A DNA stretch of 64,000 bases from Flaviramulus sp. BrNp1-15 (GTDB lineage Bacteria > Bacteroidota > Bacteroidia > Flavobacteriales > Flavobacteriaceae). How positions within the stretch are numbered: the stretch's first letter is position 1; every line of letters begins with the position of its first letter. Made by a program: the position numbers and the translations under genes. Under the pieces are notes generated by a model. That model was not told the origin of the DNA. It saw only the letters and a program-made list of their open reading frames with translations, and did no database searches. Where the stretch lies: assembly GCF_022259695.1 (NCBI RefSeq), contig NZ_CP092099.1, positions 3,432,001 through 3,496,000 of the forward strand, read 5' to 3'. This document shows, in pieces, positions 1 to 64,000 of the stretch.

Positions 1-967
1 TTCTATTTTTTTCTAATGTATTAATGTAATTTTCTAAGGCTTCGTTAGTTGCTTGTTGAAACTCTCCATCATCAATAGGATTATACTCTATAATATTGAC
101 TTTACAGGGCACATACTTACAAAATTTAACAAAAGCATCAATATCCTTTTGGGTGTCGTTAATGCCTTTCCAAACTACATATTCATAACTTATTTTACGT
201 TTGGTTTTAGAATACCAATACTCAAGTGCCTCTCGTAAATCTTCTAATGGGAAAGTTTCATTGAATGGCATTATGGAAGTTCTTACCTTATCGATTGCGG
301 AATGTAAGGAAACAGCTAAATTAAATTTCACCTCATCATCAGCCATTTTTTTTATCATTTTTGGCACACCCGATGTTGAAAGTGTGATGCGTTTTGGCGA
401 CATCCCTAAACCTTCATCTGAAGTAATTTTATCAATGGCTTTTATAACATTATTATAGTTCATGAGTGGTTCGCCCATACCCATAAATACAATATTGCTT
501 AATGGACGATTATGATACAATCTGCTTTCATTATCTATAGCGACAACTTGGTCGTAAATTTCGTCTGGGTTTAAATTACGCATACGCTTTAAACGCGCTG
601 TTGCACAAAATTTACAATCTAAACTACAACCTACTTGACTTGACACACAAGCAGTTGTTCTGGTAGCTGTTGGTATTAAAACCGATTCTACAATTAATCC
701 ATCGTGTAAGCGTACAGCATTTTTAACAGTTCCGTCGCTACTACGTTGCATAGTATCAACCTTTATATGGTTTATGACAAAATTGTCTTGCAGCATTTGG
801 CGTGTTTCTTTTGAAATATTTGTCATATCCTCAAAAGTATGCGCAGCTTTTTGCCAAAGCCACTCGTAAACTTGATTTCCTCGAAATGCTTTATCGCCTT
901 GTTTTACAAAGAAATCTCGTAATTGCTCTTTGGTTAATGCGCGTATGTCTTTTTTACCTGTTGCCAT
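1..967 (-). CDS. rlmN: 23S rRNA (adenine-C2)-methyltransferase RlmN, C-terminus outside window
   Basis: A radical-SAM enzyme that methylates C2 of A2503 in 23S rRNA and A37 of some tRNAs. Reading the minus strand from the ATG at 967 gives an open frame to the window edge, about 322 residues; the family is usually about 345-350, so only the last few dozen residues are missing. The radical-SAM cluster motif is C114-x3-C118-x2-C121 (CSLDCKFC), preceded by C107 in TACVSSQVGC, and GMGEPLMNY follows, all typical of RlmN. Gene identity is secure. No clear ribosome-binding site is visible, which is normal in this phylum. Confidence 0.96.
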   Translation of the reverse strand, partial: MATGKKDIRALTKEQLRDFFVKQGDKAFRGNQVYEWLWQKAAHTFEDMTNISKETRQMLQDNFVINHIKVDTMQRSSDGTVKNAVRLHDGLIVESVLIPTATRTTACVSSQVGCSLDCKFCATARLKRMRNLNPDEIYDQVVAIDNESRLYHNRPLSNIVFMGMGEPLMNYNNVIKAIDKITSDEGLGMSPKRITLSTSGVPKMIKKMADDEVKFNLAVSLHSAIDKVRTSIMPFNETFPLEDLREALEYWYSKTKRKISYEYVVWKGINDTQKDIDAFVKFCKYVPCKVNIIEYNPIDDGEFQQATNEALENYINTLEKNR

Positions 968-1203
968 AAGTGATGCAAAAATAGTGAAAGGATTTGCGAT
1001 TTACGATTTTTGATTTACGAATTATAAATTGAAATTGTGTTTTGCATTAGGGATTGCAACGGCATCCTTTTTAAAACTTTGAGCAAACGAAAATTAAATT
1101 ACTGACTATAATTATAACGATTGTATGTGATTTGATTACTAAAAAATGACTTTTTAAAAAGATATAGTGGAAAGCGCGACCCTTTTGGGGAATGCCCTAA
1201 AAT

Positions 1204-1233
1204 TAAAAAAAGCCTTGAATACACAAGGCTTTT
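1204..1233 (-). terminator. intrinsic terminator after queA
   Basis: On the minus strand a 10-bp stem (AAAAGCCTTG / CAAGGCTTTT) with a 6-base loop is followed by a run of T. It lies just beyond the queA stop codon and should end that transcript. The bases between rlmN and this hairpin (968-1203) hold no gene that I can see, only an AT-rich stretch with GATTTACG-like short repeats near 990-1022. Confidence 0.85.
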
Positions 1234-1239
1234 AAGAAT

Positions 1240-2289
1240 TTATATGATTAGCATAGCATCTCCATAACTGTAAAATTTATATTTTTCTTTTACAGCTTCT
1301 TCGTATGCCTTTTTAATAAAGTCGTGACCTGCAAATGCCGAAACCATCATTAATAATGTAGATTTTGGCGTATGAAAATTAGTTATCATACTGTTAGCAA
1401 TACTAAAATCGTACGGTGGGAAAATGAATTTGTTTGTCCATCCATCCATTTCATTTAACTTACCACTTGATGATACTGCACTTTCTATAGCACGCATAGC
1501 CGTAGTACCTACTGCACATACACGTTTTTTGTTTTTAATACCTGTATTAACAATATCTACTGCTTTTTCGTCAATTTTTAATTCTTCACTATCCATTTTA
1601 TGTTTAGATAAATCTTCAACCTCAACTGGATTAAATGTACCTAAACCTACATGTAAAGTTACCTCAGCAAAATTAATACCTTTAATTTCTAAACGTTTTA
1701 ATAAATGTTTTGAAAAGTGAAGTCCTGCTGTTGGAGCCGCTACTGCACCTTCGTTTTTTGCATAAATGGTTTGGTAACGCTCTTCATCTTCTGGCTCAAC
1801 CTCTCTTTTTATGTATTTAGGAAGTGGTGTTTGACCAAGTTCGTTTAATTTTAAACGAAATTCTCTGTAAGATCCATCATATAAAAAGCGTAGTGTACGT
1901 CCTCTTGAAGTTGTATTATCTATAACCTCTGCAACTAAGGTATCATCATCACCAAAATATAATTTGTTACCTATTCTTATTTTACGTGCTGGATCTACTA
2001 GAACATCCCAAAGACGTTGCTCTTCGTTTAATTCTCTTAATAAAAACACCTCAATTCTTGCTCCTGTTTTTTCTTTATTACCATATAATCTGGCAGGAAA
2101 CACTTTAGTGTTGTTAAGTATTAAAACATCATCTTCATCAAAATAGTCAATAATGTCTTTAAACATTTTATGTTCGATAGTTTGATTTTTTCTATCTAAA
2201 ACCATTAAACGTGCTTCATCTCTGTTTTCTGATGGATACTCTGCTAATAATTCTTCTGGTAAATCGAAACCAAAGTTTGATAATTTCAT
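1240..2289 (-). CDS. queA: tRNA preQ1(34) S-adenosylmethionine ribosyltransferase-isomerase QueA
   Basis: Transfers and isomerises the ribosyl part of SAM onto preQ1 at tRNA position 34, making epoxyqueuosine. The 349-residue length is standard for the family. It opens with the usual [18 protein letters not shown] start, and the highly conserved [10 protein letters not shown] and [13 protein letters not shown] segments are present. The gene has a good promoter of its own (2322-2353) and its own terminator, so it is probably transcribed alone or with weak read-through from aroA, which ends 79 bases upstream. Confidence 0.97.
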
Positions 2290-2321
2290 ATATGTTTTAC
2301 TTTTTTTATTAAGAAAGGTTG

Positions 2322-2353
2322 CAAATATACAATCTGAGAATAGGGGTTGTCAA
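2322..2353 (-). promoter_or_regulatory. candidate promoter of queA
   Basis: On the minus strand TATATTTG (2322-2329) matches the Bacteroidota -7 consensus TAnnTTTG, and TTG (2351-2353) lies 21 bases upstream as the -33 element. Transcription would start about 25-30 bases before the queA ATG. Inferred from consensus only. Confidence 0.55.
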
Positions 2354-2368
2354 GTAAAAGTGTGATTA

Positions 2369-3595
2369 TTATTTAGTTATTTTAAATCCTAGAGATATTA
2401 AGTCGTCCCAAAATGTTGGGTATGACTTAGAGACCACCATAGCATCCTCAATAATAATTGGTGTTTTAAGTGCTAACGGCGCAAATGCCATAGCCATTCT
2501 ATGATCGTTATAAGTGGCAATTGAAACTAATTCTTTTAATGAATTTGAAGCCGATAAGTGTAATGATTTATCTGTTATTTCAACCTTTCCGCCTAATTTT
2601 TCAATTTCAGTTTTTAGAGCAACAAGTCTATCGGTTTCTTTTATCTTTAGGGTATGCAAACCTGTTAAATCACATGAAATGCCTAAGGAAAAACAAGTTA
2701 CAGCTATAGTTTGAGCAATATCTGGAGCATTTTTTAAGTCTAATGTTAACGGTTTAAACTCTATAGTTTCCTTTTTTAACGTGATACTATTTTCATTAAA
2801 AACTGAGCTAACTCCAAAATGTTTATAAATTTCTACTAATACTGAATCTCCTTGTAAAGAATTTGATTTGTAAGAGGACAATGTTATCTCTGTCCCCACA
2901 TCACTTAAAGCTACAATGCTAAAATAATACGAAGCCGAAGACCAATCTGACTCTACAGTCAAGGTTTTAGGTTTTGGTTTTTGAGTAATTGGTTTTACTG
3001 TTATGGTATTACCAACAAATGAATTTTCTATTCCTATTTCGTTAAGCAAACTTAAAGTCATGTTTATATAAGGAATAGAAGTTATTTGACCTTCTAAAGT
3101 TAATTCTAATCCGTTTTCGAGTTTTGAAGCTATAAGTAATAATGCAGAAATATACTGGCTACTTACATTAGCTTTTAATGCTACTTTATGTTTGGTTAGT
3201 TTTTTTCCTTTAATTCTAATTGGTGGGAAACCTTTATTTTCTTCATAACTAATTTCTGCTCCTAAATCTTGAAGCGCCTCAACTAAAATTTTAATTGGAC
3301 GTTCTTTCATACGTTTAGAACCAGTGAGTATCACTTCTCTTCCTTCTTGAATCGAGAAATACGCTGTTAAAAAACGCATTGCTGTTCCCGCGTGATGAAT
3401 GTCTACAATATCAGATTGAGAATTCAAAGCGTTCGTCATTAGGTTGCTATCATCAGAATTAGAAACGTTTTCAAGTTTAAATTCTGGATACAGCGCCTGT
3501 AGTAATAACAAACGATTAGATTCACTTTTAGAACCTGTTATGGTGATTTTCGATTGACGATTTTGGATTGATGATTTATTAAGGGTAAAATTCAT
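2369..3595 (-). CDS. aroA: 3-phosphoshikimate 1-carboxyvinyltransferase (EPSP synthase)
   Basis: Sixth step of the shikimate pathway: joins shikimate 3-phosphate and phosphoenolpyruvate. At 408 residues it is slightly shorter than the common 425-440. Visible signatures are GSKSESNR (21-28, substrate-binding Lys/Ser/Arg), HAGTAMRFL near residue 70, SDWSSASYYF, KIKETDRL and the C-terminal YNDHRMAMAF. The first 15 or so codons contain a GATTT/CGATT-rich stretch similar to short repeats seen between rlmN and queA. The other aromatic genes are in a separate operon at 13-17 kb, so aroA is regulated apart from them. Confidence 0.95.
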   Translation of the reverse strand: MNFTLNKSSIQNRQSKITITGSKSESNRLLLLQALYPEFKLENVSNSDDSNLMTNALNSQSDIVDIHHAGTAMRFLTAYFSIQEGREVILTGSKRMKERPIKILVEALQDLGAEISYEENKGFPPIRIKGKKLTKHKVALKANVSSQYISALLLIASKLENGLELTLEGQITSIPYINMTLSLLNEIGIENSFVGNTITVKPITQKPKPKTLTVESDWSSASYYFSIVALSDVGTEITLSSYKSNSLQGDSVLVEIYKHFGVSSVFNENSITLKKETIEFKPLTLDLKNAPDIAQTIAVTCFSLGISCDLTGLHTLKIKETDRLVALKTEIEKLGGKVEITDKSLHLSASNSLKELVSIATYNDHRMAMAFAPLALKTPIIIEDAMVVSKSYPTFWDDLISLGFKITK

Positions 3596-3605
3596 TATAA
3601 AGTAT

Positions 3606-3632
3606 TAAAAAACGCTTCTTAAAAGAAGCGTT
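3606..3632 (-). terminator. intrinsic terminator after the MazG-like gene
   Basis: On the minus strand the palindrome AACGCTTCTT/AAGAAGCGTT is followed by TTTT. It closes the DUF3857-DUF3857-MazG transcript. A TAnnTTTG-type sequence (TATATTTG, 3633-3640) ends exactly where the hairpin begins, so a promoter for aroA could start transcription inside the hairpin. Confidence 0.8.
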
Positions 3633-3648
3633 CAAATATACTTATAAA

Positions 3649-3975
3649 TTATTTTAATTTTTCGTTATTATGGTGTCTATCATGGTCACGTTTTGCTTTT
3701 TTATCCATTCTTTTATCAAATGCTTTTTGTAAATCTACACCTGTTTGGTTCGCTAAGCATAAAACAACAAACAACACATCGGCAAGCTCTTCGCCTAAAT
3801 CTTTGTCTTTGTCACTTTCTTTTTCGCTTTGTTCTCCATATCTGCGAGCAATAATACGTGCTACTTCTCCAACTTCTTCGGTTAGTTGAGCCATATTTGT
3901 AAGCTCGTTAAAATAGCGTACACCATGTTCGTTAATCCAGTCGTCTACTATTTGTTGTGCGTTTTGTATATTCAT
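3649..3975 (-). CDS. MazG-like nucleotide pyrophosphohydrolase
   Basis: A small all-alpha NTP pyrophosphohydrolase of 108 residues, the usual size for the single-domain MazG/iMazG group that hydrolyses non-canonical or excess nucleoside triphosphates. The metal-binding helices carry EEVGE (33-37) and EELAD (62-66), the expected ExxE...ExxD pattern. A Lys/Arg/His-rich tail follows. It starts 2 bases after the stop of the upstream DUF3857 gene, so it is probably cotranscribed with it, although no functional link is obvious. The exact substrate cannot be told from sequence. Confidence 0.88.
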   Translation of the reverse strand: MNIQNAQQIVDDWINEHGVRYFNELTNMAQLTEEVGEVARIIARRYGEQSEKESDKDKDLGEELADVLFVVLCLANQTGVDLQKAFDKRMDKKAKRDHDRHHNNEKLK

Positions 3976-3977
3976 TC

Positions 3978-5987
3978 TTAGGTTTTACTTAAAACTATTT
4001 GTTCGTTTTCTTTTTCTATGAACATTTTAAAATATTCTCTTAAAGCATCGTAATATAATGGAGAAATAATTGACTCATTTATTTCAGTGGTTATAATTAA
4101 ATTAATTACTGATCCTTTTTGGGAAATGTTATATTTAAATGTTCCCAAATTGTCAGGCAATGCTAACACAGCAACCTCAGGTATAGACTCTACTTCGTAT
4201 CCTTCGGGTAAATTTATAATTATTCTATACATACTTTCTGAAGGAAAACCAAAATCAACTGGAAATTCTCTTTTTTCTAATTTAAAAGGATTTTCTTTTG
4301 TAGCTAAAAAGAATAAAGGCGAAAAATAAATTTTATTTCCAATTATATCTGCTTGACTTTCTTTAAAAAATTTATAAGTTTCTGTTACTGGTTTAGTTAA
4401 ATCTGTTGCATTGCTAACCTTGAAATCAGAAATTTCTATTCCTCCATATTTATTTTCTAATTTTTCTAAAAAATCATTTTCATTTGCATTATTAAATTTT
4501 ACTCTATAAGACAACGCATTATGATTTGTTTTTGAAATACGATAATTCCCTTCAATACTACCTTCTTCATCTAACTTAACCACCATAGTTACTGTATTCT
4601 TTGAGTTTGTTTTTGGGTATAAACTTACCAAAGTAGAATTACCATCTTTTCTTATTATTCTACCATCCCAATTTAAAACTCTATATGGTAAAATGTTTGG
4701 TGAACCATATTTACTTGTAGCATCAAGTAAAATATTCCCTTCCGGCATTTCAACACAAGAAATAACATAATCATAACCAATTCTTGTTGGAAACAAAGGA
4801 ATACCATTATTTCTTGTACTTACTAGCACAGGATTCGCATTTAGGCCAGCATGACGAAGCATAGATGTAAGCATTAAATTAATTTCTGCAACATTACCTA
4901 CTTGTTCTTTATATGCTTTTCTTACTCCTTTGTCTGTATATTTACCATAATACTCATTCCATTTTACTTTAGACTTTACAAAATCAAAAATTAAAGATAA
5001 TCGATTAAATGGGTCTGATGTTGTAGCAATTATAGCATCTATATCATCTTCAAAATATCCTGTTTTATTTAATTCCTCACCAAAATTAGAACTTTTATAT
5101 ATAGTTTTAACTACATCTTCCCAAGTAGTTGAATAAAAATCCATTGGAGAATTAGGGAATTTAGTATAAGAAAGCTCATATTTTACCGATGACCTATAAT
5201 TATTAATATTATTTACATAAGGTTCATCTTTTAAAGCTGGTATGTTATTAATATTATATGATGTAATATAAGTTTGAAAATCTATACTTGATGAACTAAA
5301 TGTGGTTTTTGAAGCTCCTAACCTACCTTCTGTTCTTGTTCTATCATTAAATGTAATTTTTCCTCTTTTACTTGAAGACTCTGGTGTTACCAGTAAATAT
5401 CCTTTTGTATTAACTTTAAAATTGAAATACTCTGGAATTTCGATTTTGGCGTATATTTTTTTAACTGGAATATCATGTTGGAACTCAAACTCATCAACAT
5501 TCCAATAAAAGGGAGAAATTAATTTATATTCATATTCTATTACAGAACCCTCTTTTACATTGGGCATTGTAAATTTAGTTTCATCAAAATAACTAGATTT
5601 TTCTGTATTAAATACACCATCTTTTTTAAGCTTAACATCATCTATTTTATTATTAATTAAATTGTAGGTATAAGCTTTTAAATTGCCTACCTTTTCTCTA
5701 GTAGAATTATCTCTATATAGCATAATAGACTTAGTTGCATATTTAAACCCTTCTTGATTATATATTTTAATTCTTTCATGAACATCGGTTATTAATTGAA
5801 AACCCTGACCTTGAACATAATTATAATACGTTCTTCTATATTTGTATAAATAGGTTGCACTGGCTGATGAATCTAAAGGGTTAAATTTTTCTATCAACTC
5901 TTCTTTTGATATTTTACCAAAATCATAATCCTGTGCAAATCCTGTAAAACTTATAAAAAATACTAATAAAAGAATAGAAAGTCTCAT
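3978..5987 (-). CDS. secreted DUF3857 protein with degenerate transglutaminase-like domain
   Basis: A 669-residue protein with a cleavable signal peptide (MRLSILLLVFFISFTGFAQ). It has an N-terminal DUF3857 beta-domain, then a transglutaminase/protease-like core around residues 330-430, then a beta-rich C-terminal part, the normal flavobacterial arrangement. The core looks inactive: where the catalytic Cys motif GDCK should be, the sequence is GNVAEIN (Val366), and the catalytic His is replaced by Tyr (about 407), while the Asp in LLDATSK (422) is kept. It lies 4 bases after its paralogue. Role unknown; probably a structural or binding protein of the periplasm or outer surface. Confidence 0.85.
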   Translation of the reverse strand: MRLSILLLVFFISFTGFAQDYDFGKISKEELIEKFNPLDSSASATYLYKYRRTYYNYVQGQGFQLITDVHERIKIYNQEGFKYATKSIMLYRDNSTREKVGNLKAYTYNLINNKIDDVKLKKDGVFNTEKSSYFDETKFTMPNVKEGSVIEYEYKLISPFYWNVDEFEFQHDIPVKKIYAKIEIPEYFNFKVNTKGYLLVTPESSSKRGKITFNDRTRTEGRLGASKTTFSSSSIDFQTYITSYNINNIPALKDEPYVNNINNYRSSVKYELSYTKFPNSPMDFYSTTWEDVVKTIYKSSNFGEELNKTGYFEDDIDAIIATTSDPFNRLSLIFDFVKSKVKWNEYYGKYTDKGVRKAYKEQVGNVAEINLMLTSMLRHAGLNANPVLVSTRNNGIPLFPTRIGYDYVISCVEMPEGNILLDATSKYGSPNILPYRVLNWDGRIIRKDGNSTLVSLYPKTNSKNTVTMVVKLDEEGSIEGNYRISKTNHNALSYRVKFNNANENDFLEKLENKYGGIEISDFKVSNATDLTKPVTETYKFFKESQADIIGNKIYFSPLFFLATKENPFKLEKREFPVDFGFPSESMYRIIINLPEGYEVESIPEVAVLALPDNLGTFKYNISQKGSVINLIITTEINESIISPLYYDALREYFKMFIEKENEQIVLSKT

Positions 5988-5991
5988 AGTG

Positions 5992-7902
5992 TTATTGGTT
6001 TTTAATTAATGCTATTTTTGCGTTATCATATTTAGATACTTCTTTGTAAAAAATTCTAAATTTATTGTAATCTTCTTTAGGAAATTCGCCATCATTTACA
6101 ATAAACTCTCTTTTATAAACCAGAGTTTTCTCATCCTTTTCAGAGATATTGATTTTATAGCTCCCAAATTTATTTTCTATTATCTTTTCTGTAGGTAAAG
6201 ATTCTACTTTGTAACTTGGTGGTAATATAATTTCAACTTCATCTTTATCAATAAAGCCTCTATTTATTTTTAAAGGAAATTTTCTACTTCTATAACGATC
6301 TGGAATGTCTGTATTTCTATTTAAAGCATTAACAGTTAACAACATTCTATTTCCCGCTTTTTTTGTGTAATTAGATGCTTTAAAGCTAACATCTTCAATA
6401 AATTTAATATTAGTTTTATCATTATTAATATTAAAACTATCTATATTTATGTTAGTTATATATTTCCATCTTTTTTTATAGTGTACATCTATATCGCGCT
6501 CTATTTCTGATTCCAACCAATATTTATCATCATATTGAATTCCTTCAGAAGTTATATTAACATTTACTTTAATTTCTCCATCATCAGAAACGACATAGTT
6601 TCCTTTTATATACTGACTATTTTCTTCTGTTTCATACTTTTTTGTATGAACTATTTCACCTCCTTCTGGGGTTATAACCAATGCATCTCTATCATCAGTA
6701 AAATCGCCAATAAAACCAAAAGGCAGTTTTTGGCTTGTGCACTCTAACCAAATATTTTCATCATTATTGGGTATTGATAAAATAACATGATTTCCTTGCA
6801 TCGCACTAAAATTTTTCTCTAAATTTCTTTGTGAACTACCAGCATAAATAACAGTATAATTTGACTCAATATCAATGGCTTTTAAAAGAGACATTGTATA
6901 ATTTGTTAATGCTTTACAATCTCCATAACCAACCTCATCAACATATGAAGCATTAAAAGGTTTCCAGCCACCTATTCCCACTTGTACACTTATGTATCTA
7001 ACTTTATCTTGTACATATTGGTATATCTTTTTAGCTTTATCAATATCACTTGTTTCATTTTTAACTAAATCCTGAATCATGTTAATGGTTTGAGAAGATA
7101 AATCATGTGTACCCTTAATTAAATCATGATACATCCATTTTCCAAAATCATCCCAATTTTCAACTTCTGCATATACACCTTCTAAGGTGAACTGCTTTGA
7201 TGCAAATAAAACATTAGGAATTACATCTAAAATAGAGGGACTATAATCTTCTGGTTTAAAAGATTCAATATTCTTAATGTTATAACTTATCATTCCTACT
7301 TCATCTTCTTTTTCTAATTGTAAACCTTCTATATTATTTTCCTTTTTTCTTATACTTAAAGTTTCAGGATAGTTAATTGAGAATTCACTTGACTCCACAC
7401 TAACATAATAATCTGTAACAGGTCTAAAAGACGGTATAAAGGCTGTATTATTTGTATAAGTTTCGTATGTAAATTCAATAGTATAAGGGTAATCTATTGG
7501 GGTATATCTCAAATATTTTACTCTAGAGTCTGAATACAATGTACCTCCATCTACAGCACTAACATCCTTAAAATCTTTTATTTTAATTTTTTTGATTTCT
7601 TCTCCATATGCATCAAAAACCAAAGCTTGAAGAGATTTTATATTTCTACTATTATCGTAATGCATATATGCATCAATATTTCTATCTCCATATTTATTTA
7701 ATATGGTAATTATTCTTCTCCCTTTTACAACCATTTCATTAGAAGATTTTAATGAAATTTTGGTCTCATTTAATCTAATAACCGCATTGGCGTTTTCTTT
7801 AAGATGTTCTGGAATTGTTAAACTGGAATATAAATTTTCTTGAGAAAAAATAACTGATGTTGTAAAAAACAGTATAATTTTCAATATACTTCTTAAAATC
7901 AT
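5992..7902 (-). CDS. secreted DUF3857/transglutaminase-like protein
   Basis: A 636-residue protein with signal peptide (cleavage near FSQ-E), an N-terminal DUF3857 domain and a transglutaminase-like core. Unlike its downstream neighbour it keeps the Cys motif (GYGDCKAL, Cys329) and a His (QGNHVIL, His372); the third residue position is Glu (WLECTS, 387) instead of Asp. Transglutaminase-like folds of this family are usually thought to be peptidases or structural proteins; the substrate is unknown. First gene of a probable three-gene transcript with the paralogue and the MazG-like gene. No good promoter consensus found in the 90 bases upstream. Confidence 0.87.
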   Translation of the reverse strand: MILRSILKIILFFTTSVIFSQENLYSSLTIPEHLKENANAVIRLNETKISLKSSNEMVVKGRRIITILNKYGDRNIDAYMHYDNSRNIKSLQALVFDAYGEEIKKIKIKDFKDVSAVDGGTLYSDSRVKYLRYTPIDYPYTIEFTYETYTNNTAFIPSFRPVTDYYVSVESSEFSINYPETLSIRKKENNIEGLQLEKEDEVGMISYNIKNIESFKPEDYSPSILDVIPNVLFASKQFTLEGVYAEVENWDDFGKWMYHDLIKGTHDLSSQTINMIQDLVKNETSDIDKAKKIYQYVQDKVRYISVQVGIGGWKPFNASYVDEVGYGDCKALTNYTMSLLKAIDIESNYTVIYAGSSQRNLEKNFSAMQGNHVILSIPNNDENIWLECTSQKLPFGFIGDFTDDRDALVITPEGGEIVHTKKYETEENSQYIKGNYVVSDDGEIKVNVNITSEGIQYDDKYWLESEIERDIDVHYKKRWKYITNINIDSFNINNDKTNIKFIEDVSFKASNYTKKAGNRMLLTVNALNRNTDIPDRYRSRKFPLKINRGFIDKDEVEIILPPSYKVESLPTEKIIENKFGSYKINISEKDEKTLVYKREFIVNDGEFPKEDYNKFRIFYKEVSKYDNAKIALIKNQ

Positions 7903-7993
7903 GTAGTTGGTCGGTTGGTTGTATGATACTTTAAGCCTTAAAACTATAACAATATCTTCTCTAATTTTATGAGAAAAATCATATTTTAATTTC

Positions 7994-8512
7994 TTACTTG
8001 TTAGTTTTTATTGCTAAAAATCTTACACCTAAGATAATAAAACAAGGTAAAATTATAAACTTAATTTCGCTAAAAAGCACTTTTAATCCCCAAGTGGAAA
8101 AAAATTCAGATATTCCTATGGGTGATACTTTTATACCTCTAAACGGAAAAAAGAAACGCTCATTATTAAAAGGAATAAAAAAACCAATACCTTTTCCTCC
8201 TGATGTCATGGCATCTAGAATTCCATGAGATAATGTGGATAGAAAGATTACTAAAAACCATACTAGCTTGTTCTTTTTTCCAAATATAAACATGAGTAGT
8301 AGTGCCCAAATTATTGAAAAAAGAATGGAATGTGTAAACCCACGATGCCCCAAAGGATGCTCGTAAGCTATTCCAAACTTAAATGTTATAACATCAAAAT
8401 CTGGTAAAATGGTTGAAAAAATAGCTGCGAGTAATAGCCGTTTTGTGTTTTTTGAATCTATTATTTTTGTTAATGTAAACCCAACAATGCTATGACCGAA
8501 AGCAGATGCCAC
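7994..8512 (-). CDS. YdjM-family membrane-bound metal-dependent hydrolase
   Basis: A 172-residue inner-membrane protein of the YdjM/DUF457 family. The conserved metal-ligand motifs are all there: LPDFD, GHRGFTHS and SHGILDAMT, spread between four or so hydrophobic segments. In Escherichia coli the family member is LexA-controlled, but its reaction is not established. Its ATG overlaps the dtd stop by one base (TAATG-type), which suggests translational coupling, and so it is probably the last gene of an rsgA-dtd-ydjM transcript. Confidence 0.85.
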   Translation of the reverse strand: MASAFGHSIVGFTLTKIIDSKNTKRLLLAAIFSTILPDFDVITFKFGIAYEHPLGHRGFTHSILFSIIWALLLMFIFGKKNKLVWFLVIFLSTLSHGILDAMTSGGKGIGFFIPFNNERFFFPFRGIKVSPIGISEFFSTWGLKVLFSEIKFIILPCFIILGVRFLAIKTNK

Positions 8513-8964
8513 TATTCTTTATTTTTTGAATCGATTATAATGGTAACCGGTCCATCATTAAGTAACTCCACTTTCATATCGGCTCCAAATTGACCTGTTT
8601 GAACTGGTCTACCTAAATCTATTTCTAACTGTTTTACAAACGCTTCGTAAAGCGGAATAGCTACATCTGGTTTTGCTGCTTTTATATAGCTGGGTCTGTT
8701 TCCTTTTTTTGTAGACGCATGTAAAGTAAATTGACTCACTATAATAGCCTCACCATCAACTTCTTTTATAGATTTATTCATCACACCATTTTCATCACCA
8801 AAAATTCTTAGGTTAGTTATTTTGTTTGAAAGCCAATTAATATCCTCTTTAATGTCTTCATTTATAATTCCCAAAAGAATTAAAAGCCCTTGCGAAATTG
8901 AAGCTACTTTATTTCCATCAATAGTAACACTTGCTTTTAAAACACGTTGAATAATTACTTTCAT
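8512..8964 (-). CDS. dtd: D-aminoacyl-tRNA deacylase
   Basis: Removes D-amino acids (and glycine from tRNA-Ala) wrongly attached to tRNA. The 150-residue length is standard. The two cross-subunit active-site motifs of DTD are visible: SQFTLHAS near residue 78 and NDGPVTIII near the C-terminus (about 136-144). It begins 2 bases after rsgA and overlaps the YdjM-type gene by one base, so the three form a tight cluster of translation quality control plus one membrane protein. Confidence 0.96.
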   Translation of the reverse strand: MKVIIQRVLKASVTIDGNKVASISQGLLILLGIINEDIKEDINWLSNKITNLRIFGDENGVMNKSIKEVDGEAIIVSQFTLHASTKKGNRPSYIKAAKPDVAIPLYEAFVKQLEIDLGRPVQTGQFGADMKVELLNDGPVTIIIDSKNKE

Positions 8965-8966
8965 TC

Positions 8967-9917
8967 TTATTCTTTATCCCAGTTGTCGGTTCTGTAATTT
9001 TCATCTTCACCTTCAACAATTTGCAAATAGCTTCGGTAGCGAGAAAAAGCTATTTCATCATTATCTAAAGCTTTCTTAACAGCACAATTTGGTTCTTTAA
9101 TATGTAAACAATTATTAAACTTACAATCTTGTTTTAATTTAAAAATTTCTGGAAAGTAATCACCTACTTCTTCTTTATCCATATCTACTACACCAAAACC
9201 TTTTATTCCTGGTGTGTCAATAATTTTGGCTCCAAAACTCAAATCAAACATTTCTGCAAAGGTTGTAGTGTGTTGACCTTGCATATATAAAGTTGAAATT
9301 TCTTTTGTTTTAATGTTTAAACCTGGTTCTATGATATTTACCAAAGTAGATTTACCTACTCCAGAATGCCCTGAAAACATACTAACTTTATCTTGCATTA
9401 AAGCTTTAACCTTATCTACATTCTTACCTGTTTTTGCAGATACTCCAATGCATTCATAACCAATTGTTCTATAAACGTGCGCTAAATATTTCACCTCATT
9501 AAGCGCCTCTTCATCATAAGTATCTATTTTATTAAATAACAATATGGTTTTAATAGAATAGGCTTCTGCAGTTACTAAAAATCGATCGATAAAACTGGTT
9601 AAAGTTGGTGGATTATTAATGGTTATCATTAAAAATACCTGATCTAAATTTGCTGCAATAATATGTGTTTGCTTAGATAAGTTTACAGATTTTCTAACAA
9701 TGTAATTGGTTCTATCATGTATATTATAAATGATACCAGATTCTTGATTATTATCGGTTTCTAATTCAAAATCTACTATATCACCAACCGCAATTGGGTT
9801 AGTGCTTTTAATACCTTTTATGCGGAATTTACCTTTTATGCGGCACTCATATGTGTGCCCCAAATCGGTTTTAACGGTATACCAACTTCCTGTAGATTTG
9901 TAAACTTGTCCTGTCAT
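8967..9917 (-). CDS. rsgA: ribosome small-subunit-dependent GTPase A
   Basis: Circularly permuted GTPase that helps late maturation of the 30S subunit. An N-terminal OB fold is followed by the permuted G motifs in the order G4 FNKID, G5 SAKTG, G1 GHSGVGKST, G3 DTPG, and a C-terminal zinc knuckle (CKFNNCLHIKEPNC). I chose the ATG at 9917 (316 residues, beginning MTGQVYKS). An in-frame ATG at 9968 would add 17 unconserved residues, lies inside the terminator palindrome of the upstream gene, and is upstream of the candidate promoter. Confidence 0.95.
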   Translation of the reverse strand: MTGQVYKSTGSWYTVKTDLGHTYECRIKGKFRIKGIKSTNPIAVGDIVDFELETDNNQESGIIYNIHDRTNYIVRKSVNLSKQTHIIAANLDQVFLMITINNPPTLTSFIDRFLVTAEAYSIKTILLFNKIDTYDEEALNEVKYLAHVYRTIGYECIGVSAKTGKNVDKVKALMQDKVSMFSGHSGVGKSTLVNIIEPGLNIKTKEISTLYMQGQHTTTFAEMFDLSFGAKIIDTPGIKGFGVVDMDKEEVGDYFPEIFKLKQDCKFNNCLHIKEPNCAVKKALDNDEIAFSRYRSYLQIVEGEDENYRTDNWDKE

Positions 9918-9922
9918 TACTA

Positions 9923-9954
9923 CAAAGATGGAAATAATAAGTTTGCAATACAAA
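9923..9954 (-). promoter_or_regulatory. candidate promoter of rsgA
   Basis: Minus strand: TTTG (9951-9954), 20 bases, then CATCTTTG (9923-9930), one mismatch from TAnnTTTG. The start of transcription would fall almost at the ATG at 9917, giving a very short leader. This fits the choice of the shorter RsgA start. Confidence 0.45.
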
Positions 9955-9982
9955 CAAAAAAGCCTCACAATTGTGAGGCTTT
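9954..9982 (-). terminator. terminator after the secreted 510-residue protein gene
   Basis: A perfect 24-base palindrome (9959-9982) with core GCCTCACAATTGTGAGGC, followed on the minus strand by a T-run. It lies between the stop of the 10005-11537 gene and rsgA and should terminate the M48-protease transcript. Confidence 0.85.
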
Positions 9983-10004
9983 AATTTATTTTTTTGGTTC
10001 TTTC

Positions 10005-11537
10005 TTATTGAATATTAAGTTTCTCTAAATGAATTTGTAATGTTTTTTCTTTTTTATTGTACTCTAAAAGCATTACGTGCCCTAATTTCGCAGGCATTAC
10101 TCTAAACCTAATTTTTCCTTTAGATTTTTTTAAATAAATTTTATCTTCAGACAAATTTCCATCATTATATATTATTGATTTAAAAGCAAATTTATTTTCT
10201 TCTCCCTTCAGTCTTTCATAATCGATAAAAGAAGCATAAAACCTATCTCTATCTACATCCAACTGTGTAAATTGATAATCAAAAGCCCCAAAAGCTTTTA
10301 AAGCATGCGCATTAAGTTGAGGGCTACCTACATCTAAAAGACTAGGCGCTCTTGATTTACCTTTTTTGAATACTTGAATATCTTGAAGATTAAAACTTTC
10401 ATCAAACTCAAAAACAACAGCGTCTGTAATGGTTAATTGAGTAACTGAACCTCCACCGCCTAAAGCAGCAGCTGCAATACCAGCAGCACTTGCTGTTTTT
10501 CTGTATCTTTCTCCAATACAGTAATAAGTTCCTTTTTGTGTTCGAACGATATCATGAAAATAAACATAACCGCGTTTATATTTTTTACCATTAGATTCTG
10601 CTGGCATCATCTGATCAATTTTATCTTTCCAACTTACTTTACTATCCGATACAACTTCACCAGATAATTCATTTACCTGAGCAAAAATACCCAAACTCTT
10701 ATCCTTAATTACATTATCATCCTTTGCAAAATATTCACCTAATAAAACCACTTTTTTATCTTCAGTTAAAAATGCATTTGTTATTAGCCTAGGGTTATTT
10801 TCTTTATCAAATTCTTTCTCAAAAAGTAACTTTCCTGTTTTAATATCAATAACCAAAACTTTAAAATTTACTTTTTGACTAAGCATAGATTTTTTGGAAC
10901 TCTCTAATGCCACTAACACTTCTTCATTTACTTCTATTGGATTTATATTCAATATTTTACTGGACTCATCAGGAGAATTATAGTCCCATGATTGACCTCC
11001 ATCTGTTGGAATATATTTTAAACCATATCCTAATTTTTTATTGTCTCTAATATAATTAAACAAAAACCCCTTATTATCCACTGGGAGTAACAAATTGAAA
11101 TTTCCTGATTTAACAGCATAAGACAAATATTTCATCTCTTTCTTATTTACAGGTATTACAATATCCTCACCTTGATTTCCTTGCCTATCAAAAGTCACAA
11201 GTTTATATTGCTTGTCTTTTAAATTTATCATAGCAAACATTAATGCTTGATTATTAAATTTGCTATCTCCTAAAAAAGTGTTTTTTGAATCAACATAAGA
11301 TTTTGTAGCTAAATCATTTAAATTATTATCTAGCATTCTTATAGCATATTCACGCTGTCCTTTTTTTAACTTATCTACTTCATAATAAAAATAATAACCA
11401 TCTACATCATTATTTTTATCCATTAATGCACCTGAATTTTTTATTTTAAATTCTGTGATTTCATTAAGTGTTTTTTCTTGTGCATTTAATGCTAAACTTA
11501 GTACACACAAGCCGATTAAAGTTAAAAGTTTTCTCAT
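10005..11537 (-). CDS. secreted protein of unknown function
   Basis: I do not recognise a characterised family. The 510-residue product has a signal peptide (MRKLLTLIGLCVLSLALNAQ) and a mature part rich in beta-strand-like alternations with repeated segments of the type 'VLVIDIKTGKLLFEKEF', suggesting a beta-propeller-like or repeat fold. A small Ala/Gly-rich loop (GIAAAALGGGG) sits near residue 360. There are no membrane segments after the signal. It follows the M48 protease gene by 17 bases, so the two are probably cotranscribed and may act together in the periplasm or at the outer membrane; that link is inference. Confidence 0.7.
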   Translation of the reverse strand: MRKLLTLIGLCVLSLALNAQEKTLNEITEFKIKNSGALMDKNNDVDGYYFYYEVDKLKKGQREYAIRMLDNNLNDLATKSYVDSKNTFLGDSKFNNQALMFAMINLKDKQYKLVTFDRQGNQGEDIVIPVNKKEMKYLSYAVKSGNFNLLLPVDNKGFLFNYIRDNKKLGYGLKYIPTDGGQSWDYNSPDESSKILNINPIEVNEEVLVALESSKKSMLSQKVNFKVLVIDIKTGKLLFEKEFDKENNPRLITNAFLTEDKKVVLLGEYFAKDDNVIKDKSLGIFAQVNELSGEVVSDSKVSWKDKIDQMMPAESNGKKYKRGYVYFHDIVRTQKGTYYCIGERYRKTASAAGIAAAALGGGGSVTQLTITDAVVFEFDESFNLQDIQVFKKGKSRAPSLLDVGSPQLNAHALKAFGAFDYQFTQLDVDRDRFYASFIDYERLKGEENKFAFKSIIYNDGNLSEDKIYLKKSKGKIRFRVMPAKLGHVMLLEYNKKEKTLQIHLEKLNIQ

Positions 11538-11554
11538 TTTTTTATTGTTGTTGG

Positions 11555-12913
11555 TTAATTATTTATGGATTTAAAAAATTCTATTGTGTCATTAAAATCA
11601 GGATTATTTATCTTTTTACTCTCAATTACCGCGCAAAAAGCAAGTCCAATTTTTTCAACTTCATTGAGTTCTAAATTGTGCAAAAAGAGTCTTATTACAT
11701 TAAGTTGTTTTTCATCAGAAAAACGACTTTTAAAAGGAACATACTTACCTAACTCATGGTTTTTCTTAACCTCATATATAAGTCTTAAAGCTTTTGCCAT
11801 TTTTGTATAATAATAACCTTCATCTATTTCTTTATTATTAAACTTTTCAATCAATTGGTAAATAGCAACATCTAATAATTTTAAATCTAGAGTAAATTCT
11901 ATACTATGTAAATGTGATATTTGTTTTAAACTTTTAAACTTGGTTATATATTCTTCAATATCAATATTGTTACTTTCTAAATTAAAATCTTTAATCAATT
12001 TATTAACTCTGAATTCAATTTCTGGATGTGTTTTTAATGTGTCTGAAACTAAACTAAATTCATTTATTTCTTCGGTAGTATCAAAAAGTGAAGTGTTTTC
12101 TTTAAGCCAATACGATTGAAATGGATAACCTTCAAAATTAAAAACACTATCTAATTTTACATCATGATGCAAAATCATTTCATCTACTTTTTCCAGTTTC
12201 TCTAATGAAGAAAGAGCACTATATATATTGTATTTAGTTTTAGAATACAATAAGAAACCTAAAGAATCTGCTTGCGCTTCTACTTCTTTTGAATGGTCAA
12301 GAAAATCTATATTCAATTCATCTATTACAGAAAGTGCAGCCCTTGTTTGCCCATACTCCATTCTCTTCAAACTTCTTATCTTTTGCTTAGTTTCTTTTGA
12401 ATTTACTGAAGCTACTTTTTTTGAAATACTGTTTAAGGAATGATTTAGTAATTTGTGAGCTATTTCATGACATATGATAAATGCTAATTCATCCTCAGAG
12501 TCTAACTTAGTAAATAACCCTAAATAAATTTCAAACATACCATCTCCGTAACACGCTGCATTGGGCACAATTGAATTTTTTATAAAAAAATAAAAATCAT
12601 TTGAGTTAATTTCTGGATTAGAAGAATAAACTTGTTGGAGGACTTTATTTAAGTGATTTTTTATTTCAGAATTAAAAATGTAAACACTGTCCTCTATAGA
12701 TTCAACTACTTTTTCATCTCTATCTTTATAGAGTTTCTTAATTTTAGATGAAAATTGCCCATCTATTTTATTTATTTGATTTTGATTGATTTTCTTCAAA
12801 TAAACTTTGAGAGAATCTATATTGTTGGGTATATAATGATTTAAGGTATTTTGCGCAGTTAGATAATTGGCAATACACAAAAAAATGATTTTGAGAAGGT
12901 TTTTAAATTTCAT
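11555..12913 (-). CDS. secreted M48-family metalloprotease
   Basis: A 452-residue zinc metalloprotease. It has a signal peptide (MKFKNLLKIIFLCIANYLTAQ), the zinc motif HEIAH in FIICHEIAHKLLNH (around residue 148) and the third-ligand motif ExxAD in KEVEAQADSLGF downstream, which together place it in the M48 (Ste24/Oma1/BepA-like) clan. No transmembrane helices are visible beyond the signal, so it is periplasmic, like the BepA group. The C-terminal 200 residues look helical but carry no clear TPR signature. First gene of a two-gene unit with the secreted protein downstream. Confidence 0.85.
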   Translation of the reverse strand: MKFKNLLKIIFLCIANYLTAQNTLNHYIPNNIDSLKVYLKKINQNQINKIDGQFSSKIKKLYKDRDEKVVESIEDSVYIFNSEIKNHLNKVLQQVYSSNPEINSNDFYFFIKNSIVPNAACYGDGMFEIYLGLFTKLDSEDELAFIICHEIAHKLLNHSLNSISKKVASVNSKETKQKIRSLKRMEYGQTRAALSVIDELNIDFLDHSKEVEAQADSLGFLLYSKTKYNIYSALSSLEKLEKVDEMILHHDVKLDSVFNFEGYPFQSYWLKENTSLFDTTEEINEFSLVSDTLKTHPEIEFRVNKLIKDFNLESNNIDIEEYITKFKSLKQISHLHSIEFTLDLKLLDVAIYQLIEKFNNKEIDEGYYYTKMAKALRLIYEVKKNHELGKYVPFKSRFSDEKQLNVIRLFLHNLELNEVEKIGLAFCAVIESKKINNPDFNDTIEFFKSINN

Positions 12914-12925
12914 TCAATCAAAAAT

Positions 12926-12956
12926 AAAAAAAATCCGACAATAAATTATCGGATTT
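12926..12956 (-). terminator. terminator of the aromatic amino-acid operon
   Basis: Minus strand: AAATCCGA...TCGGATTT stem with a 10-base AT-rich loop, followed by a run of T. It lies 25-55 bases after the stop of the DAHP synthase-chorismate mutase gene and before the M48 protease gene. Confidence 0.85.
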
Positions 12957-12981
12957 TTTAACATATTATTTTAATGGATTA

Positions 12982-14064
12982 TTATCCATTTAAAATCTTC
13001 TCTTGATGATTAATTGATTCTTGGTGAATAGCTTTAAACATTTTTAAAACAAACTCTTCACTTAATCCTTTTGACTCTCCTTCAAGAACCATTTTACCTA
13101 AAATTTCATTCCAACGTTTAGATTGTAAAACGGCTACATTTTTATCTTTTTTAAGTTCGCCAATTCCATCAGCTACTTTCATACGTTTTCCTAGTAAATC
13201 GATAATTTGATTATCAACGACATCAATCTGAGCTCTTAAATTATTTAAAGCACTCATGTATTCTGCTTCAGCATTGCTTTCTTTTCTTATTTTCAAATCT
13301 TTCATAATTTGAACTAAACTACTTGGTGTTACTTGTTGTGCTGCATCACTCCATGCATTATCAGGATCGAAATGGGTTTCAATCATTAATCCATCAAAGT
13401 TTAAATCTAAAGCGGTTTGAGACACATCAAAAATCATATCTCTTTTACCTGTAATATGTGACGGATCGTTAATTAAAGGAATATCTGGAAATTTATTTTG
13501 AAACTCAATAGCTAATTGCCATTCTGGATTATTTCTGTATTTAGTTTTTTCGTATGTTGAAAAACCTCTATGAATAGCTCCAATATTTTTAACACCCGAA
13601 CTGTAAATACGCTCAATGCCTCCTAGCCAAAGTGCTAAATCTGGATTTACAGGGTTTTTTACCAACACAGGCTTGTCTGTACCTTCAAGTGCATCTGCAA
13701 TTTCTTGCATAATAAACGGACTTACGGTAGAACGTGCACCAATCCATAACATATCAACATCATGTTCTAAAGCTAGTTTAACATGTGTTGCATTAGCTAC
13801 TTCTGTAGTAATCTTCATTCCTGTTTCTTCCTTAACTTTTTGCAGCCATTTTAAACCTAAACCTCCTACACCTTCAAACATTCCTGGTCTTGTTCTTGGT
13901 TTCCAGATACCTGCTCTAAAATAATTAACATCGGTATCTTTTAAATCATGTGCAATTTTTAAAACCTGTTCTTCTGTCTCTGCACTACAAGGTCCTGCAA
14001 TTACCAATGGATGATCTAATTTTAAATCATCTAACCAGTTTCTCATTTCTTTTTTGTTTTCCAT
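12982..14064 (-). CDS. bifunctional 3-deoxy-7-phosphoheptulonate synthase / chorismate mutase
   Basis: Couples the first shikimate-pathway reaction with the branch to prephenate. The first 260 residues form a type I-beta DAHP synthase (AGPCSAET near 20, GARSTVSPF, AIHRGFSTYE, DPSHITGKR). The last 90 form an AroQ-type chorismate mutase (LRAQIDVVDNQIIDLLGKR with the catalytic Arg/Lys pattern). The order synthase-then-mutase is the usual one in Bacteroidota. It is the last gene of the operon pheA-aminotransferase-tyrA-this gene, 10 bases after tyrA, and shares their attenuator. The chorismate mutase part may also act as an allosteric domain, as in related fusions. Confidence 0.96.
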   Translation of the reverse strand: MENKKEMRNWLDDLKLDHPLVIAGPCSAETEEQVLKIAHDLKDTDVNYFRAGIWKPRTRPGMFEGVGGLGLKWLQKVKEETGMKITTEVANATHVKLALEHDVDMLWIGARSTVSPFIMQEIADALEGTDKPVLVKNPVNPDLALWLGGIERIYSSGVKNIGAIHRGFSTYEKTKYRNNPEWQLAIEFQNKFPDIPLINDPSHITGKRDMIFDVSQTALDLNFDGLMIETHFDPDNAWSDAAQQVTPSSLVQIMKDLKIRKESNAEAEYMSALNNLRAQIDVVDNQIIDLLGKRMKVADGIGELKKDKNVAVLQSKRWNEILGKMVLEGESKGLSEEFVLKMFKAIHQESINHQEKILNG

Positions 14065-14074
14065 AATTTTACTC

Positions 14075-14926
14075 TTAACTAATTCCTTTTAAAATATCTT
14101 TTATGTAATTGGTGTTTTCCATCTCGTTAAAAATAGCTTCAAAATCATCTTGTTTCATCAACTCTTTAAAATGTGTGAGATTTGTAATATACTCTTCTAA
14201 TGTTTCAATAACATTTGTTTTGTTTTGTTTAAATATGGGTGTCCACATAGCTGGCGAGCTTTTTGCTAAACGCACTGTGGATGCAAATCCACTACCTGCC
14301 ATATCAAAAATATCACGCTCGTTTTTTTCTTTTTCAATTACCGTTTTACCCAACATAAACGAACTGATATGCGATAAATGCGACATATATGCAATGTGTT
14401 TATCGTGAGCTTCCGGATTCATGTAACGAATACGCATACCTATATCTGTAAAAAGTTTTAAGGCTTTTTCTTGAAGCTTGAATGTTGTTTTTTCAACCTC
14501 GCAAACAATATTTGTTTTACCTTCAAACAAACCACTTAAAGCAGCAGTTGGTCCAGAATATTCTGTTCCTGCTATAGGATGCATTGCTAAAAAATTTCTA
14601 CGCTTTGGATGATTTTCAACCTCTTTACAGATATCTACTTTTGTTGAGCCTGCATCTACAACCAATCCTTCATCTGATATTTTATCTAAAATGCTTGGTA
14701 ATAATTTTACAGTTGCATCAACAGGAATTGCTATGATAACTAAATCGGCATTTTCAACATCATCTAAAGTGGCTTTCTTATCAATTAGTTTAAGTGATAA
14801 AGCTTCATCTAAAGTAGTTTGCTTTCTGCTAATACCGTGTATAATCGCCTCCGGATTATTCTTCTTGATATCTATAGCAAGACTTCCACCTATTAATCCA
14901 ACCCCTATGATATATATATTTTTCAT
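14075..14926 (-). CDS. tyrA: prephenate dehydrogenase
   Basis: Oxidative decarboxylation of prephenate to 4-hydroxyphenylpyruvate on the tyrosine branch. 283 residues with an N-terminal NAD(P)-binding Rossmann motif (IIGVGLIGGSLA), then VVIAIPVDA, the catalytic-region HPIAGTEYSG and the C-terminal helical dimerisation domain (HLSHISSFML). No ACT domain is attached, so tyrosine feedback, if any, is not through that module. Its start is 2 bases after the aminotransferase stop, indicating tight coupling within the aromatic operon. Confidence 0.95.
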   Translation of the reverse strand: MKNIYIIGVGLIGGSLAIDIKKNNPEAIIHGISRKQTTLDEALSLKLIDKKATLDDVENADLVIIAIPVDATVKLLPSILDKISDEGLVVDAGSTKVDICKEVENHPKRRNFLAMHPIAGTEYSGPTAALSGLFEGKTNIVCEVEKTTFKLQEKALKLFTDIGMRIRYMNPEAHDKHIAYMSHLSHISSFMLGKTVIEKEKNERDIFDMAGSGFASTVRLAKSSPAMWTPIFKQNKTNVIETLEEYITNLTHFKELMKQDDFEAIFNEMENTNYIKDILKGIS

Positions 14927-14928
14927 CT

Positions 14929-16074
14929 CTATTTAACTCTTGCGATTGCTTCTTCTAAATCTTCAGTTGATGCACATAAAGAAAACCTTATATAACCTTC
15001 TCCTTTATTACCAAAAATGGTTCCCGGTGTAATAAACACGTGATTTTCTTTTAAAATTATATCTATAAACTCTTCAGACTTTAAATATGCTGGCAATTTT
15101 GCCCATACAAAAAGTCCTGAAGCATTTTTGTCGTAAGTACAATTTAAAGCCTCTGCTAATTGCCACACCAAATTTCTACGTTTTTGATATACATTATTTA
15201 AAGTAGCAAACCACATTTTTGAACATTTTAAAGCTTCTATTGCTCCCTTTTGAATGCCATAAAACATTCCAGAATCCATATTACTTTTAACTTTTAAAAT
15301 GTTATTTATATGCGTGCTGCTACCAACAACCATACCTACACGCCAACCGGCCATATTAAAAGTTTTACTTAATGAGTTTAACTCTAAGCAAACCTCTTTT
15401 GCGCCATCAACACTTAAAATACTTTTTGGGTTATCGTTTAATATAAAACTATACGGATTGTCGTTTACAATTAAAATATTGTGTTTTTTACCAAAGGCCA
15501 CCAATTCTTCAAACAAATGTTTAGTTGGTTTAGCTCCTGTTGGCATGTGCGGATAATTTACCCACATCAATTTCACCTTACTTAAATCTAATTGTTCTAA
15601 AGCTTTAAAATCTGGCAACCAATTATTGGTTTCATCTAATTCATATAAAACACCCTTAGCTCCTACTAATTTTGTTACTGATTGATAAGTTGGATATCCT
15701 GGGTTTGGGATTAAAACCTCATCGCCTTCATTTAAATATGTCATAGAAATATGCATAATCCCTTCCTTACTTCCCATTAATGGCAACACCTCTGTTAACG
15801 AACTTAAATTAACTGAGTAATGTTCTTTATAAAACCTAGAAATAGCATCTCTAAGCTCTGGTAATCCTTGATAGCTTTGATATTTATGAGCATTAGGATG
15901 TAAAAGACTTTCTGTTATGGCATCAACCACTTTTTGTGGCGGTTGCAAATCTGGACTACCAATACCTAAATTAATTACAGGTTTGCCATTTGCAATCATT
16001 AAATTAACTTCTCTTAATTTTTTTGAGAAGTAGTATTCTTCAACGGTATGTAAGCGTTTTGCTACTTCAATCAT
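14929..16074 (-). CDS. PLP-dependent aminotransferase of the aromatic operon
   Basis: Class I/II aminotransferase of 381 residues. The PLP lysine is in SLSKTFNMAGWRVG (about residue 230-243); NPGYPTY and the WVNYPHMPTG cofactor-pocket segment are typical. Its position between pheA and tyrA suggests transamination of phenylpyruvate and 4-hydroxyphenylpyruvate, or of prephenate, but the family also includes LL-diaminopimelate and alanine aminotransferases, so substrate is inferred from context. It overlaps the pheA end by 4 bases (ATGA), a sign of translational coupling. Confidence 0.9.
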   Translation of the reverse strand: MIEVAKRLHTVEEYYFSKKLREVNLMIANGKPVINLGIGSPDLQPPQKVVDAITESLLHPNAHKYQSYQGLPELRDAISRFYKEHYSVNLSSLTEVLPLMGSKEGIMHISMTYLNEGDEVLIPNPGYPTYQSVTKLVGAKGVLYELDETNNWLPDFKALEQLDLSKVKLMWVNYPHMPTGAKPTKHLFEELVAFGKKHNILIVNDNPYSFILNDNPKSILSVDGAKEVCLELNSLSKTFNMAGWRVGMVVGSSTHINNILKVKSNMDSGMFYGIQKGAIEALKCSKMWFATLNNVYQKRRNLVWQLAEALNCTYDKNASGLFVWAKLPAYLKSEEFIDIILKENHVFITPGTIFGNKGEGYIRFSLCASTEDLEEAIARVK

Positions 16075-16898
16075 AGCTTTGCATTTTTATATTCTCCTAA
16101 TACTTTAAAGCCTTCTCCCATAATTTCTATTATAGATTTTGCTTTTTTAAAATCTGAATACGTTTCAAAAGTAACATCAACAAAAAACGCATATTTCCAA
16201 GGTGTTTCAACAATTGGTAACGACTGAATTTTAGTTAAGTTTAATTTACAATCGCTCATTACATTTAAAATGGCCGCTAAACTGCCTCGTTTATGATCGG
16301 TTTCAAATTTCACTGACGCTTTGTTGATCTCTTCTTCTGGAACTTCAGAATTTGTACGTTTTACAATAGCAAAACGTGTTTCGTTATGCTTTATAGTTTG
16401 TATACTATGTGCTAAAATATCTAAGTTAAATATTTCGGCTGCCATAACACTTGCAATTGCTCCAACACCTTGTAATTGTTGCTCTTCAATACGTTGAGCT
16501 ACCTCGGCAGTATCTTTATCTTCAACAAGTTTAATATGCGGGTATTCCTTAAAAAACTCTTTACATTGCAACAATGCCATAGGGTGAGAATAGACTTCCT
16601 TGATATCTGAAATATTTTGATTTGGAAGCGCCATTAAATTATGCTGAATATCTAAATAATGCTCGCCAACAATATGCAATCCGTATTTATCGATTAACGC
16701 ATAATTGGGAATTATGGAGCCTGCAATAGAATTCTCTAAAGCCATTATAGCAGAATCGCATTCTTCTGTTATTAAAGAATCTACAACCCTATCGAATGTT
16801 AAACACTCGATAACATCAACTCCTTTTTCAAAAAATTGTTCTGAAACAATATGATGAAAAGATCCTTTTACGCCTTGTATTGCAACCGTTTTAATCAA
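16071..16898 (-). CDS. pheA: prephenate dehydratase
   Basis: Converts prephenate to phenylpyruvate. 275 residues: a prephenate dehydratase domain (GVKGSFHH at 9-16, and the catalytic TRFAIV near 170) followed by an ACT domain (about 188-270). In the ACT domain the motifs that bind phenylalanine in other bacteria, GALV and ESRP, read GSLA and QSLP, so feedback binding may differ. No chorismate mutase domain is attached; that activity is at the end of the operon. First structural gene after the attenuator, 40 bases beyond the terminator hairpin. Confidence 0.95.
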   Translation of the reverse strand: MIKTVAIQGVKGSFHHIVSEQFFEKGVDVIECLTFDRVVDSLITEECDSAIMALENSIAGSIIPNYALIDKYGLHIVGEHYLDIQHNLMALPNQNISDIKEVYSHPMALLQCKEFFKEYPHIKLVEDKDTAEVAQRIEEQQLQGVGAIASVMAAEIFNLDILAHSIQTIKHNETRFAIVKRTNSEVPEEEINKASVKFETDHKRGSLAAILNVMSDCKLNLTKIQSLPIVETPWKYAFFVDVTFETYSDFKKAKSIIEIMGEGFKVLGEYKNAKL

Positions 16899-16937
16899 TA
16901 TTTCCTATTATTTTAAGTATTCAATCAATTGTTAAAC

Positions 16938-16965
16938 AAAAAAAAGTCTCGATTTTCATCGAGAC
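16938..16965 (-). terminator. attenuator terminator before pheA
   Basis: Minus strand: GTCTCGAT-GAAA-ATCGAGAC, a perfect 8-bp stem with a tetraloop, followed by eight T. It lies between the aromatic leader peptide and pheA. Its 5' half (GTCTCG) can instead pair with CGAGAC inside the leader-peptide coding region (17004-17009), with an inner AATTTAT/ATAAATT hairpin, giving an alternative antiterminator. In-sequence evidence is strong; the switching itself is inferred by analogy with known amino-acid operons. Confidence 0.88.
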
Positions 16966-16990
16966 CCATATTTAAATTTATTATTATAAA

Positions 16991-17068
16991 TTATACATAC
17001 AATGTCTCGTTCCTTTTGCTATAAAAGAAATAAAACCAGTTGTTAAAATATGTATAATATACTGTCAT
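16991..17068 (-). CDS. aromatic leader peptide of the phe/tyr operon (attenuation)
   Basis: A 25-residue open frame reading MTVYYTYFNNWFYFFY and then nine more residues before TAA. Eleven of its 25 residues are aromatic (six Tyr, four Phe, one Trp), clustered between positions 4 and 16. It is followed 25 bases later by an intrinsic terminator whose 5' half is complementary to the codons just after the aromatic cluster. This is the layout of a ribosome-mediated attenuator: ribosomes stalled at Tyr/Phe codons would free CGAGAC to form the antiterminator and allow pheA transcription. The peptide itself need have no function. A weak -7-like box (17085-17092) precedes it. Confidence 0.88.
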   Translation of the reverse strand: MTVYYTYFNNWFYFFYSKRNETLYV

Positions 17069-17084
17069 TGTCTTAATTATGTCG

Positions 17085-17092
17085 CTAAAGTA
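17085..17092 (-). promoter_or_regulatory. weak candidate -7 element for the aromatic operon
   Basis: TACTTTAG on the minus strand, one mismatch from TAnnTTTG, 17 bases before the leader-peptide ATG. A TTG occurs further upstream but about 25 bases away, longer than usual. It is the best promoter candidate I see in the 322-base gap between pheA and gldA. Apart from this box, the attenuator and a gldA -7 box, the gap holds nothing else that I can identify. Confidence 0.35.
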
Positions 17093-17195
17093 ATTAATTA
17101 TTTAAGAAATAAAAATTCAATAAAACCTTTTTTATCATTCTCCTAAAAGATTTAAAGATTTTACAGCAAAACTTCCTTTACATTATATAATCAAT

Positions 17196-17203
17196 TATTT
17201 TTG
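17196..17203 (+). promoter_or_regulatory. candidate -7 element of gldA
   Basis: TATTTTTG matches TAnnTTTG exactly and lies 17 bases before the gldA ATG, so the leader would be about 10 bases. No convincing -33 TTG is seen at 18-21 bases upstream. Confidence 0.45.
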
Positions 17204-17220
17204 AACAAATAATTTTAATT

Positions 17221-18114
17221 ATGTCTATTCAAGTAGAGGGAGTTTCAAAACTTTATGGTAATCAGAAAGCCTTAAACCAAATATCTTTTAAAGTAGATAA
17301 ACCAGAAATTGTTGGTTTTTTAGGACCTAATGGTGCAGGAAAATCTACTATGATGAAAATTCTAACTACCTACTTAAATGCAAATGAAGGAGTTGCTAAA
17401 GTAAATGGATTTGATGTAAATAAAAACAAACAACAAGTCCAACAAAGTGTAGGCTATTTACCAGAGCACAATCCTTTATATTTAGACATGTTTATTAAAG
17501 AATATTTAGCTTTTAATGCAAATATTTATAAGGTTAGCAAACAGCGTATAGACGAAGTTATAGAACTAACTGGTTTAACTCCAGAATCTCATAAAAAAAT
17601 TGGTCAGTTATCCAAAGGGTATCGTCAACGGGTTGGTTTAGCCAATGCTTTATTGCACAACCCTGATGTTTTAATTTTAGATGAACCTACAACAGGCTTA
17701 GACCCCAACCAATTGGTAGATATTAGAAATTTAATTAAAACCATTGGTAAAACTAAAACGGTATTCCTCTCAACACATATTATGCAAGAAGTTGAAGCCA
17801 TGTGCGACCGTGTTATTATTATTAATAAAGGTGAAATTGTTGCAGATAAAAAACTAAAAGAGCTAAGAGACGAAAAAGAACAAACCGTTATTGTAGAGTT
17901 TGATTACCGTGTTGAAGATGCTTTTTTAAAACAATTACCTAAAGTAAAAAATGTGGTTAACACATACGATTTTGTTTACGAAATTACTTTTAAAACATCT
18001 GAAGATATGCGTTCTTATGTGTTTGATTTTGCACATGATAATCAACTAAAAATCCTTCAACTTAATCAAAAAAATGCAAGTTTAGAAAGTTTATTTAGAG
18101 AATTAACCAGTTAA
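17221..18114 (+). CDS. gldA: gliding-motility ABC transporter ATP-binding protein GldA
   Basis: ATPase subunit of an ABC transporter; in Flavobacterium GldA works with the membrane proteins GldF and GldG and is linked to gliding motility. 297 residues with Walker A GPNGAGKST (35-43), the ABC signature LSKGYRQRVG, Walker B VLILDEP and the H-loop LSTHIMQEVE, then a C-terminal extension of about 80 residues typical of the CcmA/GldA group. No partner permease gene is adjacent here, as is common for gldA, so assignment rests on the family match rather than on context. Confidence 0.85.
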   Translation: MSIQVEGVSKLYGNQKALNQISFKVDKPEIVGFLGPNGAGKSTMMKILTTYLNANEGVAKVNGFDVNKNKQQVQQSVGYLPEHNPLYLDMFIKEYLAFNANIYKVSKQRIDEVIELTGLTPESHKKIGQLSKGYRQRVGLANALLHNPDVLILDEPTTGLDPNQLVDIRNLIKTIGKTKTVFLSTHIMQEVEAMCDRVIIINKGEIVADKKLKELRDEKEQTVIVEFDYRVEDAFLKQLPKVKNVVNTYDFVYEITFKTSEDMRSYVFDFAHDNQLKILQLNQKNASLESLFRELTS

Positions 18115-18164
18115 ATTTGGCTTTATTCCCAACAATTAATATTTAAAAAAAATTATTTTGGAGT

Positions 18165-18208
18165 ATGACAAATGTCATCTTCACTCAAACAAGAACGTCT
18201 TAGTTTTG
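18165..18208 (+). promoter_or_regulatory. candidate FNR/CRP-type site and promoter upstream of pta
   Basis: ATGACAAATGTCAT (18165-18178) is a perfect inverted repeat with the TGAC-n4-GTCA layout of FNR/DNR-type sites. A -7 element TAGTTTTG (18201-18208) follows, with no -33 TTTG. If transcription starts near 18212 the palindrome centres at about -41, the position used by class II activators. A second -7 match, TATCTTTG (18263-18270), lies just before the pta start codon and could be a basal promoter. Confidence 0.45.
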
Positions 18209-18291
18209 TAGCATTAATAACCCCAACAAAATGGTTTATTTCATTAAAACCGACTAATAAACTATCTTTGTTATACTACAAAAACTCTAAA

Positions 18292-20382
18292 ATGAGTAAA
18301 GGAATATATGTTGCAACAATAGAACCTAATAGCGGTAAATCTGTTGTTGTTCTCGGACTGATGAGAATGCTATTAGGTAAAACTGCAAAAGTAGGTTACT
18401 TCAGACCTATTATAGAAGATACAAAAGCAGGAGAAATGGATAATCACATAAACACTGTGATATCGCATTTTGAAATCGACATCAATTATAAAAAAACATT
18501 CGCTTATACCAGAAGTCAAATTTTGGATTTGTACAACAAAGGAAAATCTGGCGATGCTATAGACGAAATCATTAAAAAGTACAAGTATCTAGAAGAACGA
18601 TTTGATTTTGTTTTAGTTGAAGGTACCGATTTTTCGCATGAAAACTCCAGTTTAGAATTAGACATTAATATATTAATCTCTAAGAATTTAGGTTTACCTG
18701 TAATTATTGTTTCTCAAGGAGACGGTAAAGAACAATCAGAAATAGTAGATAATGTTCAGTTAGCTCATGATACATTTAAGGAAGAAGTAGATGTGATTTC
18801 TATAATGACCAATAAAATAAATCCAGAAACTACATCGGCTTTAAAATCATTATTAGAAGAACGCATTAATAATGGCACCAATATTACTGTAATTCCTAAA
18901 GTTAAAAGTTTAGCAAGTCCTACAATCAAAGAAATCACAAAAACACTAAACGGAAACATTCTTTTTGGTGAAGATATGATTAACAATCAATCTGAAAACT
19001 TTAATGTTGGGGCTATGCAATTAAGAAACTACCTAACACATTTAAAAGATAACACTCTAGTTATTACTCCTGGCGATAGAGCAGATATTATTTTGGGTGC
19101 GCTACAAGCCAACATCTCAAAAAACTACCCTAAAATTTCTGGAATTATTTTAACTGGTGGATTAATTCCTGATGACACTATTTTAAAATTAATTGAAGGA
19201 CTTTCTAGTGTTGTACCAATAATTAGTGTTAAAGATGGTACTTTTTATGTTACCAATACCATAGGTACTATAAGATCTAGAATATATGCCGAAAACACAG
19301 AAAAAATTGAGACCTCTATAGCCACTTTTGAAAAACATGTAAATACAGACAAGTTTGCAGAGGAATTAATCACTTTTAAATCTGATATTTTTACACCAAG
19401 AATGTTTCAGTACAATTTACTGCAACGTGCCTTAAAACATAAAAAACATATTGTATTACCAGAAGGTTATGATGATAGGGTATTACGTGCAGCTGTAAGA
19501 TTAATAGATGCTCAGGTTGTTAATTTAACCTTGATTGGTGAAAAGGAAAAAATAAAAGAACGTATTACTAAATATGACATTCCATTAAATATTGAAGATG
19601 TAAATATAATTTCTCCAACTAAATCGCCTCATTTCCAAGATTATGTAAATACATTTTATGAACTCAGAAAGCATAAAAATGTAAACTTAGATATGGCCAG
19701 AGATGCTATGACAGATGTATCGTATTTCGCCACTATGATGATTTACAAAGGACATGCTGATGGTATGGTTTCAGGTGCAGCGCATACTACAGCACATACA
19801 TTACGCCCTGCATTACAATTTATAAAAACAAAACCAGATGTAAATATTGTCTCTTCAGTATTCTTCATGTGCTTAGAAGACCGTGTATCCATATTTGGTG
19901 ACTGCGCTATTAATCCAAATCCAAATGCAGAACAACTGGCTGAAATTGCAATATCTTCAGCGAAAACAGCTAAAGATTTTGGAGTTGAACCAAAAATAGC
20001 CATGTTATCATACTCATCAGGCGAATCAGGCCAAGGTGAAGATGTAGATAAAGTTAGAAAAGCCACCGAAATAGTTAAAGCAAAAGCACCTGAATTAAAA
20101 ATTGAAGGTCCAATTCAATACGATGCTGCTGTAGATATGCGTATTGGTAAAAGCAAATTACCTAATTCTGAAGTTGCAGGACAAGCCAATGTTTTAATTT
20201 TCCCAGATTTAAATACAGGAAACAATACCTATAAAGCTGTTCAACGTGAAACTGATGCATTAGCAATTGGCCCAATTTTACAAGGATTAAACAAACCAGT
20301 AAACGATTTAAGTAGAGGTTGTACTGCAGATGATATTTACAGTACCGTAATTATAACCGCTATACAAGCCCAAGATCTTTAA
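18292..20382 (+). CDS. pta: phosphate acetyltransferase
   Basis: Interconverts acetyl-CoA and acetyl phosphate. The 696-residue long form has an N-terminal P-loop-like domain (EPNSGKSVV), a central DRTGG domain and the C-terminal catalytic PTA_PTB domain (from about residue 370, starting FQYNLLQRALKHKKHIVLPEG). I chose the ATG at 18292, giving MSKGIYVATIEPNSG, the conserved start. An in-frame ATG at 18172 would add 40 unconserved residues and would place both promoter candidates inside the gene. It is followed one base later by ackA, forming the usual pta-ackA pair for acetate overflow and substrate-level ATP. Confidence 0.95.
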   Translation: MSKGIYVATIEPNSGKSVVVLGLMRMLLGKTAKVGYFRPIIEDTKAGEMDNHINTVISHFEIDINYKKTFAYTRSQILDLYNKGKSGDAIDEIIKKYKYLEERFDFVLVEGTDFSHENSSLELDINILISKNLGLPVIIVSQGDGKEQSEIVDNVQLAHDTFKEEVDVISIMTNKINPETTSALKSLLEERINNGTNITVIPKVKSLASPTIKEITKTLNGNILFGEDMINNQSENFNVGAMQLRNYLTHLKDNTLVITPGDRADIILGALQANISKNYPKISGIILTGGLIPDDTILKLIEGLSSVVPIISVKDGTFYVTNTIGTIRSRIYAENTEKIETSIATFEKHVNTDKFAEELITFKSDIFTPRMFQYNLLQRALKHKKHIVLPEGYDDRVLRAAVRLIDAQVVNLTLIGEKEKIKERITKYDIPLNIEDVNIISPTKSPHFQDYVNTFYELRKHKNVNLDMARDAMTDVSYFATMMIYKGHADGMVSGAAHTTAHTLRPALQFIKTKPDVNIVSSVFFMCLEDRVSIFGDCAINPNPNAEQLAEIAISSAKTAKDFGVEPKIAMLSYSSGESGQGEDVDKVRKATEIVKAKAPELKIEGPIQYDAAVDMRIGKSKLPNSEVAGQANVLIFPDLNTGNNTYKAVQRETDALAIGPILQGLNKPVNDLSRGCTADDIYSTVIITAIQAQDL

Positions 20383-20383
20383 T

Positions 20384-21574
20384 ATGCAACAAGTATTAGT
20401 TTTAAATTCCGGAAGCTCTTCATTAAAGTTTCAATTATTCTCTATGCCAAAAGAAAATATTCTTTGTTCTGGTTTAATAGAAAGAATTGGATTTAATGAT
20501 GCTAAATTCAAGTTTAATAGTGAAAATAATTCTATTGAATTTGTTAACTCAATACCCAATCATAAAGTAGGTTTAGAATTACTAGCTGAACAATTGCTTA
20601 ATAAAGATACTGGTATTATTAAATCTGTTAATGATATTAATATAGTTGGACATCGTGTGGTTCATGGTGGAAAATATTTTAGTGACACCACTGAAATCAC
20701 AAGTATTGTTAAAGAAAAAATTAAAGAACTTTCATCGTTAGCACCTCTACACAATCCAGCTAATTTGCAAGGTATTGAAGTTGCTGAAGCAATTTTTCCA
20801 AATGCTAAACAAGTTGCGGTTTTTGATACAGCATTTCATCAATCTATACCTGAGCATGCATATAAATATGCCATTCCAAATGAGTTTTCAGATAAATACA
20901 ATATTCGTTTGTATGGATTTCATGGCACAAGCCACAAATACGTTTCAGAAAAAACCATTGAATATTTAGGAAAAGAAAAATCAAATATTATCACCATACA
21001 CTTAGGAAATGGTTGCAGCATGACCGCTATAAAAAATGGAAAAAGCATAGACCATTCTTTAGGATTTTCACCTAATAGTGGATTGATTATGGGTACACGT
21101 TCTGGAGATATCGATCCGTCAATAATATTTCATTTAGCTAAAAAATTCGATTATTCACTTGACGATATTAATACGCTTTTACAAAAAAAAAGTGGCATGT
21201 TAGGCTTAACAGGGTTTAGTGATTTAAGAGATATTGAAGCAGAGGCAGAAAAAGGGAATAAAGCTTGCCAATTAGCATTACAAATGAATGCTTATCGTAT
21301 AAAAAAATATATTGGAAGTTATGCTGCTATTTTAAACGGGCTAGATGCTATTGTATTTACTGCCGGTATTGGAGAAAACTCATCTAAAATAAGAGCATTG
21401 GTTTGCAAAGATTTAGATTTTTTAGGTATTCAATTACATACTGAACTAAACAAAGAAAAATCAAATTCTATACGAGCAATACATACTGAAAATTCAAACA
21501 TTAAGATTTTAGTAATCCCAACTAATGAAGAGTTAGAAATAGCAAAGCAGTCTGTAGATTTATTCAAAAATTAA
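20384..21574 (+). CDS. ackA: acetate kinase
   Basis: Makes ATP and acetate from acetyl phosphate and ADP. 396 residues, standard length. It opens with VLVLNSGSSSLKFQLF and contains the two acetate-kinase signatures, including FDTAFHQSIPEHAYKYA, the phosphate-binding GFHGTSHKYV, IHLGNGCS, and the C-terminal FTAGIGENSSKIR. It starts one base after pta. Its last 15 bases overlap the end of the convergent DUF2807 gene, and no terminator is visible in between. Confidence 0.97.
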   Translation: MQQVLVLNSGSSSLKFQLFSMPKENILCSGLIERIGFNDAKFKFNSENNSIEFVNSIPNHKVGLELLAEQLLNKDTGIIKSVNDINIVGHRVVHGGKYFSDTTEITSIVKEKIKELSSLAPLHNPANLQGIEVAEAIFPNAKQVAVFDTAFHQSIPEHAYKYAIPNEFSDKYNIRLYGFHGTSHKYVSEKTIEYLGKEKSNIITIHLGNGCSMTAIKNGKSIDHSLGFSPNSGLIMGTRSGDIDPSIIFHLAKKFDYSLDDINTLLQKKSGMLGLTGFSDLRDIEAEAEKGNKACQLALQMNAYRIKKYIGSYAAILNGLDAIVFTAGIGENSSKIRALVCKDLDFLGIQLHTELNKEKSNSIRAIHTENSNIKILVIPTNEELEIAKQSVDLFKN

Positions 21575-22309
21575 TCGCCCTTTATACTGCTCTTCCACAT
21601 CAACAATAGGTGGTTCGTTTACTGCAATAACATTTCCTGTTCCTGAAATCCTACCAGTAATAGATTGTTGCGGATTTACAATCATATCGTTTGAACTCCT
21701 GTTCCAAATATTTACATTTTCGGCGACTAAATTTCGACCTTCAAAACGAGACGTTCCTGCAGCAAAAGTAATATTCAAATTATTAGTTCTTCCAGAAATG
21801 AAACAATTAGACAAATTATTAAACACTAATCTGAAACTATTATTATCAATTTGAAACTTAAAATTACCGCTTGTAAATTCGTTTTCAGGATTATTAAAAT
21901 CCTCTGATAAAATAGTTAAACTTGGATAAGTTAAAACCCCGTCAGAACTAATATCATACTGTGTAGAACTACTAATTTCTGAAATATTTGGTGAAGTGAC
22001 AAAAATTTTTGTAATACCATAACTGCGTACATAATTACAGTTGTTATTATCTGTGAGTATAAGCTTACCATCCAAAACAAAAGCTTCAACATCATTCATT
22101 AAATTTTCACCAGTCTCAATAAGAACTTGTTGTATTGCGCCTTCTTTAATGATGAGTTCTATATCTCTATTTACAAATATTTTATCAAATGAATCTACAA
22201 CAACTTCTTGTTGAATAATGTTTCCTGTTTTTTGAAAACAATCGTTTGCATTCTCGCTATCACAAGCGATTATAAAAAATATTGATATTATATAAATTAA
22301 CTTTCTCAT
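21560..22309 (-). CDS. DUF2807 (head GIN domain) lipoprotein
   Basis: A 249-residue lipoprotein with an N-terminal hydrophobic segment and lipobox FIIAC (Cys16). The mature part is a DUF2807 auto-transporter-adhesin-head GIN-type domain, a right-handed beta-helix-like fold: VDSFDKIFVNRDIELIIKEG at its start is typical, with repeated short beta turns after it. Family function is unknown; exposed at the periplasm or outer membrane. Convergent with ackA, overlapping its end by 15 bases. A REP-like double hairpin lies between it and the upstream PagL-like gene. Confidence 0.85.
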   Translation of the reverse strand: MRKLIYIISIFFIIACDSENANDCFQKTGNIIQQEVVVDSFDKIFVNRDIELIIKEGAIQQVLIETGENLMNDVEAFVLDGKLILTDNNNCNYVRSYGITKIFVTSPNISEISSSTQYDISSDGVLTYPSLTILSEDFNNPENEFTSGNFKFQIDNNSFRLVFNNLSNCFISGRTNNLNITFAAGTSRFEGRNLVAENVNIWNRSSNDMIVNPQQSITGRISGTGNVIAVNEPPIVDVEEQYKGRLIFE

Positions 22310-22319
22310 TATTTATTTT

Positions 22320-22380
22320 GTCATTCTGCGCTACTACGCAGAATCTATCTTTGTGGATTCCGCATCAAGTGCGGAATGAC
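22320..22380. repeat. REP-like double hairpin element
   Basis: Two adjacent hairpins bounded by GTCA...TGAC: ATTCTGCG-6 bases-CGCAGAAT, then GATTCCGCA-5 bases-TGCGGAAT. The outer ends GTCATTCTGCG and TGCGGAATGAC are themselves near inverted repeats. The layout is that of short palindromic repeat elements that occur in many copies in flavobacterial genomes. It fills most of the gap between the PagL-like and DUF2807 genes. Copy number in this genome cannot be judged from one window. Confidence 0.7.
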
Positions 22381-22387
22381 AGATTAT

Positions 22388-23485
22388 TTACAATCTTAAA
22401 CCAACTCCTAATTCTACAGCTTCAGCTTTTGCTCCATGAGATTTTAGTGTTATTGAACCAAACCATTTATTACTAAAATATCGTTTTAATCCTATTCTAA
22501 AATAGGTTCGACCTTCAAAATCAAATGGATAATATACATAGTATCCTAATTGAGTAACTAATGATGTTCTACTAATAAATAACTCGTGTCCCGCAAAAAC
22601 ACCAACACGTTTATAATCTTCTTCTCCAGTTATATTTTCACCAAGTCCTGCAACACTTTGATAATAAATAAGTTCTTTTAAGAAATTTGAAAAAAACACA
22701 TCTGTTCCTAATTGAAAAGCACTTTTTCTATTGATTCTTTTATCTGCATAAGCAGAAAAAATATAAAATAGAAATTGACCACTACCTACAACATCACTTT
22801 CATTAATTCCTGTTCTAAATGCTAAATTATATTTTATAGGTTCCGTGAATTTTTTGTCATTTTCATCTAAAGTTTCTTGAAACTCTAATTCGTCATCATC
22901 TAAATTATACGTAACTCCTACATTAAATGTAACTGAATTTATGCTTGTATTTGGTGCCTTAACATTAGCGTTTGAATAATGAATTAAAGATAGTCCTGTT
23001 TGCAATCCAAATCTATTAAACAATCGTTCTTTCTTATAGTTTAACATCACATAAGTACTACTCATAAACTTAGAGCCAAAGGCGATATTTCTAAAGTTTT
23101 CTTCTTTGTCGTAAGGGTTTGTTGTAAATGCTAAACCTTGCCCAATTCGCAGCATTAAATTTCGTTTTAAAAAGTAGAAATTACAATGAGCATACAAAGA
23201 ATAGTTATTACCTAAAACGTCATTTTTTAAATCTTGATAAGCAAAAGACACACCATAATCGGGATAGTTAAAACGTTGTTCCCAATCGTTAAATCCATAG
23301 GTTTTTTTATTCCAACTTAAAATAACACCTTCTGGATGACCAGTGATTAAATGAAGTATATCGTTATTATGTAAAGCTATATTGCCTTTAAAATAATTAA
23401 CATCAATATATGATGAATGTGTTTTTTCTTGTGTAAAAGCAAGAAAACAAAAAAGACAAAAAACGTAGATTATACTTTTCTTCAT
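22388..23485 (-). CDS. PagL-like acyloxyacyl hydrolase family outer-membrane protein
   Basis: 365 residues with a signal peptide (MKKSIIYVFCLFCFLAFTQ). The sequence alternates polar and hydrophobic residues as in an outer-membrane beta-barrel and ends ELGVGLRL. The segment IHYSN (His169-Tyr-Ser171-Asn172) matches the catalytic H-x-S-N of PagL lipid A 3-O-deacylases. It is longer than PagL itself (about 150 residues in the mature enzyme), as usual in Bacteroidota members of this family. A -7 match TACTTTTG (23503-23510) precedes it by 18 bases. Activity on lipid A is inferred. Confidence 0.75.
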   Translation of the reverse strand: MKKSIIYVFCLFCFLAFTQEKTHSSYIDVNYFKGNIALHNNDILHLITGHPEGVILSWNKKTYGFNDWEQRFNYPDYGVSFAYQDLKNDVLGNNYSLYAHCNFYFLKRNLMLRIGQGLAFTTNPYDKEENFRNIAFGSKFMSSTYVMLNYKKERLFNRFGLQTGLSLIHYSNANVKAPNTSINSVTFNVGVTYNLDDDELEFQETLDENDKKFTEPIKYNLAFRTGINESDVVGSGQFLFYIFSAYADKRINRKSAFQLGTDVFFSNFLKELIYYQSVAGLGENITGEEDYKRVGVFAGHELFISRTSLVTQLGYYVYYPFDFEGRTYFRIGLKRYFSNKWFGSITLKSHGAKAEAVELGVGLRL

Positions 23486-23520
23486 TTAAAATAAATACAG
23501 CGCAAAAGTATATAGAATAA

Positions 23521-24477
23521 TTAAAACAACTGCGATGCAATTGCTTTTATATTATCGCTTTTACCCATAGAATAATAATGTAAAACAGGAACGCCTGCTT
23601 TTTTAAGTTCTTCTGATTGTTTAATTGCCCATTCAATACCTACTTGTCTAACCGCTTTATTGTCTTTACATTTTTCAACTTCATTAATTAAATCTTCTGG
23701 CAGATCTATTTTAAAAACTTGAGGCAAAAGTTGTAAATGACGTTTTACAGCAAGTGGTTTTATACCTGGAATTATAGGTACATTAATACCTGCTTGTTTT
23801 GCTTTTTCAACAAATTCAAAATACTTTTCGTTATTAAAAAACATTTGTGTTACCACATAATCTGCACCAGCATCAACCTTTTCTTTAAGGCGTTTTAAGT
23901 CTGATTGTAAAGATGGTGCTTCCATGTGTTTTTCAGGATAACCAGCTACACCAATACAAAAATCAGATTTATGCTCAGATTCTATAACATCATGCAAATA
24001 TTTACCTAAATTCAAATTCTGAATTTGCGCTACTAACTCTGTTGCGTATTGATGTCCACCTTGTGATGGTTCAAAATATTTTTGATGACTCATAGCATCA
24101 CCTCTTAATGCCATGACGTTATGAATACCTAAATAATGACAATCAACCAATAAATATTCAGTTTCTTCTTTTGTAAAACCACCACATAATACATGAGGCA
24201 CTGTATCTACATTGTACTTATGTTTAATTGCTGCACAAATACCAACGGTTCCGGGTCTCATACGTGTAATTTTTCTATCTAGAAGTCCTTCACCTTTATC
24301 AATATAAACGTATTCCTCTCGTGAGGTTGTTACATCAATAAATGGTGGATTAAACTCCATTAAAGGATCTATATTATTATACAATTCCTGAATGTTATTT
24401 CCTTTTTTTGGCGGAATTATTTCAAACGAAAACAATGTTTTCCCGTTAGCCTTCTTTATGTGTTCTGTTACTTTCAT
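23521..24477 (-). CDS. metF: methylenetetrahydrofolate reductase
   Basis: FAD enzyme that reduces 5,10-methylene-THF to 5-methyl-THF, the methyl donor used by MetH. 318 residues, TIM barrel. FSFEIIPPKKG at the N-terminus holds the catalytic Glu; GDAM and VTQMFF near residue 210 are typical. It begins directly after the stop of an unknown 80-residue protein gene and closes the SAM-riboswitch-controlled metH operon, so it is expected to be shut off together with metH when SAM is plentiful. Confidence 0.96.
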   Translation of the reverse strand: MKVTEHIKKANGKTLFSFEIIPPKKGNNIQELYNNIDPLMEFNPPFIDVTTSREEYVYIDKGEGLLDRKITRMRPGTVGICAAIKHKYNVDTVPHVLCGGFTKEETEYLLVDCHYLGIHNVMALRGDAMSHQKYFEPSQGGHQYATELVAQIQNLNLGKYLHDVIESEHKSDFCIGVAGYPEKHMEAPSLQSDLKRLKEKVDAGADYVVTQMFFNNEKYFEFVEKAKQAGINVPIIPGIKPLAVKRHLQLLPQVFKIDLPEDLINEVEKCKDNKAVRQVGIEWAIKQSEELKKAGVPVLHYYSMGKSDNIKAIASQLF

Positions 24478-24720
24478 TTACTTAATTAATGCTTTTTTTA
24501 CTGCTTTAAACCCTTCTTTATATTCCCAATAAATCCATCTTCCATCCAAATAATCAGTTAAAATATATTTTTCACTTACAGATTTTATTCTGGAAAGTGC
24601 TACTATTTTTTTTGAAAATTCTTTCACGGCTACTTCCTCAGTGATTTCTTTATTTTCATTATTATAGCCATGAGAAATTATATGACTACCTAAGGTTAAT
24701 TCAATAAATTTTGAACTCAT
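24478..24720 (-). CDS. unknown 80-residue protein of the metH-metF operon
   Basis: I do not recognise this family. The product is small, soluble and near-neutral, with no signal peptide, membrane segment or Cys pair. The middle is helical-looking (EEVAVKEFSKKIVALSRI) and the end is rich in aromatics (GRWIYWEYKEGF). It sits 15 bases after metH and ends immediately before the metF ATG, so it is certainly in the same transcript and probably translationally coupled to metF. This makes a real gene likely. A role near methionine synthase or folate is possible but unproven. Confidence 0.65.
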   Translation of the reverse strand: MSSKFIELTLGSHIISHGYNNENKEITEEVAVKEFSKKIVALSRIKSVSEKYILTDYLDGRWIYWEYKEGFKAVKKALIK

Positions 24721-24735
24721 TTTATATTTTTAAAA

Positions 24736-27411
24736 TTATTCTTCTGCTAGATTAGGATGCAACCATTTTCTAGCTTTATCTTTTGTTATTCCTTTTCTAA
24801 CTGAATAATCGGTTACTTGATCATCGGTGATTTTTCCTAACCCAAAATACTTAGCTTCTGGATTTGCAAAATAATATCCTGAAACTGCAGCTGCTGGCCA
24901 CATAGCTAAACTCTCGGTTAGCTTGACTCCTATTAATTTTTCAACATCTAATAATTCCCAAATGGTTTCTTTTTCTAAATGGTCTGGACAAGCTGGATAT
25001 CCTGGCGCCGGACGAATACCTTTGTAACTTTCTTTAATTAACTCATCATTGGTTAACTCTTCATTCACATCATAACCCCAATGTTTTATTCGTACTTGTT
25101 TATGCAAATATTCAGCAAAAGCTTCAGCAAAACGGTCTGCTATGGCTTGCGCCATTATTGCATTATAATCATCTTCCTTTTTTCTATAACTATCGGCTAA
25201 TTCTTGTGCTCCAAAAATACCTACGCAAAATGCTCCTATATAATCTGTTTTACCTGTTTCTTGTGGTGCTATAAAATCTGCTAAAGCAATGTTAGGTATT
25301 CCATCTCGTTTCTTTAATTGCTGACGAAGAGTTCTAAAAACAGCTATTTCTTTTCCTTTTTTCTTAACAGAAATATCATCATCATTTACAGTATTTGCTT
25401 CAAACAACCCAAAAACTGCTTTTGGTTTTAACAACTGTTTTGCAACAATTTGTTTTATCATGATTTGAGCATCATCAAACAATTGTGTAGCCTGTTCACC
25501 AACAACATCATCCGTTAGAATATTAGGGTATTTACCATGTAAATCCCAACTTCTAAAAAAAGGACTCCAATCTATAAAAGGCAACAATTCTTTTAAACTT
25601 AATTGTTTTAAACGTTGTATTCCTAGTCCTTTAGGTTTTGCAATTACAGAAGCTTCCCAATCTATCTTATACTTTCGCTTTCTAGCTTCAATAATAGGTA
25701 TATATGATTTTTCCTTACCACGTTTTAAAAACTTTTCTCTAAACTCATCATAATCCTTTTTTAACTTGGCAGTGTATTCATGAGATGTTTTTTTATTTAA
25801 TAAATCTCCCACAACCGTTACTGCTCTAGAAGCGTCATTTACATGTACAACAGCATTTTTATATTGTGTATCTATTTTAACTGCCGTATGGGCTTTTGAT
25901 GTTGTTGCTCCACCAATAAGTAAAGGCAGCGTAAAATTTTGACGCTCCATTTCCTTAGCTAAATACACCATTTCATCCAAAGATGGTGTTATTAAACCCG
26001 ATAAACCTATAGCATCTACATTATGCGCTTTGGCTTCTGCTATGATTTTTTCTGGTGGTACCATTACGCCCAAATCCACTATTTCATAATTGTTGCATGC
26101 CAAAACTACACTTACAATATTTTTACCAATATCATGCACATCGCCTTTTACAGTCGCCATTAAAACTTTACCAACAGCTTGCTGAAACTCTCCTTTTTCA
26201 GCTTCAATAAACGGATTTAAATAAGCTACGGCTTTTTTCATTACACGTGCCGACTTAACTACTTGTGGTAAAAACATTTTTCCTTCACCAAACAAATCAC
26301 CAACCACATTCATACCAATCATTAAATTACCTTCAATGACTTCTATAGGTTTTTCGGCCTGTAATCTTGCTTCTTCTACATCTTCAATAATAAAAGCATC
26401 TATACCCTTAACTAAAGCATGAGTAATTCTATCTTGAATTGGATTTTCTCGCCATGATAAATCCAAACCTTTTTCAACTTTAGAGCCTTTTACGGTTTCG
26501 GCAAAATCTAATAATCGCTCGGTAGCATCGTCGCGTCTGTCTAAAATAACATCTTCAACATACTCTAATAAATCTTTAGGAATATCATCATAAACTTCTA
26601 AAAGTGCTGGATTTACAATCCCCATATTCATACCTGCTTGAATAGCGTAGTATAGAAAAACCGAATGCATTGCTTCGCGAACACCATCATTTCCTCTAAA
26701 TGAAAACGACACGTTGCTTACTCCACCACTTACACTAACGTTTGGTAGATTTTGTCGCACCCAACGCGTGGCTTCAATAAAATCTATAGCATTTTTACGG
26801 TGTTCTTCCATACCGGTTGCTACAGGAAATATATTTAAATCGAAAATGATATCTTCTGAAGGAAAGTGGACAATGTCCACCAATATTCTATATGATCTTT
26901 GCGCAATTTCGATTCGGCGCTCATAATTATCGGCTTGTCCAACTTCATCAAAAGCCATAACAATTACAGCAGCTCCATAACGTTTTATTTGTTTTGCTTC
27001 CCAAATAAATTTCTCTTCTCCTTCTTTTAAAGAAATAGAATTCACCACACATTTTCCCTGAACAACTTGCAAACCAGCTTCAATGATTTCCCATTTTGAG
27101 CTATCAATCATAATTGGTACTCTTGATATGTCTGGTTCTGCTGCAATAAGATTTAAAAAACGCACCATAGACTCTTTACCATCTATTAGTCCGTCGTCCA
27201 TATTAACGTCGATAATTTGCGCACCTCCATCTACTTGATGACGCGCAATATCTAAAGCTTCATCAAATTTTTCTTCTTTAATAAGTCTTAAAAACTTTCG
27301 CGAACCAGCAACATTAGTTCGTTCGCCAACATTTATAAAGTTGCTGTTTTCGTTTAAAACCAAGGGTTCTAAACCAGACAATTTCATGTATTTAGTTTGC
27401 TTCACTTTCAT
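24736..27411 (-). CDS. metH: methionine synthase, folate/cobalamin/activation part
   Basis: The C-terminal three modules of cobalamin-dependent methionine synthase as a separate 891-residue protein: a pterin-binding (5-methyl-THF) domain from residue about 20 ([14 protein letters not shown]), a cobalamin-binding domain with the base-off motif GDVHDIGKN, and a SAM-dependent activation domain with [12 protein letters not shown] and a Trp-rich end. The homocysteine-binding module is encoded by the preceding gene, overlapping by one base (TAATG-type). Split metH is common in Bacteroidota, and both parts look intact, so this is not a frameshift. Confidence 0.96.
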
Positions 27412-28415
27412 TAATCTACTGTTTCTAAAACTTTTCTTGGTTTATATTTAGCAGCAATATCTGCAATCACTCGAATGTGATCGGGTGTCGTACCGCAACA
27501 ACCACCAATAATATTGATTAAATTCTTCTTTAAATATTCTTCTATTTGTTCACCCATCTCTTCTGGAGACTCATCATATTCACCAAAAGCATTTGGCAAA
27601 CCTGCATTAGGATGCGCTGAAATACCAAAATCTGTTTTATTAGCTATGGCCTCCAAGTGAGGTTGCAACAAATTAGCTCCTAACGCACAATTAAACCCAA
27701 TTGATAATAGTGGAATATGTGACACTGATATTAAAAACGCTTCGGCTGTTTGACCAGATAACGTTCTTCCAGAAGCATCTGTAATTGTTCCGCTTAACAT
27801 AACCGGAACATTAATATTACGTTCTTCTTTTACTTCTTCAGTAGCAAATAATGCTGCTTTTGCATTTAATGTATCGAATACGGTTTCTACTAATAGTACA
27901 TCAACACCACCATCTACCAAAGCTTCTACTTGTTGTTTGTATGCAATTCGTAATTCATCAAAAGTTACTGCTCTGTAACCTGGATCGTTAACATCTGGCG
28001 ACATACTTGCTGTTCGGTTTGTTGGACCTATTGAACCTGCTACAAAACGCGGTTTATGTGGTTCTTTGGCTGTGAACTCATCTGCAACTTCTTTAGCTAT
28101 TTTAGCAGATTGATAATTCAATTCATACACCAAATCTTCCATTTGATAATCTGCCATAGCAATTGTAGTTCCAGAAAATGTGTTGGTTTCTACAATATCT
28201 GCACCTGCTTCAAAATACTTAGCATGCACTTCTTTTATAGCCTTTGGCTGTGTAATAGAAAGTAAATCGTTATTACCTTGTAAAGGCGTTGGATAATCTT
28301 TAAAACGCTCGCCTCTAAAATCTTCTTCAGTAAATTTATAAGCTTGTAGCATAGTACCCATAGCACCATCTAGTACTAAAATACGATCTTGTAAAGCTTG
28401 TTTTATATTTGACAT
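27411..28415 (-). CDS. metH: methionine synthase, homocysteine-binding part
   Basis: 334-residue homocysteine S-methyltransferase domain, the first module of MetH encoded separately. It has [11 protein letters not shown] at the start and the three zinc-ligand cysteines in GFNCALGA and [12 protein letters not shown]. It cannot complete the reaction alone and must dock with the product of the next gene, which holds the folate and cobalamin modules. First gene after the SAM riboswitch; its stop overlaps the next start by one base. Confidence 0.95.
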
Positions 28416-28468
28416 TTTGATATTATTTATATCTGTATGTCATCAAGAAAAGTAAAAGAAACACTTTT

Positions 28469-28578
28469 CGTTATCTTTCCAATAATTTTAATTATTAGTA
28501 GAATTTAGCACCTTCTTTAAAGATAAAGGGTTGCCAAGGCTTCAACGGGTCTATTCCCTCTACCTTTCTTGATAACAC
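28469..28578 (-). promoter_or_regulatory. SAM-I (S-box) riboswitch of the metH operon
   Basis: Minus-strand RNA contains the conserved S-box core: TATCAAGAAAGGTAGAGGGA, then GACCC, TGAAGCC, GGCAACC and AAGGTGCTAAATTCT. P1 closes with TGTTATC (28572-28578) against GATAACG (28469-28475). Junction and pseudoknot-region spacing fit SAM-I. Downstream there is an AT-rich hairpin GAAAAGT/ACTTTTC (28448-28470) with only a short, interrupted U-tract, so the way it shuts off expression is not obvious. It controls metH (both genes), the 80-residue protein and metF. Confidence 0.92.
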
Positions 28579-28602
28579 ATAATACGTTTATGAACTAGCG
28601 AA

Positions 28603-28634
28603 CAAAAATAGTAACTATATTTTTGTTATCACAA
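28603..28634 (-). promoter_or_regulatory. promoter of the metH operon
   Basis: Minus strand: TTGT (28631-28634), 20 bases, TATTTTTG (28603-28610), an exact TAnnTTTG. Transcription would start about 20 bases before the riboswitch P1 stem. The element lies just after the cysM stop codon, so the metH operon is separated from the cysteine operon by its own promoter. Confidence 0.7.
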
Positions 28635-28657
28635 TAAATCATGAAAAATTGAATAGC

Positions 28658-29548
28658 TTATTCGAATAATGAAGATGATAAATAGCGATCGCCTCTATCA
28701 CAAATAATAGCTACAATAATACCCTCGTCTATTGACTCTGCTATTTTTAAAGCACAAAATACCGCACCACCACTACTCATTCCTGCAAAAACACCCTCTT
28801 CTTTTGCTAAACGTTGCGTTGTGTTTTTGGCATCTTCCTCAGAAACATCAACAACTACATCTACTTTTTTAGGATTAAAAAACTTAGGCACATAATCTGG
28901 AGACCATTTTCTTATACCAGGAATTCTTGCACCATCTGCTGGTTGTGCACCAACAATTGTGATATTTTTATTTTTCTCTTTTAAATAAGTTGAAACACCA
29001 GTAATGGTTCCAGTTGTTCCCATTGCCGACACAAAGTGAGTTATTTTTCCATTGGTAGCTTCCAAAATTTCAGGCCCTGTAGTTTTGTAATGCGCTTTCC
29101 AGTTATCATCATTTTCAAACTGATTTAATAGCGTATAACCTTTTTCGTCTCTTAGTTTAAAAGCTAAATCGCGAGATCCTTCAATACCAATATCTGCAGG
29201 TGTTAAAATAACCTCAGCACCATAAGCTCGCATGGTTTTAACACGTTCTTCCGTTGAGTTTTCAGGCATTATTAAAATCATATTCAGCCCTAATAATTTT
29301 GAAATAAAAGCTAAAGCAATTCCCGTATTTCCGCTTGTTGCTTCAACCAAGGTGCCTCCTTTTTTAATATCACCACGTTTTAAGGCTTCGTTAATCATAT
29401 TAAAGGCTGGTCTGTCTTTTACACTTCCACCCGGATTATTTCCTTCTAGTTTTAAAAACAATCTGACACCTTTTTTTGAAATAAGATGCGTTGCTTCAAC
29501 TAAAGGTGTATTACCTATTTGACCAATAATACTATTCTCGAATGCCAT
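28658..29548 (-). CDS. cysM: cysteine synthase (PLP-dependent, CysM type)
   Basis: Forms cysteine from O-acetylserine and sulfide. 296 residues, close to CysM length and shorter than most CysK. IGNTPLVEA near the N-terminus, the PLP-lysine segment GGSVKDRPAF and the cofactor loop EATSGNTGIAL are present; the later segment GTTGTITG binds phosphate. It is the last gene of the sulfate-assimilation run and overlaps the end of cysE by 17 bases, which places the acetylserine maker and user together. Confidence 0.95.
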   Translation of the reverse strand: MAFENSIIGQIGNTPLVEATHLISKKGVRLFLKLEGNNPGGSVKDRPAFNMINEALKRGDIKKGGTLVEATSGNTGIALAFISKLLGLNMILIMPENSTEERVKTMRAYGAEVILTPADIGIEGSRDLAFKLRDEKGYTLLNQFENDDNWKAHYKTTGPEILEATNGKITHFVSAMGTTGTITGVSTYLKEKNKNITIVGAQPADGARIPGIRKWSPDYVPKFFNPKKVDVVVDVSEEDAKNTTQRLAKEEGVFAGMSSGGAVFCALKIAESIDEGIIVAIICDRGDRYLSSSLFE

Positions 29549-30281
29549 TCTTTTTAGGTCTGATTTTAATTTCAGTTTTATAAGTAACTAACGAATTCTC
29601 TGGAACCGAATGTGTAATCCAAACATTAGCACCAATTATTGAATTTGCTCCAATAACAATATCTCCACCAAGAATTGTTGCATTTGCATAAATACAAACA
29701 TTACTCTCAATTGTTGGGTGCCTTTTTACTTTAGCTAAATCTTTACTAACTTGAATTCCACCTAAAGTAACCCCTTGATAAATTTTAACGTTATCTTTTA
29801 TTATTGATGTTTCACCAATAACAATTCCTGTACCATGGTCTATATAAAATGATTCTCCAATAGTTGCTCCAGGGTGAATATCGATACCTGTAATACCATG
29901 AATATACTCACTCATCATTCTTGGTAAAATAGGAACGTTTAGTTTATAAAGCGTGTTACTTAATCTGTAAATAGAAATAGCATGAAACCCAGGATAAGCT
30001 AGATAAATTTCTTCTAAACTATAAGATGCTGGATCATTATTTTCAAAAGCTACAGCGTCTAAATCTAATTGTAGCCTTACTTTGGGAAGTTCTGCTTTAA
30101 AACTTTCCCAAATTGCTTCACCGTTTTCAATTTCTAAAGAAGAAAGTATCTTAAGAAATGTTTTTTCTAAATAATCGCTATGCGCTTCTTCTTGCTCACA
30201 ATCAAACAAAGAATAAAACAAACATTTGGTGAATGTTTTAACCGTATCTTTTAAGCAAACATTATAACTTTTCATTGGCAA
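29532..30281 (-). CDS. cysE: serine O-acetyltransferase
   Basis: Acetylates serine from acetyl-CoA, the committed step to cysteine. 249 residues: an N-terminal helical domain (about 1-130) and a C-terminal left-handed beta-helix of hexapeptide repeats (GIDIHPGATIGESFYIDHG, GVTLGGIQ, ATILGGDIVIG). The catalytic DHGTGIVIGE is intact. An ATG two codons in (30275) is an equally possible start. It overlaps cysM and follows the ferredoxin-NADP reductase gene by 40 bases. Confidence 0.94.
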   Translation of the reverse strand: MPMKSYNVCLKDTVKTFTKCLFYSLFDCEQEEAHSDYLEKTFLKILSSLEIENGEAIWESFKAELPKVRLQLDLDAVAFENNDPASYSLEEIYLAYPGFHAISIYRLSNTLYKLNVPILPRMMSEYIHGITGIDIHPGATIGESFYIDHGTGIVIGETSIIKDNVKIYQGVTLGGIQVSKDLAKVKRHPTIESNVCIYANATILGGDIVIGANSIIGANVWITHSVPENSLVTYKTEIKIRPKKNGIRE

Positions 30282-30321
30282 TTTGTCGCAAAATGTTTGC
30301 GCAATTTACATAAATAAATTT

Positions 30322-31374
30322 TTACTTTATGGCTTGTACAACAGCTTTTGGTGCTTCTTTACGAGTACCATCAAAACCATCAATACCACTAACGGTTGTA
30401 TACTTTAACACATATTTTTTACCAGGGTTTATAATTCTGTAAGCCGCTTGACACATTAAAGTAGCTTCGTGAAAACCGCATAAAATCAACTTTAATTTCT
30501 CTGGATATGTGTTTACATCTCCAATTGCAAAAATACCTGGAATATTAGTTTGATAGTTTAATGAATTATCAACTTTAATAGCATTCTTTTCTATTTCTAA
30601 TCCCCAATTTGCAATAGGCCCTAATTTTGGTGATAAACCGAATAACGGAATGAAATGATCGGTTTCAATTTTAGTAGACTCTCCATCTTTCACATAAGTT
30701 ACTGCTTCAATTTTACCATCACCATGTAATTCTTTAACTTCTGCAGGAGTTATTAAATTGATTTTATTTAAAAGTGTTAATTCTCTTACTTTTTCAACAG
30801 AATCTAAAGCACCTCTAAACTCGTTTCTTCTATGTATTAAAGTCACAGATGAAGCAACATCTGTTAAAAAGATACTCCAATCTAAAGCAGAATCTCCTCC
30901 TCCAGAAATCACTACGTTTTTATCTCTATAAAACTCTGGATCTTTAATAATATATTCAACACCATTATCTTCATAATCTGCAATACCTTCAATAGCTGGT
31001 TTTCTAGGTTCAAACGAGCCTAAACCTCCAGCAATAGCCACTACAGGCGCTTGATGCTTTGTACCTTTATTTGTTGTTACAATAAAAGAACCGTCTTCTT
31101 GTTTTTCAATAGTTTCTGCTCGTTCTCCTAAGGTAAATCCAGGTTCAAACTGTTTACCTTGCTCCAGTAAATTTTTAGTTAAATCGCCGGCTAATATTTC
31201 TGGGAAACCAGGAATATCATAAATTGGTTTTTTAGGATAAATCTCTGAGCATTGTCCACCAGGTTGTGGTAATGCATCAATTAAATGGCATTTTAATTTT
31301 AATAATCCAGCTTCGAATACTGTAAATAATCCTGTTGGTCCCGCACCAATTATTAATATATCTGTTTTAATCAT
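30322..31374 (-). CDS. thioredoxin-reductase-like ferredoxin-NADP reductase
   Basis: A 350-residue two-domain flavoprotein of the TrxR-like FNR (YumC) type: FAD motif IIGAGPTGLFT at 6-16 and NADP motif VISGGGDSALDW near 155. The redox CxxC of real thioredoxin reductases is absent. Being placed directly after the siroheme genes in the sulfate-assimilation operon, it probably supplies reduced ferredoxin to the sulfite reductase encoded upstream; no flavoprotein CysJ is present. The electron-donor role is inferred from context. Confidence 0.88.
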   Translation of the reverse strand: MIKTDILIIGAGPTGLFTVFEAGLLKLKCHLIDALPQPGGQCSEIYPKKPIYDIPGFPEILAGDLTKNLLEQGKQFEPGFTLGERAETIEKQEDGSFIVTTNKGTKHQAPVVAIAGGLGSFEPRKPAIEGIADYEDNGVEYIIKDPEFYRDKNVVISGGGDSALDWSIFLTDVASSVTLIHRRNEFRGALDSVEKVRELTLLNKINLITPAEVKELHGDGKIEAVTYVKDGESTKIETDHFIPLFGLSPKLGPIANWGLEIEKNAIKVDNSLNYQTNIPGIFAIGDVNTYPEKLKLILCGFHEATLMCQAAYRIINPGKKYVLKYTTVSGIDGFDGTRKEAPKAVVQAIK

Positions 31375-31380
31375 TTTTAT

Positions 31381-31956
31381 TTATTTCTCAATTAATCCTT
31401 TAGTAAATTCGTTAAGCGTTTCCACTTTTTCTTCAAAATCACCTTTTATCGTTTTTCTATATTCGTTTAAATTTTTCACTAAATCGTCAATATTTTCTGG
31501 AATAACATCCTCAAAAAACTGACGCAATCTTTTGGCTGTTGTTGGCGATTTTCCGTTAGTTGAAATAGCCACTTTTACATTGCCTTTGGTTACAATGCCT
31601 CCCATATAAAAATCGCAATATGGTGGGTTGTCTGCAACATTAACCAATTTAGCTTCGGCGCGACAATCTTTCCACGCCTGCACATTTACATCAGGAACAT
31701 CAGTCGTTGCAACTACCATATGCTTTCCTTGTATATACTCTTTTTTGTAAACATCTTCTACCAGAGCAACATTACCCTTCTTCGCTAATTCAATAGTTCC
31801 TTCTCTAAACATAGGCGACACCATAGTTACATTAGCATCGGGACTTGATTTTAAAAGAAACGTTAATTTTTCTTCAGCCACAAAACCACCACCTATAATA
31901 AGTACTTCTAGGTTTTTAACTTTCAAAAAAATAGGGTATAAATTATTTCTTTCCAA
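31381..31956 (-). CDS. precorrin-2 dehydrogenase / sirohydrochlorin ferrochelatase
   Basis: 191 residues, CysG N-terminal (Met8p/SirC) family with Rossmann motif VLIIGGGFVAEEK near the N-terminus and the conserved NVADNPPYCDFYMG and STNGKSPTTAKRLR segments. It oxidises precorrin-2 and may insert iron to complete siroheme, the cofactor of the sulfite reductase encoded two genes upstream. The CobA part of CysG is a separate gene four bases upstream (31960). Confidence 0.92.
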   Translation of the reverse strand: MERNNLYPIFLKVKNLEVLIIGGGFVAEEKLTFLLKSSPDANVTMVSPMFREGTIELAKKGNVALVEDVYKKEYIQGKHMVVATTDVPDVNVQAWKDCRAEAKLVNVADNPPYCDFYMGGIVTKGNVKVAISTNGKSPTTAKRLRQFFEDVIPENIDDLVKNLNEYRKTIKGDFEEKVETLNEFTKGLIEK

Positions 31957-31959
31957 AAC

Positions 31960-32724
31960 TTATTCTTTTGAAGCAACTTCACTATAAATTGAACTCAAAA
32001 CTGCACGCTGTTTAACAACATCTCCTATTACAATTATAGCAGGAGACGATAATTGTTTTTCTGCTACAATCTGCTCTATGTTTCTTATAGTTCCTATGCC
32101 TACTTTTTCATCTTCTCTTGTGCCATTTTGAATAATTGCTACAGCGGTATCTTGCTTGTTTTCTTCTGAAAACACCTTAACAATTTCTCCTAACTTATGC
32201 ATTCCCATTAAAATAACAACGGTCGCTGTTGATTTTGCTGCTAATGCAATATCACTTGATAATTTATGTGCTTTTGTAGTTGCTGTAACTACCCAAAAAC
32301 TCTCTGAAGCACCTCGCTTTGTTAATGGTATTCCTTGATATGCTGGTACTGCTACAGATGATGAAATTCCTGGCACTACAAAGGTTTCTAAACCAAACTC
32401 TCTTACATAATCTATCTCTTCTGCTCCACGACCAAAAATAAAAGGGTCGCCTCCTTTAAGACGTACAACATGCCCCTTTTCTTTAGCTTTAACTACAATA
32501 AGCTCGTTGATTTGTTCTTGCTGAAATGCATAGCATCCTTTACGTTTACCTACAAAAATACATTCAGTTTCTGGTGAAGCATATTCAAGAAGCTCTTCAT
32601 TTATAAGGGCATCATATAGAATAACATCTGCCGACTTAATAGCTTTTATTGCTTTAAGCGTGATTAAATCCACATCGCCAGGACCTGCACCTACAACTGT
32701 TAATTTTGGGGTTTTTAAACTCAT
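31960..32724 (-). CDS. cobA: uroporphyrinogen-III C-methyltransferase
   Basis: SAM-dependent methylation of uroporphyrinogen III to precorrin-2, first step to siroheme. 254 residues, with VVGAGPGDVDLITLKA at 10-25, YDALIN, and GDPFIFGRGAEE, all signatures of SumT. Sits between sulfite reductase and precorrin-2 dehydrogenase in the operon. Because the organism also uses cobalamin-dependent MetH, precorrin-2 could in principle feed cobalamin too, but no other cobalamin gene is seen here. Confidence 0.95.
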   Translation of the reverse strand: MSLKTPKLTVVGAGPGDVDLITLKAIKAIKSADVILYDALINEELLEYASPETECIFVGKRKGCYAFQQEQINELIVVKAKEKGHVVRLKGGDPFIFGRGAEEIDYVREFGLETFVVPGISSSVAVPAYQGIPLTKRGASESFWVVTATTKAHKLSSDIALAAKSTATVVILMGMHKLGEIVKVFSEENKQDTAVAIIQNGTREDEKVGIGTIRNIEQIVAEKQLSSPAIIVIGDVVKQRAVLSSIYSEVASKE

Positions 32725-32732
32725 CTTAATTT

Positions 32733-34838
32733 TTAAACTGCTTTTTTTGCAAGCGTATTTGTTTCTGCTTCTCTAAAAGCTCTCACTTTAGTTAGAAACT
32801 CATTAGCGTTTTCAATGTATTTTGATGCAAAATCCTCAGTTGGTGTAAATTTATTAATTTGATAAATCAAATCCGAAAAAGAAACACCTAAATCTATTCG
32901 TCCGCTTTCTACAAACAGTTCATCAAACTGACTTATAATTCCCGCATGTGTATTTGTTTTCTTGTTTTCTGCTAATAATAAAGCTTTTGCCGAATTAACT
33001 AAAGAACTATATGCATGATAAATAGCACTTGAATATACTTTATTATTAAATGATTCTTGAGCATTTTCAATTTTTTCTTCACTTTCTAAAAACAACGTAG
33101 CTATTAAATCGATAACAACACCTGCACACTCACCAATACCAATCTCTTTTACATATTTTTCTTCTTCACCCCAATCAATAAAATCTTCTTGAGTTAAATT
33201 AGTAACATCCTGTAAATCATTTAACAAATCGTAAAAATAACGATCTCCAGTTTCTTTATAATATTCTACAAATTGTTTTCTATTTGCATTGGTTTCAAAA
33301 TCGTTTAATATTCTACGTAAAGCCTCAGGACCTCTTCTGCTTGGTACTTTCACTACTTTATCAGCAAATAAACCGTTTCCATCTCCTAAATTTCCGCCAC
33401 CTAAAAGCACTTGTAATGCTGGAGCTACTAATTTTTCTGGCGTGCGAACTGTCATACCTTGAAAACCAATATTTGCCATATTGTGCTGTCCGCAAGCATT
33501 CATACATCCACTAATTTTAATCACTAAATCTTGGTTATTCAAATATTGTGGATATTCTGTTTTTAGCATTCTTTCTAATTCTACAGAAATTCCAGTACTA
33601 CTTGCTATACCTAGGTTACAAGTATCTGTACCTGGACAAGCTGTAATATCTATCGCTTTATTATAACCTGCTTCAACAAAACCTAGTTTCTCTAATTCTG
33701 TATAAAAGAATGGTACTAAATCTTCTTTAACAAAAGGAATAATAATGTTTTGACGAAGTGATAAACGGATTTCTCCTGCTGCATATTTTTCAACTAAATC
33801 TGCTAAAAGTCTGGCTTTATCTGTGTAAAAATCTCCTAAAAGCACTTTTATACCAATAGCAACATAACCTTCCTGCTTTTGCGGAATTAAGTTTGTTGAT
33901 TTCCATAAATTAAATGCCTCTTGATCTTTAATTTCTACCTGTGGTGCTTCAACCGAAACTGGTTTTGAAGCCTCATAAGCATCTGCATCTATAGCAACAG
34001 ATTTAAACTCAATAGCATTTTGCTCTGCATCAACCAATTCTTTAAAAGCTTCTAAACCTATATCTTTTATTAAGAATTTCATACGTGCTTTGGCACGACT
34101 TTTACGCTCACCATGACGATCAAAAATTCTTAAAACGCCTTCCATTACTGGAATAATCTTATCTGTTTCTAAAAAGTCATATAACACATCAGCATGACGT
34201 GGTTGCGAACCTAAACCGCCACCAATCATCACTTTAAAACCACGAACACCATTTTCAATTTTAGCTATAAAACCTAAATCGTGCATGTAAGAAAGCCCAG
34301 TATCTTCGTCTGAAGACGAAAACGACACTTTAAATTTACGCCCCATTTCTTGACAAATTGGGTTACGTAAAAAGAATTTATAAAGCGCATCTGCATATGG
34401 CGATACATCAAATGGTTCGTTCACATCAATCCCTGCAGTTTCACTTGCCGTTACATTACGCACAGTATTTCCACAAGCTTCACGTAACGTTACATCATCT
34501 CTCTCTAATTCTGCCCAAAGTTCTGGTGTTCTATTTAAATCAACATAATGGATTTGAATATCTTGACGTGTTGTAATATGTAAACGTCCTCTAGAATATT
34601 CATCAGAAACATCAGAAATTCTGTGTAATTGATTGCTCTTAACTTTTCCGTAAGGTAATTTTATACGAATCATTTGTACGCCTTCTTGACGCTGACCGTA
34701 AACCCCACGTGCTAAACGCAGACTTCTAAATTTTTCTTCGTCGATTTTTCCATTATGAAATAGCTCTATTTTATTAGCTAATTCTATAATGTCTTTTTCA
34801 ACAACCGGATTTTCTATTTCTGTTCTAAAACTTTGCAT
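32733..34838 (-). CDS. ferredoxin-type sulfite reductase with C-terminal HEPN-like domain
   Basis: Reduces sulfite to sulfide with siroheme and a 4Fe-4S cluster. Residues 1 to about 560 form the duplicated nitrite/sulfite reductase fold, including a siroheme-binding Arg/Lys-rich region (ARGVYGQRQEGVQMIR) and the cluster cysteines C-x5-C (CPGTDTC) and C-x3-C (GCMNACGQH) near 400-450. Unusually, the last 115 residues (585-701) are an all-helical HEPN-like domain (YSSAIYHAYSSLVNSAKALL, then NTHAG). The RNase motif R-x4-6-H of toxic HEPN proteins is missing. The family is about 550-570 residues without this tail. Confidence 0.92.
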   Translation of the reverse strand: MQSFRTEIENPVVEKDIIELANKIELFHNGKIDEEKFRSLRLARGVYGQRQEGVQMIRIKLPYGKVKSNQLHRISDVSDEYSRGRLHITTRQDIQIHYVDLNRTPELWAELERDDVTLREACGNTVRNVTASETAGIDVNEPFDVSPYADALYKFFLRNPICQEMGRKFKVSFSSSDEDTGLSYMHDLGFIAKIENGVRGFKVMIGGGLGSQPRHADVLYDFLETDKIIPVMEGVLRIFDRHGERKSRAKARMKFLIKDIGLEAFKELVDAEQNAIEFKSVAIDADAYEASKPVSVEAPQVEIKDQEAFNLWKSTNLIPQKQEGYVAIGIKVLLGDFYTDKARLLADLVEKYAAGEIRLSLRQNIIIPFVKEDLVPFFYTELEKLGFVEAGYNKAIDITACPGTDTCNLGIASSTGISVELERMLKTEYPQYLNNQDLVIKISGCMNACGQHNMANIGFQGMTVRTPEKLVAPALQVLLGGGNLGDGNGLFADKVVKVPSRRGPEALRRILNDFETNANRKQFVEYYKETGDRYFYDLLNDLQDVTNLTQEDFIDWGEEEKYVKEIGIGECAGVVIDLIATLFLESEEKIENAQESFNNKVYSSAIYHAYSSLVNSAKALLLAENKKTNTHAGIISQFDELFVESGRIDLGVSFSDLIYQINKFTPTEDFASKYIENANEFLTKVRAFREAETNTLAKKAV

Positions 34839-34884
34839 TATATACCTGACTTTTTATAAATTAGAAAAGAATTTTAATTATTTA

Positions 34885-36132
34885 TTACTGAATAAAACCT
34901 GCTCCAACTGTATTATTAGATTGTGTATCTATTAAAATAAAAGAACCGTTTGTTCTATGATTTTTAAATTGATCATAAAAAATAGGCTTGTTTAATTTAA
35001 AAGTAACCGAAGCAATATCGTTTATTCCCAAACCAGTCACATCTTCCTCTATGCCTGAATAGTCAGGGTGAATTTTATGATTGATTTTATCTACTTTAGC
35101 TAACACCTTATTAACTCCATGTTGTACAACATACTTAGCACCTGGTGTTAATTGATTAGAATCCATCCAGCATACGTTGGCTGTAAATTGTTTTTCAATA
35201 GTAGGCAAATCACCATCTTTAACAATCATATCTCCACGACTAACGTTAATATCATCTTCTAAAGTTATAGTTACCGATGAACGTCTTGAAGCCGTTTCAT
35301 ACTTTTCATTATAGAAATAAATGTCTTTAATTTTTGATTTAGTTTTTGATGGTAAAACAACTATGTCATCACCAACACTTAAATCACCTCCATATACTTT
35401 TCCTGCATAACCTCTGTAATCGTGAAACTCTTCAGTTTTTGGACGAATAACATATTGTACCGGAAAGCGCGGTGTACCTACATTAAAAATATCTGCTTTG
35501 TTTAATTGTTCTAAATGTTCTAATAATGCTTGACCTTTATACCAAGGCATATTTTCAGATTTATTTACAACATTATCTCCCTTTAAAGCACTAACTGGAA
35601 TAAAAGTTATTTTTTGATCCTGATAATCTCTCTTACTCATCAACTCCTCAAAATCGGATTTTATTTTGTTATAAGTTTCTTCAGAATAATCAACTAAATC
35701 CATTTTATTTATAGCAACCACAACATCTTTAATTCTCAACAAGTTATTGATGAAAAAATGACGATTTGTTTGCTCTATTACGCCTTTTCTAGCATCAATT
35801 AAAATGATAGATGCTTGCGAAGTTGATGCACCGGTAACCATATTTCTTGTATATTCCACATGACCTGGTGTATCTGCAATAATGTAACTTTTCTTTTTTG
35901 TTGAAAAATAGATATGTGCAACATCAATTGTTATTCCTTGTTCTCTTTCAGCTACTAGACCATCTGTAGCTAAAGAAAAATCTAAATAATCATATCCACG
36001 TTGTTTACTTGTTTTTTCAATAGCTTCTAACTTATCGGTAGTTAAAGACTTTGTATCAAAAAGAATTCGCCCAATTAAGGTACTTTTTCCATCATCTACA
36101 CTTCCTGCTGTTGCAATTTTTAATACTTCCAT
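34885..36132 (-). CDS. cysN: sulfate adenylyltransferase subunit 1 (GTPase)
   Basis: GTP-hydrolysing subunit of ATP sulfurylase, which activates sulfate to APS. 415 residues of the EF-Tu-like fold: GSVDDGKSTLIGRILFD (G1) near 10-26, DTPGHVEYTRNM (G3), NKMDLVD (G4). There is no fused APS kinase domain (CysC) at its C-terminus, and no separate cysC is visible in the window. It follows cysD by 56 bases and is 46 bases before sulfite reductase. Confidence 0.96.
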   Translation of the reverse strand: MEVLKIATAGSVDDGKSTLIGRILFDTKSLTTDKLEAIEKTSKQRGYDYLDFSLATDGLVAEREQGITIDVAHIYFSTKKKSYIIADTPGHVEYTRNMVTGASTSQASIILIDARKGVIEQTNRHFFINNLLRIKDVVVAINKMDLVDYSEETYNKIKSDFEELMSKRDYQDQKITFIPVSALKGDNVVNKSENMPWYKGQALLEHLEQLNKADIFNVGTPRFPVQYVIRPKTEEFHDYRGYAGKVYGGDLSVGDDIVVLPSKTKSKIKDIYFYNEKYETASRRSSVTITLEDDINVSRGDMIVKDGDLPTIEKQFTANVCWMDSNQLTPGAKYVVQHGVNKVLAKVDKINHKIHPDYSGIEEDVTGLGINDIASVTFKLNKPIFYDQFKNHRTNGSFILIDTQSNNTVGAGFIQ

Positions 36133-36188
36133 TTTATATAGTAACCTTCAATTAAGAAGGGTTGTTTTTTAATTAGTAACTTATTCTT

Positions 36189-37103
36189 TTAGAAATACCC
36201 TTGTTGTTTACGTTTTTCCATTGCTGCTTCAGAGCGTTTATCGTCTATTCGAGCACCACGTTCAGATATTGTACTTTCTCTAATTTCTTGAACTACAGTT
36301 GCTATATCTTCTGCATCAGATAATACAGCCGCTGTACAACTCATATCTCCAACAGTTCTAAAACGTACCATACGCTCTACAACTTCTTCATGTTCATCTC
36401 TGTAAACTACTTCATCATCTGCAGACCAGATTAATCCGTCTCGTAAAAATGTTGCTCTAGTATGTGCAAAATAAATTGAAGGAATTTCAATGTTTTCTTT
36501 TTCTATATAAGACCAAACATCTAATTCTGTCCAGTTTGAAATTGGAAATACGCGCACATTTTGTCCGTGTTCAATCTCTCCATTCAACATATCAAATAAT
36601 TCTGGTCGCTGATTTTTTTCATCCCATTGACCAAAGTCATCACGTACAGAAAAAATACGTTCTTTAGCTCTGGCTTTTTCTTCATCACGACGCGCACCAC
36701 CAATACAAGCATCAAATTTAAATTCTTCAATAGCATCTAAAAGCGTTGTAGTTTGCAGCATATTTCTACTTGCATAACGTCCAGATTCTTCTTTTACTTT
36801 TCCTTCATCAATAGAATCTTGCACGTTTCTTACAATTAATTCTAAACCTAATTCTTTAACTAAGCGATCTCTAAACTCAATAGTTTCAGGGAAATTATGA
36901 CCTGTATCAATATGCATTAAAGGAAATGGCACTTTTGCAGGATAAAATGCTTTTACAGCTAATCTTACCAAAGTGATCGAGTCTTTTCCTCCAGAGAATA
37001 ACAATACAGGTTTTTCAAACTGTGCTGCTACTTCTCTCATAATATATATCGCTTCATTTTCAAGCGAATTTATGTGCGATGTGTCTCTATTCATCATATT
37101 CAT
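36189..37103 (-). CDS. cysD: sulfate adenylyltransferase subunit 2
   Basis: Catalytic ATP pyrophosphatase subunit of ATP sulfurylase. The PP-loop SGGKDS is in LLFSGGKDSITLVRLA and the C-terminal GYF/RIDDKRSE region is typical. I chose the ATG at 37103 (304 residues) as the usual length is 300-305; ATGs at 37097 and 37094 are possible too, while the ATG at 37133 would overlap cysH by 17 bases and add 10 unconserved residues. Works as a complex with CysN, which follows. Confidence 0.94.
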   Translation of the reverse strand: MNMMNRDTSHINSLENEAIYIMREVAAQFEKPVLLFSGGKDSITLVRLAVKAFYPAKVPFPLMHIDTGHNFPETIEFRDRLVKELGLELIVRNVQDSIDEGKVKEESGRYASRNMLQTTTLLDAIEEFKFDACIGGARRDEEKARAKERIFSVRDDFGQWDEKNQRPELFDMLNGEIEHGQNVRVFPISNWTELDVWSYIEKENIEIPSIYFAHTRATFLRDGLIWSADDEVVYRDEHEEVVERMVRFRTVGDMSCTAAVLSDAEDIATVVQEIRESTISERGARIDDKRSEAAMEKRKQQGYF

Positions 37104-37116
37104 TTTATCAATTATC

Positions 37117-37737
37117 TTAAGCGTGTAAACCACACTCTCTATTTTCTAAAGCTTTTGTTGGGTCGAAGTACTTAAACTCGTTCGGTAAGTTATTTTCTTC
37201 TAAATAAGTATTTAATTTTTCATCTGGCCAATAGTAAAAAGGGCTTACTTTTAAAACACCATCTTTACTTACACTAAAAATACCAATGCTATTTCTAAAG
37301 GCTGTTTGACCTTGACGCAAGTTTGTAAACCACACTTTTGGTTTGTGTTCTGCCATAGCACGTTTAAAAGGCTCTAGCTTAACTTGCTCTGTAAACAAAG
37401 CGTGTTCTGGCGCGTCTATACTTGGAATTCCCATAACCACATCGCGATGTGCCGATGTTTGTTTTGGCACATATAAAAAGATATTTAAATCTAAATCTTT
37501 AATTACCTGTTCTGCATGCCTGTATGTTTGTGGCGTATTATAACCTGTATCGCACCAAACTACTGGAATTTTGGACTCAACAGAAGATACAGCATGCAAA
37601 ATTGCTGCTTCGTATGGTCTAAAATTTGTAGTTACCACTGCTTTATTATTAAGCTCTAAAGCTTTTTTAATAATTTCTGCAGGTAATGCGTCTTTATATT
37701 TGTTGTTTAATTCGTTTATTGTGTTCTGATCTATCAT
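37117..37737 (-). CDS. cysH: (P)APS reductase
   Basis: Thioredoxin-dependent reduction of activated sulfate to sulfite. About 206 residues. The C-terminal active-site motif ECGLHA carries the catalytic Cys. The two Cys pairs (CC...CC) that hold the 4Fe-4S cluster of bacterial APS reductases are absent, so by motif it resembles PAPS reductase; yet no APS kinase gene is seen in the operon. I chose the ATG at 37737, which overlaps the upstream stop by one base (TAATG); an ATG 12 bases earlier is possible. Confidence 0.93.
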   Translation of the reverse strand: MIDQNTINELNNKYKDALPAEIIKKALELNNKAVVTTNFRPYEAAILHAVSSVESKIPVVWCDTGYNTPQTYRHAEQVIKDLDLNIFLYVPKQTSAHRDVVMGIPSIDAPEHALFTEQVKLEPFKRAMAEHKPKVWFTNLRQGQTAFRNSIGIFSVSKDGVLKVSPFYYWPDEKLNTYLEENNLPNEFKYFDPTKALENRECGLHA

Positions 37738-38000
37738 TATTTCCCCCATTTAATTGAATTCCAAATGCGCTCGTGAAAAAAGTATAAAATCATTTTTGTT
37801 ACTAGCTCTATACCACCAATTGAAAATGCTAAATCTAATTTCCCAGTTATAATCCATGAAATTATAATAGTATCTAAAGTACCAATGGTTCTCCAGCTTA
37901 AAGACTTTACTACACTTCTAATTGGCTTCTCTGAAGCAGCATCCTTTTTATAAGTGGCTTTCTCTTTCTCTGATGATTTTATTAACACTTCACTAATCAT
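37737..38000 (-). CDS. DUF2061 small membrane protein, first gene of the cysteine operon
   Basis: 87 residues with a charged cytoplasmic N-terminus of about 25 residues followed by a DUF2061 domain: RSVVKSLSWRTIGTLDT and FSIGGIELVTKMILYFFHER are family hallmarks, with two hydrophobic segments. Function is unknown. Being the first gene of the operon and overlapping cysH by one base, it is likely needed for, or tied to, sulfate assimilation; a sulfate- or sulfite-related membrane role is inference only. Confidence 0.85.
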   Translation of the reverse strand: MISEVLIKSSEKEKATYKKDAASEKPIRSVVKSLSWRTIGTLDTIIISWIITGKLDLAFSIGGIELVTKMILYFFHERIWNSIKWGK

Positions 38001-38018
38001 TTTTAATATTATTACATT

Positions 38019-38042
38019 AATCCTATCGATTTAATAGGAATT
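38019..38042 (-). promoter_or_regulatory. candidate operator palindrome at the cysteine-operon start site
   Basis: AATCCTAT-7 bases-ATAGGAATT, an inverted repeat placed directly after the -7 element (38044-38051), so it would cover the transcription start. TAGGA also recurs in front of the rrf2 gene. Fits a repressor site for the adjacent Rrf2 regulator; the assignment is inferred. Confidence 0.55.
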
Positions 38043-38043
38043 A

Positions 38044-38073
38044 CAAATATAAAACTTATTATTAAACCACAAA
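38044..38073 (-). promoter_or_regulatory. promoter of the cysteine operon
   Basis: Minus strand: TTTG (38070-38073), 18 bases, TATATTTG (38044-38051), both exact matches to the Bacteroidota consensus. Transcription should start about 38037, roughly 37 bases before the DUF2061 start codon. Confidence 0.7.
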
Positions 38074-38167
38074 TAGCTTTAACAACTTTTTGGAATAATG
38101 GAATATTTTAAGGGTAAACAGTAAGAAATAAACAAGAAATAACGTTTATTTTATGAAATTAGCAGCA

Positions 38168-38581
38168 TTATTTACTAGACAAATCTGCTAAAGTGGTATT
38201 TCTAAATACTTTAAGCGTGCTATCTCTAACCTGAATCATGAGCCTATTTACGCTACATGTGGCTTCATTTGGGCAATCGGCACATTTTTCATAAAAGTTT
38301 AAACTTACACATGGCACCATAGCAATTGGGCCTTCAAGAACGCGCATTACTTCGGTCATTAAAATCTCTGAAGGTTCTTTTCTAAGGTAATAACCACCAT
38401 GTTTTCCTTTTTTAGAACCTAAAATTCCTGCTTTTCTTAAGGTAAGTAAAATGCTCTCTAAAAACTTTTGTGGTATTTGCTCGCTTTTAGCAATGGCACT
38501 AACCTGTACAGGCATATCGCCTTCGCTTCTTGCAATAAAAGTAAGCGCCTTTAAGCCGTATTTAGTTTTTTTGGATAGCAT
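38168..38581 (-). CDS. Rrf2-family transcriptional regulator
   Basis: 137 residues: an N-terminal winged helix (LSKKTKYGLKALTFIAR; HGGYYLRK wing) and four cysteines in the C-terminal half (C91-x8-C100-x2-C103-x5-C109), which could hold an iron-sulfur cluster as in IscR/NsrR-type members. It lies just upstream of the cysteine operon on the same strand with 167 bases between, and probably controls it like CymR does in Bacillus, though CymR lacks such cysteines. Two TAGGAAAA repeats in front of its own gene suggest autoregulation. Confidence 0.87.
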   Translation of the reverse strand: MLSKKTKYGLKALTFIARSEGDMPVQVSAIAKSEQIPQKFLESILLTLRKAGILGSKKGKHGGYYLRKEPSEILMTEVMRVLEGPIAMVPCVSLNFYEKCADCPNEATCSVNRLMIQVRDSTLKVFRNTTLADLSSK

Positions 38582-38590
38582 GTTGCTAAT

Positions 38591-38628
38591 ATAGGTATTT
38601 TAGGAAAAGTTATTAATATCTAGGAAAA
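38591..38628 (-). promoter_or_regulatory. repeats upstream of rrf2, possible autoregulatory sites
   Basis: TAGGAAAA occurs at 38601-38608 and 38621-38628, exactly 20 bases (two helix turns) apart, with a third partial copy ATAGGTA at 38592-38598. The core TAGGA is shared with the palindrome at the cysteine-operon promoter. Between them (minus strand) lies TAACTTTT, a one-mismatch -7 box. Confidence 0.45.
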
Positions 38629-38683
38629 TTTTAATAGATAATGAGTATTTTAGTTGGTAATTAAAATATGTTTAATATAAAAA

Positions 38684-39439
38684 ATGATTGCTTCAAATTC
38701 AACCTTTTTACCTGAAGACCCTAACATTCCTGTTTGGAGATATATGTCTTTTTCAAAATTCATGGACTTGATTTCAACCAATTCTATTTTTTTTAATAGA
38801 GCTGATAAATTTGATGATTTATATGAAGGTTTTTTGAATCCGAATTTAAAAAAGAAAATAAATTCTGAATTATTTAATGAATTTGAAAATTCAAAAGAAA
38901 TGAAAACCAATTTAATCTCCCTTTTTAATTCTATTAAAAAGTTTACTCTCATAAATTGCTGGAATATGGGTTATACAGACTCTTTAGGAATGTGGAAATC
39001 GTATTGCTCAACTGAAGAAGGAATAGCTATTAAATCAAGTATTGAAAGAATACAAAATGGAATTATAGGCGATGAAAAAGACTCTTTTCATATAAGACCA
39101 ATTAAATATTTAGACGTTGAAAATTCCATTAACTACAGTACTAATATCATAAATTTTTTTACATATAAGAGACCGCAATTTAGTTTTGAAAATGAGCTTA
39201 GAATAATTATTCCTTATACTCATTCTAATGATATAGATAAAAGTAAACTTGACGAAAACGATGAAGAACTAATACCATTTGAATTTGGAAAAAAAGTCAA
39301 AATTGACTTTAAAACATTGGTAGAAGAAATTTACATCTCACCGAATGCAACAGAATGGTTCGTGGAACTTGTTAAAAGAATAGTTAGATTGAGTTATAAT
39401 ATACCAATAAAGAAATCAGAAATAAATAAAAAACCATAA
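38684..39439 (+). CDS. DUF2971 domain protein
   Basis: 251 residues. The DUF2971 pattern is clear: WRYMSFSKFMDLI and NRADKFDDLYEGF near the N-terminus, CWNM...LGMWKSYCSTEEGIAIKS in the middle, and FSFENELRIII later. No signal peptide or membrane segment. The function of DUF2971 is unknown; it is scattered in accessory regions of many bacteria. This gene is the only plus-strand gene in the 22-45 kb sulfur block, lying between rrf2 and metZ and 12 bases from the end of metZ, so it looks inserted. Confidence 0.82.
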   Translation: MIASNSTFLPEDPNIPVWRYMSFSKFMDLISTNSIFFNRADKFDDLYEGFLNPNLKKKINSELFNEFENSKEMKTNLISLFNSIKKFTLINCWNMGYTDSLGMWKSYCSTEEGIAIKSSIERIQNGIIGDEKDSFHIRPIKYLDVENSINYSTNIINFFTYKRPQFSFENELRIIIPYTHSNDIDKSKLDENDEELIPFEFGKKVKIDFKTLVEEIYISPNATEWFVELVKRIVRLSYNIPIKKSEINKKP

Positions 39440-39451
39440 ACACAATTACTT

Positions 39452-40621
39452 TTACCTCAAAGCCTCCTCCAAATCTCCAATAATATCATCAACATGTTCT
39501 AAACCAACAGAAACACGTACCAAACCATCTGTAATATTAACAACCAATCTATCCTCTTCTGCTAAACTACTGTGTGTTGTACTTGCTGGATGCGTTACAA
39601 TAGTTCTAGTATCTCCCAAATTAGCCGAAAGCGAACACATTTTTATAGCATTAATAAATTTGCGCCCTTCTTCAATACCGCCTTTTACTTCAAAAGCGAC
39701 AATGTTTCCTCCTAATTTCATTTGTTTTTTAGCCACTTCGTACTGTGGATGCGATTTTAAAAACGGGTATTTTACCCAATTTACTTTTGGGTGGTTTTCT
39801 AAAAACTCAGCGACTTTTAAAGCGTTTTCGCAATGCTTATCTACTCGTACTGCAAGAGTTTCTAAACTCTTAGAAAGTGTCCATGCATTAAAGGGTGATA
39901 AGGCTGGACCTGTATTTCTAGCAAACAAATAAATTTCTCTTATTAAATCGGCATCACCAACGGTTACACCCCCTAAAACACGCCCTTGACCATCAATTAA
40001 TTTGGTTGCAGAATGAATAACCAAATGTGCTCCAAATTTTATAGGCTGCTGCAAATACGGTGTTGCAAAACAATTATCTATTACCAAAATAAGATTATGC
40101 TTTTTTGCAATGTTTCCTAGCAATTCTAAATCGATAATATCAATTGCAGGATTTGTTGGCGATTCGGCATATAAAATTTTAGTTTCTGGTTTTATAAAAC
40201 TTTCAATAGTTTCTGGTTCGTTAATATCAAAATAACTGGTTTCAATATTCCATTTTGGAAGGTATTTTGTAAATAACCCATGGGTTGACCCAAAAACAGA
40301 ACGTGCAGACACAATATGATCGCCACTACTCAACAAGGCAGCAAAAGTTGAAAACACAGCTGCCATACCAGTAGCAAATGCATAACCGCTTTCTGCTCCT
40401 TCCATTTTGCAAATCTTGTCTACAAACTCGGTTGTGTTTGGATTTGTAAAACGGCTATAAATATTACGTTCTTTTTCTTCAGTAAACGAGGCGCGCATAT
40501 CTTCGGCATCTTCAAATACAAAACTAGATGTTAAGTATAACGGACTGCTATGTTCTAAAAAATCGGTACGTTCTAATTGTGTACGGATCGCTTCGGTTTC
40601 AAACTTTTTTTTCTTACTCAT
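39452..40621 (-). CDS. metZ: Cys/Met-metabolism PLP enzyme, O-succinylhomoserine sulfhydrylase-like
   Basis: 389 residues of the trans-sulfuration family. YSRFTNPNTTEFVDKICKMEGAESGYAFATG is typical, and the PLP lysine is in HSATKLIDGQGRVLGG. It lies at the end of a SAM-riboswitch operon after metY and the three-domain fusion, so it most likely forms homocysteine directly with sulfide, or cystathionine. The choice between MetZ and MetB or MetC by sequence alone is not certain; the lack of a cystathionine lyase next to it favours MetZ. Confidence 0.85.
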   Translation of the reverse strand: MSKKKKFETEAIRTQLERTDFLEHSSPLYLTSSFVFEDAEDMRASFTEEKERNIYSRFTNPNTTEFVDKICKMEGAESGYAFATGMAAVFSTFAALLSSGDHIVSARSVFGSTHGLFTKYLPKWNIETSYFDINEPETIESFIKPETKILYAESPTNPAIDIIDLELLGNIAKKHNLILVIDNCFATPYLQQPIKFGAHLVIHSATKLIDGQGRVLGGVTVGDADLIREIYLFARNTGPALSPFNAWTLSKSLETLAVRVDKHCENALKVAEFLENHPKVNWVKYPFLKSHPQYEVAKKQMKLGGNIVAFEVKGGIEEGRKFINAIKMCSLSANLGDTRTIVTHPASTTHSSLAEEDRLVVNITDGLVRVSVGLEHVDDIIGDLEEALR

Positions 40622-40634
40622 ACTTTTATTTTAT

Positions 40635-40660
40635 GGATTCCCGCCTTCACAGGAATGACA
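40635..40660. repeat. REP-like hairpin element (short form)
   Basis: An imperfect hairpin, GGATTCCCGCC then ACAGGAATGACA, ending in TGAC. In reverse it reads GTCATTCCTGTGAAGGCGGG, a common flavobacterial type of short repeat related to the element at 22320. It lies between metZ and the fusion gene, inside the operon. Confidence 0.6.
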
Positions 40661-40668
40661 AAAACTAT

Positions 40669-43600
40669 TTAATTTATATGTTTAGACAGCCTTAAAATAT
40701 CTCCAAAAACACCTCGTGCCGTTACTTCAGCTCCTGCACCAGCACCTTGAATTACTATAGGTTGCTCCCCATAACTTTCTGTAAATATTTCAAAAATAGC
40801 ATCGCTGCCTTTTACATGACCTAAGGTACTATCTTCTGGAATAGATACTAACTTCACTTCTAAATTTCCTTTGTCTTGCGATAAATCCCCTGACAAATCT
40901 CCTACATATCGCAACACATGACCTTCATTTTGATTGTCTTTTATCTTTTGAAATTCTTCATCTAAAACATTCAACTGACTTAAAAACTCTGCAACTGATA
41001 TGTTTTGATACGCCTCAGGAATTAAATTTTGAACAGAAACATCTTCAAATTCGTTTTGCAAATCTAACTCTCTGGCAAGAATTAATAGCTTTCTAGCCAC
41101 ATCATTTCCTGAAAAATCTTCTCTTGGATCTGGCTCGGTAAAACCTTTATCTATAGTTTCTTGAACAATTTCACTAAACGGTTTATCCTGAACTGAAAAG
41201 TTATTAAACAAATAACTTAATGTCCCAGAGAAAACACCTCGAATTCTGGTAATATTCTCACCCGACTCGTGCAATAATTTAATCGTATCAATTAACGGTA
41301 AACCCGCACCAACTGTAGTTTCATACAAATATTGTTTGTTGTGGGCGTCTAACTGAACTCTTAATGTTTTATAAAAATCGTGAGAAATGGTATTTGCAAT
41401 TTTGTTAGATGACACCAAATCGAAACCAGCCTCAACTAAAGGTATATAATTTTGATGAAATGTAGAACTTGATGTATTATCAACAGCAATTAAATTTTCT
41501 AAATGATGCGTTTTAGCAAACGTAATAATATCATCTACAGAACTTTTTAATGTTGAAGATTTAATTTCTGAACTCCAATTAGTAGCTGCACCATTTTTAT
41601 TTAAAATTAGTTGTCTTGAATTGGCAATGGCAAACACATTTAAGTTGATACCTTTTCGTTTTTCAATATCGCCTTTCGATTTTAAAATCTGATTTATTAA
41701 AGCACCACCAACACCACCATGACCAAAAATGGCTATATTAATTTTTTTAGAAATCCCGAAAACCTCACCATGAATCACATTCATAGCTTTGTGAAGTTGA
41801 CTCTTTTTAACCACCAAACTCACATTTCTTCCTGTTACCGTATTATTGAATAACAATGGTGTGATCTGGTTTTTAATTAAGGCATTAAATGGCTTATGAA
41901 ACGAGCTTAACTCTATACCAATAATAGAAATTACCGAAACATCATCAACAACATCAATTTTATTAACGTCTTGCGAATAGAAATCTTTTTCAAATTCTCT
42001 TTCTAAAGCAATTACCGCTTGAGTTGCTTGTTCTGCATCAATAATTAACCCAATACCACGCTCTGATGAACCTTGAGAGATGATGCTAACACTAATATCT
42101 TTATCTGCTAAAGCACCAAATATTCTCGCATCAACACCACTTTTTCCTAACAAGCCGCGGCCTTCTAAATTTAACAATGCTACATTATCTAAAACCGATA
42201 ATGATGTTACTTCTTTTGAGCTTGGTTTAGCAGTTATAAGCGTACCTTCATCATCTGTATTAAACGTATTTAAAATACGAAGATTGATGTTTTTTTCAAC
42301 TAACGGAATAATAGTTTTAGCATGCAACACTGTGGTTCCAAAATTGGCCAACTCATTAGCTTCACTAAAAGATAATTCTCTAATTTTTTGAGCGTCTTCA
42401 ACCAAATCTGGATTTGCCGTGTATATACCACTTACATGTGTGTAATTTTGTAACTCTTCGGCGTCTAAAAAATTTGCTAAAAGCGCCGCAGTATAATTGC
42501 TTCCGTTTCTACCTAAAGTAGTAGTTTCATTTTTAGTATTTGAGGCAATAAAGCCTGTAACTACATTAACCGTATCTCCATTATTTTGTTTAAAATACTG
42601 CTTTACATTGTCTTTTGAAAGCTGCGAAATAGGTTGCGCATTACCAAAAACATCGTCAGTTTTAATCAATTGTCTTGCATCAGTAGCCTGAGCTTTAACA
42701 TTCCTTTGATTAAGTATTTCTGAAACCAATTTAATGGACAACAATTCACCTTGTGCTAAAATTTCATCTTTGGTTTTCTTACTGTAATCACGTAACAAAC
42801 TAACACCTTCAAACAGTTTTTCTAAGATTAAAAATTCTTCTGAAAAATCTATAGTTGGTAAAGGTTCTTTTTGATAGTTTTTAAAAGCCTCAAAATCCAA
42901 CTTATAATCTCTTCCTTTGTGTGCTTTATTTAATATATCTTCAAGCTCGTCGGTTGCATTTCCACGTGCCGAAACAACAACCGTAATTTTCTCTCCTTCT
43001 TGTACTTTATTTTCAATGATTGAGATTACTTTATTCAATCCTTCTCCATTAGCTAAAGATTTCCCTCCAAACTTTAATACTTTCATTTTTCTCTTTTTAG
43101 AATTTGGCACAAAAATGCCTTCTATAATTTTTTCTAATTGTTCGTACTCCATTAAAAACGCATCATGACCATGCACCGAATGTATTTCGTTATAGGTAAC
43201 ATTGGCATGCGTTACGGCTAATTGTTTATGGGTTTGCCTGTTTTCTTCTGCTGTAAAAAACAAATCTGAATCTACCCCAACAATATGAATATTAGCCTCA
43301 ATACCTTCTAAAACATTTAAATCTGCCTTTCTGTTTTTTGTAACATCTATGGTTTTTAAAAGTTGATTCATCAATTTATAAGCAGACAACTGAAAACGTT
43401 CCTGTAACTTTTTACCATGATGCAACAACCAACTCTCAACATTAAATATTTCTAAATCTTCATTTTTTGAACGCTGAAAACGCTCTTTAAAAGACTCTGG
43501 TGTACGGTAACACAGCATTGCATGCATACGCGCATCATGAACTGGGTTTTTAGAATTTAACAGAAATTGTTCTTGTATTTGGCAATTGGCAATTAACCAA

Positions 43601-44118
43601 TCGGTTGACTTCCAATCGGTAGCCACAGGAATTAAATTTTCGGTAAAATCTGGTTTTAAAACCGCCATTTCCCATGCAATACCACCTCCTAAAGAACCTC
43701 CAATAGCTGCAAACAGCTTTTTTATATTTAGCTCTTTAAGCCCTATTAAAAACAAACTTGCAATGTCTCTTGCAACAAAATCTTTATAATTTTCAATTAA
43801 AAAACCATCAAATCCGTTTCCTGGAATATTGAATGCTAAAACCGTGTAAAGTTTAGTATCAATGACCTTATCATCGCCTACTAAATCTTTCCACCAACCA
43901 TCATCACCTGCAACATTACTGTTTCCTGTTAAGGCATGATTTACCAAAACAATTGGCGACGTTCCTAATGCTTTTCCGAAAACCTGATAACTCAATTTTA
44001 TTTCTGGAATAGAAACTTGATTTTCGGTTTTGTAGTTTTTAATGATGATATGTTGTAATGAATGCTCCAATATATTTTTATTTAAAAATGATATTTTATT
44101 TTCTAAAAAGTAAACCAA
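40669..44118 (-). CDS. thrA: three-domain fusion: homoserine acyltransferase-like, aspartate kinase, homoserine dehydrogenase
   Basis: One uninterrupted 1149-residue frame. Residues 1-340 are an alpha/beta-hydrolase of the MetX type with nucleophile GGSLGG (Ser142), acid in VDSDLFF (Asp285) and GHDAFLME (His318), so all catalytic residues are kept. From Met345 (KVLKFGGKSLA) comes an aspartate kinase with ACT region to about 780. From about 790 (IAIFGHGGVGGALI) comes homoserine dehydrogenase. The fusion thus covers aspartate to acylhomoserine, except aspartate-semialdehyde dehydrogenase. An internal ATG at 43086 could give a separate ThrA product. Confidence 0.93.
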   Translation of the reverse strand: MVYFLENKISFLNKNILEHSLQHIIIKNYKTENQVSIPEIKLSYQVFGKALGTSPIVLVNHALTGNSNVAGDDGWWKDLVGDDKVIDTKLYTVLAFNIPGNGFDGFLIENYKDFVARDIASLFLIGLKELNIKKLFAAIGGSLGGGIAWEMAVLKPDFTENLIPVATDWKSTDWLIANCQIQEQFLLNSKNPVHDARMHAMLCYRTPESFKERFQRSKNEDLEIFNVESWLLHHGKKLQERFQLSAYKLMNQLLKTIDVTKNRKADLNVLEGIEANIHIVGVDSDLFFTAEENRQTHKQLAVTHANVTYNEIHSVHGHDAFLMEYEQLEKIIEGIFVPNSKKRKMKVLKFGGKSLANGEGLNKVISIIENKVQEGEKITVVVSARGNATDELEDILNKAHKGRDYKLDFEAFKNYQKEPLPTIDFSEEFLILEKLFEGVSLLRDYSKKTKDEILAQGELLSIKLVSEILNQRNVKAQATDARQLIKTDDVFGNAQPISQLSKDNVKQYFKQNNGDTVNVVTGFIASNTKNETTTLGRNGSNYTAALLANFLDAEELQNYTHVSGIYTANPDLVEDAQKIRELSFSEANELANFGTTVLHAKTIIPLVEKNINLRILNTFNTDDEGTLITAKPSSKEVTSLSVLDNVALLNLEGRGLLGKSGVDARIFGALADKDISVSIISQGSSERGIGLIIDAEQATQAVIALEREFEKDFYSQDVNKIDVVDDVSVISIIGIELSSFHKPFNALIKNQITPLLFNNTVTGRNVSLVVKKSQLHKAMNVIHGEVFGISKKINIAIFGHGGVGGALINQILKSKGDIEKRKGINLNVFAIANSRQLILNKNGAATNWSSEIKSSTLKSSVDDIITFAKTHHLENLIAVDNTSSSTFHQNYIPLVEAGFDLVSSNKIANTISHDFYKTLRVQLDAHNKQYLYETTVGAGLPLIDTIKLLHESGENITRIRGVFSGTLSYLFNNFSVQDKPFSEIVQETIDKGFTEPDPREDFSGNDVARKLLILARELDLQNEFEDVSVQNLIPEAYQNISVAEFLSQLNVLDEEFQKIKDNQNEGHVLRYVGDLSGDLSQDKGNLEVKLVSIPEDSTLGHVKGSDAIFEIFTESYGEQPIVIQGAGAGAEVTARGVFGDILRLSKHIN

Positions 44119-44120
44119 AA

Positions 44121-44191
44121 GTCATATTGAGCTTGTCGAAATATTTTTATAAACCGATTATTAATATCAGTTTCGACAGGCTCAACTTGAC
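44121..44191. repeat. long inverted repeat of flavobacterial GTCA...TGAC type
   Basis: Two 21-base arms match in inverted orientation at 18 of 21 positions: GTCATATTGAGCTTGTCGAA (from 44121) and TTCGACAGGCTCAACTTGAC (to 44191), with an AT-rich 29-base spacer. The TTGAGC(C/T)TGTCGAAA type of arm is common in this group. It lies between metY and the fusion gene. Confidence 0.75.
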
Positions 44192-44224
44192 AAACAAATT
44201 CAAGAAACTTTTTAGATTTCATTA

Positions 44225-45502
44225 TTATTTAATTGTGGCAAATGCAGTTTTTAAATCGGCTTTTAAATCGTCTAAATCTTCAATACCAACTGATAAGCGA
44301 ATTAAATCTCCCGTAACTCCTGCCGATTCTTGTTCTACTTCATTTAACTGTTGGTGGGTTGTACTTGATGGATGAATTATTAATGATTTAGTATCTCCAA
44401 TATTAGCTAATAATGAAAATAATTTGGTGTTATCTGCTATAGCTTTTGCAGCTTCAAAACCACCTTTTGCACCAAAAGTAACAATACCACTTTGTCCTTT
44501 TGGTAAGTATTTTTTAGTTAAAGCTTTATACTTACTGCTTTCTAAACCTGGATAATTTACCCAAGCTACTTCGTCTTGTTGTTCGAGCCACTTAGCAAGA
44601 GCCAAAGCATTTTCACTGTGTTGCTTTATTCTTATTGGTAAAGTTTCTAAACCTTGAATAATGTTAAAAGCATTTGTTGGACTTAAAGCCCCTCCAAAAT
44701 CTCTCAACCCTTCTAAAATTAGTTTAAACGTGTATGAAGCGGCACCCAAAGTTTCATAATATTTCAGTCCATGATATCCTGCTGAAGGTTCTGTGAATTC
44801 TGGAAATTTACCATTGGCCCAATCAAAATTACCACCATCAATAATGGCTCCTCCTAGAGAATTTCCTTGTCCGCCAATATATTTTGTAAGTGAATGAATG
44901 ACAATATTTGCTCCGTGTTCAATAGGGTTTAATAGAGCTGGTGTTGCTACCGTGTTATCAACAATAAAAGGCACACCTGCTGCTTTTGAATGTTTTGCAA
45001 TAGCTTCTATATCTAAAACATCTAATTTAGGATTCCCTAGAGATTCAACAAAAAATGCTCTGGTATTATCTTGTACTGCGGCTGCAAAATTATCTGGATT
45101 ATCTGCATCAACAAAGGTGGTTGTAATACCTAATCTTGGTAAAGTTACTTTTAATAAATTATACGTTCCGCCATATAAACTACTAGACGCTACAATATGG
45201 TCTCCAGCTTTTAAAAGCGTTAACAAACCTGTTGAAATTGCCGATGTACCTGATGCAAATACAACTGCTCCCACACCGCCTTCTAAAGCAGCCAAACGCT
45301 CTTGTAAAATTTGGTTGGTTGGATTGTTTAATCGTGTGTAAATAAAACCTAATTCCTGAAGTGAAAATAGATTTGCAGCATGATCTGAATTATTAAACAC
45401 ATACGATGTTGTTTGATAAATAGGAACTGCTCTCGTTCCTCCGTTTGCTGCAAAATCATGTCCTGCATGTAATGCGTTTGTTGCTAATTTTTGTGTGCTC
45501 AT
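44225..45502 (-). CDS. metY: O-acetylhomoserine aminocarboxypropyltransferase
   Basis: 425 residues, the usual length for MetY/Met17, which makes homocysteine from O-acetylhomoserine and sulfide. TNALHAGHDFAANGGTRAVPIYQTTSYVF at the N-terminus is a classic start of the family, and the PLP lysine is in HSLTKYIGGQGNSLGG. First gene after the second SAM riboswitch, followed by the fusion gene that would make acylhomoserine and by metZ. Two sulfhydrylase-type enzymes in one operon is notable. Confidence 0.93.
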   Translation of the reverse strand: MSTQKLATNALHAGHDFAANGGTRAVPIYQTTSYVFNNSDHAANLFSLQELGFIYTRLNNPTNQILQERLAALEGGVGAVVFASGTSAISTGLLTLLKAGDHIVASSSLYGGTYNLLKVTLPRLGITTTFVDADNPDNFAAAVQDNTRAFFVESLGNPKLDVLDIEAIAKHSKAAGVPFIVDNTVATPALLNPIEHGANIVIHSLTKYIGGQGNSLGGAIIDGGNFDWANGKFPEFTEPSAGYHGLKYYETLGAASYTFKLILEGLRDFGGALSPTNAFNIIQGLETLPIRIKQHSENALALAKWLEQQDEVAWVNYPGLESSKYKALTKKYLPKGQSGIVTFGAKGGFEAAKAIADNTKLFSLLANIGDTKSLIIHPSSTTHQQLNEVEQESAGVTGDLIRLSVGIEDLDDLKADLKTAFATIK

Positions 45503-45579
45503 TTTTCTAAATTTTTGAATTAATAAATTAAGCCAAAAGCCAAATGCACCAAAATGGTGAACTTAATAGAAAAATGTTA

Positions 45580-45612
45580 AAAAGAATTAAAGAAATTACA
45601 GAGAGTAATTTC
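45580..45612 (-). terminator. riboswitch-controlled terminator before metY
   Basis: Minus strand: GAAATTAC-TCTCT-GTAATTTC, an 8-bp perfect stem followed by TTTAATTCTTTTT. It begins 5 bases after the P1 stem of the SAM riboswitch and is the likely expression platform: SAM binding would keep P1 formed and allow termination. Confidence 0.8.
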
Positions 45613-45617
45613 GTTTG

Positions 45618-45723
45618 GTTATCTATCTAAAACATATGTTTAAGTAGAATTTAGCACCTTCTTTACTAGTAAAGGGTTGCTAAGGCTTCACAGGGTCTAA
45701 TCCCTCCGCCTTTCTTGATAACA
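45618..45723 (-). promoter_or_regulatory. SAM-I (S-box) riboswitch of the metY operon
   Basis: Minus-strand RNA with the S-box core: TATCAAGAAAGGCGGAGGGA, GACCC, TGAAGCC, AGCAACC and AAGGTGCTAAATTCTACT. P1 is GTTATC (45717-45722) against GATAAC (45618-45623). Most core positions are identical to the metH riboswitch at 28.5 kb, while the P3/P4 loops differ. Controls metY, the three-domain fusion and metZ. Confidence 0.93.
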
Positions 45724-45752
45724 TTTCAATACGTGTTTGAACTTTGTGAGTG

Positions 45753-45785
45753 CAAATATTCGGTTAGAAAAAGTTAATATCCAAA
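45753..45785 (-). promoter_or_regulatory. candidate promoter of the metY operon
   Basis: Minus strand: TTTG (45782-45785), 21 bases, AATATTTG (45753-45760), one mismatch from TAnnTTTG. It lies about 30 bases before the riboswitch. Confidence 0.5.
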
Positions 45786-45801
45786 TTTTTTGATGAAAAT
45801 T

Positions 45802-47352
45802 TTATTTTCTATCCAAGTTTTCTTCAAACTTGTTCCTAATAATAAGCCCTATGGGTTTGTTCTGTATTTTAGATTCTAACCAAGAAATAATATCTAAATA
45901 CAGAAACGCACGACTTTCATAAGGATCGTTTTCAAATTCCTTTAATTTTTTGTGAAGTTTTATAAATTCATTTTTAACTTCATGCGGATAAATATCTCCT
46001 AGACTTCTTAAAAACTTAATAATTTCTTTTTGTACTTCATGCAAGTCTTCCATTTTAATTAAAAACTTATACGTGCTCTTAATTAAAACATCTAAATTAT
46101 AATCCAAACCAGCCTCATAATGAGCAACTAAATTTAAAATTCGGGAAAAACAAAGTAAATCTTCACGCATTTGTAAAGACTTATTGCTAATGATTTTATC
46201 TAAAAACTGAATACATTTTTTGTTTTCACCAGCACCAAAATACATACTGGCAATTTTGTAATAAAACACCATAATGTGATGCTCATCTATACGTTCTTTA
46301 TAATTTTTTAACCGTTCTAAAACCTCATCAATAAGTGGTAAACCTTCTTGAAAACTACCTTCCATAAAATGAAGGTTAAACTTATTATTGTATACATATA
46401 AGAAAGCTAAACTCTCATTATTATCATCTAAAGGAAACCATTTCTCTTTGGTAACAACCTCTAATTGCAATAAGGTTTCTTTAAATTTTTCGTATTGTCT
46501 TAAATAAAAAAGTGCCTCAAGTAAATAATGATTCCCTCTTAAGAAAAACACAGGGTTTAAAACAATCATGTTTTTGTTTTCATAAAACAAATCCACCCAT
46601 TTTGAAGCATACTTATAACATGATAAAAAATCTACCGTTAAAAAACTATACCACAAATACGACTTATAAAGCCATAATTTTTCGCGAAATCCTAATTTAT
46701 GAATGTTATATTTTGGTAGTCTATCGTTAAAATATTTTGTTATTATTTGATGTTCTTCATCATTTTTAACATAACCGGTTTTTAAAAACAAACCATACAA
46801 CTGAAGCGATAAATTAGACAATTTACTAGCCAGAACATTTTGCAAACTCAACTCTTTAGCTTGTATAGTTAACTCATCTGCCCTATTACTTAAACTACGT
46901 GTAATGTATTGCGATTCTATAACTTTTTCGAGTTCTACAATTTCGTAAGCAATGTTTTTTTCTTCATTTGCAATTGCTAAACTTTTAGCCTTATCTAAAA
47001 TTTTTAAACTTTGCTTATAAAGCCCTTTATGATATAAAATAGTTGCAAAATCTAATTGTTCTCTAATTTGAATTCTAATATTTTGATGAGAGGGATTTAA
47101 TCGTAAACTAATTAAAATCTGTTTATACAAATGCGCTTTTAAGTTAGATAATTGCTGTTTTTTTACAATTCCTTTTTTTAAAATAGCAGCTTCATCATAA
47201 ACCGAAAGCTTATCAAGAATATTAAAAAGAGTTAAGAATTTTGAGTCTTCATTTACACCCAATCTTCCTACATAAAGCTTAAATTGTCTTTTTTCAGATT
47301 TAGATAACGACTTTACCAGCACAAACAAATTATCTTTTTGCTCTCTTGTCAT
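45802..47352 (-). CDS. large helical protein of unknown function, TPR-like
   Basis: 516 residues, no signal peptide and no membrane segment. The sequence is almost wholly helical, with Leu/Tyr/Phe-spaced helices of about 15-17 residues such as LYHKGLYKQSLKILDKAKSL, suggesting degenerate tetratricopeptide or similar alpha-solenoid repeats. The N-terminus (REQKDNLFVLVKSLSKSEKR) is charged. I recognise no characterised family; similar proteins are common as hypotheticals in Flavobacteriaceae. Transcribed divergently from leuA. A -7-like TAAATTTG (47364-47371) precedes it. Confidence 0.7.
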   Translation of the reverse strand: MTREQKDNLFVLVKSLSKSEKRQFKLYVGRLGVNEDSKFLTLFNILDKLSVYDEAAILKKGIVKKQQLSNLKAHLYKQILISLRLNPSHQNIRIQIREQLDFATILYHKGLYKQSLKILDKAKSLAIANEEKNIAYEIVELEKVIESQYITRSLSNRADELTIQAKELSLQNVLASKLSNLSLQLYGLFLKTGYVKNDEEHQIITKYFNDRLPKYNIHKLGFREKLWLYKSYLWYSFLTVDFLSCYKYASKWVDLFYENKNMIVLNPVFFLRGNHYLLEALFYLRQYEKFKETLLQLEVVTKEKWFPLDDNNESLAFLYVYNNKFNLHFMEGSFQEGLPLIDEVLERLKNYKERIDEHHIMVFYYKIASMYFGAGENKKCIQFLDKIISNKSLQMREDLLCFSRILNLVAHYEAGLDYNLDVLIKSTYKFLIKMEDLHEVQKEIIKFLRSLGDIYPHEVKNEFIKLHKKLKEFENDPYESRAFLYLDIISWLESKIQNKPIGLIIRNKFEENLDRK

Positions 47353-47500
47353 AGTTACAAAAACAAATTTAAAATATTGATTTTCAGTTTATTAATGAGA
47401 TTAACATAGGGTTAAACATCGTAATAATAAGATGTTGAATTCTCCTTTTAGCAAACCAAAATATAACTTCGTAGAACAATAAGAAAATATATTTTAATAA

Positions 47501-48676
47501 ATGTCTGATAATAAGGTCCAAATTTTTGATACAACGCTTAGAGATGGTGAGCAGGTTCCTGGTTGTAAATTAAATACAGAACAAAAATTAATTATTGCAG
47601 AACAACTAGATAGTTTAGGTGTAGATATTATTGAAGCGGGTTTTCCTGTTTCTAGTCCTGGTGATTTTAAATCGGTTGAAGAAATTTCTAAAATTGTAAA
47701 GCATGCCACGGTTTGTGGTTTAACACGCTCTGTAGAAAACGATATAAAAGTTGCTGCTGAAGCATTGAAATATGCAAAAATCCCAAGAATACATACCGGT
47801 ATTGGAACATCAGAATCTCATATAAAACATAAATTCAAATCCAATCAAGAAGATGTGCTAGAGCGTGCAGTTAAAGCGGTGAGTTATGCTAAATCTTTTG
47901 TTGAAGATGTTGAGTTTTATGCTGAAGATGCTGGAAGAACAGACAACGAGTATTTAGCTCGCGTTTGTGAAGCCGTTATTAAAGCTGGAGCTACAGTTTT
48001 AAATATTCCAGACACTACTGGATACTGTTTACCACACGAATATGGTGCTAAAATAAAATACTTAAAAGAAAATGTAAGAGGTATTGATAAAGCTATTTTA
48101 TCTTGTCATTGCCATAACGATTTAGGTTTAGCAACAGCAAACTCAATTGAAGGTGTTATAAATGGTGCACGTCAAATTGAGTGTACTATTAATGGTATTG
48201 GTGAACGTGCTGGAAATACAGCTTTAGAAGAAGTTGTTATGATTTTAAAACAACACCCTTACTTAAATTTAGATACAAGAATACAAACTGAAATGCTTTA
48301 TGGCATCAGCCAGTTAGTATCCGATAGTATGGGTATTTACACACAACCTAACAAAGCAATTGTTGGCGCTAATGCATTTGCGCATAGTTCTGGAATTCAT
48401 CAGGATGGAGTGATTAAAAATCGTGAAACTTACGAAATTATAGATCCTAAAGATGTTGGTGTTACAGAATCTGCTATTGTTTTAACTGCAAGAAGCGGTA
48501 GAGCAGCATTAGCATACAGAGCAAAAAATATTGGATACGAATTAACTAAACTTCAATTAGATGAAATCTACACAAACTTTTTAGATTTTGCTGATAAGAA
48601 AAAAGAAGTTGACGATAACGACATCCATCAAATTATAGAAAGTAGCAAGGTATATAAAGAAATAACTTCTGCTTAA
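47501..48676 (+). CDS. leuA: 2-isopropylmalate synthase, short form
   Basis: First step of leucine synthesis: acetyl-CoA plus 2-oxoisovalerate. The N-terminal [14 protein letters not shown] binds the metal, and [12 protein letters not shown] is the IPMS-specific segment. At 391 residues it lacks the C-terminal regulatory LeuA domain of the 500-plus-residue enzymes, so leucine feedback through that domain is not expected. Homocitrate or citramalate synthase are alternatives, but the adjacent leuB supports LeuA. The 148-base gap upstream has no attenuator that I can see, only a weak inverted repeat AACATC/GATGTT (47415-47436). Confidence 0.92.
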
Positions 48677-48687
48677 ACATTTAGTAA

Positions 48688-49806
48688 ATGAAATTAAATA
48701 TTGCCGTTTTACCAGGCGATGGTATAGGTCCAGAGGTCACTGCTCAAGCTGTAAAAGTCTTGAAGGCTATAGCTATGGAGTTTAATCATGTATTTACTTT
48801 TCAAAGCGCATTAGTTGGTGCCAGCGCTATAGACAAAACTGGCAACCCTCTACCCGAAGAAACCATTAGCATCTGTAAAAAAGCAGATGCTATTTTATTT
48901 GGCGCCATTGGTAAAACATCTTACGATTTAGATCCAAATACTAAAGTAAGACCAGAACAAGGTCTTTTAGGGCTTCGTAAAACTTTAGATTTATACGCCA
49001 ACATAAGACCTGTAATTGCTTATGAAGATTTGCTAAACAAATCATCTTTAAAGAAAAACCAAATAAAAGACACCAACATTCTTATATACAGAGAATTAAC
49101 AGGCGGCATATATTTTGGTGAAAAGAAACTAAGTGACGATGGCAATAAAGCATCCGATATTTGTGAATATACCAAATCAGAAATAGAGCGTATTTCACAT
49201 TTAGCTTTTAAAGCGGCACAATCAAGAAAACGTAAGCTTACACTAGTAGATAAAGCTAATGTTTTAGAAAGTTCCAGACTATGGCGACGTGTAGTACAAG
49301 AGTTAGAGTCTCAATATCCAGATGTAAAAGTAGATTACATGTATATTGATAATGCAGCTATGGAACTTATTATTAAACCAAAACAGTTTGATGTAATTTT
49401 AACCGAAAACATGTTTGGAGACATCCTATCTGAAGAAGCTAGTGTAATTGTTGGCTCTATTGGTTTATTAGCCTCAGCTTCAATTGGTGAAAAACATGCT
49501 ATGTTCGAGCCCATTCATGGCGCATACACTAAAGCTGCTAACAAAGGCATTGCTAATCCAATTGCGTCCATTTTATCTGCTGCAATGTTGTTAGATCATT
49601 TTGGCTTAGACGATGAAGCTGCTTTAATACGAGAAGCGGTAGATAAATCACTAAAATTACATATTACCACACCAGATTTAAATACTAAATACGATAATAT
49701 TAGCACCACAAAAGTTGGCGATTTTATTGAAGATTTTATCAATAATCCAGAAGAAACCAACTTAAACTTTACCAACATACATTTAGGGCAGTCCACTATT
49801 ATTTGA
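48688..49806 (+). CDS. leuB: 3-isopropylmalate dehydrogenase
   Basis: Oxidative decarboxylation of 3-isopropylmalate, 372 residues, standard length. Signatures: VLPGDGIGPEV near the start, RPEQGLLGLRK, the active-site Tyr in IYRELTGGIYFGE, Lys in LVDKANVLESSRLW and ENMFGDILSEEAS. It follows leuA by 11 bases. leuC and leuD are not in the window, which is unusual enough to note since the four genes are often together. Confidence 0.96.
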   Translation: MKLNIAVLPGDGIGPEVTAQAVKVLKAIAMEFNHVFTFQSALVGASAIDKTGNPLPEETISICKKADAILFGAIGKTSYDLDPNTKVRPEQGLLGLRKTLDLYANIRPVIAYEDLLNKSSLKKNQIKDTNILIYRELTGGIYFGEKKLSDDGNKASDICEYTKSEIERISHLAFKAAQSRKRKLTLVDKANVLESSRLWRRVVQELESQYPDVKVDYMYIDNAAMELIIKPKQFDVILTENMFGDILSEEASVIVGSIGLLASASIGEKHAMFEPIHGAYTKAANKGIANPIASILSAAMLLDHFGLDDEAALIREAVDKSLKLHITTPDLNTKYDNISTTKVGDFIEDFINNPEETNLNFTNIHLGQSTII

Positions 49807-49851
49807 TTATTTGAGTTAGTCACCAATAAACTAAACTATTTGGAGTCCTTG

Positions 49852-49880
49852 AAAGCGCATTTAAAAATGCGCTTTTTTAA
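49852..49880 (+). terminator. terminator after leuB
   Basis: AAAGCGCATT-4 bases-AATGCGCTTT, then TTTT. It ends the leuAB transcript on the plus strand and faces the convergent M1 peptidase gene. Confidence 0.85.
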
Positions 49881-49894
49881 TCGAATAGTATTAA

Positions 49895-52132
49895 TTAATT
49901 ATTCTTATTGTCTTTAAAACTATCAAACTCTGATTTTGTTTCCTCTTTTGGAAAACTATTATTAAGCATATCTGTGTCAGCAAACTCAAAATTAGGATCT
50001 AAATTCACTTTACTAACTTCTTTTTCTTTTATTGAAGTATGCTGAATCTCGTATTCGTTTCTTCTCCAAATATCTGCAGGTAAAGTTTCTATTTCAGTAG
50101 TGCCATCAGTAAAAACCCATTCAATAGTTACTGGCATTACTAATCCTCCAACATTTTTTACTGTAATTTCATAAATATTTTTACCTGATAATTGTTTTCT
50201 AACTTCAGGCTCGTCTAATCTTGACAAAAATTGTCCGTAAGCTCTATCTGGTGTAGAAGTCATAGTTATAACTTCTGGACCGTTAGAAAAATCTTTTGCT
50301 GTTGCTTCTGTACTATTACCACTAGCTTCTATTTTTACTTTAGATGAAGTGTTTTGATCTTCAATATTAGAATTTTCTTCAAAAACCTTAAACCATTTCA
50401 CATTGCTAAGCTCCATATCTACATGGTCTGTAGTAAAAAACCATCCTCTATAAAACCAATCTAAATCAGTAGCTGTAGCATCTTCTAGAGTTCGAAATAA
50501 ATCTGCGGGATTTGGATGTTTATATTTCCATCTATTTGCATATTCTTTAAAAGCTTCGTCAAATAATTCTTTCCCAATTATAGAATGCCTTAGCATTTGC
50601 AAACCAACAGTAGGTTTTAAATAGAAATTTGCTCCAAATTGACTTAATAATTCGTTATCTGAAGTCGTCATAACAGGGCGTAAAATATTTTTATCCCCAC
50701 TCATAAATGGTACTATATTTTTTGGAGTAACACTATTAAAGTCTGGATAACGTTCTGCAACGGTGCGTTGATGTAAAAAAGTGTTTAAACCCTCATCCAT
50801 CCACATCCATTTACGTTCATCTGAACTCACAATCATAGGAAACCAATTATGTCCAACTTCATGAATAATTGTTCCTATCATGCCTTGTTTTGCTCTATTA
50901 CTTATTTCTCCATCTTTATTTGGGCGTCCACCATTAAAACTAATCATAGGAAACTCCATACCAATATTTGAAGTGTTTACAGAAATGCAAACAGGGTATG
51001 GATAATCAAAAGTAGCTTCAGAATAAACTTCCAAAGCATGCATTATTGCTTTTGTAGATTCTTCTTGCCATACAGGCAAACCTTCCTTTGGGTAAAACGA
51101 CATAGCCATAACTGTATTGGTTGGTAGTTTAACAGCTTGTGCATCCCACATAAATTTTCTTGACGAAGCAAATGCAAAATCTCTAACATTCTCTGCATTA
51201 AATTTCCATGTTTTTTGTTTAGTAGATTTTTGTTTTTCATTAGCTAGAGCCTCTTCTTTTGTAATTATCATTACTGGTTTATCAAAAGATTTTTGTGCTG
51301 TATTTAGTCTTTTACGTTGTGTTTTTGTTAAAACTGACTCAGCATTTTGAAGTGTGCCTGTAGAAGCTACAATATGGTCTTCGGGAACAGTAATTTCAAC
51401 TTCGTAATCGCCAAACTCTAATGCAAATTCGCCTAATTTTTGAAATTGCTGATTTTGCCAACCTTCTGTATCATTATAAACTGCCATTCTTGGAAACCAA
51501 TGTGCAATTAAGTAAACTGTATTGTCGTCTTCTGGAAAATATTCGTAGCCTTCTCTAGATAATAAAAACATACTCCTGTCTGTAACAGGATAAAACCATG
51601 AAACTGAAATTGAGGTAGATTCTCCAGATTTTAAAACACTATTTAACTTCACCTTCATCATGGTATTATTAACCAAGGTTTTCATGTTTTTACCATTACC
51701 ATCTTTCACATGTTTAATGGTATAACCTGCCGGAAAATTTATTGCTCTGGTTAAAAATTGCATTTGTCTAGTAGACATAGAATCCTGAATTCTGTTGTTT
51801 ATAGATCCAAAATCTTGATTACCTTTTTTATTAACATTCTGTTCTAGCTGTATCCAAACATAACTTAAATCGTCTGGTGAATTATTAAAATACGTAATAG
51901 TTTCATTTCCTATGATGGTATTGTTTATCTCATCAAGAACAACTTTAATTTTGTAATTAGCACGTTGTTGCCAATAATCTTTTCCTGGAGCTCCACTGGC
52001 AGTACGGTAATTGTTTGGTGGAGCAATCATATTATCAATAGGTTCAAACTTACCTTGCCATGGTTGAGTTTGAGTGTAAATACTAGTTATTGAAAATACC
52101 GTAAGAAATAGAAAAAGAAAAGGGCGTGTCAT
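49895..52132 (-). CDS. M1-family metallopeptidase (aminopeptidase N-like)
   Basis: 745 residues with a signal peptide (MTRPFLFLFLTVFSITSIYT). The zinc site is HEVGH (about residues 424-428) with the downstream Glu in WMDEGLNTF, and the substrate N-terminus-binding GxMEN-like segment reads GMEFP, which departs from the GAMEN consensus. The arrangement is the usual exported M1 protein of Bacteroidota; it probably trims peptides in the periplasm or on the surface. Converges on leuB across a terminator. The GMEFP variant makes the exact specificity uncertain. Confidence 0.9.
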   Translation of the reverse strand: MTRPFLFLFLTVFSITSIYTQTQPWQGKFEPIDNMIAPPNNYRTASGAPGKDYWQQRANYKIKVVLDEINNTIIGNETITYFNNSPDDLSYVWIQLEQNVNKKGNQDFGSINNRIQDSMSTRQMQFLTRAINFPAGYTIKHVKDGNGKNMKTLVNNTMMKVKLNSVLKSGESTSISVSWFYPVTDRSMFLLSREGYEYFPEDDNTVYLIAHWFPRMAVYNDTEGWQNQQFQKLGEFALEFGDYEVEITVPEDHIVASTGTLQNAESVLTKTQRKRLNTAQKSFDKPVMIITKEEALANEKQKSTKQKTWKFNAENVRDFAFASSRKFMWDAQAVKLPTNTVMAMSFYPKEGLPVWQEESTKAIMHALEVYSEATFDYPYPVCISVNTSNIGMEFPMISFNGGRPNKDGEISNRAKQGMIGTIIHEVGHNWFPMIVSSDERKWMWMDEGLNTFLHQRTVAERYPDFNSVTPKNIVPFMSGDKNILRPVMTTSDNELLSQFGANFYLKPTVGLQMLRHSIIGKELFDEAFKEYANRWKYKHPNPADLFRTLEDATATDLDWFYRGWFFTTDHVDMELSNVKWFKVFEENSNIEDQNTSSKVKIEASGNSTEATAKDFSNGPEVITMTSTPDRAYGQFLSRLDEPEVRKQLSGKNIYEITVKNVGGLVMPVTIEWVFTDGTTEIETLPADIWRRNEYEIQHTSIKEKEVSKVNLDPNFEFADTDMLNNSFPKEETKSEFDSFKDNKNN

Positions 52133-52262
52133 AATTTGTAGTTTATTTTTTTAAGCCAATGACAAGATAATAAATATTTAATGTGTTAAGTGTTAAATTC
52201 ATTTTTGAGCTTATATTAAGTTTAAGGTTTTTATAAAAAGAAATAAAACTTAAGGTTTTTAG

Positions 52263-52293
52263 TTGTTTTAAGCATTAGTGTTCAGTACATTTG
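52263..52293 (+). promoter_or_regulatory. promoter of ppa
   Basis: TTG (52263-52265), 20 bases, TACATTTG (52286-52293), an exact TAnnTTTG. The leader would be about 20 bases. Two copies of TTAAGGTTTTTA lie upstream at 52222-52233 and 52250-52261, 28 bases apart, the second touching the -33 element. Confidence 0.7.
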
Positions 52294-52317
52294 CAGCCCT
52301 AAATAGAAATTAAAAAC

Positions 52318-52845
52318 ATGAGCAAAAAAAAGGCAGTAACGTTTGACGTTTTAATAGAAATACCTAAAGGAAGTAGAAATAAATACGAATACGATTTCAC
52401 TTTACACAAAATTCGTTTCGACCGTATGTTGTTTTCTTCAATGATGTATCCTGGTGATTATGGATTTATTCCAGAAACTTTGGCATTAGATCAAGATCCG
52501 CTAGATGTTTTAGTGCTTTCTACAGAACCTTCTTTTCCTATGGTTGTTATGGAAGTTAGACCTATTGGTGTTTTCCATATGACAGATGAAAAAGGACCAG
52601 ACGAAAAAATTATTTGTGTCCCAGTATCAGATCCGGTTTGGAATAAGCGATCTGATATTGTTGATTTAAATCCACATAGATTAAAAGAAATTGAACACTT
52701 TTTTCAGGTTTATAAAGATTTAGAAGAGAAGAAAGTCGATGTAGGTGGATGGGGAAATGCAGAGGAAGCAATTAAAATCTATCATGAATGTGTAAAAAGA
52801 TATGACGATAGTGAGCACAAGAAAAAACGCACTTTTACTATCTAA
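52318..52845 (+). CDS. ppa: soluble inorganic pyrophosphatase
   Basis: Family I soluble PPase, 175 residues, hexameric in relatives. Hallmarks: EIPKGSRNKYEYD, the metal-binding DQDPLDVLVL (signature D-[SGDN]-D-P-[LIVM]-D), and KDLEEKKVDVGGWG. Hydrolyses pyrophosphate released in biosynthesis in the cytoplasm. Its neighbour downstream is a membrane pyrophosphatase, but a strong terminator separates the two. Confidence 0.96.
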   Translation: MSKKKAVTFDVLIEIPKGSRNKYEYDFTLHKIRFDRMLFSSMMYPGDYGFIPETLALDQDPLDVLVLSTEPSFPMVVMEVRPIGVFHMTDEKGPDEKIICVPVSDPVWNKRSDIVDLNPHRLKEIEHFFQVYKDLEEKKVDVGGWGNAEEAIKIYHECVKRYDDSEHKKKRTFTI

Positions 52846-52879
52846 TTAACATATTCTCAAAAAAAACATAATATAACTG

Positions 52880-52909
52880 AACCATCTCTAAATAAAGGTG
52901 GTTTTTTTT
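52880..52909 (+). terminator. terminator after ppa
   Basis: AACCATCT-8 bases-AGGTGGTT (one G-U pair), then a T-run. Separates ppa from hppA. Confidence 0.8.
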
Positions 52910-52965
52910 ATCACTTATATTTTACTATTTTTAGCTCCATTAATAATTTAAACTAACTAACTAAT

Positions 52966-55356
52966 ATGGATTTAATAATTAAATTTTTACCACTATTTGG
53001 AGTTGTTGCTCTTCTATTTGTTTTTATAAAAAGCGCTTGGGTTTCAAAGCAAGATCAGGGAACTGATAAAATGAAAAGAATTGCAAAAAATATTGCCGAT
53101 GGGGCAATGTCTTTCCTTAAAGCAGAATACAAAATATTATCAATCTTTGTAGTTGCTGTAGCCATCTTATTATATTTTAAAGGCACTAATGAAGTTGGAT
53201 CAAACGGAATGGTAGCTGTATCATTTATAGTCGGTGCTATCTGTTCTGCTTTAGCTGGTTTTATAGGCATGAAAGTGGCTACCAAAGCCAATGTTAGAAC
53301 TACAAGTGCTGCTAGAACATCTTTAGGTAAAGCTTTAGAAGTAGCTTTTGCTGGTGGTGCTGTAATGGGTCTTGGTGTTGTAGGACTTGGTGTTTTAGGT
53401 TTGAGTGGTTTATTTGCCATATACAGTGAAATGGGTTGGGGATTAAGTGAAGTACTTAATGTGCTTTCAGGTTTTTCTCTTGGCGCATCTTCAATTGCTT
53501 TATTTGCACGTGTTGGTGGTGGTATTTATACTAAAGCTGCCGATGTTGGTGCCGATTTAGTTGGTAAAGTTGAGGCGGGTATTCCAGAAGACCACCCATT
53601 AAATCCTGCAACTATTGCAGACAATGTTGGTGATAATGTTGGTGATGTTGCTGGTATGGGAGCCGATTTATTTGAATCTTACGTAGGTTCTATTATAGGT
53701 ACAATGGTATTAGGAGCTTTTATTTTAACACCAGATTTTAATGGTTTAGGAGCTGTTTATCTTCCTTTAGTATTAGCTGCTGTTGGTATTTTAATGTCTA
53801 TTATAGGAACATTCTTTGTAAGAGTTAAAGATGGTGGAAATCCACAAACAGCTTTAAATATTGGTGAGTTTGGTTCAGCAGGATTAATGGTAGTTGCATC
53901 ATATTTTATCATAAATGCTTTAATTCCTGAATCTGTTGAAGGTTTACCTTTTGGTGCTATGGGTGTATTTTGGGCAACTATTGCTGGTTTAGTTGCTGGT
54001 TTAGCTGTTGGTAAAATAACCGAATATTATACAGGCACAGGAAAAGGTCCTGTTAATTCTATAGTAAGACAGTCTGAAACTGGTGCTGCCACAAATATTA
54101 TTGCTGGTTTAGGTATAGGTATGATGTCTACTATGATTCCTATTCTTCTAATAGCAGCTGCTATTTTAGTGTCTCATCATTTTGCTGGCTTATACGGTAT
54201 TGCAATTGCTGCAGTTGGTATGTTAGCAAATACTGGAATCCAATTGGCTGTTGATGCTTATGGACCAATTTCAGATAACGCAGGTGGTATTGCAGAAATG
54301 GCAGAATTACCAAGCGAAGTTAGAGAGCGTACAGATAAATTAGATGCCGTTGGTAATACAACTGCTGCAATTGGTAAAGGTTTCGCTATTGCTTCTGCAG
54401 CATTAACAGCATTAGCATTATTTGCTGCCTTTATGAAAACCGCTGGTGTTACAGCAATTGATGTTTCACAACCAGATATTATGGCTGGATTATTAGTTGG
54501 TGGTATGTTGCCATTTGTTTTTTCAGCCTTATCAATGAATGCTGTAGGTCGTGCAGCTATGGCTATGATTGAGGAAGTACGTCGTCAGTTTAGAGACATC
54601 CCACAACTTAAAGCTGCATTAGAAGTGATGCGTAAATACGATTCTGATATGAGTAAAGCGTCAGAAGCTGATAGAAAAATATTTGATGCTGCAGATGGAG
54701 TTGCAGAGTATGATAAATGTGTTGCCATTTCAACAAAAGCATCTATTAAAGAAATGGTTTTACCTGGCTTATTAGCTATTGCTGTTCCTGTAGCAGTTGG
54801 TTTTATAGGAGGTGCTGAAATGTTAGGAGGGCTTTTAGCTGGTGTTACCACTTGTGGAGTGCTTATGGCAATCTTTCAATCTAATGCTGGTGGTGCTTGG
54901 GATAATGCTAAAAAAACTATTGAAGAACAAGGTAAAAAAGGAACAGATGCTCACAAAGCAGCTGTTGTAGGAGATACTGTGGGAGATCCTTTTAAAGATA
55001 CATCAGGACCTTCATTAAATATATTATTAAAATTAATGTCGGTGGTTGCTTTAGTTATTGCTCCAAGTATTGCAATGTCTTCTGATAATGTAACTGCTTA
55101 TGTTTCTACTAACAATACTGAAGTGGTAAATAATATTTCAAAAGAAGTTAAAGTAGAAATGAATAAAAATGATGATGGCTCAGTTAAAGCTGTAGTTACT
55201 ACCATTACTACAAAAAACGGTGAAACATCAACAAGTTATAAAACTTTTGAAGGCACCGAAGAAGAAGTTAAAGCTAATATAGAAGCTTTAAAAGGTGAAG
55301 CAAAAAACACTAAAATAAAAGTGGAAAAAGTTATTGAAAAAGAAGCAATAAAATAA
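52966..55356 (+). CDS. hppA: membrane pyrophosphatase (ion-translocating), K+-dependent type
   Basis: Uses pyrophosphate to pump H+ or Na+ across the inner membrane. 796 residues with about 16 hydrophobic segments; the active-site segments [11 protein letters not shown] and DNVGDNVGD are present. [18 protein letters not shown] has Ala where K+-independent enzymes have Lys, so a K+-dependent enzyme is expected. The last 92 residues (705-796), after the final membrane segment, form a charged tail not present in the core family; with both termini outside in this family, the tail should lie in the periplasm. Confidence 0.94.
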
Positions 55357-55383
55357 CTAAACAGTAATTTTTTAAAAAATAAA

Positions 55384-55411
55384 AAACCACGTTAACAAAC
55401 GTGGTTTTTTG
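55384..55411 (+). terminator. terminator after hppA
   Basis: AAACCACGTT-AACA-AACGTGGTTT plus TTT. Begins about 30 bases after the hppA stop. Confidence 0.88.
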
Positions 55412-55439
55412 TATTTTTAGTTCATAATTAAAACAGTTA

Positions 55440-56435
55440 ATGTTTAAAAAAGATCCGCTACAAATAATAACTTTTCAAACTTATGGAACCTCAAACCATT
55501 TATATATTCGAGGGAGAGCTATTGAGGATGAAAGTATTAATTTAGATCAAAAAGGTTTATTCGCTTTATTTATAAATTCTTGGAAACGTTTTGAGAGTGA
55601 TGAAATAAAAAACACTGCTCTTAAAGTTACACTACCTAACGGAACAATCTTAAAAACAACAACTGACAACCATGGGTACTTTAAAATAGATGAGAAAATT
55701 AATGACTTAGGCTTACTTACTAATAGTGAAAATTGGTTGAATTTTGAAGTTGCTTATGATAATGTAGACATTAAGCGAAGTATTCAAAATGCAAACCGAT
55801 TTCCTGGTGAGTTACTAATACCTTCTGCTAAAACTTCTTTTGGTGTTATTAGTGATATTGACGACACTATTCTTCACACAGGCGTCGTTTCAACATTAAA
55901 ATGGAAAGTGTTAATTAACAGTATTTTTAAAAGTGCTGCTAGTAGAATTCCATTAGAAGGTGCTACAGAATTTTATCATAAATTACACAGAGGCGCATCA
56001 GGTGAAAATGCCAATCCTATTTTTTATGTTAGCCATAGCCCTTGGAACTTATATCGCTATTTAGATTTTTTTCTAAAACAACATAATTTTCCTAAAGGCC
56101 CAATTTTATTAAGAAGCTTTAAAGATATTTTTAAGAAGAAATCTAGTGATAAACCTCAAAAACAAAAAGAAATTTTAAACATTTTGCACACTTATACTAA
56201 ACTAAAATTTATTTTAATTGGTGATAGTGGCGAACATGATGCAGATATTTATTTAGAAATAGCAAAATCTTACCCAACACAAATAGCGGCTATTTATTTG
56301 CGAAGTGTTAAACATAAAAAGAAAATGCTTAGAGTAAAATCTTTGTTTGAAAACTACAAAGAAACTCCAGTATTATTAGTTGAAAACAGTATTCAAGCTA
56401 TGGAACATGCAAAACAGCATGGTTTTATTTTATAA
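55440..56435 (+). CDS. App1-type phosphatidate phosphatase (DUF2183)
   Basis: 331 residues. An N-terminal beta-domain (residues 1-130) is followed by the App1/DUF2183 catalytic region of the HAD superfamily: D139-x-D141-x-T143 in ISDIDDTILHTG, SHSPWNLY, and IGDSGEHDADIY with the second Asp cluster. In yeast App1 dephosphorylates phosphatidate; in bacteria the substrate is unproven. No signal peptide, so cytoplasmic. It stands alone between the hppA terminator and the convergent dNK gene, 3 bases away. Confidence 0.87.
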   Translation: MFKKDPLQIITFQTYGTSNHLYIRGRAIEDESINLDQKGLFALFINSWKRFESDEIKNTALKVTLPNGTILKTTTDNHGYFKIDEKINDLGLLTNSENWLNFEVAYDNVDIKRSIQNANRFPGELLIPSAKTSFGVISDIDDTILHTGVVSTLKWKVLINSIFKSAASRIPLEGATEFYHKLHRGASGENANPIFYVSHSPWNLYRYLDFFLKQHNFPKGPILLRSFKDIFKKKSSDKPQKQKEILNILHTYTKLKFILIGDSGEHDADIYLEIAKSYPTQIAAIYLRSVKHKKKMLRVKSLFENYKETPVLLVENSIQAMEHAKQHGFIL

Positions 56436-56438
56436 TTA

Positions 56439-57053
56439 TTAAAATAGTCCGTGTATTTCTGCATCAATAGTATGTATGATGCTTCCTAGATCTTCAGGAT
56501 TGTCTACAAAATCTAAATTATCTACATCTACGATTAAAAGTTTTCCTTTGTTATATCCATGTATCCAAGCCTCGTAACGTTCATTCAATCTACTTAAATA
56601 ATCAATGCTTATGGAGTTTTCGTAATCGCGCCCACGTTTATGTATTTGAGATACTAAATTAGGGATAGAACTTCGTAAGTATATTAAAACATCTGGCCCT
56701 TTTACTAATGATTCCATTAAATCGAAAAGTGTTTTATAGTTTTCAAAATCTCGGTTAGTCATAAGTCCCATAGCATGCAAGTTGGGAGCGAAAATATGAG
56801 CATCTTCGTAAATGGTTCTATCTTGAATAATGTCTTTCCCACTTTGGCGTATTTGCAATACTTGACGAAATCTACTGTTTAAGAAGTAAACTTGCAAATT
56901 AAAACTCCAACGTTCCATTTGATTGTAAAAATCATCTAAATAAGGGTTGTCTACAACATCTTCTAGTTGAGCTTCCCATTTATAATGTTTTGCTAGTAAT
57001 TTAGTGAGCGTTGTTTTTCCAGCGCCAATGTTTCCGGCAATAGCAATATGCAT
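56439..57053 (-). CDS. deoxynucleoside kinase
   Basis: 204 residues, deoxynucleoside kinase family of the P-loop kinases. P-loop GNIGAGKT at 7-14, a DRTIYED motif (DRS/DRT) and the LID arginines in HKRGRDYE are visible. It phosphorylates deoxyadenosine/deoxyguanosine or deoxycytidine for salvage; which one cannot be read from the sequence. Follows a secreted protein gene by 3 bases, so likely cotranscribed with it, though roles do not obviously match. Confidence 0.92.
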   Translation of the reverse strand: MHIAIAGNIGAGKTTLTKLLAKHYKWEAQLEDVVDNPYLDDFYNQMERWSFNLQVYFLNSRFRQVLQIRQSGKDIIQDRTIYEDAHIFAPNLHAMGLMTNRDFENYKTLFDLMESLVKGPDVLIYLRSSIPNLVSQIHKRGRDYENSISIDYLSRLNERYEAWIHGYNKGKLLIVDVDNLDFVDNPEDLGSIIHTIDAEIHGLF

Positions 57054-57056
57054 AGT

Positions 57057-57836
57057 TTATTTGATTTTTAATTGGAGTTGTTGCAAGATTTCATTGTTGT
57101 AAATATACAAGGTTTGATTGGTTACAAAAAACTGATTTATCAACAAATTTGATGTTTCAATTAGTCGTGGTTCATCACTATTCTCTTTTAAATAAAATAA
57201 TGTATTTTCTTTTTTTAAGATGATATTTTCATTGCTTTCAACCAACGATGTGTATCCTTCATTCTTTATTTTCTTAACTAAACTTCCAAAATAATTATAC
57301 CTGTAAAGAAACTTTTCTGTTAGCAACCAACAGTAATTATAATTACTTTTTAAATCTAAAACAGCGCTTTGTACGGGAGCAGTTTGTGCGCGCGTAGTTT
57401 GTGTTTTGTAATCAAAAAGTTCTAGCTTTTGCAAATCTTGATTAAAAACCCACAAAGTATTATCATGTCCTGTTGAAATATGCGACGCATTTTTATAAGG
57501 GTTAAGCGTATTAAAATCAATTTTAAATATTTCGGCTAAACGATTATCAAGTATAATAACCGTATTAAAATCTTTATAAAACAGATTAATTTTTAAAGGA
57601 TTAAAGGCATTTGCCGAAGTTAAATTCCCTAATTGTAAATTATTGTATGTAATTGTTTTATCTAAAGTTTTTTTATTGAAGACATTGTTATTTACAAAGT
57701 ATATAGTCTCAAAATTATCAATAGCAATTATTTTATCAGCTTTAAAAACTGTTTTTTTAATAAGGTTAGCTTCAATAGGCTCTTGAGCAAATATTGAAAC
57801 AGATAACAAAAAAAGAATGTGAAATGTAAATCTCAT
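57057..57836 (-). CDS. secreted protein of unknown function, beta-propeller-like
   Basis: 259 residues with a signal peptide (MRFTFHILFLLSVSIFAQ). The mature part repeats short strands such as DNFETIYFVNNNVFNK, DNTLWVFNQDLQKLELFDYK and NENIILKKENTLFYLKEN, which suggests a small beta-propeller. No enzymatic motif seen. It lies between a response regulator gene and dNK on the same strand, 33 bases after the response regulator, so it may belong to that transcript. Function not known. Confidence 0.7.
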   Translation of the reverse strand: MRFTFHILFLLSVSIFAQEPIEANLIKKTVFKADKIIAIDNFETIYFVNNNVFNKKTLDKTITYNNLQLGNLTSANAFNPLKINLFYKDFNTVIILDNRLAEIFKIDFNTLNPYKNASHISTGHDNTLWVFNQDLQKLELFDYKTQTTRAQTAPVQSAVLDLKSNYNYCWLLTEKFLYRYNYFGSLVKKIKNEGYTSLVESNENIILKKENTLFYLKENSDEPRLIETSNLLINQFFVTNQTLYIYNNEILQQLQLKIK

Positions 57837-57869
57837 TGTAGTTTGAAAAATACAAAAATCAAACCACTT

Positions 57870-58553
57870 TTAACAAATTAGTTTATACCCAAACCCACGA
57901 ACGTTAATAATTTCAACATTAGCGTCATGTTTAAGTTTTTTTCTAAGTTTAGTAATAAATACATCCATACTTCTAGCATTAAAAAAATCGTCACTTCCCC
58001 AAAGTTTGGTTAGTATTAATGACCGATCTAAAACTTTGTTTTTATTTTTAATGAGATAAAATAATAAGTGAGCTTCTCGATGTGTTAATTGAACTTTTTC
58101 TTCTGTTTTAAATTGAAGTGTTTGCTTTGGGAAATTAAATATAAAATTTCCAATTTCTAATATTTCTGAATGCTTTTGCTCTTTAGTTCGATGTAATAAA
58201 TTATTGATTCTAACAATTAATTCTTCCATACTAAATGGCTTTTTTAAATAATCGTTTCCGCCAATTGTAAAACCTTCAACTACATCTTGAGTTTGCGATT
58301 TTGCAGTTAAAAAAATAATAGGGATAGAATCATCTATTTCTCTAATTTCTTTAGCCAATGTGAACCCATCTTTCTTAGGCATCATAACATCTAGAACTAA
58401 CAACTTTGGAGTTTCTCTCTGATAGGTTTTAAGGGCAACTTCACCATTTTCGCAAAGTAAAACCTTAAAGTTTCTTGTTTCCAAGCTTTCTTTTATGATT
58501 TGCCCTAAAGCAGGCTCGTCTTCTGCTAATAATATTTTCGTAAGATTAGCCAT
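57870..58553 (-). CDS. OmpR-family response regulator
   Basis: 227 residues. Receiver domain with acidic pair ED (11-12), phospho-acceptor Asp55 in LVLDVMMPKKDG, Thr/Lys switch residues (FLTAKS; LKKPFS), then an OmpR-type winged-helix DNA-binding domain (LTHREAHLLFYLI, NARSMDVFITKLRKKL, VRGFGYKL). Overlaps the kinase gene by 8 bases (58546-58553), so they are coupled. The partner operator may be the TTAAC repeats at 60140-60164. Confidence 0.95.
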   Translation of the reverse strand: MANLTKILLAEDEPALGQIIKESLETRNFKVLLCENGEVALKTYQRETPKLLVLDVMMPKKDGFTLAKEIREIDDSIPIIFLTAKSQTQDVVEGFTIGGNDYLKKPFSMEELIVRINNLLHRTKEQKHSEILEIGNFIFNFPKQTLQFKTEEKVQLTHREAHLLFYLIKNKNKVLDRSLILTKLWGSDDFFNARSMDVFITKLRKKLKHDANVEIINVRGFGYKLIC

Positions 58554-60099
58554 TAGGCAGAGTGATTTTAAAAGTGGTTAGGTTATTTTTTAAATCTAGT
58601 TGTATAGTTCCTCCATGTTTTTCAATAATGGATTTTGTATAATAAAGTCCAATACCAAACCCTTTTACATCATGAGTATTTCCTTTGGGTATACGATAAA
58701 ACTTCTCGAAAATTCGGTTCTTGTTGTCTTTATTTAATGCGTTTCCGTTATCGGAAAATTGTATTTCAACAAAATTTGATTTAATAATTAAGTTTATAAA
58801 AATTTTACCACCTCCATACTTAATAGCATTATCCAAAATATTGTTAAGTGCATTTTCAAAATGAAAAGCATCAACTTGAATTGATAAGTTTTCAACTTTA
58901 AAATTTGTTGTAAATGTTTTGGTTTGATGTTGAATTTTATAACGATTTACCATAGTATCAAGTAACTCAAACAAATTAATATCTTCTTTGTTTAATTCTA
59001 AACTTTTAATATCCAAAGTTGCTGTTTCAAGTAGTTTTTCAACCATTACATTTAATTTTGAAAGCTGGGTTGAAGACATATTTACATATTTCTTAGTTTT
59101 CTCCTTGTCTTCAATTACATCAAAACCACTAATACTCTCCAAAGCTACACCTATTGTTGCAATCGGTGTTTTAAACTCGTGTGTAATATTACTAATTAAA
59201 TCGTTTTTTACTTCGGCTAATTGCTTTTGATTTTTAATAATTTTCAAAAGATAAAAAAGACTACTTATTACAGCTAAAACTAAAATGGTAGAAAGAAAAA
59301 TGCTGCCTAAACTTCTTGCAAAAGTTTCTTTAAACGGATTGCTGTATACTAATTGAATAGTTTCTTGTGGCTTTAAGTAATTTGAATTTGTAGTTGTAGA
59401 AAGCGGGAAAAGTGTTAAGGAGTCTTTGCTAAAAATGATTTTATCGTTTTCAAGATGGTTTAAACTATAATTTAAATTAAAATTCTTTTGATTGAACTGA
59501 TAATGTAATAAAGAGTCGATTTTTTTATAATCTAAGGAGTCTGATTGAAAAGAAATAAAAATGGTTTTTAAGTTGTTAATTAACTTTAAACTATCTGTGG
59601 CTTTTTTACCTCTAAAATAAGCTGCTTTTTCTATCAACCCAGATTTATTAATGGTTAGTGCAGTACCATCATCTTTAAGTTGAGTAAATTTTTGAAACTT
59701 TGAAGTATCAATAGCTTCACTTAGACCTTTAGAAATATCAAAAAAGATCGAATCGATATTTTTTTTGTGATTTTGCTCAATATCACTAAGTTCTACTGAA
59801 GTTATCCCAACGCTAATATTATGTTTGACACCCTTTTTATCAGTTTTAGAATAATGATTATCACCAAATGCAGTCTTATTTTCAGAACTATTGTTAGGTA
59901 CAATAGCTAAATAATTTTCTTTTGCTAAGTCGGTATAATAAGTATCAACAGCGTTGTCTAAACACAATTGAATATCATTAATTACCTGTAGTTTGTTTTG
60001 TTTGAAATTTTTGTAATTCCAAAAAAACTGAAGCCCAATAGTACTTACAGAAACTAAGGCTATAACATATAATATCAATTTATATCTTGATGCATTCAT
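58546..60099 (-). CDS. membrane sensor histidine kinase
   Basis: 517 residues: transmembrane segment 8-28, a periplasmic sensor of about 235 residues with no recognised domain, a second membrane segment 265-287, then HisKA with His307 (ITHEFKTPIATIG) and HATPase_c with N box (NILDNAIKYGG), G1 (FSDNGNA), F box (FEKFYRIP) and G2 (GFGIGLYYTK). No HAMP domain is obvious. Upstream of the response regulator in the same transcript. Divergent from the GLPGLI and outer-membrane barrel genes, which are the likely regulon. Signal unknown. Confidence 0.94.
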   Translation of the reverse strand: MNASRYKLILYVIALVSVSTIGLQFFWNYKNFKQNKLQVINDIQLCLDNAVDTYYTDLAKENYLAIVPNNSSENKTAFGDNHYSKTDKKGVKHNISVGITSVELSDIEQNHKKNIDSIFFDISKGLSEAIDTSKFQKFTQLKDDGTALTINKSGLIEKAAYFRGKKATDSLKLINNLKTIFISFQSDSLDYKKIDSLLHYQFNQKNFNLNYSLNHLENDKIIFSKDSLTLFPLSTTTNSNYLKPQETIQLVYSNPFKETFARSLGSIFLSTILVLAVISSLFYLLKIIKNQKQLAEVKNDLISNITHEFKTPIATIGVALESISGFDVIEDKEKTKKYVNMSSTQLSKLNVMVEKLLETATLDIKSLELNKEDINLFELLDTMVNRYKIQHQTKTFTTNFKVENLSIQVDAFHFENALNNILDNAIKYGGGKIFINLIIKSNFVEIQFSDNGNALNKDNKNRIFEKFYRIPKGNTHDVKGFGIGLYYTKSIIEKHGGTIQLDLKNNLTTFKITLPNG

Positions 60100-60103
60100 A
60101 CAT

Positions 60104-60135
60104 CAAAAATATAGGTTAAAATGTTATAAAACCAA
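60104..60135 (-). promoter_or_regulatory. promoter of the kinase-regulator pair
   Basis: Minus strand: TTG (60133-60135), 21 bases, TATTTTTG (60104-60111), exact TAnnTTTG. The start would be only a few bases before the kinase ATG at 60099, a very short leader. Confidence 0.5.
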
Positions 60136-60139
60136 TCGC

Positions 60140-60164
60140 TTAACACTCGTTAACACTCATTAAC
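60140..60164. promoter_or_regulatory. direct-repeat operator between divergent units
   Basis: TTAACACTC (60140-60148), TTAACACTC (60150-60158) and TTAAC (60160-60164): three TTAAC units with an exact 10-base period, the spacing of one helix turn used by OmpR-family regulators. The cluster is about 50 bases upstream of the expected start on both sides, an activator-like position for both. Confidence 0.65.
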
Positions 60165-60186
60165 TATTTAAAACTATTATACTTTT

Positions 60187-60194
60187 CATATTTG
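60187..60194 (+). promoter_or_regulatory. candidate -7 element of the GLPGLI operon
   Basis: CATATTTG, one mismatch from TAnnTTTG, about 50 bases before the first GLPGLI start codon. No -33 TTTG is seen at the right distance, which fits an activator-dependent promoter. Confidence 0.35.
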
Positions 60195-60243
60195 TATATC
60201 AGAAATCAAAAAAACGAACATTAACAAACAAAAATTAAAACAC

Positions 60244-61059
60244 ATGAAAATTAATTACGTGTGCTTCTTTTTATTACTAACTATTAGTAATGCTATTGCA
60301 CAAGAATTTCAAGGAATTGCCACTTACAAGTCGCATAGAAAAGTAGATTTAAAAATAAGTAGTAAAAATGAAAACTCTGAAATGAAAAAGCAAATACAAG
60401 AACAATTGCGTAAACAATTTCAGCAGGAATATACACTTACTTTTAATAAAAACGAATCTATTTATAAAAGAGAAGAAAAATTACAAACTCCACAACCCGC
60501 ACAATCTGGATTTAGAATTCAAATTGCACAAGGTTCAGATATTATGTATAAGAATATAAAGGAAAATAGGTATACCAATAAAACTGAAATATTCGGAAAA
60601 CTATTTTTAATAAAAGACACCTTAAACAACATAGAATGGCAGCTTGTTAACGAAACCAAAAACATTGGTGACTACACTTGCTTTAAAGCTGTTTTCAATG
60701 AAGAATTTACTACACAAACATTGACAGAAGAAGGTGAGATAGAAACTGTAACTAAACCCAGAACAACTACACTGTGGTACACACCACAAATACCAATTAA
60801 CAATGGTCCCGCAGAATATTATGGTTTACCAGGGTTAATTTTAGAAGTGAATGATGGAGATTTAACTTTAGTTTGTACTAAGATTATTATCAATCCTGAA
60901 GAAAGAGTTTCTATTGAAGAACCAACAAAAGGTAAGGAGGTGTCTCAAGTAGAATTTGAAGAAATTCAAGATAAGAAATCTAAGGAAATGATGGAGCAAT
61001 ATCAATCTAGAAAAGGTAATAATGATGGAAATAGAGTTATGATTAGAATTGGTGGTTAA
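60244..61059 (+). CDS. GLPGLI family secreted protein (first copy)
   Basis: 271 residues, signal peptide (MKINYVCFFLLLTISNAIAQ), and the family name motif in YGLPGLILEV near residue 197. The family (formerly Porphyromonas-type) is restricted to Bacteroidota, is exported and has no known role. A companion copy of the same family follows 80 bases downstream and an outer-membrane barrel protein comes next, so the three probably work at the envelope under the divergent two-component system. Confidence 0.88.
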   Translation: MKINYVCFFLLLTISNAIAQEFQGIATYKSHRKVDLKISSKNENSEMKKQIQEQLRKQFQQEYTLTFNKNESIYKREEKLQTPQPAQSGFRIQIAQGSDIMYKNIKENRYTNKTEIFGKLFLIKDTLNNIEWQLVNETKNIGDYTCFKAVFNEEFTTQTLTEEGEIETVTKPRTTTLWYTPQIPINNGPAEYYGLPGLILEVNDGDLTLVCTKIIINPEERVSIEEPTKGKEVSQVEFEEIQDKKSKEMMEQYQSRKGNNDGNRVMIRIGG

Positions 61060-61139
61060 TTTTTATGTTTCAAATTAAACTATAATCTTAAAAAATAGTC
61101 TTACTATTAAATTCTAAATATTTAATTAAGACTTTTAAG

Positions 61140-62012
61140 ATGAAAACTTATTTAACTACTGTTTGCTTTACAATTCTATTACTTTTTTCTTTCAATAATT
61201 TAACCCAAGCTCAAGACTTTAAAGGTGTAGCTACCTATCAAACCAAAACAACTTTAAAGTTAGATAATTTTGGTAATCGTCAATTAAGCGAGCAACAAAA
61301 AAAGGAAATGATGGAACGTATGAAAAGCTTTCTAGAAAAAACATACACGTTAACGTTTACTCAATCAGAGTCTATTTACAAAGAGGAAGAAAAATTAGAA
61401 GTTTCAGCTGGAGGTAGAGGAAGAGGTTTTATGTTTGGTGGCGGTGGTGGTTCTGGCCCGATATACAAAAACATAAAAGAAAAACAATTTTTACAAGAAC
61501 AAGAGTTTTTAGGAAAACAATTTTTAATTAAAGACTCATTAAAAACTATTACATGGAAGATGGGAAGCGAATCAAAACAAATTGGACAATATTTATGTTT
61601 TAAAGCTACTGCAACTAAGCCTGTTGAAGGTTTCGATTGGCAACGTAACAGACCTGGAAGAGATAATGAAAATAAAGAAGTAGAAAAACCCACAGATTCT
61701 ACAACAATCACTGAAGAAGCTAAAAACAAGGAAGAAACGCCAAGAGAAATTGAAATTGTTGCTTGGTATACACCACAAGTAGCAGTAAGTCAAGGACCCG
61801 CAGAATATTGGGGATTACCAGGTTTAATTTTAGAACTAAGCGCAGATAATACTACCATGTTATGTACCAAAATTGTAATAAATCCTGCCGAATCTGATGA
61901 AATAAAATCACTAACCAAAGGAAAGGAAGTTACCAAAGAAGAATACAACGAAATTATGACTGTAAAAATGCAGGAAATGAGAGAAGTGTTTAGAAGACGA
62001 AGAAACAACTAA
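61140..62012 (+). CDS. GLPGLI family secreted protein (second copy)
   Basis: 290 residues, paralogous to the gene before it: the same order of segments (FKGVATYQ, YTLTFTQSESIYKEEEK, GPIYKNIKE, FLIKDSL, TMLCTKIVINP) and the motif WGLPGLILEL near residue 225. It differs by a Gly-rich stretch (RGRGFMFGGGGGSG, about 98-111) and an inserted charged segment before the final domain. Signal peptide ends near TQAQ. Followed 36 bases later by the outer-membrane protein gene, so one transcript. Confidence 0.88.
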   Translation: MKTYLTTVCFTILLLFSFNNLTQAQDFKGVATYQTKTTLKLDNFGNRQLSEQQKKEMMERMKSFLEKTYTLTFTQSESIYKEEEKLEVSAGGRGRGFMFGGGGGSGPIYKNIKEKQFLQEQEFLGKQFLIKDSLKTITWKMGSESKQIGQYLCFKATATKPVEGFDWQRNRPGRDNENKEVEKPTDSTTITEEAKNKEETPREIEIVAWYTPQVAVSQGPAEYWGLPGLILELSADNTTMLCTKIVINPAESDEIKSLTKGKEVTKEEYNEIMTVKMQEMREVFRRRRNN

Positions 62013-62048
62013 GGTAATAGCCTAAAATTAATCACTAACAATCAAAAA

Positions 62049-64000
62049 ATGAAACAACTTTTTATGCTGGTTATATTACTGGCAACAAGCATATCTTTTT
62101 CACAAATAAAAATTGAAGGCGTTGTAAAAGATAGTATTGGCGACCCATTAGAGTTGGTAAATGTAATTGCTATAAATCAAGAAACAAAAGGATTGGAATC
62201 TTATGGTATTACTAATGAAGCGGGTCGTTATAAACTTTCTTTATCAAAAAACACTTCTTATAGCTTACAAGTAAGCTATGTGGGTATGAAAACCGCTACC
62301 GAAACTATTAGCACAAAAGAAGAAGACATTGTTAAAGATTTCACCCTTCAAAATGACAATGCATTGGATGCAATTGAACTAACTTATGAAATGCCTGTAA
62401 CGGTGAGTGGAGATACTTTAATTTATAATGCAGATTCTTTTAAAACCGGAACAGAAAGGAAACTTGAAGATGTTTTAGAAAAATTACCTGGTGTTGAAAT
62501 TAATGATGATGGGCAAATAGAAGTTGAAGGCAAAGTGGTTTCAAAAGTAATGGTTGACGGTAAAGATTTTTTTGATGGTGATACTAAACTGGCTACAAAA
62601 AACATTCCTTCAAACGCTGTAGATAAAGTTCAAGTGCTAAAAAACTTTGCAGAAGTTGGTCAGTTAAGTGGTGTAACTAATAATCAGGACAATGTTGCTA
62701 TTAATATTAAACTAAAAGAAGGTAAAGAAAATTTTTGGTTTGGTAATATTACTGCTGGTGGTGGTGCATCAGATAATAATGGATTATATATAATTCAACC
62801 CAAGCTATTCTATTACAGTCCAAAATATAGCATTAATTTTATAGGAGATTTAAATAACACTGGCGAGGTAGCTTTTACAAGACGTGACTATTTTAATTTT
62901 TCAGGTGGCTTTAGAAGCCCAAGTAGAAGCAGTGGAACCAACTTAAATCTAGGAAGCAATAACTTAGGGTTTCTAACACTTCAAAACAACAGAGCAAAAG
63001 ACATTAATACAAAATTTGGAGCAGCAAATTTTAGTTATTCTCCAAAAAAGACTTTAGACATAAGTGGGTTTGCTATTTTCTCTAACAGTAAAACAGAATT
63101 GCAAGAGAATAATTCTGTACAGTACACAGACGAAAGTTTAGGTATTCCAGATGAAGACACAGAAAGTAATACCATGCAGCGTAGCGATTTAGGCATGCTT
63201 AAATTAAGTGCAAAATATAAACCAAACCTTAGTAACCAATTAGATTATGATATTTTAGGTAGAATTTCAAAAGAGTCACAAGACCAAGGATTTTTCTCAT
63301 CTGTTTTAGGAAATATTGATCAAGTTGAAAACACTAGCCCTTACAGTATTAATCAAAATGTTAACTATTACTACACACTTGATGAAAATAATATTTTTGC
63401 TCTTGAAGCACAACATTTGTTGCAAGATGAAGATCCTTTTTATAATGCTATTTTAGAAGACAAAAACAATTATCAAACTACAGCAGATGCATTAGGTTTG
63501 GATGGAAATCAATCGGTTTACAATATTGCTCAAGATAAACGAGTAAAATCAAATCAATTAGATGCAAAATTGGATTATTGGAATGTGTTAAACCAAAAAA
63601 GTAATATCAATTTAACTTTTGGTACTATTTTAAGCAAGCAACAATTCAATTCAGAAATTTTTCAATTTCTAGATGATGGTTCAGAATTCAATCCAATATT
63701 TAATGATGGTATGCTTACTAATGATACCGATTATAATTTTAGCGACCTCTATTTAGGAATGCACTATCAATTTAAAAAGGGAATTTTCACTTTTAACCCT
63801 GGAGTATCTGCACATGCTTATAGTATAAAAAACATACAATTTGGAGAGACATATAAGGATGATTTCTTTAGAATTTTGCCTGATTTTGACATGCGTATCC
63901 AACTAAAAAAGAGTGAGAACATATCGCTACGCTATAGTATGCAAACCCAGTTTACAGACGTTACTAATTTGGCCAGAGGCTTAGTTTTAAACAATTATAA
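62049..64000 (+). CDS. outer-membrane beta-barrel protein with carboxypeptidase-like N-terminal domain, truncated by window
   Basis: Open from the ATG at 62049 to the window end (650 residues, more to come). Signal peptide (MKQLFMLVILLATSISFSQ), then a CarboxypepD_reg-like domain (VKDSIGDPLELVNVIAINQETK), then a plug-like domain (RKLEDVLEKLPGVEI, EVEGKVVSKVMVDGKDFF) and alternating beta-barrel strands. This is the TonB-dependent-receptor-like layout common in Bacteroidota, whose members bind proteins, peptides or iron compounds. Third gene of the GLPGLI unit; ligand unknown. No TonB box is obvious. Confidence 0.9.
   Translation, partial: MKQLFMLVILLATSISFSQIKIEGVVKDSIGDPLELVNVIAINQETKGLESYGITNEAGRYKLSLSKNTSYSLQVSYVGMKTATETISTKEEDIVKDFTLQNDNALDAIELTYEMPVTVSGDTLIYNADSFKTGTERKLEDVLEKLPGVEINDDGQIEVEGKVVSKVMVDGKDFFDGDTKLATKNIPSNAVDKVQVLKNFAEVGQLSGVTNNQDNVAINIKLKEGKENFWFGNITAGGGASDNNGLYIIQPKLFYYSPKYSINFIGDLNNTGEVAFTRRDYFNFSGGFRSPSRSSGTNLNLGSNNLGFLTLQNNRAKDINTKFGAANFSYSPKKTLDISGFAIFSNSKTELQENNSVQYTDESLGIPDEDTESNTMQRSDLGMLKLSAKYKPNLSNQLDYDILGRISKESQDQGFFSSVLGNIDQVENTSPYSINQNVNYYYTLDENNIFALEAQHLLQDEDPFYNAILEDKNNYQTTADALGLDGNQSVYNIAQDKRVKSNQLDAKLDYWNVLNQKSNINLTFGTILSKQQFNSEIFQFLDDGSEFNPIFNDGMLTNDTDYNFSDLYLGMHYQFKKGIFTFNPGVSAHAYSIKNIQFGETYKDDFFRILPDFDMRIQLKKSENISLRYSMQTQFTDVTNLARGLVLNNY

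Follow-up and report, generated by a model that had tools for sequence, protein, structure and literature searches.

A putative leader-peptide attenuator rich in tyrosine and phenylalanine codons ahead of pheA in Flaviramulus and other Bacteroidia

The closest described counterparts of the element reported here are the enterobacterial leaders of pheA (pheL) and pheST, both of which are attenuators, and multi-specific leaders such as those of ilvGMEDA and thr, where one leader senses more than one amino acid. In TnaC, the nascent peptide arrests the ribosome on sensing a free amino acid. Attenuation in amino-acid operons was the subject of a comparative study by Lopatovskaya and others in 2010, which may list cases from Bacteroidetes.

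The mechanism of leader-peptide attenuation was established in enteric bacteria. In the open-licence literature that we searched, it has hardly been described for Bacteroidota, and there is one direct precedent. The available portion of a 2021 transcriptome study of Flavobacterium psychrophilum reports that the 5' region of pheA carries a structured element, which is conserved among other Flavobacteriaceae and has no Rfam hit, and separately mentions 'strong clues' that leader-peptide attenuators precede amino-acid operons (PMC9723704). Leader-like short frames are also mentioned in general terms, as far as the accessible text goes, for Bacteroides thetaiotaomicron (PMC7366714). The statement in the preliminary description of our locus that such leaders are little documented in Bacteroidota is therefore nearly right, save that the F. 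psychrophilum study, in the portion available, already lists a conserved structured element before pheA.

Within the 64,000-nucleotide stretch of Flaviramulus sp. BrNp1-15 DNA that was analysed (the window), a leader frame and an intrinsic terminator can be read directly from the minus strand at 17068-16938, ahead of pheA. The surrounding genes are as follows.

17221-18114, plus strand: gldA, the divergent neighbour
16071..16898, minus strand: pheA, prephenate dehydratase, first gene of the putative operon (Pfam PF00800, 9.9e-56; TTG start)
14929..16074, minus strand: class I/II aminotransferase (LL-diaminopimelate aminotransferase-like), overlapping the end of pheA; below NCBIfam cut-offs
14075..14926, minus strand: tyrA, prephenate dehydrogenase (NF006307, above cut-off)
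12982..14064, minus strand: DAHP synthase fused to chorismate mutase (PF00793 and PF01817, above cut-off)

Judging by their spacing, the four minus-strand genes probably form one transcript, and because of what these genes encode the operon would make phenylalanine and tyrosine and feed the common pathway. Since gldA is divergent, the terminator ends no upstream gene; assignment to the neighbouring gene was ruled out, as gldA reads away from it. The elements between gldA and pheA are listed below in the direction of transcription.

17085..17092, minus strand: candidate -7 promoter box TACTTTAG, Bacteroidetes type TAnnTTTG with one mismatch, read from the sequence
16991..17068, minus strand: leader peptide frame MTVYYTYFNNWFYFFYSKRNETLYV, from ATG at 17068 to the TAA stop ending at 16991; frame kept in relatives
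17048..17062, minus strand: segment 1, 5' arm of a possible protector 1:2, with its partner at 17000-16986; from folding and pair counts
16997..17009, minus strand: segment 2, CGAGAC + UUGUAU, 5' arm of the predicted antiterminator; from folding, alignment and covariation
16975..16992, minus strand: hairpin AATTTAT-AATA-ATAAATT nested within the antiterminator; from folding, 84.8% of cells paired
16960..16971, minus strand: segment 3, AUAUGG + GUCUCG, common to the antiterminator (with segment 2) and the terminator (with segment 4)
16946..16965, minus strand: intrinsic terminator hairpin, segments 3:4, GTCTCGAT-GAAA-ATCGAGAC; 8 Watson-Crick pairs, 100% of cells paired in the 76-row alignment
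16938..16945, minus strand: T8 tract of the terminator, read from the sequence

The preliminary description had reported a 25-codon frame with 11 aromatic codons, an 8-bp terminator stem with eight T close to pheA, a CGAGAC (17009-17004) complementary to the terminator 5' arm GTCTCG, and a nested AATTTAT/ATAAATT hairpin. This observation is confirmed: re-reading of MTVYYTYFNNWFYFFYSKRNETLYV gave the same counts (6 Tyr, 4 Phe and 1 Trp), the stem and T tract are present with 39 nt between the terminator and the pheA TTG start (16898), the complementarity exists in the sequence, and the nested hairpin lies at 16992-16975. The antiterminator is longer than first seen, as a second block, UUGUAU/AUAUGG, extends CGAGAC/GUCUCG, and when most of segment 4 is left out the RNA folds into all three blocks, including the nested AAUUUAU/AUAAAUU. 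In the window, terminator and antiterminator each evaluate to -13.5 kcal/mol, and the leader-to-terminator fold to -30.4 kcal/mol versus -15.6 +/- 2.65 for 200 shuffles. The possible protector 1:2 has in addition an inner helix that joins 17036-17023 to 17017-17004, and its two helices are paired in 92.6% and 89.1% of cells of the 76-row alignment.

Such a combination seems to be rare by chance. Ten simulated 64-kb sequences with the dinucleotide make-up of the window contained 0-3 frames each with at least 8 aromatic residues in 14 codons, none of which had a strong terminator (script score at least 26) within 70 nt, and in the real window the sole listed aromatic frame (at least 7 in 14) with such a terminator is the pheA leader. 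The transcript probably starts near 17078, given the -7 box, which differs at one position from the consensus TAnnTTTG that the accessible text gives for F. psychrophilum (PMC9723704). A scan for sigma-70 promoters was set aside in favour of this box, as it found 4 against 3.4 +/- 1.8 in shuffles. A similar box is present at the same place in most aligned rows, and upstream of an insert in four relatives. In these four (L051, L055, L058 and L067, about 2200-2365), a hairpin followed by TTGCATGT lies between promoter box and leader start; 5 of its 25 predicted pairs carry two-sided changes among the four sequences, and it had no Rfam match at E up to 1.

We consider it highly likely that transcription is attenuated here by a ribosome-mediated device of the trp/phe leader type, which would control the pheA-aminotransferase-tyrA-DAHP synthase/chorismate mutase operon through charged tRNA-Phe and tRNA-Tyr. 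The preliminary description had already taken the region for a ribosome-mediated attenuator, a reading now supported by conservation, frame-preserving gaps and covariation. RNA polymerase would start near 17078, with a ribosome trailing it through the leader frame. With ample phenylalanine and tyrosine, the ribosome would pass the aromatic codons toward the stop and cover segment 2, so that the terminator 3:4 forms; with either amino acid short, it would stall on the aromatic run and leave segment 2 free to pair with segment 3 before segment 4 exists, allowing readthrough into pheA. What we infer here is that the leader is translated, that ribosomes stall in it, and that transcription terminates in a way that responds to amino acids.

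The close relatives, namely the best 80 of the 550 relatives in the scan (Flaviramulus, Flavivirga, Algibacter, Tamlana and others), retain the element throughout: the terminator is present in 80/80 and an aromatic leader in all 79 with enough upstream sequence. Seventy-six of the 81 sequences entered the close alignment, which omits L085 (contig end), L070 and L084 (duplicates), L036 (nearly identical to L033) and L056 (odd alignment). On the evidence of these sequences, the leader is shown to be selected as a reading frame, with 39/39 gaps inside it being multiples of three (all of 3 or 6 bases) against 1/284 after the stop codon, gap runs being tallied per sequence and thus not all independent events. 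Codons 13-16 are aromatic in all 76 rows, with exchange of Tyr and Phe. Codon 21 (Glu), which falls within segment 2, reads GAG in 74 rows, GGG in the other 2 and GAA in none. This is the pattern to be expected of a frame that is translated as far as the aromatic run, with the bases beyond it acting as RNA. The terminal Tyr of the leader was dropped as a control codon, as it is Cys (TAT to TGT) in 7 of the 70 close leaders with a full C-terminus, where the altered base in most cases (6 rows) can still form a G-U pair.

Within the close set, 92.8% of the antiterminator cells are paired, compared with 27-44% when the register is slid. Changes in the 2:3 helix of the 76-row alignment are, however, one-sided only, with no double compensatory change and covariation not above shuffles, and for that reason the close set does not prove the antiterminator by itself. 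The 1:2 + 3:4 structure is 93.4% paired in the close set, and its 18 double-change cells exceed all 500 shuffles, an excess that can arise from relatedness; sliding the register by one gives 19 such cells, matching the 18 of the true register, and the count of double-change pairs (6) is not above shuffles, 127/500 of which reach it.

Covariation became visible once more distant sequences were included. The analyses of covariation, spacing and masked folding used 168 of 183 sequences (80 close, 58 middle and 30 distant), the distant group coming only from the 44 regions in which the script found both terminator and leader. Omitted were 10 sequences with arms outside the set hexamer pattern, which limits the variety of types, two with weak leaders (L213 and L217), and L209, L241 and L244, for which the script had picked the wrong hairpin or frame. 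The segment-3 hexamers of the 168 fall into 10 types, GTCTCG in 117, GTCCCG in 29, ATCCCG in 7, and GTTCCG, GCCTCG and others in at most 4. When the best pairing was searched freely, the leaders scored a mean of 16.42 with their own arm versus 13.84 +/- 0.17 with permuted arms (maximum 14.44, n=5000), and with permutation at the level of the ten types 0/5000 reached the observed mean. The own arm lay above the mean of the other types in 159/168 sequences, which are related and thus not independent events, and the own type was the best in 8 of the 10 types. Five of the six positions show one Watson-Crick pair replaced by another, in 2:3 as well as in 3:4.

An earlier free-pairing test pointed the same way, with own means of 16.4, 17.2 and 17.9 in the three groups versus 9.8, 11.7 and 11.6 for arms of other kinds, and with the own arm above the 90th percentile of swapped arms in 49/80, 45/59 and 36/44. 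A fixed-register test gave 14.53 versus 12.58 +/- 0.13, but its design is biased toward the own arm, for which segment 2 had been picked as the best partner; it was therefore repeated with each arm allowed to search freely, and the free-search figure is the one that we use. The predicted antiterminator, which would exclude the terminator, is thus kept by compensatory change. The aromatic codons, the terminator and the GTCTCG/CGAGAC pairing, whose retention with covariation in related Flavobacteriaceae had been suggested as a check on the preliminary description, are all kept, the covariation emerging with distant members of the family and class added and not in close relatives alone.

The element extends well beyond the close set. 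A covariance model built from the close-relative sequences (R1) matches 239 of 299 family genomes at E<=0.1, a threshold that includes chance matches, and among the matches listed scores drop steadily from 139 to 48 bits. In the Flaviramulus genome itself it gave one strong match (3.1e-21), the next being at 0.037, and no second copy of the element was found. A mid-score sample of 60 of 61 consecutive R1 matches (9.6e-13 to 1.4e-5) had pheA just downstream together with an aromatic leader in 59/60; G008, the one match omitted, directly precedes its pheA by coordinates. Independently of the model, we examined the sequence before pheA in 20 family, 20 order and 20 class or phylum genomes, the family genomes being chosen partly for lacking a strong R1 match, and searched for a terminator up to 220 nt and a leader up to 400 nt from the start of the Pfam match. 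Terminator and leader (at least 7 aromatic residues in 14) were both present in 20/20 family members, in 7/20 order members, with two more having a terminator and a weaker leader, in 15/17 genomes drawn from the class's other families, and in 0/3 sampled genomes outside the class. Nine of the 11 order members without a terminator belong to a single family, f5, all nine sampled genomes of which (G016, G317, G325, G332, G339, G345, G350, G358 and G370) have no terminator within 220 nt and no aromatic leader within 400 nt before pheA. Given these counts, the element is class-wide but not universal. Two class members outside the order (L231 and L234) have two consecutive aromatic short frames before pheA, MAYRSAYYFYFFCFFSSCRG then MGYTYYYFFSLMDHRRLWVV in L231, and these might be tandem attenuators.

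Of the 183 leaders, 178 reach 7 or more aromatic residues in 14, and all 178 contain both Phe and Tyr. Tryptophan was dropped as a required sensed residue, as it occurs in only 96/178.

The position of segment 2 relative to the aromatic codons is largely constant. Sought up to 45 nt past the aromatic run, segment 2 starts 9-12 nt past the last aromatic codon in 154/168 sequences (median 11, sd 1.4), and 11 nt past the last codon of the run in the window, whereas the stop codon lies anywhere from 3 to 39 nt past the last aromatic codon (sd 7.0; n=168). Beyond the codon in its A site, a ribosome covers some 9-10 bases, and with this footprint the 11-nt spacing places the start of segment 2 where a stalled ribosome would end. 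Nine of the 168 leaders end one codon past the run, among them six of the close set (L026, L034, L044, L046, L050 and L080), and 15 end at or before segment 2; as segment 2 is nevertheless retained, it is kept as RNA. We regard the fixed spacing as the strongest sign that it is the position of a ribosome that is sensed here.

Stalling could in principle also be brought about by the nascent peptide, arresting the ribosome when it senses the free amino acid as in TnaC rather than through a lack of charged tRNA. The RNA layout would then be identical, and the peptide core YTYFNNWFYFFFSK is indeed well conserved in close relatives, partly due to the pairing of the same bases. Outside the close set, however, residues vary within and between the aromatics (for example TKQYFWNGFYFYFFFKRGTGLL and KLFNTYYFGYFYYFSKSRG), and it is aromatic content and spacing that persist, so that we judge peptide-mediated arrest very unlikely compared with stalling for want of charged tRNA.

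Folding under a ribosome mask is consistent with the proposed switch. Before segment 4 is made, the window's antiterminator has a probability of 0.99 with the ribosome at the last aromatic codon versus 0.0003 with the ribosome at the stop, and it exceeds 0.5 in 79/80 close, 57/58 middle and 26/30 distant sequences in the former state versus 0/80, 2/58 and 8/30 in the latter. Without a ribosome and before segment 4, the value is 0.91 in the window and above 0.5 in 55/80, 33/58 and 25/30, so that the predicted protector 1:2, although compatible with the fold and the pair counts, would not clearly produce the textbook outcome of termination in untranslated RNA. For the full-length transcript, equilibrium folding prefers the terminator in all states (group means at least 0.86), including with a stalled ribosome (0.99 in the window, with group means of 0.89, 0.89 and 0.86). 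Because equilibrium favours the terminator, antitermination would have to rest on the order of synthesis, that is, to be kinetic.

That the no-ribosome fold also permits 2:3 in the window would suit a plain terminator, or a leader controlled by a protein or metabolite, with the aromatic frame being incidental; moreover, terminators are common between genes and the hairpin itself needs no leader. Yet this region lies between divergent genes, with no upstream gene ending there, and neither the frame-preserving gaps nor the fixed distance from last aromatic codon to segment 2 has any meaning without translation. In addition, of the 183 leaders picked beside a pheA terminator, 178 have 7 or more aromatic residues in 14. 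As for metabolites, no Rfam riboswitch or T-box reached its gathering score at the locus in the window, nor did any Rfam family there or in the 15 relatives searched, and the seven sub-threshold matches at the locus come from unrelated families with E of 0.75 or worse; a metabolite riboswitch or T-box was accordingly rejected. Altogether, an incidental frame strikes us as slightly less credible still than peptide-mediated arrest. Finally, a functional hydrophobic microprotein, with RNA structure being secondary, can practically be dismissed, for although short aromatic peptides could enter membranes and the frame is under selection, leader length and sequence vary, segment 2 survives in the 15 leaders that stop at or before it, and a complement of the terminator arm stands at a fixed distance past the aromatic run.

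Leaders of this kind are present elsewhere in the same genome. The scan found trpE preceded by the Trp-rich frame MNTILNKTWWWCFRN (then stop) and a terminator, and hisG by the His-rich frame MTFIQLHHHFHICSQAN (then stop) and a terminator, while ilvD is preceded by the Ile/Val-rich frame MRNKVLNIISIIVIVIISQ (then stop) and, some 250 nt upstream of the gene, by a hairpin AACCTTCC...GGAAGGTT that has a T tract, which was recognised from sequence and fold and not by the terminator scan (trpE, hisG and ilvD sites at L249:1288-1410, L248 reverse complement 1187-1300 and L251 reverse complement 1030-1150, respectively). For second trpE-like and ilvD-like genes of this genome, no leader with terminator was found.

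The single mid-score R1 match away from pheA (L176, identical in position to L261) proved to be a Met/Cys-rich leader before the gene of O-acetylhomoserine sulfhydrylase (metY). We surveyed 30 metY loci in the family, 20 of which were scanned with Rfam. Five loci (L261, L266, L268, L270 and L273) have tandem Met/Cys-rich frames with a terminator after the first, as exemplified by MNKNLNIMCRCMMCINYAGDTIV and MMMCCMRMMCCYMIRYCQT, and L255 has a single Met/Cys-rich frame and a terminator. None of the five scanned among these six Met/Cys-leader loci has a SAM-I riboswitch before metY, and in three there is one after the gene; a SAM-I riboswitch precedes metY at 11/15 of the other scanned loci, the window's own included. 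It thus looks as though a Met/Cys attenuator may stand in place of the riboswitch at 6 of the 30 metY loci; nothing relevant on methionine-codon leaders was found in the open-licence literature that we searched. The window has SAM riboswitches (RF00162) at 28468-28578 and 45616-45724, both on the minus strand, the second of which precedes a metY homologue at about 44237-45487.

Here we speculate, with slightly more confidence than doubt, that the pheA leaders descend from one Phe-or-Tyr attenuator present since the ancestor of the class, in which segment 2 has been held at the front edge of a ribosome stalled on the last aromatic codon while the sequences of the segments changed freely. If so, leader-peptide attenuation, counting also the trp, his, ilv and Met/Cys leaders, would be a main control of amino-acid synthesis in Bacteroidia, and transcription would be tightly coupled to translation in bacteria whose translation starts are largely independent of Shine-Dalgarno pairing. 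Attenuation works only if the ribosome keeps pace with RNA polymerase, which in some bacteria, such as Bacillus subtilis, it is reported not to do, and these leaders make coupling in Bacteroidota directly testable. A class-wide case with covariation and ribosome spacing also represents a candidate family for inclusion in RNA libraries, and points to a possible way of regulating a combined Phe and Tyr operon without a dedicated repressor.

Compared with the enterobacterial pheL and pheST leaders, the present element has the same leader peptide rich in the end product, the terminator before the gene, the alternative hairpin and the control of prephenate dehydratase. It differs from them in carrying Tyr as well as Phe codons in 178/178 leaders, in preceding a combined Phe and Tyr operon with a DAHP synthase, in having no Rfam match at the gathering score, and in placing segment 2 inside the frame in most leaders. 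With trp-type attenuators it shares the three-segment logic, and it is set apart from them by the phylum, the amino acids, and a leader start with no evident Shine-Dalgarno sequence before it. Its site, its conservation in Flavobacteriaceae and the lack of an Rfam match are those given for the pheA 5' element in the accessible part of the F. psychrophilum study (PMC9723704), and the pheA leader is very probably the same element, to which the leader sequence, the segments, the spacing and the distribution past the family are added here relative to that text. The mechanism is of a known kind, to which the present analysis contributes the anatomy, the presence of both Phe and Tyr codons, the rule of spacing and the distribution across the class.
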